Positions 1-64,000 of a DNA stretch of 64,000 bases are shown in pieces. The DNA is from Peribacillus loiseleuriae (lineage in GTDB: Bacteria; Bacillota; Bacilli; Bacillales; DSM-1321), in contig NZ_LFZW01000001.1 of NCBI RefSeq assembly GCF_001183985.1, positions 4,369,621-4,433,620 on the forward strand. The letters run 5' to 3'. The notes beneath the pieces were generated by a model. It saw nothing but the letters and a program-made list of their open reading frames with translations, did no database searches and was not told where the DNA came from. The first letter of the stretch is position 1, and each line of letters starts with the position of its first letter. Position numbers and translations under genes: made by a program.

Positions 1-3000
1 ATGACTAAGAATGAACAAGAGCAAGCTCACTTAACAATCGGACGCCTCCTGGTGAAATTTACAAATAATCTGGAGGATAATTTATTTACGATTGTGAATC
101 ATCTTAATGTTAGTAGCCCGCACTTAAACAAAGAAGAAGTCATCCAATTGACTGAATGGAATATCCGTGCTGGTGAAAAGGCACAAGCCTCTGCTGCCTT
201 CAGTGAAGCACTGAAATATTTTCAAAATGCTTATTTGTTGGCAGGGGAAAATTGGAGGGAACAATACGAATTAACGATCCGGATGATGAAAGGAATCGGT
301 GAATGTCAGTATGTAACAAGTAGCTTTAAGGAGTCCGAGGCAACTATAAACCACATTCTCGAGTATGCCCAATCTCAATCTGACAAACTAGATCTTTATC
401 AAATGAAAATGACGCTCTACACCCATGTCCACAGAGTAGAGGAAGCTGTGGACGCAGGCATCAAAGGCTTGAAGCAATATGGGATCCATTTATCAAGAAA
501 CCCTGGAAAACTGGCCATTTTGAAGGAACTAGCATTAGTTAAGAAAACGCTTTATGGAAAAACCAAAGAGGATCTACTCAATCTACCAAAAATGACTGAT
601 CCTACTAAGCGGCAGATTCTTCAAACTATGATCAATATGAATGGACCTACCTTTCATGCAGATCAAGACCTGGCGACTCTACTCATGCTTCGAGCTATAC
701 GATTCACGCTAAAACATGGACTCGCAGACATCAGTGCATTAGTTTTCAACAATTACGCACTGATTCTAAGTGCCGGCTTTAACGATTTTAAAGGTAGCTA
801 CGAATTTGGCAATCTCGCCGTTGAGCTTTCTGAACGCTTCGATGTCATTGGAATTAAAGGCAGGATTCAATTTGTTTACGGCAGCTTTGTTAATCACTGG
901 GCTCATCCTATTAGCAAAAGTCTAGAATACTTTGAAAAATCTCAAGCGTATTGCTTAGATGCAGGGAATATTCATCTGGCTGGAGCGAACGTATCATTTA
1001 TTGTCATTGCCTCTTTTATCAAAGGTACACCCATCAATGAGGCGCTCGAAGGGGTAGAAAGTCAGATGCAGTTTGTCCACCAGATTCAGTATCAGATTTC
1101 AACGGGATTCCTTGAGGAAATGCACCAATGGCTGCACTTTCTGAACGGTACTAGCCCCCATCATTCCTGGGAATTCGAGACTGTTCTGGATGATGATTCA
1201 GCAAAAATCATCCATTATACAATTAGGCTGCAAATGGCCTATTTATTCAATAAAGCGGAATATGCGAAGTACCTGCTGGACCAGCTCGACCAGCTAATTA
1301 ATGACCGGCTGACTCTTATCATCGTACCAGAGTATTATTTTTATCACGCCCTCTGGCTTGCCCGCTTTTATCCAGAGGCTAACAGTGCATTTGAGAAAAA
1401 GATGATTTTGAAGCGTTTACGGAAGCGATTGAAAAAACTAAGGAAATGGGCCAAGTTAGCTCCAGACAATTATCTACATAAATATTTGCTGATAATGGCT
1501 GAACTTGCACGCATCGAAGAAAATCAAACAGCAGCTCTTCGATTCTATCAAGATGCCATCGAATCTGCAGAACAGCATGGCTATATCCAGGACTCGGCAC
1601 TTGGAAACGAATGTGCCGCTTACTACTTTGCTACAATCGGCTATACAAAGCTTGCGAAAGCATTTTTCAGTGAGGCGTATAAATTGTACGTCAAATGGGG
1701 GGCAACAAATAAGGCGGAGCAATTGCTGTTAGAGCAAAATCTCATCAACCCTACAAATCAGATTCCTAATTTAGCAAGAAGACATCAGGATTCCCAGTCG
1801 TTTTTCGATGTCAACACTGCGCTGGAAGCGACCCAAAGCCTTTCAAAAGAAATCATTGTGGAGGCTTTATTGAATAAACTGATGGATATTACGATGCAAT
1901 ACGGCGGTGCAGATAGGGGATTTCTTTTATACAAAGAAGACACTGAACTGTTGATAGTTGAGCAGAAAAGCTTAGATAAAGGGAAACAAGAATTGGTGAG
2001 GAATCAACCAGTCATCGGTTCAGGTCTCCTTGCCGAAAATGTGGTGTACTATGTGGAAACAAGTAAAGAAGCGGTAGTACTTGATGATGCAGCAACTGAA
2101 GGAATGTTTACTGAAGACCCGTATATTGCGACAAAAAGGCTGAAATCACTGTTATGTCTCCCCATTATTATTAAAGGTATGGTCAGCGGTGTTCTGTATT
2201 TGGAAAATAATAAAGCCACATATGCCTTTACGGAAGGAGAAGTAAAACTCCTCACCTTCCTTGCCACCCAGGCGGCGATTTCGATTGAAAATGCTTATCT
2301 TTATGAGAAACTCGAATCGAAAGTTTCCAAACGTACAATTGAGCTGAATGAAGCAAATCGTTATCTGGAAGAGCTAAACCAACGATTAGAGAAGGATAAG
2401 CAATCGCGGCGCCACTTTCTTTCTAATATCTCGCATGATTTACGAGCACCAATAAGCTCAGTAAAGGGGTATCTTGAAGCCATTTTAGACGGAGTCGTGC
2501 AAACAGATGGCCAAAGAATGCAGTATTTAAAGAATAGCCTCGACCGGATTCATAATTTAAATCTTTTGATTCATGACTTATTCGAACTATCCCAATTGGA
2601 GTCTGGACAAATTCCGTTTTCATTGGATTTTATTCCGCTCGACAAATTTATGGATCATTTGTATCAAAAATATGAAACTGATACCGTAAGCCATGGACTA
2701 AACTTTAGGTTGGATAACCAATTAGCCGAAGCAGATACTCTCTCTATGATGGTCGAGCTGGACTCTGACCGCATCGAGCAAGTGTTTACAAATCTGATTA
2801 ACAATGCCTTGAATCATACAAGAGAAGGCGAAATTATTCTTTCATTAGCAAAAGCTCGTGATTCACAACATATCATCATAAGCGTGCAAGACACTGGGTC
2901 AGGGATTCCTACGGAAGAGCTACCGTTCATCTTTGATCGTAATTTTACGAAAGCTAGAAAATATTCTGTTACAAAAGGTCACGGTCTGGGTCTCTCGATT

Positions 3001-3117
3001 TGTAAGGAAATCATTACTTTTCATAAAGGTGAAATCTGGGCTGAAAGTGAAGAAGGTATGGGAAGCACATTTTTTATTAGGTTGCCTGTTTTTCAATATG
3101 TAGATAACTGGGTGTGA
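1..3117 (+). CDS. Large sensor histidine kinase, 5'-truncated by window edge
   Basis: A 1038-residue open frame runs from the first base, so the true start is probably outside the window and the ATG at base 1 is likely internal. Residues 1-600 are helical, TPR-like repeats. A GAF domain spans about 620-770, followed by a coiled-coil linker. The HisKA phospho-acceptor is His812 in SHDLRAP. The ATPase domain shows an N-box (N931-N935), a D964-T-G-S-G G1 box and a G2 box around G993-H-G-L-G. This order matches the C-terminal half of the long family whose N-terminus carries a Ser/Thr kinase domain and an AAA ATPase. It probably phosphorylates a response regulator, but none is adjacent. The signal is unknown. 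Kinase identity is certain; the full architecture is inferred. Confidence 0.9.
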   Translation: MTKNEQEQAHLTIGRLLVKFTNNLEDNLFTIVNHLNVSSPHLNKEEVIQLTEWNIRAGEKAQASAAFSEALKYFQNAYLLAGENWREQYELTIRMMKGIGECQYVTSSFKESEATINHILEYAQSQSDKLDLYQMKMTLYTHVHRVEEAVDAGIKGLKQYGIHLSRNPGKLAILKELALVKKTLYGKTKEDLLNLPKMTDPTKRQILQTMINMNGPTFHADQDLATLLMLRAIRFTLKHGLADISALVFNNYALILSAGFNDFKGSYEFGNLAVELSERFDVIGIKGRIQFVYGSFVNHWAHPISKSLEYFEKSQAYCLDAGNIHLAGANVSFIVIASFIKGTPINEALEGVESQMQFVHQIQYQISTGFLEEMHQWLHFLNGTSPHHSWEFETVLDDDSAKIIHYTIRLQMAYLFNKAEYAKYLLDQLDQLINDRLTLIIVPEYYFYHALWLARFYPEANSAFEKKMILKRLRKRLKKLRKWAKLAPDNYLHKYLLIMAELARIEENQTAALRFYQDAIESAEQHGYIQDSALGNECAAYYFATIGYTKLAKAFFSEAYKLYVKWGATNKAEQLLLEQNLINPTNQIPNLARRHQDSQSFFDVNTALEATQSLSKEIIVEALLNKLMDITMQYGGADRGFLLYKEDTELLIVEQKSLDKGKQELVRNQPVIGSGLLAENVVYYVETSKEAVVLDDAATEGMFTEDPYIATKRLKSLLCLPIIIKGMVSGVLYLENNKATYAFTEGEVKLLTFLATQAAISIENAYLYEKLESKVSKRTIELNEANRYLEELNQRLEKDKQSRRHFLSNISHDLRAPISSVKGYLEAILDGVVQTDGQRMQYLKNSLDRIHNLNLLIHDLFELSQLESGQIPFSLDFIPLDKFMDHLYQKYETDTVSHGLNFRLDNQLAEADTLSMMVELDSDRIEQVFTNLINNALNHTREGEIILSLAKARDSQHIIISVQDTGSGIPTEELPFIFDRNFTKARKYSVTKGHGLGLSICKEIITFHKGEIWAESEEGMGSTFFIRLPVFQYVDNWV

Positions 3118-3220
3118 TTGGGTTTTTAGAGCCTCGCTAATTAAGTGTTCTTTTTTCTTTCTACAAGGCTTGTCTGTAGTATAATTAATCTGGCTAGCTT
3201 ACCTTTAGGAGGTTGCAAAT

Positions 3221-4177
3221 TTGACACAGACGGAGCCATTTATCTATGCAATGGACAATAAACAATATCATACGTGGAATTATCATTTGCGAAAGCATTT
3301 TGGACATAAAGTTTTTAAAGTAGCACTGGATGGTGGCTTTGATTGCCCGAACCGTGATGGCACAGTGGCGCATGGTGGTTGCACATTTTGTAGTGCAGCA
3401 GGGTCAGGTGATTTTGCCGGGGATCGGGTTGAGCCGCTGGATGTTCAATTTAAGAACATCAGTGAAAAAATGCATCAAAAATGGAAAGATGGCAAATATA
3501 TGGCCTATTTCCAGGCGTATACGAACACCCATGCCCCAGTTAGTGAATTAAGAGAAAAATACGAAAGCGTGCTGAATCAGGAGGGTGTAGTCGGATTATC
3601 CATCGCGACCAGACCAGATTGCCTCCCTGATGATGTTGTCGACTATTTGGCCGAGCTGAACGAACGGACATATTTATGGGTCGAGCTTGGGTTGCAAACC
3701 GTCCATGAACGAACAGCCTTACTCATTAACCGAGCTCACAATTACAAAATGTATCAAGAAGGTGTCGACAAGCTTAGGAAGCGTGGCATTCGCGTTTGTA
3801 CGCACATCATTAACGGACTACCGCTTGAAAACTATGACATGATGATGGAAACAGCTCGTGAAGTAGCGAAATTGGACGTTCAAGGAATCAAGATTCACTT
3901 ACTTCATCTCCTTAAAGGAACACCAATGGTCAAGCAATATGAAAAAGGGATGCTCGAATTTTTAACGCAAGAGGATTATGTGAACCTTGTTGTTGATCAG
4001 CTGGAGATACTCCCTCCGGAAATGATCGTTCACAGAATTACTGGTGACGGTCCGATAGATTTGATGATTGGGCCAATGTGGAGTGTGAATAAATGGGATG
4101 TATTGAACTCGATTGATGCAGAGCTAAAACATCGGGATAGCTGGCAAGGGAAATTTTATCAATTAACAGAAGAGTAA
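3221..4177 (+). CDS. ytqA: Radical SAM protein YtqA/MnmL (TIGR01212 family)
   Basis: This 318-aa protein carries the family signature CPNRDG and a Cys cluster C42, C54, C57 that would bind a 4Fe-4S cluster. The TTG start is chosen because AGGAGG lies at 3207-3212, eight bases upstream; an ATG ten codons later lacks such a site. It is followed by ytqB at 73 bp on the same strand, the arrangement seen across Bacilli. Recent work on Gram-positive wobble modification assigns YtqA (MnmL) and YtqB (MnmM) to the last steps of 5-methylaminomethyl-2-thiouridine synthesis in tRNA, in organisms lacking MnmC. Family membership is secure; the exact chemistry rests on that literature. A TATAAT hexamer at 3180-3185 could be its -10 box. 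Confidence 0.9.
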   Translation: MTQTEPFIYAMDNKQYHTWNYHLRKHFGHKVFKVALDGGFDCPNRDGTVAHGGCTFCSAAGSGDFAGDRVEPLDVQFKNISEKMHQKWKDGKYMAYFQAYTNTHAPVSELREKYESVLNQEGVVGLSIATRPDCLPDDVVDYLAELNERTYLWVELGLQTVHERTALLINRAHNYKMYQEGVDKLRKRGIRVCTHIINGLPLENYDMMMETAREVAKLDVQGIKIHLLHLLKGTPMVKQYEKGMLEFLTQEDYVNLVVDQLEILPPEMIVHRITGDGPIDLMIGPMWSVNKWDVLNSIDAELKHRDSWQGKFYQLTEE

Positions 4178-4250
4178 GGAAGCATTTCGAATTTGACGCA
4201 TATTGGACTTTACTCGATAAATTTTACTATGACAACGGAAGTGAAAAACG

Positions 4251-4826
4251 ATGAAACTCATGAATATTCTTCCCTTCGCTCGGTTTCTGCTTCAGACGGC
4301 ACTTGAATCAGGAGATATTGCAATCGATGGGACTTGTGGCAATGGGCATGATACAGCATATCTGGCGAATCTCGTTGGTGAAACTGGACATGTGTACGGT
4401 TTCGATATTCAGCAGGAAGCGATTGAAAATACGAAGGATAAATTACGAACCGAAAACCTGTTGCAACAATGTACACTTATTCAAACCGGGCATGAGCATG
4501 TAAAAACATATGTATCAGAGCAACAGTACGGCCAAATTAAAGCTGCCATCTTTAATTTGGGGTATCTTCCAGGCGGAGACAAATCAATTGTCACCGCTGC
4601 CGAGTCGACCATTGCTGCGATTGAACAACTGCTTGAGATCATGGCTCCTAAAGGCGTTATCGTTCTTGTCATCTATCATGGACACGAAGGTGGAGCGATT
4701 GAACGAGACGCCATTATGGATTATGTCACATCGCTCCACCAGGACAAAGCCCATGTTCTACAATACGGATTCATCAATCAGGTAAATCACCCACCATTTA
4801 TTATTGCGATTGAAAAAAGAAAGTAA
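4251..4826 (+). CDS. ytqB: SAM-dependent tRNA methyltransferase YtqB/MnmM
   Basis: The 191-aa product is a class I methyltransferase. Motif I is DGTCGNGHDT near residues 25-34, followed by an acidic strand end at the adenosine-binding position (FDIQ) and an NLGYLPGGD catalytic-loop motif near residue 100. It belongs to the PF06962 family, for which B. subtilis YtqB has been characterised as the enzyme methylating nm5s2U to mnm5s2U in tRNA. The ATG at 4251 follows a weak GGAAG site; an ATG three codons downstream is an alternative. It probably forms an operon with ytqA. Confidence 0.88.
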   Translation: MKLMNILPFARFLLQTALESGDIAIDGTCGNGHDTAYLANLVGETGHVYGFDIQQEAIENTKDKLRTENLLQQCTLIQTGHEHVKTYVSEQQYGQIKAAIFNLGYLPGGDKSIVTAAESTIAAIEQLLEIMAPKGVIVLVIYHGHEGGAIERDAIMDYVTSLHQDKAHVLQYGFINQVNHPPFIIAIEKRK

Positions 4827-4841
4827 AATCTTAAAATGTGT

Positions 4842-4981
4842 GTTCAAAAAGGAGGGTAAAAAAAGCCGAGAAGTTCGAGGAGCAATCGTCTCAAGCCTTT
4901 CGCGTATGCAATAATCCGTGAGGACCGGAGTGACAGAGCTTTGATGCAATTCGCAAGCTTTTTTACCGGACTTTTTGAACA
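4842..4981 (+). repeat. Repeat family A, copy 1 (MITE-like, inverted ends)
   Basis: A 140-bp segment begins GTTCAAAAAGG and ends CTTTTTGAAC. The reverse complement of its right end matches the left end over about 24 bases with few mismatches. The interior contains AGAAGTTCGAGGAGC and GTGAGGACCGGAGTGACAGA blocks that recur in the copy at 48630-48772. A partial inverted copy lies at 11383-11462. It has no ORF. It lies just after ytqB. Confidence 0.8.
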
Positions 4982-5006
4982 ACTTCTTAAAAGATAAGAG
5001 TACCCT

Positions 5007-5053
5007 AAAGTGTCTGTCCTCACACTCTATTGTAGTGTAAGATCAGACACTTT
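5007..5053 (+). terminator. Hairpin downstream of ytqB and repeat A1
   Basis: AAAGTGTCTG at 5007-5016 pairs with CAGACACTTT at 5044-5053 around a 27-base loop that has its own secondary pairing, followed by a T-rich stretch. It would end transcripts from ytqAB. Confidence 0.55.
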
Positions 5054-5150
5054 ATTTATGGGATATTGCATTTTTTTAATATTTTCTATTTTCGAAACCT
5101 TCCCCTCCCTCCATCGTATATAAAAAATAATACCAAAAGGGGAGATCAAC

Positions 5151-5516
5151 ATGTTTGAAGCACCAGGAGATTTTATATTTGATATCGTACCAATGTTTTT
5201 CGTTGCTTTTTTTATCATTATTTTCGGAATTATTATCTTTGCGATGATTAAGGGGATTGCGACTTGGAACAGCAACAATGATGCCCCTAGATTAACAGTC
5301 CCAGCTAAAATCGTCGCAAAAAGAATGAGCATACAAGGTGGAGGGGAAACGCGTGCATATAATCATTACTACATCACATTTGAAGTCGATAGTGGGGATC
5401 GCATGGAATTCCAAGTGAAGGACCTTGAATATGGCCAGCTGATAGAGGGTGACATGGGCAATTTGCAATTTCAAGGAACAAGATATCTCGAGTTTACGCG
5501 AATCAGACAAAACTAA
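5151..5516 (+). CDS. DUF2500 membrane protein
   Basis: This 121-aa protein has one hydrophobic N-terminal segment (about residues 10-35), then a soluble beta-rich domain with the pattern PAKIVAKR...YYITFEVDSGDR...FQV that marks DUF2500. The ATG follows AGGGGAG at a good distance. It stands alone between two hairpins, so it is probably monocistronic. Its function is unknown; it is likely membrane-anchored with the domain outside or at the membrane surface. Confidence 0.8.
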   Translation: MFEAPGDFIFDIVPMFFVAFFIIIFGIIIFAMIKGIATWNSNNDAPRLTVPAKIVAKRMSIQGGGETRAYNHYYITFEVDSGDRMEFQVKDLEYGQLIEGDMGNLQFQGTRYLEFTRIRQN

Positions 5517-5546
5517 ATGGACAGAATCAGTACGTCCGAGATAGAA

Positions 5547-5581
5547 AAACGAGATTGGCTCGATTTAAACCAATCTCGTTT
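5547..5581. terminator. Bidirectional terminator between convergent genes
   Basis: AAACGAGATTGG at 5547-5558 and CCAATCTCGTTT at 5570-5581 form a perfect 12-bp stem with T-rich flanks on both strands. It serves the DUF2500 gene on the plus strand and the cupin gene on the minus strand. Confidence 0.85.
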
Positions 5582-5586
5582 ACTTC

Positions 5587-6087
5587 TTATTCTGGTATTT
5601 TTTCATAAGCAAGTTTCTTAATAATTTGTTCATGTTTAGGATAGTCTTTGAGTAGTTCATGTTGTGTAAATAACTCAAAATCCCGATAGTCAAACCCTGG
5701 AGAAACCATACAACTGACCAGCGAATAATCTGCACCCTCATCTACATCTGACCCAAATATCGCTCCCTTTGGAACAACGGCTTGCAATACCTCTCCTTGT
5801 TCCACATTGAGTCCAAGCTTCACTTTTTCATACTTTCCATTCGGATGGATAATATGTATATTCAAGGAGTCTCCAGTATGAAAATACCATACTTCATCCG
5901 ATTGCAAGCGATGAAAATGAGAAGGGTTGCCAGCGCGAAGTAAGAAATAAATGCTTGTATAATACGCTCTTTTGTTCGCATACTCAGTGACCAGTTCTCC
6001 CTCTGATCGGAGCATTTCTTTAAAATATCCCCCTTCTGTATGAGGGGTCATGGCTAAATTTTCTATCCAATATTCTGCGTTTTTCAT
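5587..6087 (-). CDS. Cupin-superfamily protein (DUF985)
   Basis: The 166-aa sequence shows the DUF985 pattern: TPHTEGGYFKE near the N-terminus, SIYFLL, HFHRLQSDEVWYFH with the metal/ligand histidines, and VVPKGAIFGS followed by VSPGFDYRDFEL at the C-terminus. The family adopts a jelly-roll cupin fold and binds small ligands; the substrate is unknown. The ATG is preceded by a TAGGAGA site. It is the only gene between ytpA and the shared terminator. Confidence 0.82.
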   Translation of the reverse strand: MKNAEYWIENLAMTPHTEGGYFKEMLRSEGELVTEYANKRAYYTSIYFLLRAGNPSHFHRLQSDEVWYFHTGDSLNIHIIHPNGKYEKVKLGLNVEQGEVLQAVVPKGAIFGSDVDEGADYSLVSCMVSPGFDYRDFELFTQHELLKDYPKHEQIIKKLAYEKIPE

Positions 6088-6161
6088 AGTTGTAGCTTCT
6101 CCTATCTCTTTTGAATTAAACGAATGATTACAAAACCTGCCGGGATGATAGGCAGCTTTCT

Positions 6162-6965
6162 TTAAAGAACATACCCTAACGTCTTTAATCTCGTTTCCAC
6201 AAACCCAAGTGCATATTGAAATACATCATCGCGTTCTGGTTCATTAAAAATTTCATGATATAAATGAGGCCATTCCTTGTATTGTTTTTCACTACAAAGA
6301 TTATAATTGAACCATTCACGAACCGGGCGTTTATCGACGACGCGGTCATCACCGCCCTGCATGAGAAGGAGTGGAATATCCTGAAATTCAGGGATATCTT
6401 CAAAGGCTTCTTTCATGTTTTTCGTAAGCTCGCGGTACCATCTAACTGAAACCTTCGTAACATATAATGAATCGTTTAAATCAGACTCCCTTACTTCTTC
6501 ATTTCTGGTAACAAGCTCGGGGGTTAAACCTGGATCCACTCGGAATGTTGGATACGTGACATTCAACCCTAACGAAATCGCAGTCAGTAGCTTGGATGGC
6601 TGTTTAACGAGCCCTAAACACGGGGACGATAGAATAACTCCCGCCAAATCCAATTCATCTTGCTGAAGTAATCGGATTGCGATTAATCCGCCCATACTAT
6701 GTCCCAGTAAAAAGACCGGAAGTGAATATTGATAAGCTTCTTCGATCCAGCTTTTTACTTCTATTAAATATTGATCAAAGGATTGAATATGTCCTCTAAA
6801 TGCACGGGTTGTCATACCCTGTCCTGGAAGATCTCCCATAATCACATGGTAACCAGCGGACCGCCACATTTGCGATAGCCATTTATAACGCCCGTGATGC
6901 TCCATGGCACCATGAACGATGACGATGACTCCTTTTGGTGTAACGTCTGCCTCCCATTTCCACAT
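6162..6965 (-). CDS. ytpA: Alpha/beta hydrolase, lysophospholipase-like YtpA
   Basis: The 267-aa serine hydrolase carries GHSMGG with nucleophile Ser90, an oxyanion-side HGAMEHHGRY motif at residues 18-27, an acidic residue in QGGDDRVVD, and a catalytic histidine in LYHEIFNE. It is the monoacylglycerol lipase/lysophospholipase type. Its position between ytqAB and ytoA matches B. subtilis ytpA, which has been linked to making the phospholipid antibiotic bacilysocin. The ytpB gene found between them in B. subtilis is absent here. The start follows AGGAGGAGATTTC. Confidence 0.82.
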   Translation of the reverse strand: MWKWEADVTPKGVIVIVHGAMEHHGRYKWLSQMWRSAGYHVIMGDLPGQGMTTRAFRGHIQSFDQYLIEVKSWIEEAYQYSLPVFLLGHSMGGLIAIRLLQQDELDLAGVILSSPCLGLVKQPSKLLTAISLGLNVTYPTFRVDPGLTPELVTRNEEVRESDLNDSLYVTKVSVRWYRELTKNMKEAFEDIPEFQDIPLLLMQGGDDRVVDKRPVREWFNYNLCSEKQYKEWPHLYHEIFNEPERDDVFQYALGFVETRLKTLGYVL

Positions 6966-7057
6966 ATGAAATCTCCTCCTACTTTATCTCTAGTTGCTAT
7001 TCTTTGATTTACACTTTGCTTATTCTTTATTTTGTCCCGGATTAACCGGCTATACTA

Positions 7058-7104
7058 CCCTCACCTTCATTTTTTGAAAAGTTAACAAAAATTGAAGGTG
7101 AGGG
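7058..7104. other. Long inverted repeat in the ytpA-ytoA intergenic region
   Basis: CCCTCACCTTCA at 7058-7069 is matched by TGAAGGTGAGGG at 7093-7104, a perfect 12-bp dyad with a 23-base AT-rich loop. It sits between divergent genes, so it is more likely an operator or a stray element than a terminator. No protein can be assigned to it. Confidence 0.5.
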
Positions 7105-7252
7105 ATAAATATTGGCTCCCTGAACACTTATAAAGTATTCAATCTATTTATCTTCATGATGGGTGAACCTTATTATAACGAAATATCACATATTATTGTA
7201 TAGTAAAAATAATACCTAAAAAACATCGAAACGGAAAGGATATGGTTTTAAA

Positions 7253-7777
7253 ATGATTCTTTACGCATACAAAGGAAAAAAACCGGAAATATCAATGAGC
7301 GCCTACCTTGCCGATAACGCTGTTGTAACAGGCGATGTGAGAATCGGCGAAGAATCAACAGTCTGGTTCAATTCTGTGATTCGCGGGGACGTAGCGCCAA
7401 CTATCATTGGAAAAAAAGTAAATATTCAAGATAACAGTGTTCTTCATCAAAGCCCGAACAACCCACTTATCATCGAAGATGAAGTCACAGTCGGACATCA
7501 AGTCACGCTACATAGCTGCAAAATCCGCAAAGGAGCACTCATTGGGATGGGATCAATTATTCTAGATGAAGCGGAAATCGGCGAAGGAGCTTTCATCGGT
7601 GCTGGAAGTCTCGTGTCACAAGGAAAAGTAATTCCACCCAACACCCTCGCTTTCGGTCGACCCGCCAAAGTCGTGCGTGAGCTGAACGACGCAGACCGCG
7701 CGGACATGGAACGCATCGTCCGAGAATACGCGGAAAAAGGGCAGTACTACAAGAACGAGAAACGAATAGAAGAATAA
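7253..7777 (+). CDS. ytoA: Gamma-carbonic-anhydrase-like hexapeptide protein YtoA
   Basis: The 174-aa protein consists of left-handed beta-helix hexapeptide repeats (for example NAVVTGDVRIGEESTV and IGEGAFIGAGSLVSQG), with the LHQ and VGHQVTLH histidines placed like the metal ligands of gamma-class carbonic anhydrases. A C-terminal helix follows. It is the usual length for YtoA/YrdA-type proteins. The ATG follows GGAAAGG. Activity is uncertain, since many members show none. Confidence 0.85.
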   Translation: MILYAYKGKKPEISMSAYLADNAVVTGDVRIGEESTVWFNSVIRGDVAPTIIGKKVNIQDNSVLHQSPNNPLIIEDEVTVGHQVTLHSCKIRKGALIGMGSIILDEAEIGEGAFIGAGSLVSQGKVIPPNTLAFGRPAKVVRELNDADRADMERIVREYAEKGQYYKNEKRIEE

Positions 7778-7780
7778 ACA

Positions 7781-7816
7781 AAAGAAGTCCAATTCATTTG
7801 TGAAATGGACTTCTTT
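7781..7816. terminator. Terminator between ytoA and metK
   Basis: AAAGAAGTCCA at 7781-7791 pairs with TGGACTTCTTT at 7806-7816 and is followed by a T run. It ends ytoA; the A-rich other side could also stop metK read-through. Confidence 0.88.
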
Positions 7817-7886
7817 TTGTTTTACTATTTACCTTTTTGTACTCTTTAACCGAACCCGTTATATATATGGATTCCTCTTTTTACTA

Positions 7887-9083
7887 TTATTGAGCTTGTT
7901 CTTTCAATGTTGCTGCTTTGTCTGTGCGTTCCCAAGGCAAATCAATGTCTGTACGACCGAAATGTCCGTAAGCGGCTGTTTGCTTGTAAATTGGGCGGCG
8001 CAGGTCAAGCATTTTGATAATACCAGCAGGACGAAGGTCGAAGTTAGCACGAACCAAGTCTACTAATACATCTTCGCTCACTGTTCCTGTTCCGAATGTA
8101 TCAATCGCAATTGACACTGGTTTCGCTACACCGATTGCATACGCCAGTTGAACTTCTGCTTTATCAGCGAGCCCTGCTGCTACGATGTTTTTCGCAACAT
8201 AACGTGCTGCATAGGCTGCAGAGCGGTCGACCTTCGTTGCATCCTTACCTGAGAATGCGCCACCGCCGTGACGAGCATATCCGCCGTAAGTGTCAACGAT
8301 AATTTTACGTCCCGTAAGACCCGCATCTCCTTGAGGTCCACCAATAACGAAGCGGCCTGTTGGATTAATGAAATACTTCGTTTCAGAATCAATCAATTCA
8401 GCTGGAACAACTGCTTTAATCACGTGTTCTTTCAGGTCAGCTTGAATTTGCTCTAACGTAGTTTCTTCATCATGCTGTGTAGAGATAACAATTGTATCAA
8501 CACGAGCCGGTTGATTGTTCTCATCATATTCGATCGTTACTTGCGTTTTTCCATCTGGGCGCAAGTAAGCTAAAGTGCCGTCTTTACGAACAGCAGTCAA
8601 GCGGTGTGAAAGCTTGTGAGCCAATGAAATCGGAAGTGGCATAAGCTCTTCAGTTTCATTACAAGCAAATCCGAACATTAAACCTTGGTCCCCTGCACCG
8701 ATTGCTTCGATTTCGGCATCGCTCATTGTACCTTCACGTGCTTCAAGTGCTTGATCAACACCAGCAGCAATATCTGCTGATTGCTCATCAATTGAACTTA
8801 AAACAGCGCATGTCTGAGCATCAAAGCCGAATTTCGCACGAGTGTAGCCAATCCCAGCAATAGTATCGCGAACAATACGCGGAATGTCTACATACGCGGA
8901 AGTTGTGATTTCACCAGCTACTAGTACAAGACCAGTAGTTACTGAAGTTTCACACGCAACACGCGCGTTTGCATCCTTTTCTAGGATAGCATCTAAAATT
9001 GAATCTGAAATCTGATCACAAATCTTATCCGGATGGCCTTCTGTAACAGACTCAGAAGTAAAAAGACGACGTTTTGTTGACAT
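7887..9083 (-). CDS. metK: S-adenosylmethionine synthetase
   Basis: The 398-aa enzyme makes SAM from methionine and ATP. It has the N-terminal [12 protein letters not shown] substrate loop, the [10 protein letters not shown] signature and the C-terminal GGGAFSGKD phosphate loop, and is full length. The ATG follows a GGGGGAATT site. The 5' leader contains a SAM-I riboswitch and terminator, so its expression should fall when SAM is plentiful. It is divergent from pckA, as in B. subtilis. Confidence 0.98.
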
Positions 9084-9246
9084 CTTAATTCCCCCTTATT
9101 ATTGAAATTATGTGTTAGGTACGCAAACGGAGGCTTTTACCCCATCCATCTTATCCACCTTTTTTGACGGAGCTCGTTCCCTTATTGGTTTCTATAATAG
9201 ATGCAGATCTTCTCAGCATTGTTCATCAGTGTTCCCGAAAAACATA

Positions 9247-9276
9247 AAAACCTTCCCCATCATTGAGGAAAGGTTT
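9247..9276 (-). terminator. Riboswitch-controlled terminator of metK leader
   Basis: Read on the minus strand, AAACCTTTCCTC and GGGGAAGGTTTTT form a stem around AATGAT, followed by T-rich sequence. It lies directly downstream of the SAM-I aptamer and is the expected off-state terminator. Confidence 0.85.
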
Positions 9277-9298
9277 ATTGACTGAATCTATCCTTTCA

Positions 9299-9463
9299 CT
9301 CTTATCGTTCAAGGGTTTTTTACCTTGCTCAGGTTAGCACCAACGCCAAAATTATTAAAAGAGAATTGCTTTTAATTGCAATAAATCTTTCGCAAACTTT
9401 CTACACTTCGGCAGGTTGCTGGGTTTCTTAGGGCCTGTCCCTCCACCAACTCGGGATAAGAGA
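9299..9463 (-). ncRNA. SAM-I (S-box) riboswitch of metK
   Basis: On the minus strand the leader shows the S-box hallmarks in order: the P1 strand CTCTTATC, GGTGGAGGGAC, GGCCCTAAGAAACCCAGCAA, a variable P3 arm, GGTGCTAACCTGAGCAAGG, and the closing P1 strand GATAAGAG. This aptamer binds SAM and favours the terminator at 9247-9276. Confidence 0.96.
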
Positions 9464-9480
9464 ATCCGTACAATTTAAAA

Positions 9481-9509
9481 TAATAACGCACTATAAGGAA
9501 AAGTGTCAA
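9481..9509 (-). promoter_or_regulatory. Promoter of the metK leader
   Basis: On the minus strand TTGACA (9504-9509) and TTATTA (9481-9486) are spaced by 17 bases, upstream of the S-box. This fits a sigma-A promoter. Confidence 0.7.
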
Positions 9510-9624
9510 GAATTTTTTCCTAATTAATAGTTTCATTATAGGTTGTTTGATTCTATGAATATTGTTTACTACCTAAATAAAATACCTATTCAGGAAAAAA
9601 GTGAGTTTAACACCATGATTAGTA

Positions 9625-9652
9625 TAGACTAATTATGTTAATGTGTTATACT
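9625..9652 (+). promoter_or_regulatory. pckA promoter with CcpN-like operator
   Basis: A -10 box TATACT (9647-9652) lies 16 bases after a weak -35 TAGACT (9625-9630). The overlapping TGTGTTATACT at 9642-9652 fits the published CcpN recognition pattern TRTGHYATAYW at every position. CcpN represses pckA and gapB under glycolytic conditions in B. subtilis, so the same control is likely here. Confidence 0.6.
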
Positions 9653-9688
9653 TTTCTGTAAATAAGGGTAAAGGAAGGTATCTTATCT

Positions 9689-11275
9689 ATGAATACAGTG
9701 GGCATTTCAAATGAATTACATCAATTATTAGCCGGATCAAATGTAAACGTACAGCTTTCTGTGCCTCAATTAGTTGAGACGGTTCTTAAACGAAATGAAG
9801 CTATTCTTACATCAACGGGTGCAGTTAGTGCCGAAACAGGCAAATATACTGGACGCTCTCCTAAAGATAAATATATAGTGGAAGAATTAGTGTTCAAAGA
9901 CAAAATCGACTGGGGTCCGGTTAATCAGCCTATTTCTGAAGATACTTTTGCAAACCTTTACAATAAAGTAATAAATTATTTAAAACAAAAAAAAGAGCTA
10001 TTCGTATTCAATGGATTTGCTGGCGCAGATGCACAACACCGACTTCCTATTCAAGTCATTAACGAGTATGCTTGGCACAACTTGTTTGCCCATCAATTGT
10101 TTGTGCGTCCGAACGATGAAGAATTACTCGGTCATCAAGCAGAATTCACGGTCATTTCCGCTCCTGGTTTCAAAGCGGACCCTTTAGTGGACGGAACTAA
10201 ATCAGAAACGTTCATCATCATTTCATTTGAACGCCGTACTGTACTAATTGGTGGAACTGAATATGCCGGAGAAATGAAAAAATCTGTTTTCTCCATTATG
10301 AATTACTTGCTCCCGGAAGCAGGAATTCTACCGATGCACTGTTCAGCAAACGTTGGCAGGGAAGGGGATGTTGCTTTGTTCTTCGGTTTGTCTGGGACAG
10401 GTAAGACCACTTTATCCGCTGACCCAAGTCGGAAGTTAATTGGTGACGACGAGCACGGTTGGTCTTCTAACGGCGTTTTCAACATCGAAGGCGGCTGTTA
10501 TGCCAAAACCATCAATCTTTCACGTGAAAAAGAACCACAAATTTTCGATGCCATTCGCTTTGGTGCAGTATTGGAAAATGTGGTCGTTAATCCAGACACA
10601 CGAGTAGCTGATTATGAGGATGGTACATTAACGGAAAATACTCGTGCAGCTTACCAGCTACAAGCAATCAGCAACATCATTAACCCGAGTGTAGCGGGTC
10701 ACCCGAATGCCATTATTTTCTTAACCGCAGACGCCTATGGGGTATTGCCTCCAATCTCGAAGCTTTCAAAAGAACAAGCGATGTACCACTTCTTAAGCGG
10801 ATACACAAGTAAATTGGCTGGTACAGAACGAGGTGTTACAACACCTGAAGCAACATTTTCAACATGCTTCGGATCGCCATTCCTACCATTACCAGCGACT
10901 CGCTATGCAGAAATGCTCGGCCAAAAAATCGATGAGAACAACTCTAGGGTCTTCCTTGTAAACACAGGATGGACAGGCGGGGAATATGGAACGGGAAGCC
11001 GAATGAAACTCGCCTATACACGCGCCATGATTCAAGCCGCCCTTGAAGGCGAATTGAACAATATTGAAACCATTCAAGACGGTATCTTCGGACTTGAAAT
11101 CCCCCTTCATGTACCAGGGGTTCCAGACGAATTTCTTCAACCGATTAAAACTTGGTCAAATCAAGCTGCTTACACAGAAAAAGCAACCGAGCTTGCCGAG
11201 AAATTCAAAGACAATTTCAAAAAATTCTCCAATGTTTCTGATGATATCAAGAAACTTGGCGGGCCGACTATTTGA
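9689..11275 (+). CDS. pckA: ATP-dependent phosphoenolpyruvate carboxykinase
   Basis: The 528-aa gluconeogenic enzyme converts oxaloacetate and ATP to PEP. The P-loop [16 protein letters not shown] lies near residues 233-248, followed by the metal-binding IGDDEHGW motif. The RSPKDKYIV substrate motif is near residue 55, and the length is normal for the family. The ATG follows AAAGGAAGG. Its last codons read KLGGPTI, and a decayed copy of this tail with its terminator occurs again at 15325-15413. Confidence 0.98.
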
Positions 11276-11295
11276 TTTTTATAAAAAGCTACAAA

Positions 11296-11329
11296 AAACA
11301 CGCTTGGATTTATAAATCCAAGCGTGTTT
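11296..11329 (+). terminator. pckA terminator
   Basis: AAACACGCTTGGATTTA and TAAATCCAAGCGTGTTT form a perfect 34-base palindrome just after the pckA stop codon. Confidence 0.88.
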
Positions 11330-11382
11330 AGTCTTTCAATTCCACCAACATAATTTCAACAAGGACATGACAGCCATAATTG

Positions 11383-11462
11383 AGTCGCACTGCATAAGCG
11401 AAAGGTTTGAGACGACCGCTCGCAGAATTTCTCGGATTTTTTTATCCTCCTTTTCTAACACA
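11383..11462 (-). repeat. Repeat family A, copy 3 (partial, inverted)
   Basis: The reverse complement follows copy A1 from its left inverted end (AGGAGGATAAAAAAATCCGAG) through GTCGTCTCAAACCTTTCGC to TATGCA, about 80 bases with scattered mismatches. The right half is missing. Between it and repeat B1 a short minus-strand hydrophobic reading frame (GLGMILVPLLLI) remains, probably part of a broken membrane-protein gene. Confidence 0.65.
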
Positions 11463-11540
11463 CTCTTTGAGTAATATCCAAATAATTAGAATAAGCAAAA
11501 GAGGAACTAGAATCATTCCTAAGCCTAATCCTACATACAA

Positions 11541-11733
11541 AACCTATATGGCGTTAAAACGCCACCAATTGCCATGAAGGATCTATCAAGTAGCACGCTA
11601 CACTCACCTAATCACAATGGTGGCGGTGCGGAGCCAGAATTTTGGATACTATCTAAGGTAAAATAAGTAGATTGGCTATATTAATACGTCGCGGAGACCC
11701 GTCCCCATGTCCTTCATACAAAACATTAAGATA
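11541..11733 (-). repeat. Repeat family B, copy 1
   Basis: On the minus strand it starts GTATGAAGGACATGGGGACG, passes through CCAAAATTCTGGCTCCGCAC, and ends near ATCCTTCATGGCAATTGGTG and a GGCGTTTTAACGCC palindrome. It aligns along its length with the copies at 55500 and 58646 and with the shortened copy at 43613. There is no ORF. Confidence 0.8.
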
Positions 11734-11879
11734 GAACGTTCCTTCTTCCTTTTGGATTTCCCCCTTTTTTTCCTATAACTAATTATAAAATATAATTTTA
11801 GTCAATTTTTATTATTTCTAAACATATACTTCACCAAGGAAGTCTTAATGGGCTTCCTAAACTTTAAGGAGGGGTAGTC

Positions 11880-12215
11880 ATGAAAACAAGAAGTGTCTTA
11901 AACGCATTAATCGGTGTCTGGTTTTTTATCGCACCATGGGTTCTTGGTTTTTCGGATCAAACAGGAGCTTTGTGGTTAAGTGTCGTTTTTGGAATCATTC
12001 AAATTATCGCAGCATGGTGCGGTTATAACAAATCTGGTTGGAATTCATGGCAAAACTGGGTGTCAGTCGTTACCGGTGTCTGGTTTGTCATTTTCCCATT
12101 TATTTATTCAATATCAAATGGAGCGGTTTGGTCAAGCGTAATTCTTGGATTAGTCACGATTCTATTTAGCTTATGGAACATGGGATCCAATTCAAACTCA
12201 AATGCTGTAAATTAA
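11880..12215 (+). CDS. SPW-repeat membrane protein
   Basis: The 111-aa protein has two copies of the SPW repeat (GVWFFIAPWVLGFS near residues 12-25, GVWFVIFPFIYS near 62-73), each beginning a pair of membrane segments, so four helices are expected. The ATG follows AAGGAGGGG. The family is widespread and of unknown function. It lies between repeat B1 and a strong hairpin. Confidence 0.85.
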   Translation: MKTRSVLNALIGVWFFIAPWVLGFSDQTGALWLSVVFGIIQIIAAWCGYNKSGWNSWQNWVSVVTGVWFVIFPFIYSISNGAVWSSVILGLVTILFSLWNMGSNSNSNAVN

Positions 12216-12257
12216 ATAGTATCCAATAACCATCAACACGTTCATATCTTTTCTATA

Positions 12258-12302
12258 AGCAGAAAAAACTATGGTTTGAACATTCCATAGTTTTTTCTGC
12301 TT
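12258..12302 (+). terminator. Terminator of the SPW-repeat gene
   Basis: AAGCAGAAAAAACTATGG pairs with CCATAGTTTTTTCTGCTT around a 9-base loop, giving an 18-bp stem. Confidence 0.85.
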
Positions 12303-12580
12303 AAAATTATATACCATTTGCATGTGTCCTTATTCAACTTGCAAAATATAATAAACGATAACATTTCCTACTATCTGCAACGGTTAATCGATGGTTCTCA
12401 TATAAATGGATAATTTTTCACATTCTTTTCATTGACCAAAGAACCCGTTCATTGAATGCTTTTAACTAGGTTTCTAAATACTAGGGAATTTTACTCATTT
12501 GATCTCTCATTCCTCGAATCGTTTCCGTACCATAGAATTTTTAATAGATCCCTCTCGTATAAGTAAATATATCCAATTTT
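12303..12580. other. AT-rich spacer without recognisable content
   Basis: This stretch lies between two terminators. I see no ORF with a ribosome site, no repeat copy and no structured RNA motif in it. Confidence 0.6.
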
Positions 12581-12611
12581 AAGGCCAGAGATCCGATTGA
12601 TCTCTGGCCTT
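12581..12611 (-). terminator. Terminator of the MFS gene
   Basis: AAGGCCAGAGATC (12581-12593) and GATCTCTGGCCTT (12599-12611) form a 13-bp stem just beyond the stop of the minus-strand MFS gene. The T tract on that strand is poor. Confidence 0.7.
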
Positions 12612-12639
12612 CGTACTTCTATAGAAAGTCTGTACATTA

Positions 12640-14148
12640 TTATCCTTCATATACTTCAGCTTTCTCTTTCTCTTTCTCTTTAAGTGATTTTGGAGCCGTT
12701 GTTCTTTTAAGAAAGATGGACAGAATAAATGCAACAACAGCGATTCCTGTAGATACTAAGAACGAATCATTAATCCCCGAAATCGTCGCTTCCATTGTAA
12801 TATGTTGTTGTAGTTCCACAAGCGCTTCACCGGTAGGCATCGTTGTTAATTTCGACATAGCGGCTGCCATCATATCTTCTACATGTATCGATGTACGATT
12901 AGACATAATGGTTACAAGTAAACTAGCACCAATCGCTCCAGATACTTGTTGGATCGTACTGTTCATCGCCGTACCATGTGGGATTAAAACAGGTGGAAGT
13001 TGATTTAAACCGTTTGTCATAATCGGCATCATCACCATGGAAATACCAAACATGCGAACGGAATAAAGTACCACTAAATGTGTGTATCCAGTTGAATCTG
13101 TTAATTGACTAAATAAGTAGGTTGTTACGATGATAATCGCTAAACCGACAAAGGCTAATAGCTTAGGACCAAATTTATCAAAGATTTTCCCTGTAATCGG
13201 CATCATAATCCCCATAATTAATGCCCCCGGTAACATGAGTAAACCAGAATCCATCGCAGAGATCCCCCGAATATTTTGAAGATAAATGGGCATAAGCAGC
13301 ATAGCTGAGAACATAGCCATGTTTAATGTCACCGAAATGATAGAGGATAGAGCAAACATTGGATGTTTATATACTCTAAAATCAAGCATTGGTACATCAA
13401 GTTTGAATTGACGAACGACTAACCAGATCAATGAAAGTACACCAACAATGATGGATACATACACACTTGGTGCACCCCACCCCGAATTACCAGCTGAACT
13501 AAATCCGTATAAAATACCACCAAACCCTAGAGCTGATAACACGACTGATAAGGCATCGATTGTATCATTACTTTTTTCTTTTTGATCGTGTAATTTAAAG
13601 AAGCCTAAAAACCACACGATAACCATAAGCGGGACCATCATAAAGAATAATACCGACCAATTATAGTGTTGGATGACCCAGCCAGATAGTGTTGGTCCAA
13701 TAGCAGGTGCAAAAATCATTACGATCCCGAACATCCCCATTGCAGAACCACGTTTTTCAGGTGGAAATGATGTATAGAGTACGTTCATTAATAAAGGCAT
13801 AATTAATGCTGCCCCTGAAGCTTGTGTCATGCGTCCTACAAGTAACACTGAGAAGCTCGGCGCAAATCCACTAATTAATGTACCAATTGTAAATAATGCC
13901 ATAGCGATTAAGAATAGTCGTCTCGCCGTATATTTTTTAATTAAAAAGGCTGTTGTCGGAATTAAGATCCCGTTTACTAGCATATAACCTGTTGACAACC
14001 ATTGTACGGTTGAAGCACTGACATCAAATTCCTTCATAATGGACGGTAGTGCGACATTTAGTAACGTATTACTTAATAAGGCTACGAAAGCACCTGTCAT
14101 TAAAATAGCCAGTATGCCATATGAGGGTTTCATTTGTTTCTCTGACAT
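12640..14148 (-). CDS. DHA2-family multidrug efflux MFS transporter
   Basis: The product is 502 aa if started at the ATG at 14148, which has AAAGGAGGAG in front; longer starts lack a site. It shows about 14 hydrophobic segments, the motif LVGRMTQASGAALIMPL and the family motif MGMFGIVMIFAPAIGPTLSG, typical of EmrB/QacA proton-drug antiporters. The divergent TetR gene and palindromes between them suggest drug-inducible control. The substrate is unknown. Confidence 0.88.
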   Translation of the reverse strand: MSEKQMKPSYGILAILMTGAFVALLSNTLLNVALPSIMKEFDVSASTVQWLSTGYMLVNGILIPTTAFLIKKYTARRLFLIAMALFTIGTLISGFAPSFSVLLVGRMTQASGAALIMPLLMNVLYTSFPPEKRGSAMGMFGIVMIFAPAIGPTLSGWVIQHYNWSVLFFMMVPLMVIVWFLGFFKLHDQKEKSNDTIDALSVVLSALGFGGILYGFSSAGNSGWGAPSVYVSIIVGVLSLIWLVVRQFKLDVPMLDFRVYKHPMFALSSIISVTLNMAMFSAMLLMPIYLQNIRGISAMDSGLLMLPGALIMGIMMPITGKIFDKFGPKLLAFVGLAIIIVTTYLFSQLTDSTGYTHLVVLYSVRMFGISMVMMPIMTNGLNQLPPVLIPHGTAMNSTIQQVSGAIGASLLVTIMSNRTSIHVEDMMAAAMSKLTTMPTGEALVELQQHITMEATISGINDSFLVSTGIAVVAFILSIFLKRTTAPKSLKEKEKEKAEVYEG

Positions 14149-14180
14149 ATAAAGTATTCTCCTCCTTTTAATCATCTTAT

Positions 14181-14209
14181 ACCAACGGTTCAATATTGTA
14201 CCATCGGTT
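14181..14209. promoter_or_regulatory. Operator-like palindrome on the MFS promoter
   Basis: GGTTCAATATTGTACC is a 16-bp palindrome with one mismatched pair. It is flanked by the direct repeats ACCAACGGTT (14181-14190) and ACCATCGGTT (14200-14209). On the minus strand it contains TACAAT, a plausible -10 box for the MFS gene. It is a good candidate site for the neighbouring TetR protein. Confidence 0.5.
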
Positions 14210-14256
14210 CCGCTGAACTCATATTATCATCTACAGAATAAACAATCAAGAAAAAA

Positions 14257-14304
14257 ATAAACCATGAGTATAAAATTATACTCATGGTTTATTCGTGGTA
14301 TAAT
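14257..14304. promoter_or_regulatory. Perfect dyad plus promoter of the tetR gene
   Basis: ATAAACCATGAGTATAA (14257-14273) and TTATACTCATGGTTTAT (14276-14292) make a 17-bp-arm dyad. TATAAT at 14299-14304 is a likely -10 box, and the dyad covers the -35 region, so binding here would shut the regulator's own promoter. A terminator role is less likely because of its position. Confidence 0.55.
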
Positions 14305-14349
14305 GTTAGCAAATAATGGAGTTGACTTACCTTGAAAGGAGGACAAATC

Positions 14350-15255
14350 GTGAATAAGAAAAAAAGGAATGTCATAGATAAAGCACATGAATTATTTATT
14401 ATACAAGGCTATCATGCTACATCCATTCAAGATATCTTGAACCATAGCGGGATTTCGAAAGGGTCTTTTTATAATTATTTTACTTCCAAAGGGGAATTGT
14501 TTAAAGCGGTCTTCAATCTGATACAAGATAACATGGAATCGGAAAGAGATAAACTTCTCATTGGCGAAGATCTTACAGACAAGGACATTTTTATTAAGCA
14601 AGTCAGTTTTATGATGGAGCTTAGCTGGAAAAATAAAATCATTCAACTCATTGAGGATGTGTTCGCCTCCAATGATCCAGACCTCATTACATTCATAAAG
14701 CAGTCAAAATATTTCTATTTAACTTGGATATATGAACGTTTTTTAAATATTTTCCCGAAAAACCAAGAAAAATATTTGGTGGATTGTGCGGTGCTTTATA
14801 CAGGGATGATGAAAAATATGATGCATACAAGTAAAGCTTTAAACAGAATAATACCCGTACCTCAAATGGCTCAATACTGTTTGGATCGTGTAATGACGAT
14901 TCTAGATGATATTAGCAGAAAGGATATTCATTTATTCGTACGAGAAAATATAAATCAACTACATCCTCAATTGAATTACAATGATTTTTTCAACAATGAA
15001 TTTTCTATTGCAACATTGAATGTAAAAAAGGTGATGGAGAAGCAATTGGCACCGAAAGCTCCAAAACTTACTACGTATTTAAACTTATTATATTTTATAC
15101 AAGAAGAAATCATGAATAAGAATGAGGATTCTAAACATTTTTTAATTGAAAGCGCATTAACCACATTGAAAACTGGGAGTGAATTTAATGACACAAATGA
15201 ATTTATAACGTACGAGCAAATTTTAGCAAATATGAAGTATTACCCTATTGCATAG
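14350..15255 (+). CDS. TetR-family regulator
   Basis: The GTG at 14350 is chosen because AAAGGAGGAC sits directly upstream; the product is 301 aa. Residues 5-50 form the TetR helix-turn-helix (GYHATSIQDILNHSGISKGSFYNYF), with FTSKGELFKAVF after it. At 301 aa it is longer than typical TetR proteins (about 200 aa), with an extra C-terminal region. It is divergent from the MFS pump and probably represses it. Confidence 0.88.
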   Translation: MNKKKRNVIDKAHELFIIQGYHATSIQDILNHSGISKGSFYNYFTSKGELFKAVFNLIQDNMESERDKLLIGEDLTDKDIFIKQVSFMMELSWKNKIIQLIEDVFASNDPDLITFIKQSKYFYLTWIYERFLNIFPKNQEKYLVDCAVLYTGMMKNMMHTSKALNRIIPVPQMAQYCLDRVMTILDDISRKDIHLFVRENINQLHPQLNYNDFFNNEFSIATLNVKKVMEKQLAPKAPKLTTYLNLLYFIQEEIMNKNEDSKHFLIESALTTLKTGSEFNDTNEFITYEQILANMKYYPIA

Positions 15256-15324
15256 CAACTTCTTCATAATCAAAAAGCTGGACCGAATCAAATGATGAGT
15301 TATTAAAAGAAGAGAATTCTGAAA

Positions 15325-15413
15325 ACAATTCTCCTGACAGGATTGAGAAACTTGGCAGGTCGACTATTTGACTTTAATAAAAACACGCTTAGAATCATTT
15401 TAAGCGTGTTTTT
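15325..15413 (+). repeat. Decayed duplicate of the pckA 3' end and terminator
   Basis: AATTCTCC, AGAAACTTGGCAGGTCGAC, TATTTGACTTTAATAAAAA and a terminator with ACACGCTT/AAGCGTGT stems follow the same order as the end of pckA (11228-11329). About 39 bases around the stop codon match with roughly five differences. The remnant reads KLGRSTI against KLGGPTI in pckA. It brackets the efflux/TetR region together with pckA itself. Confidence 0.75.
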
Positions 15414-15558
15414 ATTATTCCTTTATTAACAATTTTTCAAATCAAAATAATTCCTGCTACTATCACAAAGTTCAATTGTGAGCAGCACTTACATTCAAAA
15501 AAATCATTATATTAACCAAACAAATCCAATATTTACTCCAAAAAATCTAATCAGACCA

Positions 15559-15981
15559 TTACTTTTCCATTAGCCTTTGATTAAACTTTTTTAACAGTTG
15601 CCCAAAGTTTTGACCTTCCTCGTCAGACCAACCGTTTAGCAATTCTTCCAACTTGTCCAATCGTGCTTGTTTGTATTGGCTCAATTCCTTTAATCCCAAA
15701 TCCGTAATCTGATAGAAGTATGATCTACCATCCTTGGGATCAGGAACCTTGCACACATACCCTTTTTGCTCCATAGATGCAGTTTGTCTGCTTACTGTGG
15801 AAATATCCAAATGCAATTTATTTGCCAAGATTTTTACTCCATAGGATCCTTCTGAAGATAATTGATGCAACAGAAGATAGGCAGATTTGTCTAAATTCCT
15901 TAAATCAGATGTCATCGATTTGACAAGGCGAGCCAGAACCGCCATTTCAAGCTCAATGGTTTCCAGTGCATGCATATTCAT
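15559..15981 (-). CDS. MarR-family regulator
   Basis: The 140-aa protein has the MarR winged-helix arrangement: VKILANKLHLDISTVSRQTASM as helix-turn-helix (about residues 50-71) and KDGRSYFYQIT as the wing. The ATG at 15981 follows AAGGTGG. It is divergent from the CBS-domain gene and a perfect AATTGTAT palindrome lies between them. Ligand unknown. Confidence 0.86.
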   Translation of the reverse strand: MNMHALETIELEMAVLARLVKSMTSDLRNLDKSAYLLLHQLSSEGSYGVKILANKLHLDISTVSRQTASMEQKGYVCKVPDPKDGRSYFYQITDLGLKELSQYKQARLDKLEELLNGWSDEEGQNFGQLLKKFNQRLMEK

Positions 15982-16053
15982 TTCTTTACCACCTTATTAT
16001 TATCCTTCTATATAAACCATGATACCCTACCGTAAACATCTGTAAAAGAAGGA

Positions 16054-16087
16054 TTGACTTCCTGGAATTTAATTGTATGATACAATT
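16054..16087 (+). promoter_or_regulatory. Promoter with overlapping MarR-type palindrome
   Basis: TTGACT (16054-16059) and TATGAT (16076-16081) are 16 bases apart. AATTGTATGATACAATT (16071-16087) is a perfect 8-bp-arm palindrome covering the -10 box. Its half-site resembles known MarR/OhrR-type operators, so the divergent MarR protein may bind here. Confidence 0.6.
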
Positions 16088-16203
16088 ATATACTCGTATC
16101 AACCTTTTATTAGAGTGACTAATACAAGCTCTGGAAGGAGTCATTAAGTTGAGGCTTTAAAGATACGCTCCCTTTTTCATGACTGATATTTAGGAGGACT
16201 CAT

Positions 16204-16659
16204 ATGAAAGCGCATGAAATTATGAATCGTCATGTTTACAAGGTTTTTGGGAGCGATACCATCCGTTCCGTTATCAAGAAATTTATTGAGCACCACATAA
16301 GCGGTCTTCCAGTCATCAATGACAAAAATGAAATCATCGCGTATATAAGTGATGGTGATATTATGAGACATATTGGCAAGCATAAGGATATCTTTGTAGA
16401 CTCCATCTATTATGTGAACGTGTTAAAAGGGGATGACGATGAATTTGAGGAAAGGGCAAAGAAGATACTTGATTTAAACGTATTGAATATTGCCAAGAAA
16501 AAGGTTATCACAGTTAACTATCATGAAGATATTGAAAATATTGCAGCCATTTTAGGAAAAAAACGAATAAAAAAATTACCAGTCGTGCGTAATGGGGTAT
16601 TGGCTGGAATCATTAGCCGCGGGGATGTCATCCGTCACTCTTTTCATACAATCCTTTAA
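16204..16659 (+). CDS. Tandem CBS-domain protein
   Basis: The 151-aa protein is two CBS domains: residues 1-55 (IRSVIKKFIEHHISGLPVIN) and about 90-150 (IENIAAILGKKRIKKLPVVR), with nothing fused. Such stand-alone pairs bind adenine nucleotides and sense energy state. The ATG follows TAGGAGGACTCAT. The spacer between the domains is longer than usual. Confidence 0.87.
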   Translation: MKAHEIMNRHVYKVFGSDTIRSVIKKFIEHHISGLPVINDKNEIIAYISDGDIMRHIGKHKDIFVDSIYYVNVLKGDDDEFEERAKKILDLNVLNIAKKKVITVNYHEDIENIAAILGKKRIKKLPVVRNGVLAGIISRGDVIRHSFHTIL

Positions 16660-16709
16660 AGTTTTCAATATAAACAATAAGGACACAGCATAATTTCATC
16701 ATGAAAAAC

Positions 16710-16739
16710 AAAACCCAGGGATTCTATTCCTTGGGTTTT
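16710..16739. terminator. Terminator between CBS and VOC genes
   Basis: AAAACCCAGGG and CCTTGGGTTTT form a stem around an 8-base loop between convergent genes. Confidence 0.75.
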
Positions 16740-16777
16740 GCATTACTTCCCCCCTTCTCTTTTTATGAAGGGATTCG

Positions 16778-17149
16778 TTACATACATTTTTCTAAAATTT
16801 CCACTCGATTTCCCCAAGGGTCCTCGATATAGATTCTGTTTACCCCTGGATAATCTGTGTCGACTATAAAAGAAATGTTATTTTCAGCCAAATGAATTTT
16901 CAAAGCCTCTATATTCTTTACCTCGAACGCTGGATGAGCCTTTTTGGCAGGAGAAAACGGTTCTTCAATGCCAATATGAAGGTGATAGTTTCCAAATCCG
17001 AACCACACCCCACCTCGTATTTTCATTGGTTCCGGTTGTTCGATTTCTTCAAATCCTAAAATTCCTACAAAAAACTTTCTTGCTACTTCCTCCGAACCTG
17101 GTGGTGCGGCTAATTGAACATGGTGAATGCCTGTAAAGCTAAAAGACAT
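16778..17149 (-). CDS. Glyoxalase/VOC-superfamily protein
   Basis: The 123-aa single VOC domain contains GIHHVQLAAP at the N-terminus (first metal histidine), the middle HLHIGIE strand, and RIYIEDPWGNRVEIL at the C-terminus with the last metal glutamate. It may be a dioxygenase, glyoxalase or antibiotic-binding protein; sequence alone does not decide. The ATG follows AGGAGGAGAAAACG. Confidence 0.82.
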   Translation of the reverse strand: MSFSFTGIHHVQLAAPPGSEEVARKFFVGILGFEEIEQPEPMKIRGGVWFGFGNYHLHIGIEEPFSPAKKAHPAFEVKNIEALKIHLAENNISFIVDTDYPGVNRIYIEDPWGNRVEILEKCM

Positions 17150-17257
17150 CGTTTTCTCCTCCTTAACCTTCTAGTTACACTCCAATTATATTCCATTATG
17201 AAAATTTTTTACTTAAACAAACAATAAGAGCAGCTAAATCTACTTATTTTCTACGCC

Positions 17258-17282
17258 AAAAAAGAGGCGATTTGCCTCTTTT
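17258..17282 (-). terminator. Terminator of the sugar-metabolism operon
   Basis: AAAAGAGGC and GCCTCTTTT form the stem just beyond the stop of the last gene of the minus-strand cluster. Confidence 0.75.
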
Positions 17283-17295
17283 CAATTACACACTT

Positions 17296-18264
17296 TTATG
17301 CCCACCACATATCACCCGAAGAATCGCGAATCAATACGTCATTTAAATTTTTCACTGCACGTGAGAAGCCTTCTTCAATGGACATAATCGCATCTTCATG
17401 CTCAATACTGACAACGTAATCATAGTTATATGTACGAAGTGCGCTCATCATATCTGACCATTCTTGCATGCTGTGGCCGCAGCCGACACTTCGAAACATC
17501 CATGCTCGTGATTGTACGTTTCCGTATGGCTGCATATCTGTCAATCCGTACATATTGACATTGTCTTGATCGATATACGTATCTTTTGCATGGAAATGGT
17601 GAATGGCGCCTGCTTTACCAAGGATTTTTATCGCAGCAACTGGATTAATTCCTTGCCACCACATATGGCTTGGGTCTAAGTTCGCACCGATTGCTTCACA
17701 TGTTGCTTCACGTAGTTTTAGCATCGTGTATGGTGTGTGAACAAGGAAGCCACCGTGCAATTCAAGACCAATCTTCACATGATGCTGAGTAGCCAGTTCA
17801 CCAATTTCCTTCCAATATGGAATCAATTTATTCTCCCATTGCCACGTTAACACATCACCATATTCCGCAGGCCAAGGAACGACAGGCCAGTTCGGCTGCT
17901 TTGCTTCATCGCTGTCACCGGCAGTGCCAGAAAAAGCGTTAACTACTGGAACCCCAAGAAGAGACGCTAGTTTAATCGTTTTACGTAAAACAGAATCCGA
18001 CTCTTCTGCAAAGGCTTTATCCGGTGTGAGTGGATTGCCATGGCAACTAAATGCACTGATTGTTAAACCACGTGATGTGACAGCTTCTAAATAGTCATTT
18101 CGTTTCTGCTCATTTTCTAAAAGTTCATCAAGCGGGCAATGTGCATTCCCTGGATAGCAACCTGTACCGATTTCAACCGCATCAAGCCCTGAAGCTTTCA
18201 CGTGATCAAGCATTTCCTCAAATGATTTATTTGCAAATAATACAGTAAATACGCCTAATTTCAT
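17296..18264 (-). CDS. Sugar phosphate isomerase/epimerase (TIM barrel)
   Basis: This 322-aa protein of the xylose-isomerase-like TIM-barrel superfamily (AP endonuclease 2 fold) shows LDAVEIGTGCYPGNAHC, LELHGGF, NLDPSHMWWQG and HFHAKDTY, which hold the metal-binding Glu/Asp/His residues. It is the last gene of a four-gene minus-strand operon with two Gfo/Idh/MocA dehydrogenases and a second isomerase. Such sets oxidise and rearrange sugars, inositols or 3-keto glycosides. The exact substrate is not readable. Confidence 0.85.
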   Translation of the reverse strand: MKLGVFTVLFANKSFEEMLDHVKASGLDAVEIGTGCYPGNAHCPLDELLENEQKRNDYLEAVTSRGLTISAFSCHGNPLTPDKAFAEESDSVLRKTIKLASLLGVPVVNAFSGTAGDSDEAKQPNWPVVPWPAEYGDVLTWQWENKLIPYWKEIGELATQHHVKIGLELHGGFLVHTPYTMLKLREATCEAIGANLDPSHMWWQGINPVAAIKILGKAGAIHHFHAKDTYIDQDNVNMYGLTDMQPYGNVQSRAWMFRSVGCGHSMQEWSDMMSALRTYNYDYVVSIEHEDAIMSIEEGFSRAVKNLNDVLIRDSSGDMWWA

Positions 18265-18269
18265 TTCAA

Positions 18270-19304
18270 TTACACTTCCTGTTCCAATGAAATAATTTTT
18301 TTCGTTTCCTGTGACTCAAGTGCCGCTAGAATAATCTTTAGTGATTTCAAGCCTTCTTCACCCGTGATGAGTGGTTCTTTATTTCCCGAAATGCTCTCAA
18401 CGAAATGATCAATGACATGAGAATTTGTCTGGCCACCATCTTCATTCGTTTGAATTTTATCAAGCTTATGATGAATCACTTTGCCGTCTCGATATTCTTC
18501 AATTAATGAATATTCTGGATCAGCTTCTAAACGTAAGGTTCCATTTTCTCCGTAGATAACTGTAGAATTGTCACCGCCCGACACATATGCCCAGCTAGCT
18601 GTAAGCGTACCGACAATCCCACTTTCTGTTCGTAGAATACAGACGGCATTGTCATCCACTTCTGTATCTTTCTTCGCATTCGTTTCAATGAATGCGCCTA
18701 CTTCTGTAAACTCGCCAAGTAAATAACGCATTAAATCTGATTTGTGGACGCCAAGGTCGCCCATTGCACCGATAAAAGCCTGTTTTTTATTAAAGAACCA
18801 GCTATCTGCACCATCCACACTCCATGCCTCTGGACCTGGATGACCAAATGTTGTTTTAAAACTGTAAATTTTCCCGAGCTTACCGCTGTCAATAATTTGT
18901 TTTGCCGTTTGATGGGAAGCCACAAAGCGTTGGTTATGTGCGATCATCAGCGTTTTTTCATTTATATTTGCGGCTTGAATCATCGCTTCTGCTTCTTCCT
19001 TTGACGTTGCCATGGGCTTCTCACAAAGCACATGCTTGCCTGCATTCAACGCATCAATGGAAACAGGTGCATGTAAATAATTTGGCAGACAGACGCTGAT
19101 TGCATCGACTTCTTTCAACTTCAGTACTTCTTTATAGTCGACAAATGCTTTAGCACCATATTGCGCAGCCATTTTTTCAGCACGTTCTTCGACAATATCA
19201 CAAACAGCAACAATCTCAACTTGCTTATTGGCATGATATTCAGGCAAATGACGATATTTCGCTATACTTCCACAGCCGATAACGCCTACTTTTAAAGTAC
19301 TCAT
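18270..19304 (-). CDS. Gfo/Idh/MocA-family oxidoreductase
   Basis: The 344-aa NAD(P)-dependent dehydrogenase has the Rossmann motif GVIGCGSIAKYRH at residues 7-19, the EKPMATS motif with its catalytic lysine near 95, and a C-terminal alpha/beta domain with GDLGVHKSDL. It lies 5 bp upstream of the isomerase at 17296-18264 and is probably translationally coupled to it. The substrate is unknown. Confidence 0.88.
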   Translation of the reverse strand: MSTLKVGVIGCGSIAKYRHLPEYHANKQVEIVAVCDIVEERAEKMAAQYGAKAFVDYKEVLKLKEVDAISVCLPNYLHAPVSIDALNAGKHVLCEKPMATSKEEAEAMIQAANINEKTLMIAHNQRFVASHQTAKQIIDSGKLGKIYSFKTTFGHPGPEAWSVDGADSWFFNKKQAFIGAMGDLGVHKSDLMRYLLGEFTEVGAFIETNAKKDTEVDDNAVCILRTESGIVGTLTASWAYVSGGDNSTVIYGENGTLRLEADPEYSLIEEYRDGKVIHHKLDKIQTNEDGGQTNSHVIDHFVESISGNKEPLITGEEGLKSLKIILAALESQETKKIISLEQEV

Positions 19305-19333
19305 CCTTGATTCCTCCCTAGCCTTTCCCGTTG

Positions 19334-20416
19334 TTAAACAATTCCTTTCAATAACAAAGGCGGCTTGTCACATGTACTTTCGGACATATAATGACTCCCC
19401 TCTTCAGATGAGCGGTGAATCCCATGCATAATTTCAAGCACATGTAAAGCCATCTTGCCATTTGCGCGTGGTTGTTTTCCTAACTCAATCGCTTTAGCCA
19501 TATCAGCAAGCCCAATGCCACGCAAATTATCACGAGCGTCCCCTTCTGGCTTTATTTCTTGCCAATCTTCTTCACCATGTCGTTTTACGAGTAATGGCTG
19601 ATTAAAATGATTCGGATCAGGCAAGCTGATTGTACCGTCTTCTCCATAAATTTCAATGAACGGTGTCCGGGCTGCTGATACATCAAAGCTTGTTGTAATC
19701 GTCGCGGTCGCTCCGTTTACGAAATCGAGAATACCAGACACATGTGTTGGGACTTGAACTGTTATTTTTTCTCCATATTTCTTCGGGCTAGTAATTGTTC
19801 GTTCTGGAAATGTAATGCGTGCAGATCCAGTGATTCTGTTAATCGGCCCCAATAAGCTAACTAGTGCGGTTATGTAATAGGGGCCCATGTCGAACATCGG
19901 ACCGCCGCCTACATGATAAAAAATGTCAGGATTCGGGTGCCAGGATTCCGGTCCACGTGACATCATAAAGGCCGAGGCGCCTATCGGTTTTCCAATCATA
20001 CCTTCTTCCATTAACTTACCAGCCAATTGAATACTTCCGCCTAGAAAAGTATCAGGTGCAGATCCTACAATAACTTGTTTGAGACGAGCTTCATTCATGA
20101 TTTTCTTTCCATCATCAAATGAAATCGCGAGCGGCTTTTCTGTATACACATGCTTTTTATTTTCGATTGCTTTTAGCGCTACCGCTGCATGAGCGTGTGG
20201 AACCGTCAAATTTAATACGATATCAATATCAGGTGAGGCCATCATTTCATCCACACTACTTATATGTTGAATGCCATATCTTCCAGCAGCTGCTTTTGCT
20301 TTTTCACTATCCAGATCCGTACATGCCACCATATTAAATTCAGGAAAACGATGGCTGTTTTCTAAGTATATGCCGCTAATATTCCCACAACCGATGATCC
20401 CTACGTTTAATGCCAT
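19334..20416 (-). CDS. Gfo/Idh/MocA-family oxidoreductase
   Basis: The 360-aa protein has the Rossmann motif IIGCGNISGIYL at residues 7-18, TEKPLAI with the catalytic lysine near 95, and GGGPMFDMGPYYI in the C-terminal domain. It is only distantly similar to the dehydrogenase just downstream, so the two probably act on different intermediates of one route. The ATG follows an AAGGGGAC site. Confidence 0.88.
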   Translation of the reverse strand: MALNVGIIGCGNISGIYLENSHRFPEFNMVACTDLDSEKAKAAAGRYGIQHISSVDEMMASPDIDIVLNLTVPHAHAAVALKAIENKKHVYTEKPLAISFDDGKKIMNEARLKQVIVGSAPDTFLGGSIQLAGKLMEEGMIGKPIGASAFMMSRGPESWHPNPDIFYHVGGGPMFDMGPYYITALVSLLGPINRITGSARITFPERTITSPKKYGEKITVQVPTHVSGILDFVNGATATITTSFDVSAARTPFIEIYGEDGTISLPDPNHFNQPLLVKRHGEEDWQEIKPEGDARDNLRGIGLADMAKAIELGKQPRANGKMALHVLEIMHGIHRSSEEGSHYMSESTCDKPPLLLKGIV

Positions 20417-20431
20417 TCTTTTGTCCCCTTT

Positions 20432-21202
20432 TTATTTATTCAGAAGATAAGAAAGTTTCTTTTTCAAGTACTTGATACTGATTTCCATACTTTCGAATGG
20501 CGTGGTTCTGCTTAGATCCTGTTCAACCACCCACCACTGAACACCTATTTCTTCTCCTATAGTGAGCACGGCTTCAATATCAACACCGCCAGTTCCTAGC
20601 TCTGCAAAAAATTGTTCTCCATCTGTCGTCATATCTTTCAAATGAACGAGTGGAGTTCGATTTTTATAACGATTGAGCCACTCTACTGGCTTTTCCCCGG
20701 CCTTTGTCAGCCAGTATATGTCTGGTTCTGCTTTCACATGGTCTGCGTTTGTATCATCAAAAATCGCCTCTAGTGCCATTCTTCCATCTGACAAGCGATC
20801 TAGTTCAAAATCATGATTATGATAGCAAAGGGTAATCCCTTCACGCAGACACGTTTCACCCGCCTCATCTAGCCATGGAATCAGCGTATTATAATCTTCT
20901 TCACTTCGTTGATCCGGCATTAAATAAGGGCAGACTATATAATTGCTTCCTAATGTTTTTTGATCTTCAATTACTTGTGCCAAGTTGTGCTTCAACTCGT
21001 CAAGTGGAACATGGCTAGATGCAGCTTTCAGCCCTAGATCATCCAATAACACACGGACTTCTGTCGCCGTCAATCCTCCAAGTCCAGCAAATTCAACTCC
21101 ATCAAAGCCAAGTTCTGCAACTTTTTTCAATGTACCAGCAAAGTCTTTTTCACTTTCCTCACGCAATGAATACATTTGAACTGCTATTGGAATCACTGTC
21201 AT
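20432..21202 (-). CDS. Sugar phosphate isomerase/epimerase (TIM barrel)
   Basis: The ATG at 21202 is chosen (GGGGATAAAG upstream), giving 256 aa; a longer frame starts at 21247 without a site. It shows GFDGVEFAGLGG, YHNHDFEL, KAEPDIYWLTKAG and HLKDMT, the metal-site strands of the IolE/IolI-like fold. It is the first gene of the four-gene operon. The operator for the divergent LacI gene lies about 115 bases upstream. Confidence 0.83.
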   Translation of the reverse strand: MTVIPIAVQMYSLREESEKDFAGTLKKVAELGFDGVEFAGLGGLTATEVRVLLDDLGLKAASSHVPLDELKHNLAQVIEDQKTLGSNYIVCPYLMPDQRSEEDYNTLIPWLDEAGETCLREGITLCYHNHDFELDRLSDGRMALEAIFDDTNADHVKAEPDIYWLTKAGEKPVEWLNRYKNRTPLVHLKDMTTDGEQFFAELGTGGVDIEAVLTIGEEIGVQWWVVEQDLSRTTPFESMEISIKYLKKKLSYLLNK

Positions 21203-21316
21203 CTTTATCCCCATTTCTACTATTTTATTAGGTGTGTAGATTTTCATGAAAAGAGCATCAGTTTTATTTTCTTACTCAAAATGAATTCATGTTTATCATA
21301 GTTTTCAGTTATATCA

Positions 21317-21342
21317 CGTTTAGTGAAACGTTTCGATAAACG
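21317..21342. promoter_or_regulatory. LacI-type operator between the sugar operon and its regulator
   Basis: CGTTTAGTGAAAC and GTTTCGATAAACG form a 26-bp dyad with two mismatched pairs and the central CG step typical of LacI/GalR operators. It lies in the divergent intergenic region and is the likely binding site of the protein at 21612-22574. A CcpA cre role is possible but less likely. Confidence 0.65.
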
Positions 21343-21611
21343 ATAAAAAAATATAAAACGCTCATATTCCATTACTAAGATTATCGATATTTTTTATTAA
21401 TACGATTCTACGAGTTATTATAAATCTTAAGGTAACCGTTTTCAATAGTTTATTAGAAAATTTCCATTACTTATTTAAACAGAGGAGGAGTAACCGGTCG
21501 ATCTATAATGGATGCCTTTTTCCTACGAGACATATATTGAGATTTTTCACCTAATCAAATACGATATACTACACAGATAATACCGTTAAGGAAAAGATAG
21601 GGGGCGTTATC

Positions 21612-22574
21612 GTGGTAAGTATAAAAGATATCGCGAAAAAAGCCGGTGTCTCGATTTCAACTGTATCGTATGCTCTGAATGGAAGCTCAAAAATAACAGA
21701 AGCTACTACAGCACGGATTCGAGAGATTGCAAAAGAATTGAACTATGTTCCAAATGCTGCCGCACGCTCATTAAAAAAACGCGAAACAAAAATCATAGGT
21801 GCTTTTTTAATGTCCGATTACAGTGGTAATTTTTTTGGACCGCTTCTGCAAGGAATCAATGATACGCTAAACAGTACTGATTATGAGCTTATCGTCTGTA
21901 GCGGGATTAAATCTCATCGTTTCCTACCAGAACAAGTGATAGACGGAGCGATTGTTCTGGATTGGGGTTTTTCGGATGAAGAATTAATCAAATATGCTGA
22001 CCTCGGGAGTAAACTAGTCGTCCTAGATCGAGAACTTGAACATCCAAACATTAATCGAGTGATCCTGGATAATACAACTGGATCCGCTTTATCCATCAAC
22101 TATTTGCTTGAAAAAGGCCACCGAAAGCTTTATGTCGTTACAGGTCCTGATATTTCTTATGATGCCAATCAACGTCTGCAAGCTGTTAGGAAAGCGGTTA
22201 AACAATATGACCATATTCACTATCAGGAAATTAAAGGCGACTTTTCTAAACTTTCAGGAGCACGCGCAGCAGATCAAATCGTTCAAGAGTACAAGGAGCC
22301 TGTTGCCGTTTTCTGTTTAAATGATGAAATGGCCATTGGCATGTATGATTATCTTTCAACAACAACGTATCAAATTGGAAAACATGTTCATATTATTGGA
22401 TTTGATAATATTGAAATGTCCCAATACATCATGCCAAATTTAGCTACAATTGATTATTCCAAGCATAAATGGGGAGCTCTTGCTACTGTTAATCTATTAA
22501 AACTTATTTCCAATGAGCCCGTTGTAAACGAAACAATTGATGTGTCGTTAATTAAGCGAGGATCTGTTCAATAA
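21612..22574 (+). CDS. LacI-family regulator of the sugar operon
   Basis: The 320-aa protein starts at GTG 21612 after GATAGGGGG. The N-terminal helix-turn-helix is IKDIAKKAGVSISTVSYALNG with hinge VPNAAARSLKK, followed by a periplasmic-binding-protein-like effector domain ending with the usual HIIGFDNIEMSQYIMP strand. It is divergent from the dehydrogenase/isomerase operon and probably represses it until a sugar ligand binds. Confidence 0.9.
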   Translation: MVSIKDIAKKAGVSISTVSYALNGSSKITEATTARIREIAKELNYVPNAAARSLKKRETKIIGAFLMSDYSGNFFGPLLQGINDTLNSTDYELIVCSGIKSHRFLPEQVIDGAIVLDWGFSDEELIKYADLGSKLVVLDRELEHPNINRVILDNTTGSALSINYLLEKGHRKLYVVTGPDISYDANQRLQAVRKAVKQYDHIHYQEIKGDFSKLSGARAADQIVQEYKEPVAVFCLNDEMAIGMYDYLSTTTYQIGKHVHIIGFDNIEMSQYIMPNLATIDYSKHKWGALATVNLLKLISNEPVVNETIDVSLIKRGSVQ

Positions 22575-22606
22575 AGATAAAAGTTTTCTCTTATAATATG
22601 TACTTT

Positions 22607-22635
22607 AATGATTCCAATTTCGATTTGGGATCATT
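22607..22635 (+). terminator. Terminator of the lacI-type gene
   Basis: AATGATTCCAA and TTGGGATCATT form a stem followed by a run of eight T (broken by one A). Confidence 0.8.
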
Positions 22636-22684
22636 ATTTTTTTGACTAAATAGTATCATATCGTTTAATCCTGATAAAGTTCAT

Positions 22685-22846
22685 TTAGTCTGGCTTCTTT
22701 TCTGAAAACAATAAGATCAATGTTGCAATTGGTCCAAGCAGCAAAGATAATAAAAACCAATTTAAGCCAGTCCTATTTTTACCTTGCGCTAATCCTGCAT
22801 TAATAAGGGCAAGTGTTCCCCAACCAACAAAATATTGATTGTCCAT
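22685..22846 (-). CDS. Small membrane protein, 53 aa
   Basis: An ATG at 22846 with TTGAGGTGAAATAGA upstream opens a 53-codon frame beginning MDNQYFVGWG. It has two hydrophobic stretches (about 8-20 and 29-47) separated by QGKNRTGLNW, and a charged SEKKPD tail. The good ribosome site and membrane pattern favour a real gene. No family is recognised. Its stop lies about 50 bases from the lacI terminator. Confidence 0.6.
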   Translation of the reverse strand: MDNQYFVGWGTLALINAGLAQGKNRTGLNWFLLSLLLGPIATLILLFSEKKPD

Positions 22847-23198
22847 TCTATTTCACCTCAACAATCCTTGATTGATCTTTTTCTACCCATCTTTAGATGG
22901 CTATTTGTCATTTCTTCGGGCTTATGACGTACATTCTAATTATATACACTTCTTCCTAATTTTCATGTCATTTAGACAGCAATTGGATAGTCTGACAATC
23001 AAAATGTAGACATCACTTATTCTAAAGCGATTCATTCCCTACTTTTCTTTATATCTATATCGCCATATTATCTCAAACATTCCTTTTGATAATGGATACC
23101 ATCCCACACAAATTGTTTTTAAACTCTTGAACGGCTGTTGATTTACGATTCATCCTCTACTATACTTGACGATATTGAAGGAATAGGAGGAAACCCCA

Positions 23199-23825
23199 AT
23201 GTTTGATTTTTCTACTTTAGGAGCGTTCATTGCAGTCGTAATTGGGCTCTTTTTGATTCCAGGTCCGGCTGTTCTTCTTACGGCCACTCGCACTGTTCAA
23301 GGTGGGCGTAGAGCAGGCGTAATTGCTGGTATTGGACTCGCGACTGGCGATTTGATTCATACTATATTTGCCGCAGTTGGACTTTCTGCCATTTTGATGA
23401 CTTCCGCACTTGCTTTTAACATAGTGAAGTTTGCAGGTGCTGCTTACTTAATTTATCTCGGTATTCGTGCGCTATTAGAAAAGCCATCTGATCCTAAGCT
23501 GCCAAAGGTTGCTCCGGTATCGTCTTTAAATACTTATGGACAGGCAATCTTAACGGAGGTGCTTAATCCGAAAACAGCTCTCTTCTTTTTAGCATTTTTG
23601 CCGCAGTTTGTTCACCCTGAACAAGGGGCATCTGTTCTACAATTCTTGTTTCTCGGCTTACTCTTTGTATTGCTAGGTGTGATGTACACTACGCTGATTG
23701 CCTTTTGCATCCGTCCACTTGGTCGGCTGGTTAAACGAATATCTTGGCTCGGCCGCTTTAGCGGCAAAATCGTCGGAACGATCTATCTCGTGCTTGGTTT
23801 AAAAGTTGCTTTTCAAAGTAGATAA
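23199..23825 (+). CDS. LysE-family amino acid exporter
   Basis: The 208-aa, six-helix transporter begins with the RhtB/LysE pattern FLIPGPAVLLTATRTVQGGRRAG and contains GLATGDLIHT, AYLIYLGIRAL and EVLNPKTALFFLAFLPQFV. These proteins export amino acids or related compounds; the substrate is not predictable. The ATG follows AATAGGAGGAAACC. It is monocistronic. Confidence 0.9.
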   Translation: MFDFSTLGAFIAVVIGLFLIPGPAVLLTATRTVQGGRRAGVIAGIGLATGDLIHTIFAAVGLSAILMTSALAFNIVKFAGAAYLIYLGIRALLEKPSDPKLPKVAPVSSLNTYGQAILTEVLNPKTALFFLAFLPQFVHPEQGASVLQFLFLGLLFVLLGVMYTTLIAFCIRPLGRLVKRISWLGRFSGKIVGTIYLVLGLKVAFQSR

Positions 23826-23844
23826 TCCCAATAGAAACCTAATA

Positions 23845-23873
23845 AAAAAACAGGCTCCAGGGCCTGTTTTTTT
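23845..23873. terminator. Terminator between lysE-type gene and rbsK
   Basis: AAAAAACAGGC and GCCTGTTTTTTT form a stem between convergent genes, with T runs on both strands. Confidence 0.85.
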
Positions 23874-23913
23874 GGTTGATTTCATGGATATCAATATCCC
23901 GAACCTTTTCACA

Positions 23914-24792
23914 TTAAAGACTCTCTTCAACGTTAGCTCTTGTTGGCATGCCACCTTGAGCTCCAAACTTCGTAACCGAAAGAGAGGCTGCTCTGTTCGC
24001 AAAACGAACACTATCACTAAACCCTTTGCCTTCTGCTAATGCAACAGCAAAGGCCGCATTGAACGTATCTCCTGCTCCAGTCGTATCTACAACTTCCACT
24101 TGATAAGATGGAATGAGAACTTCCTTTTCCCCATCATGATACCGCACACCATTTTTTCCTTCTGTAATGAACACCTTATTTGGATATTGCTTTAAGGCTG
24201 CATGAATATCGTCACTCCCAAATAGCACGGCTGCTTCAAGTTCATTCGGTGTAATATAAGTAGCTCTTTCTATGACCTTTTGGCTTAATGGCCTCGCAGG
24301 CGCAGGATTTAATAGCAGTGGAATCCCCATGCCATAACATGTTTCACTGACAAACTCTACTGTTTCCTCTGGAATCTCTTGTTGAATGAGAACGATATCG
24401 GATTCTCGAATAACCTCTAGCTTCTGTTCTATATACTCCGCCGTTACCATGTCGTTTGCCCCTTTGACAACGATAATGCTGTTGTCTCCTTCAGCAAGCG
24501 TGATGTGAGCGGTTCCGCTTTCCATATCTGTAACCCGTTCCACACACTGCGTTAGCACATTGTTTTTTGAGAAATTCTTAATAATCTCTATCCCAAAATC
24601 ATCATCGCCAACTCGGCCAATCATCGTTACTTCTGCGCCAAGACGGCTAGCCGCTACTGCTTGGTTGGCCCCTTTTCCGCCTGGCACTGTTTTGAAGGAC
24701 TCCCCAAGTATCGTTTCTCCTTTATTAGGTCGTTTCTGCGCTATTACGACCAAGTCCATCGACGAACTTCCGATTACTGTTATTTTAACCAT
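23914..24792 (-). CDS. rbsK: Ribokinase
   Basis: The ATG at 24792 (GGTTGAGG upstream) gives 292 aa. PfkB-family motifs are present: NKGETILG and GGKGANQAVAASRLGA near the N-terminus, and DTTGAGDTFNAAFAVAL with the catalytic aspartate near residue 245. It phosphorylates ribose. The start overlaps the upstream LacI stop by 8 bases, so the two are coupled. No rbsDACB genes follow, unlike the B. subtilis rbs operon. Confidence 0.9.
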   Translation of the reverse strand: MVKITVIGSSSMDLVVIAQKRPNKGETILGESFKTVPGGKGANQAVAASRLGAEVTMIGRVGDDDFGIEIIKNFSKNNVLTQCVERVTDMESGTAHITLAEGDNSIIVVKGANDMVTAEYIEQKLEVIRESDIVLIQQEIPEETVEFVSETCYGMGIPLLLNPAPARPLSQKVIERATYITPNELEAAVLFGSDDIHAALKQYPNKVFITEGKNGVRYHDGEKEVLIPSYQVEVVDTTGAGDTFNAAFAVALAEGKGFSDSVRFANRAASLSVTKFGAQGGMPTRANVEESL

Positions 24793-25774
24793 TTTCCTCA
24801 ACCTTTCTTGTCGTCTGCCTTTCGATAAACATAACAGGCATCCGTATGTTTTTTTCAAAATGTGTTTCCTTATTGATCAATCTTATAAGCAGTTTTGCCG
24901 CTTCCTTTCCCATATCATACGCAGGCTGCCTAATCGTAGATAGCGGTGGAAATAGCAGTCTGCTTAGCGGGATGTCATCAAATCCGATCAGCTGCAGGTC
25001 TTCTGGTATCGCTTTCCCCAATCTTAATGCTTCATGCAGAACCGCGGCCGCAACCACATCGTTACTCGCAAGTATACCATCTGTATCGGGATATTTTTCA
25101 AATAATTCCTTTGCCCACATCTCTGCATCTGAAAAAGAAAATGAACTAGTCTCAATCACAGAAAAATCTACTTTTTCTGCACGAAGCCAAGCGATTGCTC
25201 CGTTAAATCGATCTTGTGCGGTCTGCAATTGCGCAGGCCCTTTAAGAATGGTAATCCGTTTGCTGCCTCGTTTCACTAACTCCGAGGCAGCCATTCTTCC
25301 ACCTTCGATTCCATCTGCAAAGACAGATGGATGGTCATTAAAGGTTCGGTCAAGGAAAACCACCGGTGATGAAAGATCATCATAATGGCTACGCCCCGTC
25401 AGATTCGTTGCCGTAATGATTCCAGTTACATTATTTTGTTGAAATGTTTGTATATAATCCATTTCTTTTGGATATTTCTCATCTATATTGCCAATGATTA
25501 ATTGATAGCCTTGCTCTTGTATCTCATCCTCAATCCCTCGTGCAAGCTCAGGAAAAAATGGATTACGAATATCCGGAAGCAATAAACCAATCAATCTAGA
25601 CTTCTTTTTAAAAAGGGATCGAGCGACTTCATTCGGTTTATAGCTTAGCTGCTGAATGGCTTCGATTACCAGTTTTCTAGTATTTCCATGAACATACCCA
25701 TTATCATTTAACACTCTTGAAACGGTCGCTACTGAGACCCCTGCTTGTTTAGCGACATCCTTTATTGTTGCCAT
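24785..25774 (-). CDS. LacI-family regulator, RbsR-like
   Basis: The 329-aa protein opens with IKDVAKQAGVSVATVSRVLNDNGYV and hinge KPNEVARSLFKKKS, followed by GLLLPDIRNPFFPELARGIE and the ligand domain. It heads a two-gene unit with ribokinase and probably regulates itself through the palindrome just upstream. Assignment to RbsR rests on the coupled rbsK. Confidence 0.88.
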   Translation of the reverse strand: MATIKDVAKQAGVSVATVSRVLNDNGYVHGNTRKLVIEAIQQLSYKPNEVARSLFKKKSRLIGLLLPDIRNPFFPELARGIEDEIQEQGYQLIIGNIDEKYPKEMDYIQTFQQNNVTGIITATNLTGRSHYDDLSSPVVFLDRTFNDHPSVFADGIEGGRMAASELVKRGSKRITILKGPAQLQTAQDRFNGAIAWLRAEKVDFSVIETSSFSFSDAEMWAKELFEKYPDTDGILASNDVVAAAVLHEALRLGKAIPEDLQLIGFDDIPLSRLLFPPLSTIRQPAYDMGKEAAKLLIRLINKETHFEKNIRMPVMFIERQTTRKVEENG

Positions 25775-25805
25775 TTAACTTCACCTCGCACGATGTAACC
25801 TTCCA

Positions 25806-25819
25806 TGTAACCGATTACA
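25806..25819. promoter_or_regulatory. Operator-like palindrome upstream of rbsR-like gene
   Basis: TGTAACCGATTACA is a 14-bp palindrome with one mismatched pair and a central CG. A further half-site ATGTAACC lies at about 25793-25800. It is a candidate LacI-type operator. Confidence 0.5.
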
Positions 25820-26090
25820 CAATTAATTTATCATAGTTATTTTGAGAATACAACTATCGGTTCTCTCTTTTTCTAAAGGTAAAAAGAGGAATAAAGTAAC
25901 CTTGAATTTATTAGGATAATAACTCCAGATGGATGGTTTGTAGAAAATGACGCAGGCAATGTCAATAGCAACAATCAGCAAAAAAACAGGCTCTCCCCTT
26001 CCGCTAAGAGGTGCAAGATACCATAGCTCGCCGTAAATAACAGACAAAATCACACAGTAATCCTAGTGTAATGAACAATACATTAAGGGG

Positions 26091-26209
26091 GCGTCTCAAA
26101 GGCAAAGGGCCAGACCCGCAGCAACTAAATACAGTACAAGATTAATGTATGAAGCACTACATACTGATTTAGAGTGCGAGAGGTCAGACTTTATGAGATA
26201 CCCTCTTCT
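26091..26209 (+). repeat. Repeat family C, copy 1
   Basis: It begins GCGTCTCAAAGGCAAAGGGC, carries CCAGACCCGCAGCAACTAAA, and closes with AGTGCGAGAGGTCAGAC and ATGAGATACC. The ends are inverted copies of each other. It lies just beyond the 3' end of the minus-strand ATP-grasp gene. Confidence 0.75.
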
Positions 26210-26226
26210 AATGATTGTTCTTGAAC

Positions 26227-27051
26227 TTATGCTTGAAGAGCTTTTTGTAATGATTTTTTCATTGATTCTACAAAGTTCTGACGTGCTTCAGCAGATAATT
26301 CTAATAGGGAAAGATAAGGGTTTAAATCTTCCAATTCGACTAATAAAAGCTCCCCTTGTTCATTCCGACAAGCATCAACTCGTTGAATTCCCCAGTCAAG
26401 ATTATTCCATTCAATAAATCGTTTAGCAAAAGTTAAATCTTCTTCAGTAGGTACATATTCTTTTAATTCCCATCTTTTCTCCTTATCTGGTGCATAAAGA
26501 GCATACTGAAATTCTTTATCGATAAAATAAAATGAGACCTCATACTCAAAGTTGATAAAGGGTTGTACCAATGTGTTTTTTGATTTTGAATCAACTTTCT
26601 CTCCCAATTCATCTTTCGTGACAAATTCCATACCGATAGAATCTGCCCCATCTTTCGGCTTTACAATATACGTGTCTACATTGGGCAGCTTATCTAAAAA
26701 ATCAAGAGTATCAATAGTTGGAATAACAGGAAAATGAGCATTCGTTAGTTCAATTAAGTATTCCTTCCCGTTCATATCAGCCTTGCCATTAAATGAATTA
26801 AATGTTTTTAAATACTTCGAAACAATTCGGTTACGGAACGCTTCATATTTATCTTTAAAATTTGCGACTGGACCTGCATTTCGAAAGATAATTAAGTCAG
26901 CGTTATTTTCAAATGCTTCGATGTCTTCAGGATGACAGATGACTAAATGAAAATCTTCTCTCAGCTTCGAAGTAAGGAACAAATCCTCCTCATAATAATT
27001 TCTTCCTTTTGCTTCATAGTATAAATCTGTTACGAATAATAGTGTTTTCAT
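26227..27051 (-). CDS. ATP-grasp-fold ligase, T-box controlled
   Basis: The ATG at 27051 gives 274 aa (MKTLLFVTDLYYEAKG). The N-terminal third is a pre-ATP-grasp domain. YIVKPKDGADSIGMEFV near residue 140 is the nucleotide-binding lysine/glycine-rich loop, LVQPFINFEYEVSFYFI is the next ATP-grasp strand, and GIQRVDACR...LLLVELEDLNPYLSL near 230-255 holds the metal-binding acidic residues. These enzymes join a carboxylate to an amine through an acyl phosphate, as in RimK and amino-acid ligases. A T-box leader upstream ties expression to an uncharged tRNA. No partner gene is adjacent. The substrate is unknown. Confidence 0.82.
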   Translation of the reverse strand: MKTLLFVTDLYYEAKGRNYYEEDLFLTSKLREDFHLVICHPEDIEAFENNADLIIFRNAGPVANFKDKYEAFRNRIVSKYLKTFNSFNGKADMNGKEYLIELTNAHFPVIPTIDTLDFLDKLPNVDTYIVKPKDGADSIGMEFVTKDELGEKVDSKSKNTLVQPFINFEYEVSFYFIDKEFQYALYAPDKEKRWELKEYVPTEEDLTFAKRFIEWNNLDWGIQRVDACRNEQGELLLVELEDLNPYLSLLELSAEARQNFVESMKKSLQKALQA

Positions 27052-27110
27052 TACGCCTTCGCCTACTTTACATTTTATTTTCATTGATTTAAAAAGGATG
27101 AAAAAAACAA

Positions 27111-27390
27111 AAAATCTCGTCTCATTAAGAGACAAGATTTGAACTCGCGGTACCACTCTTGTTTAATGAATAACTCACCTACTGCTAAGCAATAAATAAG
27201 CCTATCATTACTCTTGACCAACGTACAATCATACGCTGGCCCTCTAACGGTGGAATTCGATAAAGCTTACTAATCATTCAGCTTTACTTCTCAGAGAGGA
27301 TTTTCCGTTATAACCTGAACACTAGCTTTCAGCAAATCACCAGCTCTCTTTGGAACAGGACTTATAACGTACTCTTTCTCTTCACATAAT
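27111..27390 (-). ncRNA. T-box riboswitch upstream of the ATP-grasp gene
   Basis: On the minus strand the leader shows an AGTA box in AAGAGTACG, a helix CGTTATAA/TTATAACG, a CTGGTGATTTGCTG distal region, a specifier loop, and the conserved T-box AAGAGTGGTACCGCG at 27146-27160. A terminator follows, AAATCTTGTCTC/GAGACGAGATTTTTT at 27111-27140. In the specifier loop GAAAATC, the triplet after GAA is AAT (Asn), but the following base is C rather than the usual purine, so this reading is tentative. Confidence 0.92.
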
Positions 27391-27533
27391 TTTAAATAGA
27401 TAGTTAATTTCAATATATATTACGTCAGTCTCAAAATAAAATCAATAGAAGTAAAAGGCAAATGTTTATATCTCTTCTCTTACTAACCTTCCCCGCTAGC
27501 TTAATAAGGATTACTATTTCTTCTAATCTTTCT

Positions 27534-28061
27534 TTATTGAGATTGCTCGCCAGGTTTACCTGCATAAACCACTTCACCTTCACTATTGTAAGCAATATAT
27601 TCAGCATCATAGACATCATTACTATCAGTTCTAAATAATCCAAACCTTTTACCAGAACCTTTGGGCAAAAGTTCAAAATCATGAATAATATTGTCGCCTT
27701 TTTTGATTCTTACCCTACTTATTTCATTATCGAATACCCTAAGTAGAATAGAATCTAATGTTTCTTCCTTCGTAAAAGGAGATTGGAAAAATGAAAGTTG
27801 AACTGGTTCATTAACTCCCTCTGGATAAAAGATGTAGTCCCGTTTGAACTTCCAAGAAAACAAAGTTTTTCCGAAGTACATTTCTTTTTCTGTACCGTCA
27901 TCCTTTTTGATAAAAGCAACAGATTTATTACCATCCAACACTTCAATATGTTGTATGCCTATATCGTCGCTATGATTTTCCATTTCACTTATAATTTGTT
28001 TCTTATCATTTCCTATGAGGAAAGTTGAGATTACTAATATAACTACAAAAGCGACAATCAT
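27534..28061 (-). CDS. Hypothetical protein with N-terminal membrane anchor
   Basis: The 175-aa frame from ATG 28061 begins MIVAFVVILVISTFLIG, a membrane anchor or signal segment, followed by a soluble beta-rich domain with no family I recognise. A strong GAGAGGAGG lies about 45 bases upstream, but the in-frame codon at the right distance is GTA. The upstream in-frame residues VNILKFKKGLL would give a natural positively charged N-terminus, so the original start codon may have been lost. It is followed by a lipoprotein gene region on the same strand's upstream side. Confidence 0.6.
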   Translation of the reverse strand: MIVAFVVILVISTFLIGNDKKQIISEMENHSDDIGIQHIEVLDGNKSVAFIKKDDGTEKEMYFGKTLFSWKFKRDYIFYPEGVNEPVQLSFFQSPFTKEETLDSILLRVFDNEISRVRIKKGDNIIHDFELLPKGSGKRFGLFRTDSNDVYDAEYIAYNSEGEVVYAGKPGEQSQ

Positions 28062-28277
28062 CAGTAAGCCTTTTTTAAATTTTAAGATGTTTACACACTC
28101 TTCCTCCTCTCGATAAAAATTAGACTATTTTCTTAATTAACGATGGCATATTAAAGATACCATTTGAATTATTATTGAAAATTCTTTCTTCTTTTAACCT
28201 GCCCGGTTACTCTTGAATAAGGAAGGCTCTACTCCTTATTGAAGGGAGTCACATGTAATTTTAACAAGGAAATGTTT

Positions 28278-29018
28278 TCAATTATCAAATTTGCTTATTA
28301 TCAACTCATTAACTTGTTTAACTGACTTATTTGAAAGCGTATAAATCGTATGAGTGTCTTTTACATCCATTATTGTTCCAGATTTCTCACTTACCCAAAG
28401 GTAATACGTTTCTCCTATATCGACCTTGTACTGCGGATCAGCCATATTCACAATACCAGAAACCCTCTCTGCACCATTAACTGCTTCTTTGATGCTATTG
28501 ATTTCTTCAGAATCTGTAATGACAACGAACGACTTCTCATTAACCTCAGAAAAACTTATCGTTTTGTAAATATTAACCTTTTCTCTACTTTCAGATGAAC
28601 TTGTATCTATCAATTGCTTTTCTAAAGCCTCGCTATTCTCTTTATCTAATTTTCCATAATTCTCATCTTTATCACTACTAATGATAGTTGCAGTTCCATT
28701 TTCTTGATTTAACCATATACTGTATTCAGTTAATTTCTCAGGCCTATTTTTATCAAATTCATAGAAAAATGTTGTTTTTACGTCCTCTTTTCTTGCCATT
28801 TTAGGAATAATATTCTTATCCCAACTAATCTGTTTGAAAATTGCTTCTATACTTTCTAGCTCATCTTGATCTGTTATCATGACAGCCTCGCCATAATTTT
28901 CATCTATTTTTACTTTTTGAATATCAATTCTGGTTAGTTGTTTAGAACTTTTACTACAACCTCCAAAAACTAATATACAAACAAAAAGTACAAAGAACTT
29001 TCCAATCCATTTTTTCAT
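28278..29018 (-). CDS. Hypothetical lipoprotein
   Basis: The ATG at 29018 follows a run of six G. The 246-aa product has a lipoprotein signal peptide with lipobox LVFGGC at about residues 16-21, then a hydrophilic domain with two similar halves, each starting near VMITDQDELESIE or VVITDSEEINSIK. This suggests an internal duplication of about 100 residues. No characterised family is recognised. It is probably anchored outside the membrane. Confidence 0.72.
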   Translation of the reverse strand: MKKWIGKFFVLFVCILVFGGCSKSSKQLTRIDIQKVKIDENYGEAVMITDQDELESIEAIFKQISWDKNIIPKMARKEDVKTTFFYEFDKNRPEKLTEYSIWLNQENGTATIISSDKDENYGKLDKENSEALEKQLIDTSSSESREKVNIYKTISFSEVNEKSFVVITDSEEINSIKEAVNGAERVSGIVNMADPQYKVDIGETYYLWVSEKSGTIMDVKDTHTIYTLSNKSVKQVNELIISKFDN

Positions 29019-29079
29019 CAAATCCCCCCTTTAATTCTTAGACGATGTCTGATTAAATAAGTTACTATGATTTTTTCAC

Positions 29080-29562
29080 TCAGTTACCTTTTAATAGAAA
29101 GGCTATTTGTTTTTTTGTCGGAGCCCATTTTATCCAGTTTTCATACCAGAGCATCTTTCCTACAACTTGAAAATGTTCTCCTGCTGATGATATTACACAT
29201 AGTGTATTGCTATCATTGGACCAAGACGCAGTGGGTGTTGCTAGAAAGCTACCCCACTTGCCATCAGTACTCCACTTAAAATATTCGGCATCAATAGCAA
29301 ATAGGTCAGGTGTATTTGTTTGAATGGTGTAAAAAGGCTTTATTTTATTTGAATGAAGATTAGCATCTACTGGAACTTTAAAAAGATGAACGGGTTGCCA
29401 TCCAGCAGGAAGTAAATTAGCTTGTGATGAAACGATAAATTCTTTTCCGCTTGGAAACCACGCAAAATCACTAACCCCTAAGGAAACATTCTCAAAACCT
29501 TTTGGTCGTCCATTCATTGCTTTTGTAACGTTTAGTACATCACCTGCATTGTAAGCTAGTTA
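29080..29562 (-). pseudogene. Remnant of a TolB-like beta-propeller protein
   Basis: The frame reads AYNAGDVLNVTKAMNGRPKG...DFAWFPSGKEFIVSSQANLL...FKWSTDGKWGSF...LCVISSAGEHFQVVGKMLWY...KWAPTKKQIAFL. These WSxDGK / WAPTKKQIAF units are propeller blades. The protein starts after an in-frame TAG with no start codon or signal peptide and stops after about 160 residues, less than half a propeller. It is a gene truncated at both ends. Confidence 0.65.
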
Positions 29563-29731
29563 AAAATATTTAGGTGAAAAAATTGTAGATACCCCTACAT
29601 TTCCCCATAAATATTTCAGACAATTCCCTTGCTCAACAATCCTGCACCTTCGCTCAATAAGAAAAAGCTGCCACAATGACAGCCTGGATGTTTCACTAAT
29701 CACCCTTTTAACCAAAGTGTGCTTTAGTTCT

Positions 29732-30098
29732 TTACTTTACATTGACAACAATTGCACCAAATCGTTCGGAACCGATAAAAACTTCTAAACGCCAAATACC
29801 AGGTGTAGATAAAGACATATTTGATGGTCTGGAACTGTACGATCCTCGAACAGGTGCATAACCTAAGGTACCGTAATTCCAAACCTTACCGACTTCGGAG
29901 ACCAATACTCTTTCCTTTTTCCAGTCTTCTTGTTCACAGCAACTACTTTAAAGTTGCCAGATTTTATAGCTTTTTCATCTCCTCCAAAATGCCACAACCA
30001 TTTATTCGTCTCACCAGCCTTAAACTCAGGTCCAACTATTCCTACTTTATTTTTTTGTCTAACATTTATAGGGCAGATTATTGGACCGTTGCTTTTTC
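29732..30098 (-). pseudogene. Frameshifted DUF4871-like protein remnant
   Basis: One frame reads KVGIVGPEFKAGETNKWLWH...GNFKVVAVNKKTGKRKEYW; another continues from about 29915 with LVSEVGKVWNYGTLGYAPV...LSTPGIWRLEVFIGSERFG and ends IVVNVK at the stop 29732-29734. The order fits the lipoprotein-like DUF4871 family, broken by one frameshift and lacking its N-terminus (an in-frame stop lies near 30100). The family name is from memory and tentative; the broken state is clear. Confidence 0.55.
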
Positions 30099-30150
30099 CA
30101 ATTTATTTTATTCGGAATTTTGTACGCTAGGAGAACTTCAACCTAAATAA

Positions 30151-30182
30151 AGTCGAATTCCTTACTATGCTAAGGATTCGAC
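30151..30182. terminator. Terminator beyond the DUF817 gene
   Basis: AGTCGAATTCCTTA and TAAGGATTCGAC pair with one mismatch. T-rich sequence follows on the plus strand and A-rich sequence lies before it. Confidence 0.65.
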
Positions 30183-30206
30183 CTTTTTAAAGAGGGATCT
30201 TAACAG

Positions 30207-30998
30207 TTATAAAAATTGACTAGTATCGACCCTAGTGGAATCCTTTCCCTTAACCTGCTTTAACGTCGCTACTATAAGAAAGCTAACAATCACTAATAAG
30301 AGCCATGAACTCACCTTTCCTAGATGAACGATACTCCATGCATCGGTTTGGTTTGGATATTCCCAAGCTCCAAAGAACGTTGCGATATTTTCGGCTATCC
30401 ATATAAAAAATCCAATGAGCACAAAAGAAAGTGCGAGTGGCATACGGTAACGAGTTCCACCAACCTCGTATGTGACCCATGATTGCCAGAAGACGATAAT
30501 TACAAGTCCAGATAACCAAAAACGGACGTCAATCCAATAATGGTGGGTAAAAAAATTCAAATAAATCGCAGCTGCAAGAGGGACAACTACCAAAAATGGT
30601 GGCCACTTAACCAGTTCAACCTTAAGCCTCCTCCACGCCTGGCAAAGATAACTCGCTACACTTGCGTACATGAATCCGCTATACAAAGGCACTCCAAAAA
30701 TTTTGAAATATCCTTCCTCTGGATAAGACCAGGAGCTCATATGTACCTTAAAAAGTTCAAGAGCAAGTCCAATAAGGTGGAACAATGTGATAACCTTTAA
30801 TTCATCCCGTGTTTCAAGCCCAGAACGCACCATCCACCACTGCATCAGAAGGCAGATGATGAGCAGCCAATCATACCTTGGCAGGAAGGGAAGTGGCATG
30901 ATTTGTGTAAAAGCCAAAGAGGCAAAAATAACGACAGGGAACAAACATGATAGGGCCTGCTCCCAACCAAAACGAACGAGTTGTTTTAGTGCTCTCAT
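30207..30998 (-). CDS. DUF817 integral membrane protein
   Basis: The ATG at 30998 follows AAAGGAGAGG and gives 263 aa. About eight hydrophobic segments are visible, with the family features EFKVHMSSWSYPE-like (here LFKVHMSSWSYPEEG), VPLYSGFMYASVASY and ENIATFFGAWEYPNQ. DUF817 proteins are of unknown function. It is 31 bp downstream of the XRE regulator gene on the same strand, possibly read-through from that unit. Confidence 0.82.
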   Translation of the reverse strand: MRALKQLVRFGWEQALSCLFPVVIFASLAFTQIMPLPFLPRYDWLLIICLLMQWWMVRSGLETRDELKVITLFHLIGLALELFKVHMSSWSYPEEGYFKIFGVPLYSGFMYASVASYLCQAWRRLKVELVKWPPFLVVVPLAAAIYLNFFTHHYWIDVRFWLSGLVIIVFWQSWVTYEVGGTRYRMPLALSFVLIGFFIWIAENIATFFGAWEYPNQTDAWSIVHLGKVSSWLLLVIVSFLIVATLKQVKGKDSTRVDTSQFL

Positions 30999-31029
30999 GA
31001 TTTGTGCCTCTCCTTTCAATGTTAAATAT

Positions 31030-31254
31030 TTATTGCTCTTGGGTTTCTTCATCGCTTCGGTATTCTAAAATATCTCCAGGCTGACATTCTAAAGCCTTAC
31101 AAATCGCCTCTAAAGTTGATAATCGAATCGCTTTTGCCTTCCCATTTTTCAATATAGAAAGATTAGCCATTGTGATTCCAACCCTCTCCGAAAGTTCCGT
31201 GACGCTCATTTTCCTTTTAGCCAACATCACATCAATATTGATTATAATCGCCAT
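31030..31254 (-). CDS. XRE/Cro-type small regulator (YdzF/YozG-like)
   Basis: Started at ATG 31254 after GAGGTG, the 74-aa protein is a single helix-turn-helix domain: MSVTELSERVGITMANLSILKNGK, then LEAICKALECQPGDILEY. Small Cro-like proteins of this type usually sit directly after a DUF2975 membrane protein, as here (10-base gap), and are thought to work with it. The target is unknown. Confidence 0.87.
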   Translation of the reverse strand: MAIIINIDVMLAKRKMSVTELSERVGITMANLSILKNGKAKAIRLSTLEAICKALECQPGDILEYRSDEETQEQ

Positions 31255-31264
31255 TGTTTTCACC

Positions 31265-31747
31265 TCAGACTATTAAGTCATTTTCTGATTTTATATCGAT
31301 GGCTTCTTGTAAAAGTCTTTGAAGAACTGCTGCAAAGACCGCAATTACCATTGAAGCAAAAATAACGACCAATCCGATTACTACGATACCTGGGGCGTCG
31401 TCTATCTCTGCCATGAGATAAAAGAGTGGCATGCCTACCACATACAAGATACTGATTGTGATTGCACAGTATTTGATAGTCTTTAAAGCCTTTACAGATA
31501 AATCCGAGAAAGCTTTATTCTTGTCAATATAGCTTAAAAGTTTAAAAGCTTGATACAAAGCAAAGTAAAAAGGTATCGCCGTTGCATACAAATCGATTAA
31601 AATGAGATATTTCATATAAGTGATATCTGGATACAATTTTGCTGCATAATTCGCTATCTCAGGCACCAAAAATATGCACAAAGCAAGAACCGGAATTCCA
31701 ATAAGAATAACAGCGATCTTTAAAAAGAGTGTTGTTCCTCGTTTCAT
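31265..31747 (-). CDS. DUF2975 membrane protein
   Basis: The ATG at 31747 (GTGAGGTG upstream) gives 160 aa with four hydrophobic segments (about 8-30, 45-70, 90-115, 125-150). The spacing and the partner XRE gene match DUF2975/XRE pairs of Firmicutes. Such pairs are suspected regulatory modules in which the membrane protein controls the small repressor, but this is inference. Confidence 0.8.
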   Translation of the reverse strand: MKRGTTLFLKIAVILIGIPVLALCIFLVPEIANYAAKLYPDITYMKYLILIDLYATAIPFYFALYQAFKLLSYIDKNKAFSDLSVKALKTIKYCAITISILYVVGMPLFYLMAEIDDAPGIVVIGLVVIFASMVIAVFAAVLQRLLQEAIDIKSENDLIV

Positions 31748-31756
31748 AAAAAGCAC

Positions 31757-32263
31757 CTCACGTATTTATTGAAAGTTGATTTTAACACATCTTTTATCGT
31801 TTCACAATAAAAAAACATTGATTTTAATTACATTATTATCGTTATATAATTATCCTTTTAATTTTAAACAGGATAAAAAGCATTCCTCATTACAGGGAAA
31901 TGCTCTATGACTTTAAACTATTCAATTTATAACTTGTGCAACTAACCTGCCCATAGCCATCCATGCAGTGGAAAAATCAACGGTTCACCGTAATGGCTAA
32001 AACTGCAAAAAAAAGCCAACTAATATAGGATTTGATTAGATACAAAAATCAAATTTGTAATAAAAAGCTCCCCTTCCATAATCATTTCCTACTAAGAAAT
32101 CAAAAGGGATTTAAAAGGGTTATCATACATGGACAATTTCTTGTAATCAATCGCTTTTTAATTCCGAAGACAATAATAATCTCATTCACCAAAACCTTAC
32201 GTTAGTTTTCATCATTTCAAAAAAAAGGATCTGAGGACTCCCACACATGCAAGGCAACGAATT
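31757..32263. other. Non-coding stretch with one hairpin
   Basis: A hairpin AGCATTCC/GGGAAATGCT at about 31879-31906 could be a terminator. AACTAACCTGCCC near 31940 belongs to a short dispersed motif also found near other decayed genes. No ORF with a ribosome site is seen. Confidence 0.5.
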
Positions 32264-32452
32264 TCACTCTCTAACTTTAAACCATAATGGAGACTGATCC
32301 TTTGGGCCTCCATTATAATTGATCATTATTTCTTCTCCCTTATGAATATCTTTTCTTGCATAGATATCTATCGTTTCGTTTTTAATGTTAGTTATATACC
32401 CAGCATTAGGAGTGTAAGAGTGATTGTATAATGAACCATATCTTAAAAGGTG
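32264..32452 (-). pseudogene. SET-domain protein remnant (C-terminal part)
   Basis: The minus strand encodes LRYGSLYNHSYTPNAGY, then DIYARKDIHKGEEIMINYNG and a PLWFKVRE tail. NHSxxPN and the GEEI-x-x-xY element are the SET-domain methyltransferase core (SAM-binding and catalytic tyrosine region). There is no start codon, and an in-frame stop lies just upstream at about 32456, so only the last 60 or so residues remain. It lies head to head with the small plus-strand gene at 32462. Confidence 0.65.
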
Positions 32453-32461
32453 GTTTTATAG

Positions 32462-32581
32462 ATGGGAAGAGCCCCGATTTTAGAGTTAATTGAACAAGCA
32501 GAAAAAACAGGACTGGATGAGTTCTTAACTCGAAACCCGGTAGCAAAAGGTACTGGCAAAGGAAAGGGTAAGGGCAAGTAA
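32462..32581 (+). CDS. Small protein with Gly-Lys tail, 39 aa
   Basis: An ATG preceded by AAAAGGTGG at good spacing opens a 39-codon frame: MGRAPILELIEQAEKTGLDE, then FLTRNPVAKG and a GK-repeat tail (four GK units). The first half could form an amphipathic helix; the tail is strongly basic and could bind nucleic acid or membrane. A terminator follows within 25 bases, which supports a real transcript. No family is recognised. Confidence 0.55.
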   Translation: MGRAPILELIEQAEKTGLDEFLTRNPVAKGTGKGKGKGK

Positions 32582-32601
32582 GGGTAAAGATAACTTTACC
32601 C

Positions 32602-32628
32602 TGGCTGTCGTGAAATTCACGGCAGCTG
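32602..32628 (+). terminator. Terminator of the 39-aa gene
   Basis: TGGCTGTCGTGA and TCACGGCAGCT pair imperfectly around AAT and are followed by a run of T. Confidence 0.75.
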
Positions 32629-32863
32629 TTTTTTTGTTTGTTTATAATCTATACTTTTATAGTCTTAGTATTACGAATATCATAGAAAATTCGCCCTTAC
32701 TTTTGGTTCGGGTCACTGTAACCTCTAACTGCATATCTAAAAAAAGGAACCTTAAATCCAAAGATTTCAAAGGTTCTGTGTTTTGATTTCAATGATATTC
32801 TATTATTTTATCTCTGTTTTTCAATCATTGCCTTTTCAATCTCTTCATCATAGAAATAAAGAA

Positions 32864-34366
32864 TTAACTATAGACTAGCTCTTTTTCTCTTAAACCAAGC
32901 GTCTCTGCTGTTGAAGAATGAATTTCGTGCAGTAGCTCAGGATTTTCCATTAATAACACGCCATAAGAAGGAATCATTTCTTTGATCTTTGGTTCCCACT
33001 CTTCCATATGTTGTGGGAAGCATTTTTTCATTACTTCAAGCATAACGTGAACAGCAGTAGAAGCACCTGGAGAAGCACCTAGTAATGCTGCAATTGAGCC
33101 ATCAGCTGCAGTAATAACTTCGGTACCAAATTGAAGCGTTCCTTTGCCACCTTCAGCAGTATCTTTGATCACTTGTACACGTTGGCCCGCTACTACTAAA
33201 TCCCAATCCTCAAGCTTAGCGTTCGGGATAAACTCTCGTAACTCTTCCATTCGCTGTTCTTTCGATAACATAACTTGCTGGATCAGGTATTTTGTCAATG
33301 ACATCTCTTTTGCACCTGCCGCCAACATCGTTAAGACATTACTCGGTTTTATGGAAGTTACTAAATCAAACACTGAACCTGTTTTTAAGAACTTTGGTGT
33401 GAAGCCGGCAAATGGTCCAAATAGCAACGATTTTTTATTATCGATATATCGTGTATCAAGATGTGGAACAGACATTGGTGGAGCACCAACTTTAGCTTTC
33501 CCGTATACTTTTGCATGATGTTGCGCAACAACTTCTGGATTATTACACACCATGAAAATCCCGCTTACTGGGAATCCGCCAATGTGTTTCCCTTCTGGAA
33601 TACCGGATTTTTGCAGTAAATGCAAGCTTCCGCCCCCGCCTCCGATGAAGACGAATTTTGCAGTATGGCGTTCGACGCTACCGCTATCGACATTACGCAC
33701 TTTTACTTCCCATAAGCCATCACTAGTACGCTTAATATTATCAACACTATGTTTAAATTTGATATCAACGTTTCTAGTCTTTAAGTGGCCAAACAACATG
33801 TGCGTTAAAGCACCAAAGTTGACATCCGTTCCAGAGTCGATTTTTGTTGCCGCTATCGCTTCATTCGATGGACGTTCTTGCATAATAAGCGGAATCCATT
33901 CCATCAGTTTTACTGGATCATCAGAAAATTCCATCCCGTGGAACAGCGGATTGTTTGACAGCGCTTCAAAACGTTTCTTTAAGAACGTTACATTTTTATC
34001 CCCTTGTACCATACTCATATGAGGCAATGGCATGATAAAGTCCTGCGGATTTTTTATCAGCTTGCTATTTACAAGATAAGACCAAAACTGCATGGAAACC
34101 TGAAACTGTTCATTAATTTTTATAGCCTTACTAATATCTACAGATCCATCTGGTTTTTCGACCGTGTAGTTAAGCTCGCACAATGCCGCATGCCCCGTTC
34201 CCGCATTATTCCATTCGTTAGAGCTTTCCTCTCCTGCGTTTGCTAGCTTCTCAAGTACTGTAATTTCCCATTCCGGCACTAATTCTTTCAAGATTGTCCC
34301 TAAAGTCGCACTCATGATTCCGGCACCAATTAAAATGACGTCTGTTTTAGTTTCACTGTTGCTCAT
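32864..34366 (-). CDS. mqo: Malate:quinone oxidoreductase
   Basis: The ATG at 34366 (GGGGAAAAGG upstream) gives 500 aa. The FAD-binding motif is [14 protein letters not shown] at residues 10-23, with [20 protein letters not shown] after it, and [19 protein letters not shown] near 250. Mqo is a membrane-associated FAD enzyme that oxidises malate to oxaloacetate and reduces menaquinone, whose biosynthesis genes lie at the right end of this window. It is monocistronic. Confidence 0.95.
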
Positions 34367-34642
34367 TTTTATCAACCTTTTCCCCTTAAATTTAGCAAAA
34401 AAGATGTAGGCTCACACCAAGCTAAGGAATGACCTACTCTCACACCTTTTCTGACTCAATTATACCCCTAAATAGTGCATTACAATTATTTCTATTATAT
34501 GATAATTATAAATTATTTAAAAGCTTGTAAAAAGTGAGAAGTTCGTCTACAAGGTCTCGGAACATACAAAAACTAAAGCCTTAACCCAGCTTCTTGCAAT
34601 GATTAAGACTTTGGTTTGCTGTTACCTGTGAACCTCCACGCT

Positions 34643-34798
<156 letters not shown>

Positions 34799-34871
34799 TT
34801 ATATGTTCCAAAACTATCTTTTACTATAAAATATAGTTTGTGAAGAAGTGAACTTAAACTAAACTACCTCG

Positions 34872-35552
34872 TTAGTTCAACATGGAAATTATTTTCTCCC
34901 TAAACAAAAGGTCAATTTCTTCGCGGTCATAATCCAAGATCCAATCGTTACATTCTTCATAAAGAAAGCGTATAGTTTCTTTATCAGCCGCTAAGACATC
35001 GCATCCACGATCATCATACAAATGAAAAATTATTTTCTTGGAGAGATTAACAAAATAAATATCATACCCACTTTGAGGATTATTTTTCAGAATAGTAGAT
35101 GGATGAGCAAAGTCTTCATAACTAATGGCTTTTAAAAGCGGAGCATATTTAATCTCATTTTTCTTACAAGGAAGCACAAAGTGATGAGTCACAAATTGGG
35201 CATCTTCATCCTCGAAAACACTTGGCAGAAGTTGATACTGTAATTTGTATAATCTTTGTTGATCTTTTATATATTTTAGATATACGTTTAAAGGTTTTCT
35301 TTGAAGAAAAAGGTCATTACTAGTAGAATGTACGTCCGTAACAAACAAAATTTCATCTTTCTCTCCAAACACCTTATTAAACAAGGTGATAGCTCGTTGA
35401 AAAGTCTGTTCTAAATTTTCCTTTTCATAGTGTGGTATCCGCGGATGTGAAATTTCAAAACGAATACTATTTATCCACGAATAAAATAAGGATGGTCTTA
35501 AAATCAATCCCTCAAAATCATTATCCAAAAATGAGTTTAGAATTTTAATCAT
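34872..35552 (-). CDS. DUF3885 protein
   Basis: The ATG at 35552 (GGGGGAAAG upstream) gives 226 aa. The C-terminal third, IIFHLYDDRGCDVLAADKET followed by LYEECNDWILDYDRE, is the DUF3885 signature. The protein is soluble, acidic and of unknown function. Some members occur near polymorphic-toxin immunity genes, but no toxin is visible here. Confidence 0.78.
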   Translation of the reverse strand: MIKILNSFLDNDFEGLILRPSLFYSWINSIRFEISHPRIPHYEKENLEQTFQRAITLFNKVFGEKDEILFVTDVHSTSNDLFLQRKPLNVYLKYIKDQQRLYKLQYQLLPSVFEDEDAQFVTHHFVLPCKKNEIKYAPLLKAISYEDFAHPSTILKNNPQSGYDIYFVNLSKKIIFHLYDDRGCDVLAADKETIRFLYEECNDWILDYDREEIDLLFREKIISMLN

Positions 35553-35720
35553 TACTTTCCCCCAATTTAATTCCACTTGGATGTCTTTTCTCAAATTGCT
35601 TTACAAAGTAAGTATATCACTTTTCCCTCAATTAACCTGCTTCGTTGAACAAGATCTAAAAGGATTAGATGACTACTTTATACAAATTTAATTAACATAA
35701 TGCGACTTTATCGGTACTGA

Positions 35721-35749
35721 AAAAGGATCTTCGGTTGGAAGATCCTTTT
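35721..35749. terminator. Terminator hairpin
   Basis: AAAAGGATCTTC and GAAGATCCTTTT form a perfect 12-bp stem with a 5-base loop between two minus-strand genes, and would end the AhpD-like transcript. Confidence 0.75.
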
Positions 35750-35808
35750 AACTGCTTCTTCAATTAAAGCGCTCTATTGCTGAATATTGAAAATGCGATT
35801 TAGAGTAA

Positions 35809-36252
35809 TTATTTCTCAGTTGCTCTACTACCCATTGCAATAGAAATTCTATTCCAGCTGTTAATTTGATTAATTATCAGAACAAGATCAACATACTGTT
35901 TTTCGTCATAATGTTCACGCACTCGTTGATAAAGCTCATCTGGAGCACGTTTTGTCGGGATTAATGTAACGTGCTCTGCCAATCCTAAAGCTACTTTTTC
36001 TGCTTCTGTATAGAATTCACACTCTTGCCAAGCACTAACACAGTATATTCTTTGTTCTGTTTCACCCATTTTTCGTGCATCTGCTGTATGCATATTCAAA
36101 CAATATGCACAGCCGTTAATTTGAGAAACACGTATTTTAATAAGCTCACGAAGTTTTCGTTCGATTGCCGTCGTTTTCGTGTATTTTTCCATATCCATCA
36201 TAATTTTCATACCATCAGGTGCAATTTCATAGTAAGAAATTCTTTGGCTCAT
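35809..36252 (-). CDS. AhpD-like carboxymuconolactone decarboxylase-family protein
   Basis: The 147-aa protein carries the redox motif NGCAYCLNMHTADARKMG (CxxC followed by H, residues 47-64) typical of AhpD/CMD peroxidase-like proteins, and a C-terminal VLIINQINSWNRI helix. Members reduce peroxides using the two cysteines. The ATG follows AGGAGTC. Physiological partner unknown. Confidence 0.88.
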   Translation of the reverse strand: MSQRISYYEIAPDGMKIMMDMEKYTKTTAIERKLRELIKIRVSQINGCAYCLNMHTADARKMGETEQRIYCVSAWQECEFYTEAEKVALGLAEHVTLIPTKRAPDELYQRVREHYDEKQYVDLVLIINQINSWNRISIAMGSRATEK

Positions 36253-36886
36253 AAAGCAAGACTCCTTTGATTTAGTATAAGACTATTATATCCTTACAAG
36301 AACATCTATACCATTTTTATAAAGGAGTTGCTCCGCAATCGGGCCAAATTGCGGTGCGATACGTTTCTATCCTAACTTGAGAATGGTCACATTACTCAGA
36401 TAAAAGTTAGACAATTCCTTCAGGGATTGAAGGGTTATATCGAAGAGTCAAATGATAGAGTAACGCCTTGAAGGGCTCTCTCTTAGTCGAATAGCACTTG
36501 ATTTAGTAAGAATGATCGTGTTATAAGCTCGGTGAAAAGGGAGCTATAACTTCAAACCCTTACCTATCTGTATGAACAAGGTCCCAAAGTATCACATGAA
36601 TACTCTATACAAAGCTAGTTAACATAAAGCCCATTTCAGGAAGTAATTATACTAAAAACCCCTTGAGCACCAAGGGGTTTAACGTCTTTTTTTATTGTTT
36701 GTGTATGATTTTATACATCGTTGGTACATCAACGTTTTCGGCTTCTGAAGAAACCTCTAAACTGCATAAAAAAGCTAGGTTTATACAAATAAAAAGAGAC
36801 ACTTCCTCTAATCCCTCTCCCTGGTATCGGCCCCACCTACGCCAGATACTATGACAGCCACACATGCTATCCAACCCAGTAATCAC
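36253..36886. other. Non-coding stretch with a terminator-like hairpin
   Basis: TTGCTCCGCAATC and a nearby ATTGCGGTGCG form an imperfect inverted repeat near 36326-36358. A strong hairpin, AAACCCCTTG/CAAGGGGTTT at 36656-36680, is followed by a T run. No convincing gene is seen; the stretch borders the integrase remnant and may be element debris. Confidence 0.5.
36656..36680 (+). terminator. Perfect 10-bp hairpin with T run
   Basis: AAACCCCTTG and CAAGGGGTTT pair around AGCAC. A run of seven T follows after AACGTC. No intact gene lies directly upstream. Confidence 0.65.
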
Positions 36887-37276
36887 TATAACAAAAAACG
36901 TTTACAATTCGTTAGAGGAGAAGGTGATAAAGAAAGAGTAGTTTATTTTAATATTCGGTGTGATGTTTGGCTTAAACGTTATATAGACAGTCGTCAAGAT
37001 GTGGACGCAGCAATTTTTGTTACAAAAAAGTTTCCTCATCGATTGAGCATCGCACAAATGAGATATATCATTAAAAGAATATCAAACCGTGCATGTATCA
37101 ATAAAGAGATCCATCCACATCAATTAAGACATAGCTACGCCACTCACTTACTAGATAATGGATCTCCGATTGATGTTATTCAAAGTTTAATAGGGCATGA
37201 AAAGAGTGAAACCACTCGTATTTATGCTCCATTAAGCGGCAGTCTGAGACAAGAGTTTTATCAAAAATACTTTTAG
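36887..37276 (+). pseudogene. Tyrosine recombinase, C-terminal fragment
   Basis: About 130 residues remain: NKKRLQFVRGEGDKERVVYF, IHPHQLRHSYATHLLDNG and LIGHEKSETTRIYAPL. The box II residues HxLRH, GH and the catalytic Tyr are intact, but the first catalytic Arg and the whole N-terminal core-binding domain are missing. The upstream part of the frame has no homology and no good ribosome site. It marks a past integrative element. Confidence 0.8.
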
Positions 37277-37571
37277 ATATGATTAAAGCAGCGCTGCATG
37301 GGCGTTGCTCATTTTTAATTATTGCCCCCGTTAGCTTAATCTTGCTTATAATCACTGCCTAGTTGTTCCTACTACTTCCGTTAATTCTATATTGAGTATT
37401 TGGAAACACTTTAAGTGTGAGTTAATTAGATAATACTCATACTTAAAGAGGCACCCTGCAAAGGATAGACTTTTTAAATACCTCTTGTTTCCTTTTCTAT
37501 CAATTCCCGAATCTTGGTGGCTTACGGATCAATCTTGCTCTGGCCACACAATAAAATGCTCTTACAGCGCG

Positions 37572-38465
37572 TCAGTCTCGGCCCGCCTCGTAAAACTTCT
37601 GCGCCATCATAGCTGGCCTTGTACGCGTGTCCGTAAAGTGGTCGCCGTCGCCGACGATCAGGCGGGACTGGCCGAGCCGTATTGACATATGCGGATGCCA
37701 GCCGAAGCCCTCTCCTTGTGGCAATGCGTTGTCTTGGTAGAAATAGACATAGCTTTTGGGCGTAGGCAGCGCGTAGAACGCTTTAAGATCCAGCTTCTCG
37801 AAAAGCGGCTTAGCCGGTTCCGGAGTGATACCTGCATACATCCGTTTGGCTTCCTCTAAAGTGGCCGTATTGACGAAAAAATCCCGAAACAGCGGAAATG
37901 GAAGCATGATCGTATCGTCCTTCGAGCCGGCTCTGAGTTGCTCGAAACCTTTCCTCATTTGGGGCGAGAATTCGTTGGCAACCGATTCGCCGTCTTTCAG
38001 GACGAACGCGTCCCAGAAGACAAGGCGCTTTATGCGATCCGATACCTGTTCTGCAACCTTTTGGATGACAGTTCCGCCGAAGCTGTGCCCGACGAGAACA
38101 AAGTTGCGTAGGTTCAGTTTCGTTATAAAATCAACGACGGACTTTGTGATCATCGCATGCGTGACATCTTTGTTCGGATCTTTGCCGTGGCCTGCATATT
38201 CCGGCGTATAGACGGCATGCCCTTGACTGTGCAGCACCGCCGCTACGCCGTCCCAGAAGTGAGCGTCAGCCCAAGAACCATGCACAAGTACGAAGGTAAG
38301 CCGTTGCTGTGCGGGTAAACGATATCTTTCATCCGATTCAAGGGCACCATTGCTCCTGAGCCACCATCCTTCAGAATAAGGGGGGGAATAGTTCCCGCCG
38401 GGCATAAACCTATAATCGGGATAGGGGAATTGATAAATTTCTTGGAGATAAGGAAACATGTACAA
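37572..38465 (-). CDS. Alpha/beta hydrolase, likely horizontally acquired
   Basis: The 297-aa protein has HGSWADAHFWDG (oxyanion region, about residue 62), VLVGHSFGGTVIQ with nucleophile Ser near 125, and a C-terminal VGDGDHFTDTRTRP with the catalytic histidine. The N-terminal 45 residues are an extra proline/tyrosine-rich segment. The TTG at 38465 and the ATG at 38459 are both possible starts after GAAAGGA. The coding sequence is visibly richer in G and C than its neighbours, which suggests transfer. Integrase remnants lie on both sides. Confidence 0.82.
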   Translation of the reverse strand: MYMFPYLQEIYQFPYPDYRFMPGGNYSPPYSEGWWLRSNGALESDERYRLPAQQRLTFVLVHGSWADAHFWDGVAAVLHSQGHAVYTPEYAGHGKDPNKDVTHAMITKSVVDFITKLNLRNFVLVGHSFGGTVIQKVAEQVSDRIKRLVFWDAFVLKDGESVANEFSPQMRKGFEQLRAGSKDDTIMLPFPLFRDFFVNTATLEEAKRMYAGITPEPAKPLFEKLDLKAFYALPTPKSYVYFYQDNALPQGEGFGWHPHMSIRLGQSRLIVGDGDHFTDTRTRPAMMAQKFYEAGRD

Positions 38466-38544
38466 GACATCCTTTCAATTCGATATATATATTATCAGCT
38501 TATGCCCACTGCGTTTGAGAGGTTCCCACACTCAATTCGCCGAA

Positions 38545-38628
38545 AAAAAACGCAAGAGAGACATCACTATAGTAGATTTAGCAGAGTTTATAGGTTGGTT
38601 AAGAGGCCCATATTCTAGTAGTAAGTAA
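38545..38628 (+). pseudogene. Recombinase N-terminal fragment
   Basis: The frame EKKRKRDITIVDLAEFIGWL followed by RGPYSSSK and a stop resembles the core-binding domain of tyrosine recombinases, where a FIGWLR segment follows a helical region. Only about 28 residues remain. Its order is opposite to that expected if it belonged with the C-terminal piece at 36887. Confidence 0.45.
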
Positions 38629-38643
38629 CTTCGTTACAACAAG

Positions 38644-38793
38644 CTAAAGCAAAAAAAAGATGTTATTCGCAATCGGTATATCGTATCCCCATAAGAGAAA
38701 AATATTAAGAATGGCCAAAGAAGTAAGTCCCATAACAACACTAAGCCAACCAATCGATAGGAAAAATTTTTGTTTTATCGTGCCCAATTCCAT
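38644..38793 (-). CDS. Small membrane protein, 49 aa
   Basis: An ATG with AGGAGAG nine bases upstream opens MELGTIKQKFFLSIGWLSVV, and the frame contains two hydrophobic segments ending AIPNNIFFLL-like (here IANNIFFLL). The ribosome site is good. No family is recognised. The frame ends in an A/T homopolymer, so the C-terminus may be shortened. Confidence 0.45.
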   Translation of the reverse strand: MELGTIKQKFFLSIGWLSVVMGLTSLAILNIFLLWGYDIPIANNIFFLL

Positions 38794-38979
38794 AATTTCA
38801 ACTCTCCTACTTTCAAATAACGTACCATTTCCGAATCCTTAAGTCTCTTAATATATTTCTTTATTAAGTATCTTTATGTAGGAGCATACTTATTTTCTAA
38901 TAGGGCAAACATGTATCTTCAGATTTCCCCTAATGTTTCATTTATAAGTATAAATTCATGATAAACGAGGAGAAATAAC

Positions 38980-39063
38980 ATGAGTTTACTTGTTTCAAAA
39001 AATGTATCGATTATATCATGTATTCTTTCTTTTTCATTAATCTTTATGATGGTAGCAACTTAA
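38980..39063 (+). CDS. Small hydrophobic peptide, 27 aa
   Basis: GAGGAGAAATAAC precedes an ATG opening a 27-codon frame, MSLLVSKNVS then a single membrane stretch ending MMVAT. It could be a small membrane peptide or a broken gene. Evidence is the ribosome site and hydrophobicity only. Confidence 0.4.
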   Translation: MSLLVSKNVSIISCILSFSLIFMMVAT

Positions 39064-39200
39064 ACAATGCTGAAAGATCCTGCCAGAATTTGCAGCAATC
39101 GTGATAGCCATGTGAGTAACCTACTCTTCTATCATAATGAATTTAAATGTTTTTCAATCATACACTTCAATATTTTTCCGGCCATTTACTCCTAGACTAT

Positions 39201-39240
39201 AAAAAAGAGAATCATGAATGAAATCATGATTCTCTTTTTT
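39201..39240. terminator. Strong bidirectional hairpin
   Basis: AAAAAAGAGAATCATGA (39201-39217) and TCATGATTCTCTTTTTT (39224-39240) form a perfect 17-bp stem. It would serve the minus-strand MocR gene and any plus-strand transcript. Confidence 0.85.
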
Positions 39241-39254
39241 ATCCCACCCTTAAC

Positions 39255-39300
39255 GGGCAGTAAAGATCCGATTGGTTCATCTAACCATCCGTGGGGGATT
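39255..39300 (+). repeat. Repeat family D, copy 1
   Basis: GTAAAGATCCGATTGGTTCA, TCTAACCATC and CGTGGGGGATTCA align with the inverted copy at 41136-41201. It lies at the 3' end of the MocR gene; the other copy lies beyond its 5' end. Confidence 0.6.
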
Positions 39301-39304
39301 CACT

Positions 39305-40738
39305 TTATCTGGTTAAGTTTAGTGCATCCGCAAACCTTTTTATTCCCTCATTTATAGTCTCTTCTTTCTCTCTAGCAAAAGTGAATCGTACATAACATCT
39401 TTTGGATCCCATCATAGACCCGGGCACATAGATAACTCCTCGCTTTATGGAGTTTTCCAATAATTTCATTTCATTCACATCTCTTTTTAATTTGCACCAA
39501 ATATGGATTCCACCTTGAGGAATAGTAAACTCCACTTGATCTTTTAGAAAATAATTAAAACTTGATACAATTTGATTGCGCCGATTTTCTAATTCCTTCA
39601 CTAATTTCTTGATATGAGAATGGAAATGCTCTGATTCTAAAAAATCGTTAGCGATCCATTGGGTAAAGCTAGCATGCCCAAAATCAATTTGTTGTTTAGC
39701 ATCAGATAATCTCTCTATTACCGATCTTGGCCCTATAATCCAGCCAATTCTTAAACCTGAAGCAACGAACTTCGATAAAGAGCTAATGTACAGGACATTT
39801 CCATGTTTATCAAGTGATTTTAATGTTGAAACTTCTTCTCCTTTAAAAGACGTTAAACTATACGGATCGTCTTCCACAACAGGAATTCCATGTTCTGATG
39901 ATATTTCTAAAATCGCCTTCTGCTGACTCTCTTTCAGCAAAGTTCCTGTTGGATTTTGAAAAGCTGGATTTAAAAATATCATTCTTATACGATGTTTTTT
40001 ATGTAATGCCAGTAACTCATTTGGATCTACACCATCGTCATTTACTGGTAAATAGAAAATATTTAAACCTGCTGATTTAAATATTGGGAGATTATAATGA
40101 TAGGATGGATCTTCAATCACCACTGCATCACCGGGCTTTAATAAGCATTGAACAACTAGGTGTAAAGCTTGTTGTGCTCCAGAAGTAATAAGTATGGAAG
40201 ATGGATTTGTTTCAATATTCCGGAATTCCTTCACATGCTTTGTAATTGTAGTCCTTAATACTGCATTCCCCTGTGGATGATCATAACCTAGCCTACCGAT
40301 AAAAGACCGAGTTGAAGTAATTTCCCTTAAGGCGTTCATTGGGAAGAGGTCCTCCGATAATTCACCACTGGCTAAATTGATTAATTTTTGCTCTTCCATC
40401 TCTTTACGTATTCTTTGAGTGACCGGTAGATTAGGTAAAATTGAACCTGCTTCAATGTATCTGTTCCAACTAGGTATACGTTTTTTAGTTATCCCCCATA
40501 TATCCTTACTTATAGTGGTACCACTTCCACGATTACGTTGAATTAGACCATTTGATTCAAGCTCATCATATGCGGCTACAACAGTACTCCTATTTATATT
40601 TAACTCCATAGCTAAGTATCTCTCCGAGGGTAGTGGTTTATCTGGGGGAAAAGTTCCATCAGCAATTCCATTTTCAATATACTCAGCAATTTGTTTATAA
40701 ATCGGCTTTTTAGCTTTTCGATCAATATTCCAGTCCAT
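39305..40738 (-). CDS. MocR/PdxR-type regulator (GntR-aminotransferase fusion)
   Basis: The 477-aa protein has an N-terminal GntR winged helix (PIYKQIAEYIENGIADG, LPSERYLAMELNINRSTVVAAYDEL, residues 13-60) and a C-terminal fold-type I aminotransferase domain. The PLP lysine is in YISSLSKFVASGLRIGW near residue 315, and SGAQQALHLVVQ and DDPYS mark the cofactor pocket. Members regulate pyridoxal, GABA or taurine genes; no target gene is adjacent. The start has a weak ribosome site (AAAGGGATG). Confidence 0.92.
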   Translation of the reverse strand: MDWNIDRKAKKPIYKQIAEYIENGIADGTFPPDKPLPSERYLAMELNINRSTVVAAYDELESNGLIQRNRGSGTTISKDIWGITKKRIPSWNRYIEAGSILPNLPVTQRIRKEMEEQKLINLASGELSEDLFPMNALREITSTRSFIGRLGYDHPQGNAVLRTTITKHVKEFRNIETNPSSILITSGAQQALHLVVQCLLKPGDAVVIEDPSYHYNLPIFKSAGLNIFYLPVNDDGVDPNELLALHKKHRIRMIFLNPAFQNPTGTLLKESQQKAILEISSEHGIPVVEDDPYSLTSFKGEEVSTLKSLDKHGNVLYISSLSKFVASGLRIGWIIGPRSVIERLSDAKQQIDFGHASFTQWIANDFLESEHFHSHIKKLVKELENRRNQIVSSFNYFLKDQVEFTIPQGGIHIWCKLKRDVNEMKLLENSIKRGVIYVPGSMMGSKRCYVRFTFAREKEETINEGIKRFADALNLTR

Positions 40739-40814
40739 TTATTTGCATCCCTTTTTAAAAACTCATTTTAAATATTGTAACCTAATTATCATTACTTTTT
40801 TCTTTAATACAAAT

Positions 40815-40852
40815 AAATAACCTATTGAGTCATCACGACCAATAGGTTATTT
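40815..40852. terminator. Inverted repeat between MocR gene and small membrane gene remnant
   Basis: AAATAACCTATTG and CAATAGGTTATTT form a 13-bp stem with a 12-base loop, placed beyond the stop of the minus-strand membrane-protein remnant. Confidence 0.7.
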
Positions 40853-40865
40853 ACCCTAATTTCCA

Positions 40866-41059
40866 CTAAACAGAAAGACTGATGTACACACCAAGTGCAA
40901 TGAAAGACAATAGAATAACGATAGCATATATGAATGTTAAGCTTGAAATATTTTTTTAGTAGAGCTAGTATAATTTTTATCAATCTTACTCACTGCCCAT
41001 ACTGTCCCAACCAAAGCTAGTATAAAAATAATTACGACAAAAGCTATCAACATTTTCAT
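40866..41059 (-). pseudogene. Frameshifted small membrane protein
   Basis: From ATG 41059 the frame reads MKMLIAFVVIIFILALVGTV, then SKIDKNYTSSTKKIF and an early stop. One base of shift restores a second membrane helix, SLTFIYAIVILLSFIALGVY. The break is at a run of seven A near 40955. It may be a real mutation or a homopolymer error. The upstream ribosome site is weak. Confidence 0.5.
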
Positions 41060-41135
41060 AGGCCACTTCTACACTGAATTTTAGTAAAAAAGTCTATCCG
41101 AAATGCCCAAAGATAAAGTGAAACTTCAATCAGTG

Positions 41136-41275
41136 GGGGGTTTTTTTATCCCCACTGATGGTTAGTTGAACCAATCGGGGATTTACAGGCTGTTTATCCC
41201 CCAACTATTTATTTCTTGATTCTCTCACAAAAATTGAGGTGGGGGTATTACAGCCTGTTAAACCGGGATAAATTC
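41136..41275 (-). repeat. Repeat family D, copy 2, with nested hairpins
   Basis: On the minus strand GTAAATCCCCGATTGGTTCA, ACTAACCATC and AGTGGGGATA match copy D1. Next to it are ACAGGCTGT and ACAGCCTGT arms enclosing CCCCCACCT/GTTGGGGG segments, and CAGTGGGG/CCCCACTG forms a further hairpin. The whole piece is highly structured and non-coding. Confidence 0.6.
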
Positions 41276-41611
41276 TCATCTAAATCATCACTATAAAATA
41301 AGTTGTAACATTTGTACCCATCCACTTTCCAATGAATTTTACCATCCACTTGATTGTTTACACCATCTCCCTTCATCTTTAGCTATTAATAAAAGCCCAT
41401 ATATCAAGTTATTTAAAAAGTTTAGAACCCTATTAAACAGCTAAATATCTGTTTAAAAAAATTTTTTCTTATTTGAACAATTAGTGACACATCTCATATT
41501 TAATTGCATTTTAAAATTGGTGTCTTTATTATAAAAATCAATAATAGTGAATCAGTTAAACGATCAAAACTATTTCATTTTCACTGAAATTAAAAAAGGA
41601 GTTGATATAAT
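41276..41611. other. AT-rich spacer upstream of yfmQ
   Basis: No ORF, repeat copy or structured element is visible beyond the ribosome site AAAAGGAG of the next gene. Confidence 0.55.
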
Positions 41612-42049
41612 ATGACTTTTGTTATTACGGTAGTGGTTGGATTTATTCTCAAATTTTTACTTAGCCCTCCAAGTGCAATGGTGGGATGGGTCATAGGTAA
41701 ATTTGAACTTCATCCAAAACTTGAGTCAAAAGAGGTTACTGTAACATTTAACGGAAAGCATTTAACAGAGGAAGAAAAGGTTAGATTTACTGACTATTTT
41801 AATGAAGCTAACTTTTTAAAAAAATATTATATATTTCCAGGTAATGAAAAATTATTTCTACATCCAGAGACTAATGTTACTCCATTTGTCATCAACCTAA
41901 AAAGAGGCAAAAAAGATGTTAATTTCTTTGTTTATAGTTACGATGATCACGTTGATGTAGTCAAGCAGTACAAGAAGAAAGTTGTTTCTTATAGTCTTAG
42001 TTCTGATTATCTACAAAAAGTTACTATGTCAACTAAGGGATTAGCATAA
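41612..42049 (+). CDS. yfmQ: YfmQ-family protein
   Basis: The 145-aa protein has one N-terminal membrane segment (residues 2-20), then GWVIGKFELHPKLESKEVTV, NFLKKYYIFPGNEKLFLHPE and FVYSYDDHVDVVKQYKKKVV, all conserved features of B. subtilis YfmQ. The function is unknown. The ATG follows AAAAAGGAG. The stop codon abuts an IS605-like end, and the last residues differ from those I recall for YfmQ, so the C-terminus may have been altered by that insertion. Confidence 0.85.
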   Translation: MTFVITVVVGFILKFLLSPPSAMVGWVIGKFELHPKLESKEVTVTFNGKHLTEEEKVRFTDYFNEANFLKKYYIFPGNEKLFLHPETNVTPFVINLKRGKKDVNFFVYSYDDHVDVVKQYKKKVVSYSLSSDYLQKVTMSTKGLA

Positions 42050-42290
42050 ATCTGACCACTCCCTTGGCTAAAGCCGATGGGGTTCTTTCTCACAAACACC
42101 CCACTTACTATCTTCCATAAGAAGTGGCAGGGGAGAGACTTAGGTGAGCAATACTTGAAAGAATTTCTCTCAAGGGGACAAGGTCGGTGCCAACTACGCC
42201 GTTCAACCGGCGATACTTTTAATAGGGTTGTCATTTGAGATGACGATATGTTGAACGTTGAAAATTTTACATAACAGACGTTTTTCCCTA
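42050..42290 (-). mobile_element. IS605/IS1341-like end or derived non-autonomous element
   Basis: On the minus strand the segment carries a GC-rich CGCCGGTTGAACGGCG hairpin, CACCGACCTTGTCCCC, a CTCTCCCCTGCCACTTCTTA block, and finishes with a hairpin ACCCCATCGGCTTTAGCCAAGG followed by GAGTGGTCA. This looks like the right end of tnpB-bearing IS605-family elements, where the omega-RNA scaffold lies just inside the end. No tnpA or tnpB remains. The assignment is by pattern recall only. Confidence 0.45.
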
Positions 42291-42351
42291 TCACAACTCC
42301 CTATTTTCAGTTTTCAAGGAACATCCTATTATTTAAATAATCCCACAACCC

Positions 42352-42365
42352 GGAACATACGTTCC
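42352..42365. promoter_or_regulatory. LexA-box-like palindrome
   Basis: GGAACATACGTTCC is a perfect 14-bp palindrome whose core GAACATACGTTC fits the Gram-positive LexA pattern, but the flanking bases are G and C rather than C and G. No SOS gene is downstream. It may be left from a lost gene. Confidence 0.3.
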
Positions 42366-42658
42366 TATAACAAATGATACGTTCACTTAAAACAAAAAAA
42401 GTCTGTAATAAAAGAAAAGGCTTGATAGACAATTTAGCAACTTACACTTCCATTAATTAGTCATTATTTGAATGTAAATATAGTTTAAAATGACTAAATC
42501 TAAATTATTGTATCAGAATATATGATAACTTAAGATAAGCTTGTTGAGAGATGTACAAGTAAAGTCATAAGTACAAAGACACGATATTCTTTTAGAGAAC
42601 TCCAATATCGGAAACTGCTTCCACCAAAAAGTAAAGCGTCTGTTAAAGTCTTGATTAT
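42366..42658. other. AT-rich spacer without recognised content
   Basis: Nothing gene-like or repeated is visible here apart from the LexA-like site at its left edge and the hairpin at its right edge. Confidence 0.5.
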
Positions 42659-42712
42659 TAAAAATATAGCCTATTTTTGATCATTATTTCTCAAAAACAG
42701 GCTATATTTTTT
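42659..42712 (-). terminator. Terminator of the aldo/keto reductase gene
   Basis: AAAATATAGCCTATTTTTGA and its near-complement CAAAAACAGGCTATATTTT form a long stem ending right at the stop codon of the minus-strand gene. Confidence 0.75.
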
Positions 42713-42713
42713 G

Positions 42714-43606
42714 TTAAACAATATCCAATGGCAATTTTCTATGTGGTTTTGGAAAAATCTTATTAAGTTTATCCAGTTCTTCTTTGCTCAACTCAATAGA
42801 AGCAGCAGTTGCATTTTCAATCACGTGTTTTTCTTGTGTCGACCTCGGAATCGCAATCACATCATTTGAATGGATGCACCAAGCGAGAACAATTTGCAAT
42901 GGATTAACATTGTGCTCTCTGGCAATTTCGAGGATCGTCGGATCGTTTAATAATTGATTTCTTAAAGATCCTCCTTGAGCAAGAGGACAATATGCCATGA
43001 TTGGGATTTGATGTTCTTTTTGCCATGGTAGTAGATCAAACTCAATTCCTCTGGATCCTAGATGATATAAAACTTGGTTGGTCGCACAATTTGTTTCACT
43101 GGTAACACTTAATAATTCTTGCATATCATCGGTATCAAAATTTGAAACACCCCACCTCAAAATTTTCCCTTCTTTTTAAGGTTTTCCATTCCTTCAATCG
43201 TTTCTTCTAATGGAACTCTTCCTCTCCAGTGTAAAAGATATAAGTCTAAATGGTCTGTTCCTAATCGTTTTAAGCTGTTTTCACACGCTGTTGAAATCTT
43301 ATTTTTTCCTGCATTATGGGGATAAACTTTAGAAACTAAAAAAACGTTGTCCCGAATCCCTTTTATTGCCTCACCGACTAATCGTTCTGAACCGCCATTT
43401 CCGTACATCTCTGCCGTATCAATTAAGGTCATTCCTAACTCAATTCCAAGTTGTAACGCCTTTATTTCATTGTCTTTTGCTCTATGGTCCTCGCCCATAT
43501 ACCATGTTCCTTGTCCAAGTATTGGCACAGGGGTTCCATTACTCAATGTAATTACACGATTTTCAACATGACTTCTAATTTTTGATATCATTAAAGGAAA
43601 TATCAT
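42714..43606 (-). pseudogene. Aldo/keto reductase, frameshifted
   Basis: The N-terminal half (start near 43591) has LGQGTWYMGED, GMTLIDTAEMYGNGGSE with catalytic Asp and Tyr, and LDLYLLHWRG. The C-terminal half has RWGVSNFDTDDM, YCPLAQGG and VIAIPRSTQEKH. The frames join at AAGGGAAAATTTTG near 43160 after one base of shift. It is probably a recent inactivation or a homopolymer error. The promoter region is replaced by repeat B2, so expression is doubtful. Confidence 0.85.
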
Positions 43607-43612
43607 TAAAAA

Positions 43613-43751
43613 CGCTATACTCGCCTAATCACAATGGTAGCGGTACGGAGCCAGAATTTTGGATGCTTTCTCGATAAAATGATTATACCCGCTAAGTAGA
43701 GTGGCTATATTAGTAAGTCGTGAAGCCACGCCCCCATGTCCTTCATACAAA
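43613..43751 (-). repeat. Repeat family B, copy 2 (shortened)
   Basis: On the minus strand it starts GTATGAAGGACATGGGGGCG, passes CCAAAATTCTGGCTCCGTAC and stops around AGGCGAGTATAGCG. It lacks the right-hand 40 bases of the other copies. Its left end abuts the T tract of the SAM-riboswitch terminator and its right end abuts the aldo/keto reductase remnant. Confidence 0.78.
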
Positions 43752-43786
43752 AAACTCCCCACTGCATATGAACAGAAGGGGAGTTT
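43752..43786 (-). terminator. Terminator of the orphan SAM riboswitch
   Basis: On the minus strand AAACTCCCC and GGGGAGTTT form a 9-bp stem followed by TTT, 30 bases after the aptamer. Confidence 0.8.
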
Positions 43787-43815
43787 GAATGTTTATATTC
43801 AAGAATTATCCACCT

Positions 43816-43919
43816 TCTTATCTACGGAATTGTTAAAATTCCTCTGAAATTGGCACCGGGCATGATATGCTGGTTGCCGAGGCCTCACAGGGTCAGTCCC
43901 TCCGCCTCTCTCGATAAGA
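43816..43919 (-). ncRNA. Orphan SAM-I (S-box) riboswitch
   Basis: On the minus strand all S-box elements are present: CTTATCGAGAGAGG, CGGAGGGACTGACCC, GAGGCCTCGGCAACC, an AGCATATCATGCCC arm, GGTGCCAATTTC, a GGAATTTTAACAATTCC P4 hairpin, and the closing GATAAG. A terminator follows. No methionine or cysteine gene lies downstream, only repeat B2 and a frameshifted aldo/keto reductase. Confidence 0.93.
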
Positions 43920-43946
43920 AAAGTTTCAATTATTAAACTATTTATA

Positions 43947-43977
43947 ATAATATGATATTTTAAATATTTATCGTCAA
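43947..43977 (-). promoter_or_regulatory. Promoter of the orphan riboswitch
   Basis: On the minus strand TTGACG (43972-43977) is followed at 17-19 bases by CATATT or TATTAT, about 30 bases upstream of the aptamer. This suggests that the leader is still transcribed. Confidence 0.5.
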
Positions 43978-44034
43978 TAGCGTAAATGATACATATGTTA
44001 CTAGACTCGATATTTATATATGACTCAAGCATTG

Positions 44035-44086
44035 CAGTAGATGAAAAAGGGTAAAATCAACGCGATTTCACCCTTTTCATCTACTG
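44035..44086. terminator. Long terminator of ytmB
   Basis: GCAGTAGATGAAAAAGGGT and ACCCTTTTCATCTACTG pair over more than 20 positions. It ends the minus-strand ytmB transcript. Confidence 0.8.
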
Positions 44087-44141
44087 TTCATTATATTGTT
44101 TGTCCCTCTAAACGGAACCCGTTACTCTTAGGCCAGCTTGT

Positions 44142-44384
44142 TTAATTTGTTGAATTCAATGACACCAACTGATAGGTGATGTCGGTTTGGTTGTTCGACC
44201 AAGAGACTTTTTGAATAACGGCCATTCCATTTGTTTCACTTTCAATCGTTTTGCGAACTTCAATTGGAATATCAATTGGGTATAGGCGATAGCCGTCTTT
44301 CGTTAAGCGAAAAAGATTTTCTTCCTCTCTACTTTCACGTCCTTTTGTCACGATCATCGTGTTTAGCTCCAGCGGCATTCCCAA
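44142..44384 (-). CDS. ytmB: DUF2584 protein YtmB
   Basis: The 80-aa protein begins MGMPLELNTMIVTKGRE and ends TYQLVSLNSTN, both conserved in YtmB/DUF2584. The start is TTG at 44384, with AAGGGAGG seven bases upstream. In B. subtilis ytmB follows pckA directly; here about 33 kb separate them. The function is unknown. Confidence 0.85.
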   Translation of the reverse strand: MGMPLELNTMIVTKGRESREEENLFRLTKDGYRLYPIDIPIEVRKTIESETNGMAVIQKVSWSNNQTDITYQLVSLNSTN

Positions 44385-44407
44385 AGCATAAACCTCCCTT
44401 CCTTTAC

Positions 44408-45217
44408 TTACGTTTTAGCCCATTGCTTTCTCGTTTGGTTTTTCATCCACTGTGTTAAATCACAAACGACTTTTCGGTTGACGTTTGGCGGGAAATAGTG
44501 GCTAAATTCGTCAAAATACCAACTCCAAACAGGCTTGTCTTTTTCCTTCAATATTTTCTCCAGCTTGTAGGCGTGTTCAATCGATACGTTATTGTCTTTT
44601 TCACCATGAATAATCAGGACTGGTGCTTCAAGTTCATCTACTGCAAACAACGGTGTGCGGTATTTATATTCGTTTGGAACTTTCTGAGGCGTACCACCAA
44701 TGACACGCTTCATCATGCGACGTAAATCTACTCGTTCCATATAGGTTAGAAACATATCAGACACTCCGCCCCATGTGACAACGGAGGCTGCTGATTTACA
44801 GTGGATCGCCGTCCAGAGGGCCATAATTCCCCCTCGTGAAAACCCGAAAATATGGATGTTATCGGGATTTACACGTTGATGCTGTTCGAGTAATGTAAAG
44901 CCTGCAATCCCATCAGCACGGTCTTCCCCTCCAAAATCTTCATCCCCTTCTCCGCCTTGATTTCCCCGATAATACGGGGCAAACACTATGAAGCCTTCTG
45001 CTGCAAATTGCACAATACGACTCGGGCGTACTTTGCCGACATTTTTAATGCCTCCTCGTAAATATAAGAAACCATCATAAATTTGATCGTCATCTGGCTC
45101 AGCAAGAAGTCCCTTCACCCTCAACCCTTGTGACAGATACGTTACGATAAACAGACGAATATTTGGATGCGGTGATGGAAACCGCTGCTTCGTTACAATT
45201 GTGCCATCTTCCACCAT
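44408..45217 (-). CDS. ytmA: Prolyl-oligopeptidase-like hydrolase YtmA
   Basis: The ATG at 45217 (GGAAGGAGG upstream) gives 269 aa. It has YLRGGIKNVG and YYRGNQGGEGDEDFGGED loops, IFGFSRGGIMAL with the nucleophile Ser near 135, VLIIHGEKDNNVSIEHA with the acid residue, and a final DEFSHYFPP histidine. It is an alpha/beta hydrolase of the S9 peptidase group; the substrate is unknown. It precedes ytmB with a 23-base gap. Confidence 0.87.
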   Translation of the reverse strand: MVEDGTIVTKQRFPSPHPNIRLFIVTYLSQGLRVKGLLAEPDDDQIYDGFLYLRGGIKNVGKVRPSRIVQFAAEGFIVFAPYYRGNQGGEGDEDFGGEDRADGIAGFTLLEQHQRVNPDNIHIFGFSRGGIMALWTAIHCKSAASVVTWGGVSDMFLTYMERVDLRRMMKRVIGGTPQKVPNEYKYRTPLFAVDELEAPVLIIHGEKDNNVSIEHAYKLEKILKEKDKPVWSWYFDEFSHYFPPNVNRKVVCDLTQWMKNQTRKQWAKT

Positions 45218-45403
45218 ACATCCTCCTTCCATAAAACTCGTTTCCCTTATTGTAAATCAACTCCCACATTTTATCCCGGTTTAGGCCTTATACGCTGGAA
45301 GTGGCGCAATCCTTTTTTCTCTCTCTTATAGGCATTCACACATTTTTCACTGCTGCATACGTTATTCTAGGTGAATGACCTACAAATAGAGGAGGAATGA
45401 AAG

Positions 45404-46399
45404 ATGAAACATTGGGTAAAAGCAGGATTCATGATTGTATTGACATGTTTTTTAATCCTTGCTCTTGCTGCATGTGGCAAAGAAGATTTGACAAAAGTAC
45501 GAGTCGCAGAGGTGACTCGATCTATTTTCTATGCGCCTCAGTATGTAGCAATTGAAAAGGGTTTTTTTAAAGATGAAGGACTAAACATTGACTTACAAAC
45601 GACAGCTGGCGGCGATAAAACGATGACTGCTTTATTATCGGACGGGGCGGATATTGCCCTTGTTGGATCTGAAACATCGATTTACGTGAACGCACAAGGC
45701 GCAAATGATCCAATCATAAATTTTGCGCAACTCACTCAAACTGATGGAACGTTCCTCGTGTCTCGCGAAAAAATCGATGACTTTTCTTGGGATATGCTAA
45801 AAGGGTCGACTTTCCTTGGTCAGCGTAAAGGTGGCATGCCGCAAATGGCCGGTGAGTTTGTACTTAAAAAGCACGGTATCGACCCTCACAACGATCTTAC
45901 TCTTATCCAAAACATTGATTTTGCCAACGTTGCAACAGCTTTTGCTTCAGGTACAGGTGATTATGTACAGCTATTTGAACCGACTGCCAGCCTGTTTGAA
46001 AAAGAAGGGAAAGGCCATATTGCCGCTTCATTTGGAACAGAATCTGGGCATATTCCTTACACAACATTCATGACAAAAGCTAGTTATATAAAAGATAATA
46101 GCGAAACCGTCGAGAAGTTCACGCGTGCTGTGAAAAAAGCACAGGATTGGGTACAAGAACATAACAGCACGGAAGTAGCCGAAGCGATTCAACCGTTTTT
46201 TGAAGACACCGATCTTGCATTAATTAGCACAGTTGTTGATCGCTATAAAGCACAAGGCTCATTCGCAACAGATCCTATTTTAGATGAAGAAGAATGGAAT
46301 AACTTGCAGAACATTATGGATGCAGCAGGTGAACTACCAAGTAGATTAGCTTATGAAGACTTAGTGAACACAACATTTGCAGAAAAGGTATCGAAGTAA
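45404..46399 (+). CDS. ytlA: ABC transporter substrate-binding lipoprotein YtlA
   Basis: The 331-aa protein has a signal peptide with lipobox LALAACG (Cys near 24), then an NMT1/SsuA-type binding domain: IFYAPQYVAIEKGFFKDEGL and ADIALVGSETSIY. Relatives bind thiamine precursors (ThiY), nitrate, taurine or sulfonates. It heads the ytlA-ytlC-ytlD operon, with 2 bp to ytlC. The ATG follows AGAGGAGGAATGAAAG. The ligand is unknown. Confidence 0.88.
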   Translation: MKHWVKAGFMIVLTCFLILALAACGKEDLTKVRVAEVTRSIFYAPQYVAIEKGFFKDEGLNIDLQTTAGGDKTMTALLSDGADIALVGSETSIYVNAQGANDPIINFAQLTQTDGTFLVSREKIDDFSWDMLKGSTFLGQRKGGMPQMAGEFVLKKHGIDPHNDLTLIQNIDFANVATAFASGTGDYVQLFEPTASLFEKEGKGHIAASFGTESGHIPYTTFMTKASYIKDNSETVEKFTRAVKKAQDWVQEHNSTEVAEAIQPFFEDTDLALISTVVDRYKAQGSFATDPILDEEEWNNLQNIMDAAGELPSRLAYEDLVNTTFAEKVSK

Positions 46400-46401
46400 T
46401 C

Positions 46402-47184
46402 ATGAATTTTCTAACAATCAATCACGTTGATCATACGTACTTTTCCAAGCAAACAGCAACACCGGCACTGCAAAATATTAACTTATCCATCGAGAAAGGG
46501 GAGTTCATCTCCTTTCTCGGGCCAAGTGGCTGTGGAAAAACGACCCTATTATCTATTATCGCGGGGCTGTTTCCACCAACAGCTGGCACTGTTTTGCTGG
46601 AAGGGCAGCCCGTGCTTTCAAGGGATGAGCTTTCAATAGGCTATATGCTACAGCAAGATTACTTATTTCCGTGGAAAACGATTGGGCAAAACATAACACT
46701 CGGGTTAAAGTTATTGAAACATGATAAAGAAGCTTCTCTATCAACAGCGATGAAGCTCCTTCAAGATGTTGGCTTACCTGGTGTAGAACATCAATATCCA
46801 AGGGAGTTGTCAGGTGGAATGAGGCAGCGGGCAGCGCTAGCAAGAACACTCGCCGTTGATCCAAAGATCCTGTTGCTAGACGAACCATTCTCTGCGCTCG
46901 ATTATCAAACGAAGCTTAAGCTTGAAGACCTCGTTTCTGAAACATTGAAGGCATATGGTAAAACAGCTGTGCTTGTTACACATGATATTGGCGAATCGAT
47001 TGCCATGAGCGACCGTATTTACTTGTTTGCGGCCCATCCTGGCAGAATTCACAAAGTATTTGAAGTACCTAATGAACTTAGATTGTTAACTCCTTTTCAA
47101 GCCCGTAACCATCCAAGTTACTCCTCCCTATTTCAAACGATATGGAAGGAGCTTGAGAGCCTTGAACATTCATACACTGCATAA
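46402..47184 (+). CDS. ytlC: ABC transporter ATP-binding protein YtlC
   Basis: The 260-aa ATPase has Walker [12 protein letters not shown] near residue 40, Q-loop [11 protein letters not shown], signature [16 protein letters not shown], Walker [13 protein letters not shown] and H-loop VTHDIGES. It is of the nitrate/sulfonate/thiamine-precursor type. It overlaps ytlD. Confidence 0.92.
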
Positions 47185-47959
47185 CCAATACAAAGCAGCA
47201 CTCGTCAAAGAGAAACGCTTGGTTCGGTTTTATCAACTCCTCATCTTCATTGCTTTTTTTTCAGGATGGGAGATCGCTTCAAGATTCAAATGGATTGATC
47301 AACTCATTTTCAGCTCACCGTCAAAGATTTGGAGCCTATTTCTTACAAAAATTAGTGATGGCACATTGGTTAACCATTTAAGCATAACCCTAGCAGAAAC
47401 AGTACTTGGATTTATCATCGGTACCTTGCTTGGGACATTGCTTGCCGCGATTCTTTGGTGGTCGCCATTTCTTTCAAGAGTTCTTGATCCCTATCTTGTC
47501 ATCTTGAATGCGATGCCAAAAGTCGCTCTTGGGCCTATCTTAATCGTAGCACTCGGGCCAGGATTCACTTCTATCATTACAATGGGAGCGATTATTTCAG
47601 TCATTATTACGACCATTGTCGTCTACACCGCATTTAAAGGTGTTGATCCGAACTATCTATTAGTGCTCCAAACATTTGGCGCCAACCGCTTTCAAACGTT
47701 TAAAGAAGCTGTACTACCCGCATCCTTTCCAACCATCATCTCGACCTTGAAAGTAAATGTTGGTCTTTCCTGGGTTGGCGTTATCGTCGGTGAATTCCTT
47801 GTTTCTTCCAAAGGACTTGGCTATTTGATTACCTATGGCTTCCAAGTATTCAATTTTAATCTTGTCCTATTGTCGCTCATGATAATTGCTGTCTGTGCCA
47901 CAGTTATGTACCAGCTTGTTGAATTACTTGAAAAAGCTCTTATTAAGAATGACCGCTGA
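47162..47959 (+). CDS. ytlD: ABC transporter permease YtlD
   Basis: The TTG at 47162 is preferred because AAGGAG lies 10 bases upstream and overlaps ytlC by 23 bases; a TTG at 47153 sits on top of that site. The 265-aa protein has six membrane segments and the EAA-type loop [20 protein letters not shown]. It completes the importer with ytlA and ytlC. Confidence 0.88.
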
Positions 47960-47968
47960 AATGATAAG

Positions 47969-48032
47969 GCGATATAAAAGGGTCTGACCACGCACTCCTA
48001 GTAATAGTAGTTGCGGCATCTGACCCTTAGCC
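47969..48032. repeat. Repeat family C, copy 3 (short form)
   Basis: AAAAGGGTCTGACCACGCAC and GTTGCGGCATCTGACCCTTA are inverted ends around a short AGTAATAGT centre. It fills the gap between the convergent genes ytlD and ytkD and probably terminates both. Confidence 0.72.
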
Positions 48033-48515
48033 TTATTGATATGATTTACAATCTGGTAGAATCTGTCTTAGTCGATCTATACTTAACGGAATAACCTCAT
48101 CTCGCATAATAAAGCTATAACGAGAGTCCGTTTTTAGATGATCTGGAAGTTTATCCAATAATACCGGTCCTTCCGTTTCCAGATAATCGTCCTTTCTAAC
48201 TAGCTCAGTAAGTTCCGCAAAGTAAATCGATTTAATGAAAGGGCCGCTTACCGCGTGCACGCGATATTGTCCAAGATAAAGCAATTTGTCTACCTTCCCA
48301 CCTGTCTCCTCGTACACCTCACGCACTGCTGCCTCCTCAATCGTTTCTCCTTTTTCCCGCTTCCCACCTGGAAATTCAAGTCCCCTCACCTTATGTCGTG
48401 TTACAACCCATCGCCCATTCCAACACGTTAAAACAAGCACATGCCAAGCATCACCAAATTCATCTTTACTTGAAAAGTCAACTTGATGTCCATTATTATC
48501 AAAAAATGTTTTCAT
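48033..48515 (-). CDS. ytkD: Nudix hydrolase YtkD
   Basis: The 160-aa protein has the full Nudix box, GGKREKGETIEEAAVREVYE followed by ETGG (residues 51-74). YtkD in B. subtilis is a nucleoside triphosphatase that removes 8-oxo-dGTP. Its position after ytlACD matches that genome. It converges on ytlD. Confidence 0.88.
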   Translation of the reverse strand: MKTFFDNNGHQVDFSSKDEFGDAWHVLVLTCWNGRWVVTRHKVRGLEFPGGKREKGETIEEAAVREVYEETGGKVDKLLYLGQYRVHAVSGPFIKSIYFAELTELVRKDDYLETEGPVLLDKLPDHLKTDSRYSFIMRDEVIPLSIDRLRQILPDCKSYQ

Positions 48516-48629
48516 ACTTTCTCCCTATTTTCTACCTAAATATTTAGGCTGAAAGGTTTATTTAAATAAAAAAAATGTCAAATCAACAATTTTTCCCTTT
48601 TTTATTATATTATGTATGTGTATGTATGT

Positions 48630-48772
48630 GTTCAAAAAGAAGGATAAAAAAGAGCCATGAAGTTCGAGGAGCGACAGCCTTGAGAACCCGGAGCGTATAG
48701 AGTAATACGTGGAGACCGGAGAGACAGAACAATAAAGAAATTCAATAGCAATTTTCACCGGATTTTTTGAAC
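48630..48772 (+). repeat. Repeat family A, copy 2
   Basis: GTTCAAAAAGAAGGATAAAA at the left and TTTTTTGAAC at the right are the same inverted ends as copy A1. The interior GAAGTTCGAGGAGCGAC and GTGGAGACCGGAGAGACAGA blocks match as well. The conservation extends a few bases beyond each end (GTATGTG left, AACTTCT right). It lies just upstream of the lipoprotein gene and may carry part of its leader. Confidence 0.8.
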
Positions 48773-48805
48773 AACTTCTATCATAGTTATAAAGGAGTCG
48801 ATGTA

Positions 48806-49675
48806 ATGAAGCTAAAATCATTAGCTTTGCCCCTCTTCGCACTAGTATTACTCTTAAGTGCCTGTGGCCAAAAAGCTACACAGGTTTCGGAAAATGGAAA
48901 TTCCGAAGCCAAAATAAAAACTGAAAAACCTGTGCAAAAAGAAGAATCCCTTACTCTTGAGAAAGTTTTTGAAAAAACTATTACAGCAAGTAAAGATCTA
49001 AAGAGCTTAACTCTAAAAATGGAAAATGAACAAACCATTACTTCGAGTAGTAATTCAGAACCAACAGCTATGACTTCAACCATTGACATGGATCTAATCC
49101 AAGACCCACTCTCTCTCTATCAAGTCATGACCATGAATATACCTGGTGAAGATGCAATAAAAACAGAGAGTTATTTCACCAAACAAGGATTCTTTATGTA
49201 TGAACCAGCACAAGGAGCATGGATGAAACTTCCTGACGAAATGTCCACAGAACTTCTTAAAGCAACAGAACAACAAGGCGATCCTGCTACCGAGTTAAAA
49301 AAAATGCAAGAATTTATCGAAGACTTCACATTTGAACAAGACAATTCTTCTTATATTTTAACATTAAATGCTTCCGCTGAAAAATTCAATGCGTTTATGC
49401 AAGAACAGCTTGCGCAAAGCTTCGGCCAAAGCGCAGGCTTTGATTTACAAAGTGTTGACGTTAGCGGATTAAAGTACTCATACACGATTGACAAAAAAAC
49501 CTTCTACCCAACCGCAATGACCGTTGATATATCATTCAAAACTGTTGAAGGCAGTGAAGAAGTGACACTTGAGCAAAAAACGAATGCAACCTTCAGTAAT
49601 TATAACGGCGTGAATGAAATTACGATCCCAGAAGAAGTGATTAAATCCGCACAAGAAATTGAACTACCGCACTAA
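48806..49675 (+). CDS. DUF6612-type lipoprotein
   Basis: The ATG at 48806 follows AAAGGAG and gives 289 aa. The signal peptide ends in lipobox LLLSACG (Cys near 19). A LolA/LppX-like fold is suggested by KDLKSLTLKMENEQTI, GFFMYEPAQGAWMKLPDEMS and YSYTIDKKTFYPTAMTVDIS. Members are surface lipoproteins of unknown function. It lies between a repeat A and a repeat C copy. Confidence 0.83.
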   Translation: MKLKSLALPLFALVLLLSACGQKATQVSENGNSEAKIKTEKPVQKEESLTLEKVFEKTITASKDLKSLTLKMENEQTITSSSNSEPTAMTSTIDMDLIQDPLSLYQVMTMNIPGEDAIKTESYFTKQGFFMYEPAQGAWMKLPDEMSTELLKATEQQGDPATELKKMQEFIEDFTFEQDNSSYILTLNASAEKFNAFMQEQLAQSFGQSAGFDLQSVDVSGLKYSYTIDKKTFYPTAMTVDISFKTVEGSEEVTLEQKTNATFSNYNGVNEITIPEEVIKSAQEIELPH

Positions 49676-49689
49676 TTTGATAGGATTTC

Positions 49690-49772
49690 TAAAAGAGGGT
49701 CAGACCTCGCACTCAATAAACAGCATCGATGTAACTGCTTGTTGTTGTAGCGTGGTCTGGCCCTTGTCTTAT
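49690..49772. repeat. Repeat family C, copy 4
   Basis: AAAAGAGGGTCAGACCTCGC and TAGCGTGGTCTGGCCCTTGT are its inverted ends, with a GTTGTTGTAG centre. It lies between convergent genes. Confidence 0.75.
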
Positions 49773-49904
49773 AAAAATCTCACCTGTTTTGCAATTGGAT
49801 TGATTCTTATTTTTGGATCAACATTTGGGTAACGAAGGCTAAATTTTGGCTATAGCCCCCTGCCTCGAATGCAAATTCCTTGATTGGAATTTTAACTAGA
49901 ATAT

Positions 49905-50249
49905 CTAATAATCCTCCCCTGTTTCTCTAGGCATCGACGATAATATCTCCATATTTTCAATATGATTTCTAGCCTCGGCATTTCCAAGCTTATAAATCAA
50001 TTCGTACACCTGGTGAAGCGTCTTATCATATGCATCATTTCCTGGATCATGATGATACTCTAGAAATGGGATGTGTGCACGGTAAAAGTTCCCAATATCT
50101 GTTGAATAATTTTGATCAAAATATTCACGAAGCTGTTTGATTTCATCATCATTTGCTTCAATTTTATAATTCCAAGGTGAACTTTCACTATCCTGAAAGA
50201 TTTGTCCATTCGGCAACCAAACATAATAAGTCTTCCGATTCTCGGCCAA
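49905..50249 (-). CDS. Conserved hypothetical protein, 114 aa
   Basis: The soluble acidic protein contains YYVWLPNGQIFQDSE, QLREYFDQNY, FYRAHIPFLEYHHDPGNDAY and HQVYELIYKLG. Bacillus relatives are often labelled hydrolase/acyltransferase without proof. No catalytic motif is apparent. The start is preceded by GGGGGGATTG. Confidence 0.72.
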   Translation of the reverse strand: MAENRKTYYVWLPNGQIFQDSESSPWNYKIEANDDEIKQLREYFDQNYSTDIGNFYRAHIPFLEYHHDPGNDAYDKTLHQVYELIYKLGNAEARNHIENMEILSSMPRETGEDY

Positions 50250-50413
50250 TGCAATCCCCCCTACTATTATTATTTTCTCTTACCCCACCATGCTTCATAC
50301 TTCATTTAAGCTTCCATTAAATACAATTCACGTGTAAAATAATTGAGTAAGTATCTTTCTTTAGGTGTAACATATAATAAATACGATTTAATAACTGATA
50401 AAGAGGTGAAAAG

Positions 50414-50671
50414 ATGAAACTCATCGAGGATTTGTACAACCTATACCGTGATAAATTGTCTGGGGATGAAGAAGATATTGATATGCTAACTTTTGCCGTC
50501 CTTGAACAACTTGATCGGAAAGAGATATTCAACTTACTTGAAGAAATGGACGATCAGGAAATTAATAACCTCCTTGGTATTTACATTATTGAATCACTTA
50601 AAGGAAAATTTGCACATGATAGCATGAATAACCCAAAGCTTTCCCACTACAACCCTCGTAATTTTCATTGA
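50414..50671 (+). CDS. DUF6154 small protein
   Basis: The 85-aa acidic helical protein starts MKLIEDLYNLYRDKLSGDEE and continues LEQLDRKEIFNLLEEMD, the pattern of DUF6154 proteins of Bacilli. The ATG follows AAAGAGGTGAAAAG. Unknown function. Confidence 0.75.
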   Translation: MKLIEDLYNLYRDKLSGDEEDIDMLTFAVLEQLDRKEIFNLLEEMDDQEINNLLGIYIIESLKGKFAHDSMNNPKLSHYNPRNFH

Positions 50672-50745
50672 TTACGTTCTTACATAACCTAAGCCTTCAT
50701 ACGAACTGTGGAGGCTTTTACATATTCGCTCTTTCTTAAGAGACC

Positions 50746-50780
50746 GAAAAAAGCCCCAACCTTTATGAGGCGGGACTCCA
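50746..50780 (-). terminator. dps terminator
   Basis: On the minus strand GGAGTCCCGCC and GGTTGGGGCTTTTTTC form an imperfect stem with a T run, just beyond the dps stop. Confidence 0.6.
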
Positions 50781-50790
50781 AAAAAATTTA

Positions 50791-51276
50791 TTATTTCTTC
50801 AAATACGCTCGTAGCATCCATGTATGTTTATCTAAGCTTTTTTGGATGCCCACAAACATGTCACCTGTCACTTGGTCCATGTTTTCTTCTGCCAATTTAA
50901 TGGCTTTCGAATATTCTTGTGACAATTGCTCAAAATCACTAATCGTTGTTTGTATCATCGTTTCTGTTTTTTCTTTTCCGGTCGCTTCTTTAATCGTTGC
51001 TATATCAAGTTGTTCCTTAAGCGTCGCTACAGGCTTTGCACCTATTGCAAGTAATCTTTCCGCAAGCTCGTCCATATGTGCTGTAACTTCGTCGTATAAT
51101 TCTTCCAATTTCACATGCAGAGAGAAGAAATGTGGACCGTCTACGTACCAGTGATAATTATGCAATTTTGTATATAACACACTTAAGTTTGCGATTTCTT
51201 GATTTACCAGTTCGACCAATTGGTCCACTTTACGGTTTTCACCTTGTTTATATTCAACAATATTATTTTTTGCCAT
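50791..51276 (-). CDS. dps: Dps-family ferritin-like DNA-protection protein
   Basis: The ATG at 51276 (GGAGGGTGATAACG upstream) gives 161 aa; a longer upstream frame is not used. Ferroxidase-site residues are in LHNYHWYVDGPHFFSLHVKL and EELYDEVTAHMDELAERLLA. It forms a 12-mer that oxidises and stores iron and protects DNA. Dps genes lie at this place in B. subtilis. Confidence 0.93.
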   Translation of the reverse strand: MAKNNIVEYKQGENRKVDQLVELVNQEIANLSVLYTKLHNYHWYVDGPHFFSLHVKLEELYDEVTAHMDELAERLLAIGAKPVATLKEQLDIATIKEATGKEKTETMIQTTISDFEQLSQEYSKAIKLAEENMDQVTGDMFVGIQKSLDKHTWMLRAYLKK

Positions 51277-51409
51277 CGTTATCACCCTCCTATTAACTAT
51301 AATTCCCTCTCTACTTAAGTTAAAACATGTATTTTTTCCTAATGAGCCAAGGTTTAATGTAGGATTTTCCTGTATAATAAAAGTAAAATACTTGTAAAGG
51401 AGTATACAG

Positions 51410-51568
51410 GTGAAAACGATTATAATTATTAGCATTATTATTGTCCTTGTAATCTTAGCGCTATCTGTTTTTACCATTAATAAAGGATACGATTATAAAC
51501 ATACAATTGATCCATCACCAGATCCCGATGAGAATAAAGCAAACAAAACTTCAAATGACAAGCAATAA
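51410..51568 (+). CDS. ytzI: Small membrane protein YtzI
   Basis: The GTG at 51410 follows AAAGGAGTATACAG. The 52-aa product has one membrane helix (residues 2-22) then FTINKGYDYKHTIDPSPDPD and a lysine-rich tail, as in B. subtilis YtzI, and has the same neighbours (dps, luxS). A TATAAT at 51373-51378 is a probable -10 box. Confidence 0.78.
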   Translation: MKTIIIISIIIVLVILALSVFTINKGYDYKHTIDPSPDPDENKANKTSNDKQ

Positions 51569-51572
51569 GAAA

Positions 51573-51668
51573 AGAGCGTCTCAAAAGCATAGGGTCAGAA
51601 CCCGCAACAACTAAATGCAGTATAAACACATACTGTATAGTGCGAGGTCTGACCCTTATGAGATACCC
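51573..51668. repeat. Repeat family C, copy 2
   Basis: GCGTCTCAAAAGCATAGGGT at the left and GGTCTGACCCTTATGAGATA at the right are inverted ends. The interior is very similar to copy C1 (CCCGCAACAACTAAATGCAG). It lies between the convergent ytzI and luxS. Confidence 0.82.
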
Positions 51669-51735
51669 TTTTCTTCTTTTCTTCTTTTCTTCTTTTCATC
51701 GTTTTAGTTTTAGATCAGATGCTCATGGATGTCTT

Positions 51736-52209
51736 TTAACCAAAAACTTTATGAAGATCCTCTTTACTTTGTGATAACCAGAAATTCATTAATTTCTTCG
51801 CGCCTTCTAGGTCATGAAGTTTCGCTTGACCGCATTGTTTTTCATTTGCTGCAGGAATTTCTGTAATTTGTACAGCATCCTTCATTGTGTCTTCAAGTAC
51901 ATCAATGATCTCAGTAACAGTCGGGTCTCCGCTTACGACTAGGTAGTACCCAGTCTGGCAACCCATTGGCGAAATATCGATAATATCGAAGTGATCATAT
52001 TTCTCTGAATGCTCACGAAGATTGAAGGCAAGCAAATGCTCTAACGTATGAATCACATCCGGCTTCATTGCCTGTTTATTGGGCTGGCAAAAACGAATGT
52101 CAAATTTATTGACTACTCCATCTGTCCCTACTTTATGTACCCCACAGTGACGTACATAAGGTGCTTTCACGGCATTATGATCTAATTCAAAGCTCTCTAC
52201 TGAAGGCAT
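51736..52209 (-). CDS. luxS: S-ribosylhomocysteine lyase
   Basis: The 157-aa metalloenzyme has the HTLEH zinc motif (His54, Glu57, His58), the catalytic Cys84 in [11 protein letters not shown], and the later CGQAKLHDL cysteine ligand. It cleaves S-ribosylhomocysteine to homocysteine and the AI-2 precursor, linking to SAM turnover (metK is in the same window). The ATG follows an AGAGGAGTG site. Confidence 0.97.
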
Positions 52210-52372
52210 TGTATCACTCCTCTTCCCATTTATATGTATATACTACATCTAATCCCGATTTATTTCATCTATTTAAACTGAATTAGAAGGAAAATGATTT
52301 CCAGCATCTTTTTGAATGAAAATATGATATATTGTTACCAATATATATTCTATAGAATGAAGGCTGATTCTT

Positions 52373-52609
52373 ATGTTAAAAAAAATATTAATTTTCGGAA
52401 TCCAATTTTACCAAAAGATTATTTCTCCTTTAAAACCACCTACCTGCCGCTTCTATCCTACATGCTCACATTACGGATTAGAAGCAATTAAACGGTTCGG
52501 CCCCATTAAAGGTAGCTGGCTTACCATAAGAAGAATCTCTAAATGCCATCCATTTCACCCAGGCGGCATTGACCCAGTTCCTGATAAACCTTGCAAACAT
52601 CGACCTTAA
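52373..52609 (+). CDS. yidD: Membrane protein insertion efficiency factor YidD
   Basis: The 78-aa protein contains [20 protein letters not shown] and [16 protein letters not shown], the YidD signature with its three conserved cysteines and an N-terminal amphipathic helix. B. subtilis calls it ytjA and places it next to luxS. It assists insertion of membrane proteins. The ribosome site GAAGG is weak. Confidence 0.93.
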
Positions 52610-52657
52610 AATTTTTTTCTTGCACTTTTAGCTTAATTAAGGTACGATACATAAGTC

Positions 52658-52712
52658 AAATCGTAATGATTTCGTTTATATCCATTTTTATTAAACCGTA
52701 ATGGTTTCGTTT
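52658..52712 (+). promoter_or_regulatory. Two Zur boxes upstream of the zinc-binding lipoprotein
   Basis: AAATCGTAATGATTTCGTTT (52658-52677) and AAACCGTAATGGTTTCGTTT (52693-52712) both resemble the Bacillus Zur box AAATCGTAATnATTACGATTT. They are spaced 35 bases apart, between a putative -35 region and the start codon, so zinc-loaded Zur should repress the gene. Confidence 0.75.
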
Positions 52713-52746
52713 AATGAACAAAAACTGATAGTGGGGAGAAAGAAAA

Positions 52747-53730
52747 ATGAAAAAACAGCTAAGTATCGCAATCTTATTTATATTTGCCACCTTTTTGGCT
52801 GGCTGTAGTTCAGCGACTACTAAGCAAGAGGCACAAACAGATGATGGCAAAGAAAAGTTAATGGTTTACACAACTGTCTATGCCCTAGAGGATTTTACTA
52901 AAAAAATTGGTGGCGATTTTGTAGACGTAAAAACGGTCTATCCACCAGGAACAGACGAACATAGCTTTGAACCATCTCAAAAGGATATCATTGGAATGGC
53001 ACAATCTGATCTCTTTTTCTACATTGGACATAACTTAGAAGGCTTTGTCAATAAGTCGAAATCGATTCTTGAAGATGAAGGCACAAAAGTTGTCGCAGTA
53101 GGTGAAAAAGTCGAAATAGCGCATGATGATGAAGCTACTACTGAAGAACATAGTCATGAGCATGAGCACGACGGTGAAGCTGCTACTGAGGAACATGAGC
53201 ATGATCATGGTGGCGTAGATCCACATCTTTGGATTGATCCTGTCTATGCTGCACAAATGGCTGAAATTATTAAAGATGAGCTTTCTGAAAAAATGCCTGC
53301 CAAAGCAGATTACTTCCAAAAACAATATGAAGCATTATCAACAAAATTAACAAATTTAGATAGTCAATTTTCTGAAACGATCTCTACAGCAAAAACAAAG
53401 AAACTTATCGTATCACATGCAGCCTACGGCTATTGGGAAAAGCGTTACGGTCTTGAACAAATCAGCGTATCTGGCATTTCAGCAAGTGAACCTTCACAAA
53501 AACAACTGGAAAACATCGTGAAAACTGCAAAAGACAATGGAATTCAATACATCATTTATGAACAAAACATCTCATCCAAGCTAACAAAAATTATCCAAGA
53601 TGAACTTGGAGCAAAATCATTGCAGCTCCATAATTTATCTGTACTCACTGACAATGATATCAGCAACAAAGAAGATTATTTCAGCATAATGGATAAAAAC
53701 CTTGAAACGTTAAAAACAGCTTTAAACTAA
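52747..53730 (+). CDS. adcA: Zinc ABC transporter substrate-binding lipoprotein (AdcA/ZnuA)
   Basis: The 327-aa protein has a lipobox FLAGCS (Cys near 20), the cluster A-I metal-binding domain (VYPPGTDEHSFEPSQKDI with first His; VDPHLWIDP with another; SHAAYGYWEKRYGL; YEQN), and a His/Glu/Asp-rich loop at about residues 130-155 with repeated HEHEH. It captures zinc outside the cell. No ABC permease or ATPase is adjacent; an IS1595 element follows, so partners are elsewhere or lost. Confidence 0.93.
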   Translation: MKKQLSIAILFIFATFLAGCSSATTKQEAQTDDGKEKLMVYTTVYALEDFTKKIGGDFVDVKTVYPPGTDEHSFEPSQKDIIGMAQSDLFFYIGHNLEGFVNKSKSILEDEGTKVVAVGEKVEIAHDDEATTEEHSHEHEHDGEAATEEHEHDHGGVDPHLWIDPVYAAQMAEIIKDELSEKMPAKADYFQKQYEALSTKLTNLDSQFSETISTAKTKKLIVSHAAYGYWEKRYGLEQISVSGISASEPSQKQLENIVKTAKDNGIQYIIYEQNISSKLTKIIQDELGAKSLQLHNLSVLTDNDISNKEDYFSIMDKNLETLKTALN

Positions 53731-53736
53731 ATGGAA

Positions 53737-53852
53737 AAGGATGTCCGTTCTTTCCTCATAACTACTACATACAGTTTAAAAGAAGTGTAAGTGACACGAT
53801 ACACTGTATGATGAGTGCGAGGTTAGACCATTGGGGCATCCTTTTTATTTTT
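53737..53852. repeat. Repeat family C, copy 5 (cut by IS1595)
   Basis: AAAAGGATGTCC at the left and GGGGCATCCTTTTTATTTTT at the right are inverted ends, with GAGTGCGAGGTTAGACCA inside as in the other copies. It would terminate adcA. The IS1595 element is inserted exactly at its right T tract. Confidence 0.68.
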
Positions 53853-54029
53853 GGCTATGTTAAAGGTAAAGGTTGATTTATAGTGAAATGGTATGGTGAC
53901 ACATACCCTACATCTGTTTAAAGTAAATCCACTTTAACTGGATATTTATGTTAAAATGAGAACAAGTTTGTGAAGGTTTACACTTAAACTAACGCCGCAG
54001 GTTAGTTCAATAAGAAAAGAGGGAGAATA

Positions 54030-54200
54030 ATGCGTTCTACTAAAATAATGTTACTTGGCATTGCAATAATGATTTTAGGTTTCTGGATACAAGAATATGG
54101 TGGAATATTGCGTGGTGATAAAGAGTTCTTTATTGTAACTGGTGGATTTGTAGTTACGTTAATCGGATTATTTCTAAAGGATAAGTCTGAAAAAGTATAG
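54030..54200 (+). CDS. Passenger small membrane protein within IS1595, 56 aa
   Basis: An ATG after AAAAGAGGGAGAATA opens a 56-codon frame, MRSTKIMLLGIAIMILGFWI then QEYGGILRGDKEFFIVTGGF. Two membrane segments (about 5-20 and 33-50) flank a short charged loop. It lies inside the inverted repeats and so travels with the element. IS1595 elements are known to carry passenger genes. Its function is unknown. Confidence 0.7.
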   Translation: MRSTKIMLLGIAIMILGFWIQEYGGILRGDKEFFIVTGGFVVTLIGLFLKDKSEKV

Positions 54201-54302
54201 ATAAAGTGCTCAATTAACGGGTACTTTAGTAAAAAGTGGACATTAAAATGCAATGGGCTTGGAGATACATTTTCCTTGCTCATTTTTATGTGCACTTTTT
54301 AT

Positions 54303-55325
54303 TTAGAATGCATAGTCTCTCAGCCTTAACTTGTCTGCGGTTTCCCATGTTCCATGAACACTTGCCAAGATAAGCATTTGCTTTTTCTTACTCAAATCGC
54401 TTTCCATTTTTCTATTGTCTAGGAATTGAAACCAAACTAAATAAAGTTGTAAATACTTCGTAGAAACACCATTAAAACGACTTATCCATTTCTTTAAACG
54501 GGAATGGTAACTATTAATATTATTGAGGTGGTAGATGCCTTTCTTTACATATTCTTTCTTACTTCCGTTTATGATGATGTGCTCCACATCGTTAGTAGAT
54601 GTGTAAGATTTGTAAGAATTGTGAGCATCGGAAATAAGCACCGTATCATTCTTAAAATGCGATGTAAGGGTGTTATCAATTTGTTCCATTAGAATCCTAC
54701 CTGAACCTACCCGTTTTGAAAGGGTTGTTTTGTTTCGGTCTCTAGCTACTAATACACAGACTTGTTCATTGGAAATACCTCTTTTGGAAGCAGAACCGCC
54801 ACGTTTTCTTGGTTTGCGATTCGGAATAACTCTACGTCCTTTATGGCTTTCTAAGAAGTATGTTTCATCTACTTCTACGAGTCCTTCAAATATACCGATG
54901 CTTTCTTTTGTGAGAGCAGACAGCACTTTATGCCTCCAGTAAAAAGCGGTTACGTGAGTAATGCCAATTTGTGAAGCTGTTTCACGAAGTGATAGACCAT
55001 TCAACATACACTCAATAAATGGAATCCATTTGTCTGCCTTTTTCGAACGATACATAGGGGAATTAGTCAAATCACTGCTTAATTTATGACAATCTTTGCA
55101 CTTATAACGTTGGCGACCATCTCGCTTCCCGTAACGAACCACTGATGTACTTCCACAATGCCGACAATGAAAACCATGAGAAAACTTTCTCTCCCTCAAT
55201 TCACCGATTAAAGCTCCTTGTTGTGAGGATGAAGGCGAGAAATGGCGAGTTAGATAATCTAAAATGTATTCTTTGTCTTTATCATTTAAAGAAGAAATAT
55301 TAGCTATTATGTTCGTTAAAGTCAT
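54303..55325 (-). CDS. IS1595-family transposase
   Basis: The 340-aa protein has an N-terminal zinc-ribbon CRHCGSTSVVRYGKRDGRQR with YKCKDCHK, a helix-turn-helix LSLRETASQIGITHVTAFYW, and a DDE-type ISXO2 domain: GLVEVDETYFLESHKG, LISDAHNSYKSY and YHLNNINSYHSRLKKW. It is intact and in an element with perfect target duplications, so it may be active. Confidence 0.93.
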   Translation of the reverse strand: MTLTNIIANISSLNDKDKEYILDYLTRHFSPSSSQQGALIGELRERKFSHGFHCRHCGSTSVVRYGKRDGRQRYKCKDCHKLSSDLTNSPMYRSKKADKWIPFIECMLNGLSLRETASQIGITHVTAFYWRHKVLSALTKESIGIFEGLVEVDETYFLESHKGRRVIPNRKPRKRGGSASKRGISNEQVCVLVARDRNKTTLSKRVGSGRILMEQIDNTLTSHFKNDTVLISDAHNSYKSYTSTNDVEHIIINGSKKEYVKKGIYHLNNINSYHSRLKKWISRFNGVSTKYLQLYLVWFQFLDNRKMESDLSKKKQMLILASVHGTWETADKLRLRDYAF

Positions 55326-55464
55326 TTGAATTGCCCCTTTTGTAATGTATACAGTCAGGATACTACAAAAGAGGACGTTTTATTCAAAATCAACCAATAA
55401 CTTTAACATAGCCTTATTTTTATAAACCCTTACCTTGATTTCCTCCCTTTGAACCAATGTTAAA

Positions 55465-55690
55465 AAGGCAACCCCATATGCAGAGCTTGCCTTTGTTTTG
55501 TATGAAGGACATGGGGACGGGTCTTCACGACTCACTCATATAGCCAATCAACTTAACAGGTATACTTATTTTATCGAGATTAAATCCGAAATTTAGGCTC
55601 CGCACCGCCATCATTGTAATGAGGTGAGTGTAGCGTGCTTCATGATCTATCCTTCACAGTATCTGGTGGTGTTTTAACGTTAGATTGATC
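55465..55690 (+). repeat. Repeat family B, copy 3, with leading hairpin
   Basis: A hairpin AAAGGCAA/TTGCCTTT precedes GTATGAAGGACATGGGGACG at 55500. The rest follows copy B1 through AGGCTCCGCACCGCCATCAT and GATCTATCCTTCACAGTA to GGTGGTGTTTTAACG. It lies between the IS1595 element and a small gene. Confidence 0.8.
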
Positions 55691-55711
55691 TTGTATGGTT
55701 GTTAGCACCAG

Positions 55712-55852
55712 TTAGCGTTCCACTTCATCCAAACTCCATTTTTTCTTTAACCAAACAATTTCATTTTCCGCAAGTCTTGTGATCTCTTTAACAACATTCT
55801 CTGGCAGGCCACGTCTTAGTAAAATATCCGCAATTAGATAAGGCTTTGTCAT
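55712..55852 (-). CDS. Small hypothetical protein, 46 aa
   Basis: An ATG with GGAGATGATCTG upstream opens MTKPYLIADILLRRGLPENV, and the frame continues VKEITRLAENEIVWLKKKWS before a stop next to repeat B3. It is predicted helical, soluble and charged. No family is recognised; the ribosome site and length make it plausible. Confidence 0.55.
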   Translation of the reverse strand: MTKPYLIADILLRRGLPENVVKEITRLAENEIVWLKKKWSLDEVER

Positions 55853-55964
55853 CAGATCATCTCCCATACAGATTCTGGATGCTTATTACCTCCATTATAG
55901 CGAAAAAAGTCTATGGAAAAAACAGTCAGCCGCCTATTTTACTAAATCTTCAAAAAAACCAACT

Positions 55965-55993
55965 CAAGAAGTGAAATTGTATCTCACTTCTTG
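55965..55993 (-). terminator. menEC terminator
   Basis: CAAGAAGTGA and TCACTTCTTG form a 10-bp stem; on the minus strand it is followed by GAGTTGGTTTTTTT, directly beyond the menC stop. Confidence 0.85.
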
Positions 55994-56003
55994 TCCAATA
56001 TTA

Positions 56004-57113
56004 CTATTCCGATTTATATAATTGCTGATGAACCGTCATAGCTCTCAAGTTCTGTTCATTCACTTCAAAACCAATTCCCACACCATCTGGAACCGTTATA
56101 AACCCATCCTCAACAATGATTTCTGGATCAACAATATCATACTCCCAGTAACGTGAAGAAGACGATACATCACCTGGAATCGTAAATCCATTAAGCGAGG
56201 CAAGCGCAATATTATGAGCTTTCGAAATGCCAAATTCAATCATTCCACCGCACCAAACCGGAATTTCTTTTTCTACACACAGATTATGAATGTTGACAGC
56301 CTCTATCCATCCACCAACGCGTGACATCTTAATACTAATCACTTTACCGCTTCCAAGCAGTAAGGCTTGTTTAGCATCATGAAACGAGCAGATGCTTTCA
56401 TCAAGGCAAATGGGCGTTTCAATTTCTTTTTGTAAAATCGCGTGTTCCATTAAATCATCATGCCCGAGTGGTTGTTCGATCATTTGCAAATTGAATTCAT
56501 CTAGCCTTTTCAAATGCTCAATATCTCCAAGGGAGTACGAAGAATTCGCATCTGCCATAAGCGGAATATCCGGATAATGATGCCGGATTTCCGATAAAAC
56601 TTCAACGTCTGTAGATCGTTGAATCTTTATTTTATAGCGCTGATAACCGATTGTAGCAAATTCTTCAATCTGCTTAAGAGCCTTCTTCACATCATCGGCT
56701 GCAATGACAACTCCTGCCGCAACAGTTTTCCTTATCCCTCCGAATAATTGGCCGAGGTACATTTCCTGCTGCTTTGCATATAAGTCCCAAACGGCTTGTC
56801 CAAGACCAGATTTCGCCATTGAATTTCTTCGAATACTAGCCCATAAAGACTCAAGTTCTTTAGGGTGGTGAATCGAATGGCGCAACACAAGTGGAATTAA
56901 AAAATCCTCTAATATATGCAGACATGTCTTAATCGTTTCTTCCGTATACCACGGGCTTGAAAACGGAACCGCTTCACCATAGCCGATTCTTCCATCGCTA
57001 TCTCGTACTTCAATCACAATCGCTTCCCGTTTTGTCACCGTCTCTAAATGAGTCATGAATGGTAGCTTTAAAGGAGCAGAAATAAGAGAGAGAGAAATCG
57101 AGGAAATTTTCAT
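56004..57113 (-). CDS. menC: o-Succinylbenzoate synthase
   Basis: The 369-aa enolase-superfamily enzyme dehydrates SHCHC to o-succinylbenzoate for menaquinone. The first catalytic lysine is in YQRYKIKIQR near residue 163, metal ligands are in MADANSSY, MIEQPL and CLDESI, and the second lysine is in ISIKMSRVGGW. It is of the N-acylamino-acid-racemase-like group common in Bacilli. It lies 3 bp after menE. Confidence 0.93.
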   Translation of the reverse strand: MKISSISLSLISAPLKLPFMTHLETVTKREAIVIEVRDSDGRIGYGEAVPFSSPWYTEETIKTCLHILEDFLIPLVLRHSIHHPKELESLWASIRRNSMAKSGLGQAVWDLYAKQQEMYLGQLFGGIRKTVAAGVVIAADDVKKALKQIEEFATIGYQRYKIKIQRSTDVEVLSEIRHHYPDIPLMADANSSYSLGDIEHLKRLDEFNLQMIEQPLGHDDLMEHAILQKEIETPICLDESICSFHDAKQALLLGSGKVISIKMSRVGGWIEAVNIHNLCVEKEIPVWCGGMIEFGISKAHNIALASLNGFTIPGDVSSSSRYWEYDIVDPEIIVEDGFITVPDGVGIGFEVNEQNLRAMTVHQQLYKSE

Positions 57114-57116
57114 AAA

Positions 57117-58604
57117 CTAGTCCTCCAATCGCTTTCTTAATTCTCTTCTCAACAGTTTATTCGAAGCGTTCCGCGGCAGTTCTTCGTAAAAAATGATTCT
57201 TTTTGGTACTTTATAGGATGCTAAACGCGTTAGACAATGTTCAATAATCTCCTGCTCAGTCAATACATGTCCTGGTTTACCGACAACAAAGGCAACGGCA
57301 ATCTGGCCCCATGCTTCATCAGACAATCCCGTGACACCTACTTCAAACACGCTTGGATGACTACCTACTACTGCTTCAATTTCAGCAGGGTATACGTTTT
57401 CACCGCCGGAAATGATTAAATCAGACCGACGATCCATGACAAACAGAAAGCCCTCTTCATCCACATAACCAATATCACCTGTATACAGCCAACCATTCTT
57501 GATTGTTTCGCCCGTCGCTTCTTTTCGATTCAAATAACCTTCTGTTACATTCGGTCCTTTTACAACAATTTCACCAGGTTGATTCGGCTCTGCTTCCATT
57601 CCATCCTTTTCAATTCGCAATTGCGATGGAAACAATGCTTTCCCAGCTGAACCGATTTTCTGCAAACTATCCTCAGGTGAAAGGGTGACAATTTGCGAAC
57701 TTGTTTCCGTCATGCCATATGTCTGATAAACCGGAATCCCTTTTTCCTTGCATTCTAAAAGCATATGCTTAGGTGCCGGACCACCTCCAAGTAGCATACA
57801 ACGGAAACTGTCAGGATAGCGTTTTCCTCCAAGATTAGTAAGCATCCTGTTTAACATAGCCGTTACAACCGAAATGATTGTCACGCCATTTTCGATAATC
57901 ATTTGATTGGCCTCTGCTTCATTAAATTTCTCAACGAGCACAACCTTCATTCCATAAATGACGTTTCGCATGAAGATGGAAAGCCCGCTAATATGAAAAA
58001 TGGGAACCGCGCAGTACCAGCTATCCTGCTCAGTCAGTCCAAGGTTCAAAACAGAGCCTATTGCACTCCACCAATGATTTCCAAAGGTTTGGATGACACC
58101 CTTCGGATTCCCAGTTGTCCCCGATGTATACATAATGGTCGCAGTATCACTCAAATCAAATTCTTCTAAAATAGGTACGCCTTCTACTCCACTAATAGAA
58201 GCCAACGCCTCTTTTTCAATAATGGGCAACTCTTGCATGGAAGATTGAATCTCATTTATTTTTTCAAAGAAGGTTTGTTCAGACAAAAGCAGTTTTGCTT
58301 CACTATCACACAGCTGCCAAATGAGTTCAGCCGCAGTTAAACGGGTATTGAGCATAACAATCTTCACACCAAGATAAAAAAGAGCATGAATGATTATGAC
58401 ACTATCCTTGTGATTCCGGATTAATACAGCACAAGAATCTCCCCGCTTTAGATTTTGAGTAGCAAGCTTTGCTGCCATCTGTTCCGCTTGCAAATCAAGA
58501 TCGCGAAAAGTAAGAACCTTTCCTTCAAATTCAACAGCTGGTCGATGTGGCGACAGCATAGCTCGTTTCTTCAGCCAATTGGGTAGTCTTTCGGTTGTAT
58601 TCAT
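57117..58604 (-). CDS. menE: o-Succinylbenzoate-CoA ligase
   Basis: The 495-aa acyl-activating enzyme has the AMP-binding motif IMYTSGTTGNPKGVIQT near residue 150, YQTYGMTETSS, GWLYTGDIGYVDEEGFLFV and the C-terminal PRNASNKLLRRELR lysine region. It makes OSB-CoA for MenB. In B. subtilis menE follows menB directly; here repeat B4 and a terminator lie between them, so menE-menC probably has its own promoter. Confidence 0.95.
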   Translation of the reverse strand: MNTTERLPNWLKKRAMLSPHRPAVEFEGKVLTFRDLDLQAEQMAAKLATQNLKRGDSCAVLIRNHKDSVIIIHALFYLGVKIVMLNTRLTAAELIWQLCDSEAKLLLSEQTFFEKINEIQSSMQELPIIEKEALASISGVEGVPILEEFDLSDTATIMYTSGTTGNPKGVIQTFGNHWWSAIGSVLNLGLTEQDSWYCAVPIFHISGLSIFMRNVIYGMKVVLVEKFNEAEANQMIIENGVTIISVVTAMLNRMLTNLGGKRYPDSFRCMLLGGGPAPKHMLLECKEKGIPVYQTYGMTETSSQIVTLSPEDSLQKIGSAGKALFPSQLRIEKDGMEAEPNQPGEIVVKGPNVTEGYLNRKEATGETIKNGWLYTGDIGYVDEEGFLFVMDRRSDLIISGGENVYPAEIEAVVGSHPSVFEVGVTGLSDEAWGQIAVAFVVGKPGHVLTEQEIIEHCLTRLASYKVPKRIIFYEELPRNASNKLLRRELRKRLED

Positions 58605-58645
58605 GGCAATCCCTTCTTTCTGTAATCAAGGTTTAGCTCCGCTTT

Positions 58646-58836
58646 TGTATGAAGGACACGGGGACGGGGCTTCGCGACTTACTACTATAGTCAGTCTACT
58701 TAACAGGTATACTCATTTTATCGAGAAAGCATCCAAAATTCCGGCTCTGCACCGCTACCATTGTAATTAGGCGAGTGTAGTATTCTTAATGATCTATCCT
58801 TCATAGTAACTGGTGGCATTTTAACGCCATTTTAGG
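58646..58836 (+). repeat. Repeat family B, copy 4, between menE and menB
   Basis: GTATGAAGGACACGGGGACG at the left, CCAAAATTCCGGCTCTGCAC inside and GATCTATCCTTCATAGTA, GGTGGCATTTTAACGCC at the right align with the other copies. It splits the menaquinone gene cluster. Confidence 0.82.
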
Positions 58837-58846
58837 TTTTCTATAT

Positions 58847-58882
58847 AAAAACAGCTCGACGAGAAACTCGCCAAGCTGCTTT
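58847..58882 (-). terminator. menB terminator
   Basis: On the minus strand AAAGCAGCTTGGCGAG and CTCGTCGAGCTGTTTT form a stem with minor mismatches, followed by T-rich sequence. Confidence 0.7.
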
Positions 58883-58893
58883 GTCTATTCTTA

Positions 58894-59712
58894 TTAAGGA
58901 AAACGCGGGAATTGACCGAAGTCAGGTTTACGTTTTTCTTTGAAAGCATCGCGACCTTCTTTTGCTTCGTCTGTTGTGTAATACAGAAGCGTAGCGTCTC
59001 CGGCAAATTGCTGAAGTCCTGCAAGGCCGTCTGTGTCCGCATTAAATGCAGCTTTTAAGAAACGAAGAGCCGTCGGACTCTTTTCAAGCATTTCCTCACA
59101 CCATTGTACCGTTTCAGCTTCCAATTGATCTAAAGGAACAACTGTATTGACCAAGCCCATGTCCAATGCTTCCTGTGCACCGTATTGACGGCATAGGTAC
59201 CAGATTTCACGCGCTTTCTTATGTCCAACAATCCGTGCTAAGTAGCCAGACCCGTATCCCGCGTCAAAGCTTCCTACAGTTGGTCCTGTTTGTCCGAATA
59301 CCGCATTGTCAGCAGCAATCGTTAAGTCACACACGATGTGTAGTACATGCCCTCCACCAATCGCATAACCCGCTACCATGGCAACAACAGGTTTCGGAAT
59401 CGTACGAATTAAGCGCTGTAGATCTAATACATTCAAACGTGGAATATCATCGTCGCCGACATACCCACCATGCCCACGTACTTTTTGGTCACCGCCTGAA
59501 CAGAAAGCTTTGCCGCCCTCACCTGTTAAAATAATGACACCAATGCTAGAGTCATCACGTGCTCTTGCGAATGCATCGATCATTTCAGACACTGTTTTCG
59601 GCGTAAATGCATTATGTACATGTGGTCGGTTAATTGATACTTTAGCAATCCCATTATATTTTTGGAATAAAATTTCTTTATATTCACGAATTGTTTCCCA
59701 CTGAATTGTCAT
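58894..59712 (-). CDS. menB: 1,4-Dihydroxy-2-naphthoyl-CoA synthase
   Basis: The ATG at 59712 (AAAGGAGGATATAAC upstream) gives 272 aa. It is a crotonase-fold enzyme with [17 protein letters not shown] (oxyanion hole), [10 protein letters not shown], and the Tyr/Ser-bearing [18 protein letters not shown] loop. It cyclises OSB-CoA. The length matches the family. Confidence 0.96.
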
Positions 59713-59725
59713 GTTATATCCTCCT

Positions 59726-60532
59726 TTATTGTTTTGATAAAAACTCACTTACTATCTTACCAAACTTCTCTTCATCTTCCACATGAATTGCATGACCAAC
59801 ATCATTTATTATCTGCCATGCGCACTCTTTCATGAGTCGTTGCATCGTTTTTGCTATGTCACAGAATTTTTTATCCAACTCACCTGTGAGAAGAAGGATT
59901 GGCATAGATAAGTTTTCAAGCTGATTCCACCAGGAAGGCTGAGCCCCCGTCCCCATTCCAAGTAAACTGTTAGCAAGCCCCAGTTCCGTGTTCGCAAGCC
60001 GCTCTTTTCTAATAATCTGTTGTTTCTCCTGAGGCATTTTCTTCTGTGTATCGAAAAGGGATATGTTCTCCCAGTCATCGACAAAAGTCAAAATGCCTTT
60101 TTCGATGATTTTATCAGCTAACTTTGCATCTTGGATCCTACGCTCTTGTCTGGCAGTCTCTGTCTTCAAACCTGGAGAAGCACTTTCAAGAATCAGTGAC
60201 TGAACATATTCAGGAAATAAACAAGCGAAACTTAGCGCAAGCCTTCCGCCCATTGAATAGCCAAGCACATGAGTTTTTTGAATCGAAAGTTTTTCTAAGA
60301 TTTCCCGAAGATCCTTCGCTGCTTCCAGCATAGTATATCGCTCGGCATTATGAGGAGATTCTGTAGAACCATGGCCAATGATATCCACCATAATCAGCTG
60401 ATACTTCTTTTGCATAGGCTCAAGAAATCTCCATGTTTCAAGGCTGCCTGTAAACCCATGTAAAAGGAGCAAAGGTTCACCCTGTCCTATAATGTCTATA
60501 TGGTACTCGACACTTCGACAGACAAGTTTCAC
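59726..60532 (-). CDS. menH: SHCHC synthase-type alpha/beta hydrolase
   Basis: The GTG at 60532 overlaps the menD stop (GTGA) and follows GAGGAAATACA, giving 268 aa. It has [14 protein letters not shown], the nucleophile in [14 protein letters not shown] near residue 95, LTGELDKKF for the acid, and [10 protein letters not shown] for the histidine. It removes pyruvate from SEPHCHC in menaquinone synthesis. Confidence 0.92.
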
Positions 60533-62277
60533 TGTATTTCCTCGTTTAAAGCTGATGCTATTTCCCGGGAAACAAAACTCCACAAATTACGATGTTTTAG
60601 AACATTCGACTCGCGATTTGTCGGAATCTCAATGATTTTTAATCCAGGTATTGAAAATGATGTTGTAAAGACCTCGCTAAATTCATCCCAATTCTGAACC
60701 TTTTGATATGTTGTGTTATAAAGTTGAGCTGTATATGAAAAATCAAGTCCATGCGGAGTACCGAATAGCACTTCGAAATATTCTTTTTCTGAAGCTTGCG
60801 ATAAGAATGAGAATATCCCGCCTCCATCATTATTAATCACCAAAATGGTCAAATTTTGGCCTTGAAGCTTTCCGGCAAGCAAACCATTCATATCGTGGAA
60901 AAAGCTTAAATCACCGATCACAAGTACCGTCTTTTCTTTAACCGTACTCACACCAAGAGCAGTCGAAACGATGCCATCAATTCCGTTTGCACCCCGGTTT
61001 GCATAGATTTCTACATTCTTACCATTTACAAAGAAAAACGTATCTAAATCTCGAATAGGCATACTGTTTCCGACAAATAAGTGAGAATGCTCTGGCATGA
61101 GCTCATTCAATTTGTAAAATAGTTTCCCTTCATCTAGCTCTTCTTCATTGCGAATGCTTGAGAGCGCATGTTTTGTCGCTTCATTAACCCTAACCCAGCG
61201 TTGTAACCAGCCTTGGTCACGGTTTTCAGGCAGCCGTTCGACAATATCTTGGCAAAAGCGTTCTTCTTCACTGTACACCATACGCGTGGCAAGACCGCTT
61301 GGGTCCCGAAAACCTGCTCCACCATCAATGACAAAGTTCTCGACTTGCTGTTTTTTTAACCATAGCAACAAAGGCTTCGACACAGGCATGGCTCCAAAGC
61401 GAAGGATGACATCAGGATAAAAAGCATCCATCACTTGTTCATCACGCAAAAATGTATCATAACAGTCTATCACATTTGCAAACGAATGTTGACCGCTTCG
61501 CAACTGTGAAAGTGGATCTGCAAGAATGGGAAATCCTAATTTTTCGCCAAGCTCCGTCACGGCCCCTTTTATGTCATCATTCTTCATGTCTCCGCAAATA
61601 ATCAGCCCTCGTTTAGCTTGCCCAATTTCTTGTGCAATTGCATCCAATTGGTTCATCGATAATGTTAATATACCAGGTTCAATCGCTACAGCAGCTTGTT
61701 TCTTCTCCTGACGGTACTTTTTCGCTTCTGCCAAATTCGGAAGAAGCGGTTCTCGCAGAGGGAAATTTAAATGAACCGGACCAGCGGGCTCATTAGCTGC
61801 AGTCGCTACAGCTCTTGCACAAACCGTTCTCGCATAACGTACCATACTCATACTGCTCTCTGGTAGCGCCATCTCAACAAACCATTTCACGTGATTGCCA
61901 TACAGCCCAATTTGGTTGATCGTCTGCGGTGCACCGATATCCCGCAATTCATGCGGTCTATCTGCCGTTAGGACAATCAGAGGAATCCGAGAGTAGAACG
62001 CTTCTACTATTGCGGGATAATAATTAGCGGTTGCTGTTCCTGATGTACAAAGCATCGCTACTGGCTTTTTCATTGCTTTTGCAAGCCCTAATGCAAAAAA
62101 GGCAGCAGAACGCTCATCTACATTAATATGAATCTTTATCTCAGGATGCTCCGCCAAAAGCAAGGCCAATGGCGTGGACCGCGAACCTGGACTAATTACT
62201 ACGTCCTTTATTTGATTTTGAGCTAATTCATCGACAAAAGCCGTCGCATACACCGTTAATGCATCACGGTCATTCAT
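60529..62277 (-). CDS. menD: SEPHCHC synthase
   Basis: The 582-aa thiamine-diphosphate enzyme has SPGSRSTPLALLLAEHP, CTSGTATANYYPAIVEA, and the C-terminal ThDP motif VLVIGDLSFFHDMNGLLAG with NNDGGGIFSFL. It joins 2-oxoglutarate to isochorismate. It overlaps menF by 8 bases and menH by 4, a tightly coupled operon. Confidence 0.97.
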   Translation of the reverse strand: MNDRDALTVYATAFVDELAQNQIKDVVISPGSRSTPLALLLAEHPEIKIHINVDERSAAFFALGLAKAMKKPVAMLCTSGTATANYYPAIVEAFYSRIPLIVLTADRPHELRDIGAPQTINQIGLYGNHVKWFVEMALPESSMSMVRYARTVCARAVATAANEPAGPVHLNFPLREPLLPNLAEAKKYRQEKKQAAVAIEPGILTLSMNQLDAIAQEIGQAKRGLIICGDMKNDDIKGAVTELGEKLGFPILADPLSQLRSGQHSFANVIDCYDTFLRDEQVMDAFYPDVILRFGAMPVSKPLLLWLKKQQVENFVIDGGAGFRDPSGLATRMVYSEEERFCQDIVERLPENRDQGWLQRWVRVNEATKHALSSIRNEEELDEGKLFYKLNELMPEHSHLFVGNSMPIRDLDTFFFVNGKNVEIYANRGANGIDGIVSTALGVSTVKEKTVLVIGDLSFFHDMNGLLAGKLQGQNLTILVINNDGGGIFSFLSQASEKEYFEVLFGTPHGLDFSYTAQLYNTTYQKVQNWDEFSEVFTTSFSIPGLKIIEIPTNRESNVLKHRNLWSFVSREIASALNEEIQ

Positions 62278-63679
62278 GAAGGTTCCCTCCTAAAGCACTT
62301 AGCATCGGATTGAATTTTATTCCAGTTTCTTCGTATTCACTTTCAGGTGTAGAATCTTCCAGCACTCCACAACCAGCAAACAAGGAAGCTTCATTGCCTT
62401 GAATGAGCGCTGAACGTATGCCTACTGCAAACTCGCCATTTCCATAAGAATCAGACCAGCCAATAGGGGATGCATAAAAGCCACGCTCCAGTTCTTCGTT
62501 TTCACGAATCCATGCAACTGCTTGTTCTGTCGGAAGTCCCCCCATTGCAGGTGTTGGATGAAGCTTGCCTATTACGTCGAAAATAGACACATTCGCATCG
62601 CATTCTCCACTAACTGGTGTATACAAATGCTGAATATGCCTATTTTTCATAACAGTCGGATCTTTAGGTACATCAAGCTTTTTACAAACCAAACTTAGTG
62701 CATCCTTAATCATTGAAACGACATATTGATGTTCCAATAGGTTTTTTTGATCATGTAACAGCTCATGTTCCAACTTCCTATCTTTTTTTGCATCTTTCCC
62801 GCGAGCAATTGAGCCAGCAAGACACGCAGAGAATAATTCATTTCCGTGTTTTTTTACGAGACGCTCAGGGGTTGCCCCAATAAAACAATCTCCTGCCGAT
62901 TCTAAACAAAAAATAAAGCTTCCTGCTTGTTCCTTTTGGAGCCGCCGAAGAACAGCAACTGTTTCAATTCGCTCCTTAAACACAATTCGTAATTCTCTTG
63001 CTAAAACAACTTTGTCCAATTCCGAATGTTTCATATGTAAAACGGCTTCTGCAACAATCTTCTTCCAACCTTCAGGATTATCCTCGATTTGTTCCACATA
63101 CTCATTTACGCTTACAGCCACATTCGTCAAACGATTTCTAATATCATTTTCCCGTTCATTTATCAGATCTATGAAGAGATTTGCTTCATCTTCCGATGTG
63201 CAAACAATGTTGGTCGTTAAATATGCTTGTCCCTTCACAATGGATAGCATGAAGGCAGGAATATAAAACAAACTATCACCAAATTGATCCCAAAGCAGGG
63301 AATCCGTTTTATTATAATCAAAAGAATATCCACCAAACACTAACGGACCTGTACCTACTACTCCAGAAACACCTACTTTAACGGCATTTTTCTGAAGTTC
63401 AGTCCAGTTCGCTTCAATATTCCTCACTCTTTTAGCGTCTGCCTTCACTTGGATTTTTTCCACTATACCTAAACCAGCAATGGTCAGTTCTTTTTCAGGA
63501 TCTTGCCAGTAAAAGCGTTCACCTGCATACCGTTCTCTTCCAGCATGATAAAATGAAAGGGGGTCTAAATCATCGATTTCCCTTACTACACTGAACAAGA
63601 CTTTTTGCTTTTGCTGTTTCGCTTTTTGCACAGCTTGCTGAAGTCCATAAAACCATTCAGTTTCATGTGAGATAGCCAA
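62270..63679 (-). CDS. menF: Isochorismate synthase
   Basis: The 469-aa chorismate-utilising enzyme has KVVLARELRIVF (lysine near 225), CLESAGDCFIGATPERLV, ACLAGSIARGKD, the PTPAMGGLPTEQA motif and a final FAGCGVLEDSTPESEYEETG. It is the first gene of the menF-D-H-B transcript. The start follows a GGGGGATTTTTTT site. Confidence 0.96.
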   Translation of the reverse strand: MAISHETEWFYGLQQAVQKAKQQKQKVLFSVVREIDDLDPLSFYHAGRERYAGERFYWQDPEKELTIAGLGIVEKIQVKADAKRVRNIEANWTELQKNAVKVGVSGVVGTGPLVFGGYSFDYNKTDSLLWDQFGDSLFYIPAFMLSIVKGQAYLTTNIVCTSEDEANLFIDLINERENDIRNRLTNVAVSVNEYVEQIEDNPEGWKKIVAEAVLHMKHSELDKVVLARELRIVFKERIETVAVLRRLQKEQAGSFIFCLESAGDCFIGATPERLVKKHGNELFSACLAGSIARGKDAKKDRKLEHELLHDQKNLLEHQYVVSMIKDALSLVCKKLDVPKDPTVMKNRHIQHLYTPVSGECDANVSIFDVIGKLHPTPAMGGLPTEQAVAWIRENEELERGFYASPIGWSDSYGNGEFAVGIRSALIQGNEASLFAGCGVLEDSTPESEYEETGIKFNPMLSALGGNLHE

Positions 63680-63728
63680 AAAAAATCCCCCTTAATGTCA
63701 ACATTTTAAAAGCATACAAACCTATTTA

Positions 63729-63758
63729 AAGATACACCTCATTTCGACTCAATGTCAA
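63729..63758 (-). promoter_or_regulatory. Promoter of the men operon
   Basis: On the minus strand TTGACA (63753-63758) and TATCTT (63729-63734) are 18 bases apart, about 50 bases upstream of menF. Confidence 0.55.
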
Positions 63759-63862
63759 TTATTGCGGTCTTTATTCATCGTTTTATGACAACTTTTTTCC
63801 TATTAATATATTCTCTTCTAAAAACAAACAAACGTTATTGTTAAGAAAATCACAAATAGACA

Positions 63863-63891
63863 TTGACACACTTAATTAGTTTTCCTACACT
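63863..63891 (+). promoter_or_regulatory. Promoter of menA
   Basis: TTGACA (63863-63868) and TACACT (63886-63891) are separated by 17 bases, 62 bases before the menA start. Confidence 0.7.
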
Positions 63892-63953
63892 TATTCTGTA
63901 CCAATATTTGAATTATGATCACATTTGCAAGCTAACTTTAGAGGAGAAGAGAA

Positions 63954-64000
63954 ATGTCTATACAATCTAATTCCGTTCCATCCCAACAAGAAAAACGCAG
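63954..64000 (+). CDS. menA: 1,4-Dihydroxy-2-naphthoate prenyltransferase, N-terminus only
   Basis: AGAGGAGAAGAGAA precedes ATG 63954. The 15 codons visible (MSIQSNSVPSQQEKR) form a polar N-terminus like that of Bacillus MenA. The identification rests mainly on its divergent position next to menF, which is common in Bacilli. The rest lies outside the window. Confidence 0.6.
   Translation, partial: MSIQSNSVPSQQEKR

Follow-up and report, generated by a model that had tools for sequence, protein, structure and literature searches.

What does a stand-alone ATP-grasp ligase do under the control of a riboswitch that senses tRNA, and which tRNA does that riboswitch read? The question is raised by a locus of the soil bacterium Peribacillus loiseleuriae in which a T-box leader precedes a gene for a 274-aa protein, within the 64,000-nucleotide stretch of DNA that was analysed here as a whole (hereafter, the window). 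Genes behind T-boxes are switched on when uncharged tRNA accumulates, as set out in the excerpts of PMC7583486, and the specifier is reported, in the excerpted text of PMC2494555, to have agreed with the function of the gene wherever that function had been verified. We asked which amino acid the leader of this locus specifies, how closely leader and gene are linked, and what the enzyme may accomplish for the cell.

The T-box leader and its parts

Comparison with the Rfam T-box covariance model RF00230, the check named in the original prediction, yields a full-length match (model positions 1-219 of 219) that scores 119.6 bits where 93 are required (E 6.9e-26, 64-kb window searched). This match and a 12-pair terminator bear out the prediction of a complete T-box with a competing terminator ahead of a stand-alone 274-aa ATP-grasp gene, and the predicted coordinates were correct to within 4 bases. 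From the upstream end of the leader to the gene, the features are as follows.

27386-27413, minus strand: weak promoter-like site, TTGAAA-16-AATTAT (9/12 match)
27125-27394, minus strand: T-box leader, a tRNA-sensing riboswitch (RF00230)
27299-27301, minus strand: specifier codon AUC for isoleucine, ATC in the DNA (leader alignment)
27216-27241, minus strand: extra hairpin ahead of Stem III (folding of a 64-nt stretch)
27152-27155, minus strand: T-box bulge UGGU, whose expected partner is the tRNA 3' end ACCA (RF00230 alignment)
27112-27140, minus strand: intrinsic terminator, the expected competitor of the antiterminator (12-pair stem, loop of 5, T run)
26227-27051, minus strand: stand-alone gene of a predicted ATP-grasp ligase, 274 aa (ORF and fold prediction)

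The 5' half of the terminator stem overlaps the 3' end of the RF00230 match. The terminator scan found one terminator where 0.6 were expected in shuffled sequences, and the promoter scan scarcely exceeded shuffles (10 sites found, mean of 6.3). The 64-nt stretch with the extra hairpin folds at -18.6 kcal/mol (z -2.6); the hairpin region can be aligned with most other copies of the leader and is not intact in one of them (L056). Two more stretches of the leader, one running through the terminator and the other lying over the antiterminator, are no more structured than shuffles (z -0.4 and 0.2, respectively).

Several other RNA elements were detected along the way. In the window, two SAM riboswitches (9299-9462 and 43815-43920, minus strand) score over the Rfam cut-off, and so does a Group II intron D1-D4 match (36427-36550). 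The host genome contains 26 T-box matches, of which 21 exceed the cut-off. A T-box match at G000:C1:706705-706952 (L022) scores 90.1 bits, just below the cut-off of 93; by eye, it has a possible TGG (Trp) specifier, and an aldo/keto-reductase-like ORF lies about 0.5 kb downstream.

The specifier codon

The specifier had originally been read as AAT, for asparagine, followed by a base described as atypical; the asparagine reading is not supported. In an alignment of 23 rows of ATP-grasp-gene leaders, 18 of them distinct, the specifier motif takes the form GAA-N-ATC, with A, G or T at N. ATC is constant in all 18 distinct leaders and the base before it varies, some leaders having GATC or TATC, so that AAT is not conserved and the true codon is AUC (27301-27299, minus strand). 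A second count, over loci from genomes of the family and one locus from another family, likewise gives ATC in 14/14 intact copies. The base after ATC is C in the leader of the window and A in the other 17 distinct leaders; the same C is present in 5/6 of the similar leaders that precede ileS2.

These similar leaders were collected by searching 397 genomes of the order with the leader of one homologous locus (L052) as the query. Thirty loci were kept, with two similarly ranked leader matches lying outside this set; six are the ATP-grasp gene's own leaders, and same-strand motifs assign 18 of the others to brnQ and six to ileS2. The ATC specifier is present in all 24 brnQ and ileS2 leaders, UGGU is present where the motif was found (23/24), and identity to the L052 leader is about 70-79% at the DNA level, mostly in the first ~176 bases. 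These Bacillales leaders differ from the one analysed here in the genes they precede, which encode a branched-chain amino acid transporter or isoleucyl-tRNA synthetase instead of an ATP-grasp ligase.

The tRNA ends point the same way. Of 97 tRNA matches, 30 were taken up as loci; in these, with counts that overlap between loci, tRNA-Ile(GAU) ends in ACCA, with discriminator base A73, and tRNA-Asn(GUU) ends in GCCA, with G73, so that UGGU pairs fully with tRNA-Ile. Given that wobble is permitted at that bulge position, according to the excerpted description of TBDB (PMC7778990), UGGU alone would not exclude asparagine, but the conserved ATC codon does.

The other T-boxes of the host genome are of little help in this choice. 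Nineteen of the 26 precede a gene that can be named by eye, namely, tyrS, leuA (twice), ileS2, ileS1, serS, hisS, leuS, valS, ilvB, trpE (two tandem leaders), cysS, proB, proC, glyQ, pheS, alaS and thrS, and a fitting specifier codon is readable in all 19; the remaining seven were left out of this count. The codon directly follows GAA in some of these leaders and comes one or more bases later in others. Because these codons were read with the gene known and the spacing from GAA is variable, they do not by themselves decide between AAT and ATC. The ilvB leader carries a Leu codon, as is typical of leaders of ilv-leu operons.

Taken together, the leader is almost certainly a T-box that senses tRNA-Ile. 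That it senses asparagine tRNA via AAU is highly improbable: AAT can indeed be read one base upstream in the window, directly after GAA, a spacing found in other host T-boxes, and UGGU could wobble-pair with G73 of tRNA-Asn, but the invariant ATC and that same G73 led us to reject this specificity, against which the kinship with the brnQ and ileS2 leaders also counts.

Distribution and mobility of the leader and the gene

The set of named homologous loci numbers 35. Of the 14 with at least 85% identity, 13 carry a T-box that exceeds the cut-off; of the 21 with at most 77% identity, none does (for L062, just 255 bases upstream were available). The exception in the first group (L048) is 91% identical and has no leader, and the DNA in common extends upstream only to about 33-44 bases ahead of the start codon. 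The family sample of 43 genomes contains 13 intact copies of the gene, each preceded by a T-box, and no T-box over the cut-off accompanies the broken second copies in G028 and G030 or the fragment in G008. The check named in the original prediction, a search for such leaders upstream of homologues, is thus positive for nearly all close homologues, including every intact family copy, and negative for the more distant ones; since homologues of at most 77% identity are devoid of the leader, the isoleucine link belongs to one clade and not to the ATP-grasp family as a whole.

The gene is sparsely distributed. In the sample of the order, 7/397 genomes have any match, of which six are intact, all six with the leader; in the sample of the phylum, 2/398 genomes match at E 1e-40 or better, one of these being the window's own. 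A Peribacillus butanolivorans locus (L075) also carries the ATP-grasp gene. In a tree of the leaders, which is weak, 14 of 15 ATP-grasp-gene leaders group together (support 0.85), with the window's own leader beside an outgroup; the same tree places LeuS among the brnQ leaders and ValS beside the leader of the window and so settles neither an ileS2 nor a brnQ origin.

When the Lysinibacillus locus is compared with those of Ureibacillus, Caryophanon and Peribacillus huizhouensis, similar DNA, 93-94% identical, extends from ~45-65 bases before the T-box to the end of the gene; in two other loci, the similarity reaches up to ~32 bases past the stop codon. The 3-kb flanks of those pairs contain no other same-strand match at E 1e-10 or better. 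Close relatives, for example L055-L057, have flanking genes in common. Because the similarity is confined to leader and gene, the two travel together, moving between genera as a unit of ~1.2 kb.

Remnants of such units were also found. The host genome harbours a relic (L141:3296-3525; G000:C1:849795-850024) in which a T-box with no Stem I similarity that can be recognised leads directly into 26 codons similar to the last part of the ATP-grasp gene (65% identity, E 2e-4); an EamA-like transporter gene comes next. A regulon that includes the EamA-like gene was considered and rejected because of these 26 codons, its leader being a relic of a deleted second copy of the ATP-grasp gene. In G041, a T-box remnant (L140:14215-14342, minus strand) aligns with the L052 leader along 134 columns at 79% identity, and there is no ATP-grasp gene behind it.

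Among the more distant homologues, those with 74% identity occur in two IMG/VR contigs, and one with 77% identity is found in Clostridium puniceum near integrase-, HNH- and terminase-like ORFs, recognised by eye; a neighbour ORF of this locus that was compared with Pfam gave no match. Plasmid homologues come from Paraclostridium, Streptomyces and Deinococcus (6 records), and none was detected in 50,697 phage records. Among such ORFs beside some homologues, likewise named by eye, a family search gave a sub-cut-off match to AAA_19 for the large-subunit-like terminase ORF and nothing for the small-subunit-like one. No T-box over the cut-off was found at either IMG/VR locus, in the four plasmid regions scanned or at the Clostridium locus. 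The ORFs around the Streptomyces homologues, read by script in regions without annotation, offered no lead; the defence library PADLOC gave no match, and PHROG gave one at E 0.24.

The two IMG/VR loci (L157:4750-5000 and L158:3400-3645) have ~150 bases before the ATP-grasp gene in common, including a GC-rich, hairpin-like part in which the loop differs. This stretch, for which an Rfam search returned no match, could be another regulatory RNA.

The ligase and its possible role

The protein matches Pfam ATP-grasp_3 (PF02655) at 22.2 bits, just under the gathering score of 23.2, and a search of solved structures with the single sequence gave a chance match only. An AlphaFold2 model built from 27 sequences (pLDDT 90.8, pTM 0.89) predicts with confidence an ATP-grasp fold that spans the whole chain (Z up to 22.5 over residues 2-273). 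The residues K131, E171 and R224 and, near the C terminus, D226, E239, E241 and N244, candidates for ATP/metal binding, are invariant in the 27 sequences, as is YYEED near the N terminus, and the dN/dS values of 0.05-0.14 against 8 homologues indicate that the protein is under purifying selection.

The closest fold is that of DcsG, the D-cycloserine synthetase (PDB 6jil; Foldseek E 4e-16; Z 22.5, rmsd 3.1, 261 residues aligned), which is also the sole PDB profile match up to E 1 (E 3e-4) and has the segment RVD..R...G.....E.E...P.L.L in common with our protein. Nevertheless, identity is only ~20%, and by the NCBIfam equivalog NF058666 the protein is not a DcsG (22.1 bits with a cut-off of 360). 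Next by Z come RimK (20.4), LysX (20.4), LysX/ArgX (20.1), synapsin (19.8), glutathione synthetase (19.1) and Ddl (18.6), where matches no more than 1 Z apart count as tied. RimK, which adds Glu to ribosomal protein S6, and LysX/ArgX, which act on LysW derivatives, have the same short ATP-grasp architecture (Z about 20) but are 13-17% identical to the protein. Of the comparisons originally proposed, that with RimK shows a similar fold; BacD-type L-amino-acid ligases are absent from the 50 matches listed for each fold search, and the protein may yet be of that type. Judging from the model, the protein is very probably an amide/peptide-type ATP-grasp ligase.

Gene neighbourhoods provide few clues. 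In the 35 named loci, no cluster of neighbours extends over more than 4 loci, excluding the ATP-grasp gene itself and its antisense ORFs; the 4-locus neighbour is a PhzF-like gene, and three of its four loci are close relatives. No conserved isoleucine enzyme or exporter and no conserved neighbour pointing to resistance was found beside the gene in these loci. A Rid-family gene follows it in Zunongwangia and Galbibacter (in the latter, assigned by likeness), and an LL-diaminopimelate-type aminotransferase gene in two Bacillus loci; each of these neighbours is found in at least 2 of the 35 loci, in loci without a T-box. In two flavobacterial genera (L071 and L074, 3000-6700), the order is ATP-grasp, Rid-family, zinc alcohol dehydrogenase, MarR-GNAT and GNAT-like genes; a family check covered three genes at L071.

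By the established T-box mechanism, uncharged tRNA-Ile(GAU) would pair with AUC and UGGU and stabilise the antiterminator, letting transcription proceed into the ATP-grasp gene, and the terminator would form when tRNA-Ile is charged. The gene would then be on under isoleucine starvation or IleRS inhibition. The enzyme would activate a carboxylate with ATP, join it to an amine and remedy the lack of Ile-tRNA; the likeliest way would be to inactivate the responsible compound, either a toxic mimic of isoleucine or a substance that inhibits isoleucyl-tRNA synthetase. Since the gene should be on when charged tRNA-Ile is short, the enzyme probably benefits the cell during a failure of isoleucine tRNA charging, and since an enzyme that consumes isoleucine would run contrary to T-box logic, we rank a protective role first. 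The entire explanation, in which a tRNA-Ile T-box drives a RimK/LysX/DcsG-type ligase that relieves an Ile-tRNA shortage, is the best we can offer and a tentative one; that the enzyme protects against agents causing depletion of charged tRNA-Ile is put forward more tentatively still. With modest confidence, we place protection ahead of a captured, unrelated gene and of isoleucine supply, which are close behind, and these ahead of an isoleucine-ligating enzyme.

The evidence for protection is circumstantial. It comprises a single gene that is sporadic, mobile and repeatedly lost; homologues in IMG/VR contigs and on plasmids; one homologue that adjoins a CatB/Vat-like acetyltransferase gene; and the kinship of the leader with those before ileS2, which encodes the mupirocin-resistant IleRS type (type assigned by eye; resistance from the excerpts of PMC10485003). 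The acetyltransferase gene, located beside one IMG/VR copy, scores 215 bits against chloram_CatB, for which the cut-off is 350, and it is a single case, at a locus without a T-box. The lack of a T-box over the cut-off at homologues of at most 77% identity, and of any match in PADLOC or the phage records, also speaks against protection. Bacteria can contain IleRS1 together with mupirocin-resistant IleRS2, according to the excerpts of the same paper, which does not use the word T-box. A joint response with ileS2 was rejected: in the order sample, 1/6 genomes with an intact gene and leader have ileS2 (E 1e-150 or better), compared with 85/397 overall, which is no association. A mobile cassette for a new, self-inducing type of resistance to IleRS inhibitors or isoleucine antimetabolites, in which the tRNA-Ile riboswitch would detect poisoned isoleucyl-tRNA charging and induce a ligase that inactivates the poison, is an unlikely, if conceivable, outcome.

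The strongest rival, itself improbable, is that the mobile gene acquired its isoleucine T-box by capture, as a starvation switch that was ready for use, and serves a function unrelated to isoleucine. The absence of the leader from all 21 homologues of at most 77% identity, the leaderless L048, the grouping of 14/15 leaders in the weak tree, as after a single capture, and the IMG/VR and plasmid homologues all speak for capture; against it stand the conservation of the leader, with its invariant ATC, across different insertion sites, and the agreement of specifier and gene in every function-verified case of the excerpts cited at the outset.

Slightly less likely is that the enzyme helps to supply isoleucine, through biosynthesis or salvage, like other T-box genes. 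Similar leaders serve genes of isoleucine charging and uptake (ileS2 and brnQ), and Rid proteins, encoded next to the gene in Zunongwangia and Galbibacter, act on an isoleucine-synthesis intermediate; the aminotransferase gene in the two Bacillus loci would also fit. However, these neighbours belong to loci without a T-box, the gene is sporadic in the order, and isoleucine synthesis is not known to include an ATP-grasp step.

The view taken in the original prediction, that the ligase uses or makes an amino acid, perhaps a dipeptide or an amide, would here mean an isoleucine-containing product with isoleucine as a substrate, and appears the most doubtful of these. The leader is specific for isoleucine, and amino acids serve as substrates for ligases with the RimK/LysX/DcsG/Ddl fold; yet a gene that is on when Ile-tRNA is scarce would worsen the shortage by spending isoleucine, which is not the expected direction, and the neighbourhood shows no conserved isoleucine enzyme or exporter, the EamA-like gene being better explained by the deleted second copy.

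Whichever of these roles applies, the T-box regulon gains a new member, an ATP-grasp enzyme without an explained role; a full-text search of open-licence PMC papers found none that combines T-box and ATP-grasp, and a prior sighting elsewhere is possible. T-box leaders tell much about the function of the genes behind them, and here the leader supplies a specific clue, isoleucine tRNA charging, for a ligase family that has no name. A protective role would make it a new form of inducible resistance, and a metabolic one would link an extra ligase step to isoleucine.
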